5,101 bases of DNA, from positions 1 to 5,101 of the forward strand of contig CAMLLI010000407.1 of assembly GCA_946480685.1 (NCBI GenBank), read 5' to 3'. The DNA is from an uncultured Flammeovirgaceae bacterium (GTDB lineage: Bacteria; Bacteroidota; Bacteroidia; Cytophagales; Cyclobacteriaceae). The position numbers were made by a program, and so were the translations under genes. Each line of letters begins with the position of its first letter. Position 1 is the first letter of the stretch. The notes beneath the pieces were generated by a model. That model searched no databases. It was given only the letters and a program-made list of their open reading frames with translations, and was not told the origin of the DNA. Positions 1-5,101 of this stretch are shown one piece after another.

Positions 1-2
1 AG

Positions 3-137
3 TTTACCGGCCGTTGTGGAATGGAAAATGTAACCAGGCTCATAAAAGATGGTCAACGAATTCTCGTACAAGGCACAGAGGTATATCGAAGTCATATAAT
101 ACAGTCTTATAATACAATAGAGCTTTTATTTATTTGA
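3..137 (+). CDS. Possible 3' end of an unidentified upstream gene (partial)
   Basis: A reading frame open from the left edge ends at a TGA at 135-137 and gives 44 residues. It starts FTGRCGMENVTR and continues with a charged, protein-like stretch (LIKDGQRILVQGTEVY), ending in NTIELLFI. An ATG at 21 would give a 38-residue ORF, but continuation from beyond the window is equally possible. I do not recognise the family. In many genomes imuA follows a LexA-type repressor or another SOS gene, but no S24 peptidase catalytic motif is visible in this short tail, so that link is only a guess. The other two forward frames close at 31-33 and 110-112. It may simply be a chance open frame in spacer DNA. 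Confidence 0.3.
   Translation, partial: FTGRCGMENVTRLIKDGQRILVQGTEVYRSHIIQSYNTIELLFI
95..116 (+). repeat. Short direct repeat TATAATACA (two copies)
   Basis: The 9-mer TATAATACA occurs at 95-103 and again at 108-116, 13 bp apart start to start. Each copy contains TATAAT, which resembles a proteobacterial -10 box, but Bacteroidota use a different consensus and no matching upstream element is apparent. The repeat lies inside the possible upstream reading frame, where it encodes part of the C-terminal tail. No function is assigned. Confidence 0.35.
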
Positions 138-211
138 GAAAGATTTTGGACATTGTCTCAATTCAGAATGTTGAAATTTTACGTACGGATCAAATTCCTT
201 ACAATAAGACA

Positions 212-230
212 AAACTAATTAAATTAGAAT
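212..230. promoter_or_regulatory. Candidate operator 1 (CTAAT-N3-ATTAG inverted repeat)
   Basis: AAACTAAT, the triplet TAA, then ATTAGAAT form an inverted repeat centred on 221. The inner CTAATT-A-AATTAG is perfectly symmetrical and the outer arms are degenerate. The left arm AAACTAAT is identical to the left arm of the second repeat at 234-252. The two centres are 22 bp apart, about two helical turns, so two dimers would sit on the same DNA face. The site lies just upstream of the predicted -33 region of the imuA promoter. The arrangement suits a dimeric repressor; a LexA-like protein is the obvious candidate for an SOS mutasome, but the binding protein is not shown by the sequence. Confidence 0.5.
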
Positions 231-233
231 ATA

Positions 234-252
234 AAACTAATATAATTAGTTT
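234..252. promoter_or_regulatory. Candidate operator 2 (perfect 8-bp arm inverted repeat)
   Basis: AAACTAAT-ATA-ATTAGTTT is a perfect inverted repeat with 8-bp arms and a 3-bp spacer, centred on 243. It ends 1 bp before the -7 element at 254-261, so it fills the spacer between the expected -33 and -7 boxes. A protein bound here would block RNA polymerase. It shares the core CTAAT-N3-ATTAG with the repeat at 212-230. I saw no third copy in the window, which argues against this being simple AT-rich noise. Assignment to LexA or any other regulator is inference. Confidence 0.6.
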
Positions 253-253
253 G

Positions 254-261
254 TAAATTTG
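254..261 (+). promoter_or_regulatory. Bacteroidota-type -7 promoter element for imuA operon
   Basis: TAAATTTG matches the Bacteroidota primary sigma factor -7 consensus TAnnTTTG exactly. Transcription would begin roughly 5-8 nt downstream, leaving an untranslated leader of only about 15 nt before the GTG at 282. No clear -33 TTTG-like box is seen 19-21 bp upstream; that stretch is instead occupied by the inverted repeat at 234-252. A weak -33 element is compatible with a regulated promoter. The call rests on the one motif and its position. Confidence 0.5.
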
Positions 262-281
262 TAGTTGTCAAATCGCTACAA

Positions 282-1010
282 GTGTCTCAACAGAAAGCCG
301 ATATTCTCGCAGGACTGCAGGCCGATATACTTCGTCTTCAGGGTTTTAAAACTATACAAAATACAGTTTTAGAATCGGGCTTAGGACCGATGAAGTATGC
401 TTTTCCAAACGCAACCTTTCCGCTTGGTGCTATCCACGAATTTGTATCCGCAAGGCCTGAAGAGACAGCTGCCACTATCGGTTTTCTGAACGGATTGTTA
501 AATATACTCACGGGCAATACGGGAGCCGTTCTCTGGATAAGTTCATCGCGTATACTTTTTCCACCTGCATTGAAGAATTTTGGTCTGGATCCGGACCGGT
601 TTATTTTCATCGATGTACAAAAAGAAAAAGATGCACTCTGGGCATTGGATGAAGCCCTTAAATGTAGCGCACTTACGGCTGTAGTAGGTGAACTTCCGAA
701 CATAACCTTCACACAGTCAAGACGCCTTCAACTGGCTGTAGAAGAAAGTCAGGTAACAGGTTTCCTGCTTCGTAATCAGCCGCGCGCGGTAGGTACCACG
801 GCCAGTATATCCCGCTGGTATATTTCGCCACTGCCCAGTGCCTCTATCGATGGACTTCCCGGTATAGGTTTTCAAAAGTGGAGAGTAAATCTTCAACGCA
901 TACGCAACGGCAAACCCGGCACATGGGATATACAATGGATAGACGGACGCTTTGTACCGGTATATCAACCTTCCTTTACAGTACTTCATACACAAAAACA
1001 GGCAGGATGA
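282..1010 (+). CDS. imuA: ImuA-like RecA/SulA-type mutasome accessory protein
   Basis: This 242-residue protein is the first gene of the mutasome operon. The ImuA family is a RecA-fold relative that associates with ImuB and is needed for DnaE2-dependent induced mutagenesis. Recognisable family features are the N-terminal helix (ADILAGLQADILRLQGF, 6-22), the strand FPLGAIHEF (46-54), GAVLWISSS (81-89), the segment GLDPDRFIFIDV (101-112) followed by the helix ALWALDEALK (118-127), LTAVVGELPN (131-140), and SRRLQLAVEESQVTGFLLR (146-164). After the IHEF strand, where RecA carries its Walker A P-loop, the sequence is VSARPEETAATIGF with no GKT/GKS, so ATP binding is doubtful. GTG at 282 is chosen because it retains the N-terminal helix; the first internal ATG is codon 37. 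No convincing Shine-Dalgarno precedes it. The stop codon lies 4 nt before imuB, so the two are probably co-translated. Identification relies on sequence pattern plus the neighbouring imuB and dnaE2. Confidence 0.85.
   Translation: MSQQKADILAGLQADILRLQGFKTIQNTVLESGLGPMKYAFPNATFPLGAIHEFVSARPEETAATIGFLNGLLNILTGNTGAVLWISSSRILFPPALKNFGLDPDRFIFIDVQKEKDALWALDEALKCSALTAVVGELPNITFTQSRRLQLAVEESQVTGFLLRNQPRAVGTTASISRWYISPLPSASIDGLPGIGFQKWRVNLQRIRNGKPGTWDIQWIDGRFVPVYQPSFTVLHTQKQAG
1004..1007 (+). promoter_or_regulatory. Ribosome binding site deciding the imuB start
   Basis: AGGA inside the last codons of imuA is followed by a 7-nt gap to the ATG at 1015, a normal spacing. This supports the 1015 start over the longer in-frame alternative at 952, which would overlap imuA by 59 nt and add 21 residues that do not resemble the family N-terminus. 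Confidence 0.6.
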
Positions 1011-1014
1011 TACT

Positions 1015-2508
1015 ATGGCAAAGCGTTATGTTTCGATCTGGTTCCGGTACTTGACTACCGACTGGTTTACACTCCGCCAGCCACAGTTCAAGACATTGCC
1101 TTTTGTATTGCGTGCCAGTGAACACGGTCGCATGATCATTACCGCTGCTAATGCTATAGCAGAGCAACAAGGTATAACACGCGGCATGGTGCTGGCTGAT
1201 GCGCGTGCCATGATACCCTCGCTGCAAATACAGGATGATATACCTGATCTCGCGAATAAATTATTAAATCGGTTAGCGGAGTGGTGCATTCGCTTTACTC
1301 CGGTTGTAGCAACAGATCCTCCCGATGGACTTATACTCGATGTTACGGGTTGTCCACATTTGTGGGGCGGAGATATACCGTACTTACAAAACATCACTAC
1401 CAAACTATATACACGCGGCTACCATGTACATGCAGCGATGGCCGATACCATCGGTGCGGCCTGGGGTATAGCACGCTTTGGCAATAGCATTGTCATTGAA
1501 CGAAGTAAACATATAGAAGCGCTGATGCATTTACCACCTCAGGCACTGCGACCGGAGCCGGAAGTAGCAGAGCGCTTACATAAACTTGGACTTCACCAGG
1601 TAAAGCAATTCATTCGCATGCCGCGTACATCTTTACGCAAGCGCTTCGGTAATCATTTTATGATGCGGTTAGCACAGGCTTTAGGACAGTTGGATGAAAC
1701 GCTTGAACCTATAGAAGTCCCGGAGCTCTATCACGAACGTCTGCCCTGTCTCGACCCGATCGTTACAGCACCGGCTATAGAAATAGCCTTGCAGCAATTA
1801 CTGGAGAAACTGTGCGCACGTTTACAGCAGGAACAAAAAGGACTTCGTAAGGCTATATTAAAATGTTATCGTGTCGATGGAAAAACAGAACAGGTGTCTA
1901 TCGGTACACATCTTCCCTCCCATCATGTAGAGCATCTGTTCAAATTGTTTCAGTTGAAACTGGCAACTATAGAACCAGCCTTGGGCATTGAACTGTTTAT
2001 ACTCGAAGCACCGGTTGTAGAAGATCATCATCCACAGCAGGAAGCAATGTGGCAAGGTTCAGGTGGATTGAACGATGTGCGTCTGGCAGAACTCATCGAC
2101 CGACTTGCAAACAAGATCGGTATACATACTATACATCGGTATCTTCCGGATGAACATTATTGGCCGGAGCGATCGTTCAAGGCAGCAACATCACTGCAGG
2201 AGAAACCAACAACGTTCTGGCACGATACACCTCGACCACTACAGTTATTGAAAGTGCCTGAAAGCATTGATGTGTCGGCACCTATACCGGATTATCCACC
2301 TATGCTTTTCCGCTATAAAGGGAAAGTGATCAATATAGCAAAAGCTGATGGGCCTGAACGCATTGCACAGGAATGGTGGCTGCAGCAAGGCGAGCACCGG
2401 GATTATTATCGTGTTGAAGACGAGGCCGGTAATCGTTACTGGCTCTTTCGTCTCGGACACTATCACGAAAAGATATACCAGTGGTTTATTCACGGGTTCT
2501 TTGCCTGA
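1015..2508 (+). CDS. imuB: ImuB, catalytically inactive Y-family polymerase homologue (mutasome hub)
   Basis: This 497-residue protein has the length and layout of ImuB. In studied systems ImuB does not polymerise DNA; it docks DnaE2 and ImuA onto the beta clamp. The N-terminus KRYVSIWFRYLTTDWF (3-18) aligns with the Y-family strand that normally holds the first metal-binding aspartate, and no acid occurs in residues 1-15. The second catalytic motif, SxDE in active enzymes, is replaced by DGLILDVTGCPHLWGGD (104-120), a typical ImuB signature. Palm and finger remnants (ITAANAIAEQQGITRGMVLADARAMIP, 42-68) and a thumb-like HhH region (about 170-232) follow. A little-finger-like domain covers roughly 240-335. 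QEAMW (342-346) is a possible clamp-binding peptide. The ImuB C-terminal domain has GPERIAQEWW (446-455) and RDYYRVEDEAGNRYWLFR (462-479). The start at 1015 is 4 nt after imuA. The 48-nt gap to dnaE2 contains no terminator-like hairpin. Confidence 0.93.
   Translation: MAKRYVSIWFRYLTTDWFTLRQPQFKTLPFVLRASEHGRMIITAANAIAEQQGITRGMVLADARAMIPSLQIQDDIPDLANKLLNRLAEWCIRFTPVVATDPPDGLILDVTGCPHLWGGDIPYLQNITTKLYTRGYHVHAAMADTIGAAWGIARFGNSIVIERSKHIEALMHLPPQALRPEPEVAERLHKLGLHQVKQFIRMPRTSLRKRFGNHFMMRLAQALGQLDETLEPIEVPELYHERLPCLDPIVTAPAIEIALQQLLEKLCARLQQEQKGLRKAILKCYRVDGKTEQVSIGTHLPSHHVEHLFKLFQLKLATIEPALGIELFILEAPVVEDHHPQQEAMWQGSGGLNDVRLAELIDRLANKIGIHTIHRYLPDEHYWPERSFKAATSLQEKPTTFWHDTPRPLQLLKVPESIDVSAPIPDYPPMLFRYKGKVINIAKADGPERIAQEWWLQQGEHRDYYRVEDEAGNRYWLFRLGHYHEKIYQWFIHGFFA
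2038..2052 (+). other. Candidate beta-clamp binding motif in ImuB (QEAMW)
   Basis: Residues 342-346 of ImuB read Q-E-A-M-W. Bacterial clamp-binding peptides approximate QxxLF or QLxLW, and ImuB of other bacteria has such a peptide between the little finger and the C-terminal domain, where this one lies. It is preceded by an acidic/His-rich linker (VVEDHHPQ) and followed by a Gly/Ser linker, as expected of an exposed peptide. Met in place of Leu makes it a weak match, so this is a candidate only. Confidence 0.4.
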
Positions 2509-2549
2509 TGAAATACATAAAAATATAATATATAGTATAGATAAAGAAC

Positions 2550-2555
2550 GAGGAG
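2550..2555 (+). promoter_or_regulatory. Purine-rich Shine-Dalgarno-like sequence abutting the dnaE2 start
   Basis: GAGGAG lies only 1 nt before the ATG at 2557, much closer than the usual 5-9 nt. The reading frame allows no earlier start because a TAA is in frame at 2542-2544. The next ATG is codon 24, which would delete the conserved NFSFLRGAS segment. The start is therefore secure even though the spacing is abnormal. The rest of the imuB-dnaE2 spacer (2509-2549) is AT-rich, holds no clear promoter element, and suggests read-through transcription from imuB. Confidence 0.5.
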
Positions 2556-2556
2556 T

Positions 2557-5101
2557 ATGAGCTATATAGAGTTACAGGTAACGACAAACTTCAGCTTTCT
2601 GCGGGGAGCCTCTCATCCGGAAGAAATGGTTGAGCAGGCTGCTGCGTATGGCTATACGGCTGTAGCGATTACGGATCGCAATACTTTCGCCGGCCTGGTA
2701 CGTGCCCATGTAGCAGCCCGGAAAAACGGCATTCGTATTATACCGGCTTGTCGCCTTGATCTGCTGGATGGTCCGAGTCTTCTCGCACTCCCTACTGACA
2801 TCCAAGCTTATGCACGGATATCCAATTTACTTACCACCGGGAACCTGCGCGCTGAAAAAGGTAAATGTTTTTTATACAAAGCAGATGTATATAAGTATGC
2901 AGAAGGAACAAAGTTCATCGTTATTCCACCCGACACACTCAATTCCTTTTTTGATTTTGATGATGCTTTCAAAAATGCTGTTCGTGAGTATCGCCAGGTA
3001 TTAGGAGAACAACTCAATATAGGAGCATCACGAACGTATAGCGGTCATGATGCCAAACTACTGCATCGGATCCACCAGCTTTCGAAAGAACTGAATATAC
3101 CCATGGTGGCCACCAATGACGTGCACTACCATCATGTTGAACGCAGAGAATTACAAGATATAGTTACGTGTGTTCGTGAAAAATGCACTATATATACCGC
3201 AGGATTCCGTCTGCACGCCAATGCTGAACGATACCTCAAGCCCATTGAAGAGATGCACCGGCTCTTTCGGCAATATCCGGCGGCAATCGAACAGACAAAC
3301 GTCATAGCTGCGTCCTGTACGTTTTCACTTGATCAACTTAAATATCAATATCCAAAAGAAGTTACCAGTGAAGGGCGCACACCCCAGCAGGAACTTACCC
3401 ACCTCACGTGGGAGGGTGCTAAAAAAATCTTTGGAGAAGATATACCCGAAAAGATACAAGCCAATATATTGAAGGAATTAAAATTTATCGAGCATGTAAA
3501 CTATGCCGAATACTTTCTCACGGTATACGATATTGTGCGTTACGCACGTTCAGAAAAAATTCTTTGTCAGGGACGTGGCTCTGCTGCTAACTCTACAGTA
3601 TGTTATTGTCTTGGTATAACTTCAGTTAATCCCTCCAAGTTCGATTTACTTTTTGAAAGATTTATTTCATCGGCACGAAATGAACCTCCTGATATAGATG
3701 TAGACTTCGAGCACGAAAGACGCGAAGAAGTTATGCAGTATATATATAAGAAGTATGGACGAGAACGGGCAGCCATTGTAGCAACGGTTACACAGCAACA
3801 TCACCGCGGTGCGATCCGCGATGTAGGTAAAGCAATGGGACTTTCCGTTGATACAATTCAACGACTCTCGGGATTGATCTGGGATTTTCGCGATGAAGGG
3901 TTTGATAAAGATCGCATCGTCAGTCAGGGTATAAACCCGGATGATCCTACGATTCGAAAAGTATTACAGCTTACCGAGCAGTTTATGGGTTTTCCGCGTC
4001 AGCTCGGACAGCACACCGGTGGCTTTGTGATCACGGAGGGCAACCTGGCAGACCTGTGTCCTATTATCAACGCGCGCATGGAAAACCGCACCAACATCGA
4101 ATGGAACAAAGACGATATTGAAGCCTTGGGATTTCTGAAGGTCGATGTACTTGCACTTGGCATGCTTACCTGTATACGCAAGGCATTCGATCTAGCCAAA
4201 CAACATTACAACCTCGATCTTACGTTGGCCAATATACCGCAGGATATTGAGGCTGTATACGAGATGATCAGTCATGCCGATACCATTGGTGTATTCCAGA
4301 TTGAAAGTCGCGCCCAGCAATCCATGTTGCCGCGCTTGCGACCAAAATGTTTTTATGACCTTGTTATCGAAGTAGCAATTGTACGTCCAGGTCCTATACA
4401 GGGCGATATGGTACATCCATACTTACGCAGACGCAATGGCGAAGAGAAAGAAGAATATCCATCGCCAGAACTTGAAGATATACTGAAACGTACACTAGGC
4501 GTACCGTTGTTTCAGGAACAGGCTATGAAGATCGCAATTGTCGCTGCAGATTTCACTCCAGCAGAAGCTGATGAGCTCCGCAGAAGTATGGCAACCTTTA
4601 AAGCGAAAGGCAGAGTCTCATACTTTAAAGATAAACTTATCAAAGGTATGACCGGCAATGGCTATACACTTGAATATGCACAACGTGTGTTCCGGCAACT
4701 TGAAGGCTTCGGTAGCTATGGATTTCCGGAGAGCCATGCAGTGAGTTTTGCGTTGCTGGTATATGTATCATCGTGGATAAAATGTTTCCATCCCGATATA
4801 TTTGCCTGTGCCCTGCTCAACAGCATGCCCATGGGATTCTACCAGCCTGCACAAATTGTGAGTGATGCACGTAACCATGGTGTGGAAGTATTACCGGTAG
4901 ATATAAATCATTCTGATTGGGACAATAAACTAGAAGCAAAGGGCGGTAAACATTGTGCACTTCGTCTCGGCTTCCGCCAGGTAAAAGGTCTTCGCGAAGA
5001 CGATATGAAAGTATTGATGCGGGCACGAAACAGCGGATATACTTCTGTTCATGCACTGCGTGAAACAGGGCTCTCCGAAATTGTGCTTGAAAAATTAGCG
5101 A
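2557..5101 (+). CDS. dnaE2: DnaE2 (ImuC) error-prone DNA polymerase III alpha subunit, 3' end missing
   Basis: An uninterrupted frame of 848 codons runs to the window edge. Family proteins are roughly 1,000-1,080 residues, so the C-terminal OB-fold region lies outside. DnaE2 is the C-family polymerase that performs lesion bypass in the mutasome. An N-terminal PHP-like domain (about 1-270) shows NFSFLRGASHPEE (11-23), AITDRNTFAGLVRAH (37-51) and VATNDVHYHHVERRELQD (184-201). The polymerase core includes CQGRGSAANSTVCYCLGIT (337-355), PDIDVDFEHERR (378-389), GFPRQLGQHTGG (478-489), LKVDVLALG (527-535), VRPGPIQGDMVHPYLRRR (609-626), VPLFQEQAM (649-657) and GFPESHAVSFALL (722-734). D381, D383 and D530 match E. 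coli DnaE D401, D403 and D555, so the enzyme should be active. NSMPMGFYQPAQIV and the LRLGFRQVKGLRE segment near the edge are DnaE2-type rather than replicative DnaE1 signatures. The PHP metal-binding HxH is replaced by Q7-V-T, so no PHP exonuclease activity is expected. Confidence 0.95.
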   Translation, partial: MSYIELQVTTNFSFLRGASHPEEMVEQAAAYGYTAVAITDRNTFAGLVRAHVAARKNGIRIIPACRLDLLDGPSLLALPTDIQAYARISNLLTTGNLRAEKGKCFLYKADVYKYAEGTKFIVIPPDTLNSFFDFDDAFKNAVREYRQVLGEQLNIGASRTYSGHDAKLLHRIHQLSKELNIPMVATNDVHYHHVERRELQDIVTCVREKCTIYTAGFRLHANAERYLKPIEEMHRLFRQYPAAIEQTNVIAASCTFSLDQLKYQYPKEVTSEGRTPQQELTHLTWEGAKKIFGEDIPEKIQANILKELKFIEHVNYAEYFLTVYDIVRYARSEKILCQGRGSAANSTVCYCLGITSVNPSKFDLLFERFISSARNEPPDIDVDFEHERREEVMQYIYKKYGRERAAIVATVTQQHHRGAIRDVGKAMGLSVDTIQRLSGLIWDFRDEGFDKDRIVSQGINPDDPTIRKVLQLTEQFMGFPRQLGQHTGGFVITEGNLADLCPIINARMENRTNIEWNKDDIEALGFLKVDVLALGMLTCIRKAFDLAKQHYNLDLTLANIPQDIEAVYEMISHADTIGVFQIESRAQQSMLPRLRPKCFYDLVIEVAIVRPGPIQGDMVHPYLRRRNGEEKEEYPSPELEDILKRTLGVPLFQEQAMKIAIVAADFTPAEADELRRSMATFKAKGRVSYFKDKLIKGMTGNGYTLEYAQRVFRQLEGFGSYGFPESHAVSFALLVYVSSWIKCFHPDIFACALLNSMPMGFYQPAQIVSDARNHGVEVLPVDINHSDWDNKLEAKGGKHCALRLGFRQVKGLREDDMKVLMRARNSGYTSVHALRETGLSEIVLEKLA

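Follow-up and report, generated by a model that had tools for sequence, protein, structure and literature searches.

Probable tandem operators of the Bacteroidota non-canonical LexA upstream of imuA in the Ohtaekwangia lineage, with a possible helical phasing of paired boxes

In the 5,101-nucleotide stretch of DNA analysed here, referred to below as the window, positions 212-252 very probably hold two adjacent operators of the non-canonical LexA of Bacteroidota, which would repress the imuA promoter and be freed by damage-induced self-cleavage of the repressor. Both the operator class, of which the two boxes are a well-conserved example, and the target are known, whereas the tendency of such paired CTAA-N5-TTAG boxes to lie whole helix turns apart looks new. 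We lean towards the view that the pairs are under helical-phase selection, with repressor dimers placed on the same face of the DNA, either side by side (two turns, as at imuA) or bridging the promoter (three, five or six turns), which would imply a CI-like cooperative repressor complex whose spacing evolves by whole turns. The features of the window are as follows.

215 to 227, no strand assigned: box 1, CTAATTAAATTAG; extended form 212-230, with imperfect outer arms; retained in four relatives.
237 to 249, no strand assigned: box 2, CTAATATAATTAG; extended form 234-252, with perfect 8-bp arms; retained in four relatives.
254 to 261, plus strand: TAAATTTG, a match to the presumed Bacteroidota -7 element TAnnTTTG; kept in 5/5 aligned promoters.
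282 to 1010, plus strand: imuA, 242 aa, with a GTG start at 282; NCBIfam ImuA model at E 1.6e-20, which is below the cut-off of that model; homologues are named ImuA.
1015 to 2508, plus strand: imuB, a relative of the Y-family polymerases, with an ATG start at 1015; PF00817, 50.5 bits.
2557 to 5101, plus strand: dnaE2, an error-prone polymerase extending past the end of the window; NF004225 at 1181 bits (above cut-off) and Pfam.

Exact matches to CTAATN3ATTAG were found only at these two sites of the whole window, with their centres 22 bp apart. The longer form AAACTAATN3ATTAGTTT, with up to 3 mismatches allowed, matched only 212-230 (2 mismatches) and 234-252 (none), where 0.01 matches were expected in the window and none of 200 shuffles held two. 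The initial annotation had described tandem palindromes at this distance, perfect 8-bp arms of the downstream one next to the -7 element, and no further copies in the window; all of this was confirmed. As 3.3 chance matches per window are expected for the short core when 2 mismatches are permitted, the significance of the sites is carried by their exactness, tandem placement and conservation. The stretches 206-227 and 228-249 also form a 22-bp direct repeat (82%).

The -7-like element, named by its match to TAnnTTTG, which we take to be the Bacteroidota -7 consensus, begins 2 bp past the extended box 2, and no -33 element was recognised upstream of imuA in the window. An inverted repeat, TTGTAG-N11-CTACAA (259-281), lies between the -7-like element and the imuA start and is probably due to chance, since it is absent from the four aligned relatives. 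The best named relative of the window ImuA is that of Ohtaekwangia koreensis (82%), and the genome closest by ImuA is a MAG labelled Chitinophaga (90%). The contig CABHOK010000007.1 (L001), labelled "uncultured Chitinophaga", has the imuA nearest of all to that of the window and a promoter that aligns with Ohtaekwangia, and its label may be wrong.

The motif is CTAA-N5-TTAG, already published as the box of the non-canonical LexA of Bacteroidetes, a protein with an XRE-type HTH and an S24 peptidase; both dyads, with the 5-bp spacer, are exact at the two window sites. According to the main text of Sanchez-Osuna et al. 2021 (PMC8565304), Bacteroidetes genomes encode no LexA homologues, and a COG2932-type HTH/S24 repressor of P. 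actiniarum, the S24 domain of which was modelled as overlaying LexA and CI, binds CTAA-N5-TTAG, with binding lost when either dyad or the spacer length was changed; mitomycin C induces the target genes in the same organism. The same main text reports the box in front of Bacteroidetes genes for UmuC/DinB and UmuD, lists imuA-imuB-dnaE2 among the targets, and states that the Cytophagaceae regulators could be assigned to neither type. Because motif, binding and induction are described there, the window motif is a known kind of operator, and the initial suggestion of an undescribed SOS operator is not upheld; the other part of that reading, namely that the imuABC promoter is overlain by tandem operators of LexA type, probably for an S24 repressor, is supported.

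If regulation in the window organism works as in other Bacteroidetes, a repressor dimer would sit on each box in undamaged cells and the imuA promoter would be blocked. Upon DNA damage, RecA-stimulated self-cleavage would remove the repressor, and once it is gone ImuA-ImuB-DnaE2 would be made. We infer that dimers on the two boxes occlude the promoter and, given the two helical turns that separate the boxes, may cooperate on one face of the DNA.

Conservation was followed in imuA loci from a genome scan, of which the best 80 of 448 relatives were used; one of these (L062) had no usable upstream DNA, leaving 79. An exact CTAA-N5-TTAG was present within 250 bp upstream of imuA in 66/79 relatives, against 0.675 loci expected from shuffling, so that the motif is indeed conserved before orthologous imuA genes. 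Taken together, the loci span 509 kb and hold 95 sites, of which, by hand count, 86 fall in the imuA upstream stretches. A single box is carried by 47 of the 66 box-bearing relatives, and two or more by the other 19. When the window was aligned with L001-L004, both boxes, TAnnTTTG and the GTG context were kept in 5/5, and the bases further upstream of the boxes varied. Among the 13 upstream regions with no exact box, which include all six Dyadobacter of the 80 loci, a one-mismatch box was found in none except L064, at -161. Three of the six Dyadobacter (L039, L064 and L080) have a GATA-N7-TATC-like palindrome about 30-50 bp upstream of imuA, e.g. GATACCAAAAGTATC in L064, which is possibly a diverged box of this group.

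Pairs of AT-spacer boxes were then sorted by centre distance in 295 genomes of the O. koreensis family. There were 60 pairs at 28-43 bp, 43 at 44-73 bp and, at 13-27 bp, 75 listed of roughly 113, against 10, 2 and 0 pairs, respectively, for the reversed-word control. Of the longer pairs, 55 lay at 28-34 bp with a peak at 33 bp (28 pairs), one each at 37 and 39 bp, three at 41-42 bp, 33 at 50-54 bp and ten at 60-63 bp, with none in the 295 genomes at 43-49, 55-59 or 64-73 bp. For distances of at least 28 bp (n=102, two pairs of one region being counted once), R was 0.68 at 10.5 bp, with phase 0.0. Each pair was assigned mechanically to its nearest reading frame and the genes were clustered by BLAST, which covered 137 loci, namely all long pairs and 35 of the 75 listed short ones. 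With every combination of gene family and distance counted once (n=44), R was 0.60, and 5/44 were out of phase vs 46% if the distances were uniform.

At the 19 imuA loci with at least two boxes, neighbours stand 21-23 bp (17 loci), 33 bp or 61 bp apart, all 19 in phase. In 34 genomes reached via imuA loci, several of them shared with the 295, the 51 pairs within 13-43 bp (distances read by hand) occurred only at 18-23 or 32-33 bp, with 0 control pairs, and sampling across the phylum gave 14 pairs in 9/395 genomes. Of the 75 listed short pairs, 74 measured 15-25 bp and one 27 bp. Since pairs 15-20 bp apart are common and out of helical phase, short pairs do not obey a strict two-turn rule, and a phase rule, if any, may hold only beyond direct contact. 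L173 and three further pairs have a distance of only 15 bp, which leaves 2 bp between the boxes, and the one case examined lies at a PHP/DnaE-like gene; two separate dimers could not be accommodated next to each other at 15 bp in the usual manner.

The cluster referred to as C1 (L249-L261 and others) encodes a conserved small protein, mostly of 81-98 aa, with pairs at 50-54 and 61-63 bp; the gene is often next to a protein-L-isoaspartate methyltransferase (PF01135), and the example tested gave no Pfam or NCBIfam match. The cluster C3 (L108, L118, L119, L161 and L218) comprises unknown proteins of about 112-228 aa downstream of paired boxes, two examples of which had no Pfam match. A fixed position of the -7 element was also considered and rejected: TAnnTTTG lies between the boxes in 7/8 C3-gene promoters (32-34 bp spacing), but in the window it follows box 2. 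As it was found in only 31/126 promoters of five distance classes, no rule on its position is claimed.

In the family of Mucilaginibacter (191 genomes), 27 pairs within 28-58 bp were found, only at 28-33 and 52-55 bp (control 10), and R was 0.57 for the 13 unique ones. The paired genes were dinB, imuA (33 bp), XRE-S24, UmuD-like and HD-domain-like, the last two read from sequence; gene names in this family and in that of Chitinophaga were assigned by hand. The family of Chitinophaga (186 genomes) gave only 11 pairs (control 2), at 29, 30, 39, 42, 42, 46, 46, 46, 47, 47 and 56 bp, and here helical phasing failed (R=0.20). The five pairs at 46-47 bp (L294 and L296-L299) are out of helical phase; four of them stand by members of a single family of genes, WbqC-like as read from sequence and not obviously SOS, and the fifth has no assigned gene. 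When the three families were pooled (unique n=64), R was 0.51 with a best period of 10.55 bp, and 0 of 20000 uniform draws were as high, although these statistics are guides rather than probabilities because the sequences share ancestry.

A rival explanation, which we regard as possible, if somewhat doubtful, is that the boxes are true LexA boxes acting independently, with the 22 bp at imuA a relic of tandem duplication and the helical pattern a product of shared ancestry. The 82% likeness of 206-227 to 228-249 fits such a duplication, the species are related, out-of-phase pairs at 15-20 bp are common, Chitinophagaceae lack phasing, and most box-bearing relatives manage with one box at imuA. 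On the other hand, long pairs stay in phase though their intervening DNA is unrelated, and one and the same gene is found with distances that differ by whole turns, e.g. imuA at 22, 33 and 61 bp and the C1 gene at 50-54 and 61-63 bp. The phasing also remains when repeated combinations of gene and distance are removed (R 0.60), and across the three families. Because the distances follow a 10.55-bp period, which is the DNA helical repeat, the sequences suggest that repressor dimers cooperate on one DNA face.

Genome-wide frequency, proposed initially as a way of telling the motif from AT-rich spacer DNA, gave a divided answer, for the AT-spacer box was no commoner than its reversed word in O. 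koreensis (G001, 14 vs 20) and in the closest MAG (G002, 12 vs 14), but commoner in two Chryseolinea (10 and 9 vs 5 and 5). By hand count, a second AT-spacer box stands within 33 bp of 10 of the 14 boxes in G001 and of 10 of the 12 in G002. The pair distances in G001 are 22, 22 (imuA), 31, 33 and 33 bp, with a further pair at 32 bp, the other box of which has G in its spacer. Paired boxes stand between a divergent dinB (labelled from sequence) and an XRE-S24 gene in both genomes. Boxes also precede a TIGR03916 radical-SAM gene (family named from the G002 copy) and a Radical_SAM gene (labelled COG1533-like from sequence), adjoin unknown genes of 228 and 113 aa, and in the wider genome sample precede recA. 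The single boxes L110, L113, L115 and L121 are not next to recognised SOS genes, and two of the four fall within long reading frames.

The XRE-S24 protein of the nearest genomes has HTH_3 and Peptidase_S24 domains. Its Ala-Gly, Ser and Lys, the latter two presumably being the catalytic dyad, are invariant in 24/24 relatives, these being the members of a cluster of 25 that were long enough; a search for similar solved structures returned only relatives of the HTH domain, with E up to 0.001. It had also been suggested that a dedicated non-LexA regulator of imuABC binds the palindromes, and this we reject as very improbable, because the box serves several SOS genes, being found in the nearest genomes before dinB, the XRE-S24 gene and radical-SAM genes (TIGR03916 among them), and elsewhere before recA; moreover, the box is given in the main text of PMC8565304 as the site of the XRE-S24 repressor. 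As for chance palindromes in AT-rich spacer DNA, the loose core is indeed expected 3.3 times in the window, but the conservation of the boxes (66/79 imuA upstream regions, 5/5 close promoters), together with an expectation of 0.01 for the extended form, refutes this reading with hardly any doubt left.

A probable non-canonical LexA operator pair at 212-252 means that, in the Ohtaekwangia lineage, a mutagenesis operon would answer to the SOS repressor already known from Bacteroidota. If the spacing rule is right, a phage-type repressor turned SOS master switch would have retained the cooperation of its dimers, and a steep, threshold-like induction of error-prone repair is predicted. Paired, phased boxes would then be a better sign of a true SOS promoter than single boxes, which are no commoner than the control word in G001 and G002.

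Compared with the Bacteroidetes regulon described in the main text of PMC8565304, the half-sites, the 5-bp spacer and the target operon are the same, as are the occurrence of more than one box in some promoters and, judged from the relatives of the window, the repressor family and the self-regulation of the repressor gene. The lineage is new here, the word Ohtaekwangia being absent from that main text. Distance and phasing between boxes are, by word search, untreated in the main text, where "cooperativ" does not occur and "spacing" occurs once, for spacers inside a box. No title on the spacing of Bacteroidota SOS boxes was found beyond that paper, which is not proof of absence from print. GGA-N5-TCC, which belongs to the other group of the same repressor family, was found in 0/79 imuA upstream regions of the relatives. 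The Bdellovibrio LexA box TTAC-N3-GTAA, named in the main text of PMC8565304, is likewise short and palindromic, and shares the 3-bp centre when the window site is written as CTAAT-N3-ATTAG, but its half-sites differ in sequence and its repressor is a winged-HTH LexA. Lambda CI differs in serving a phage switch, and at the window boxes cooperation is something we infer from spacing; its operators are alike in having neighbours about two turns apart, cooperating dimers and S24-type self-cleavage. In lambda CI, it is the S24 C-terminal domain that mediates cooperation between dimers.
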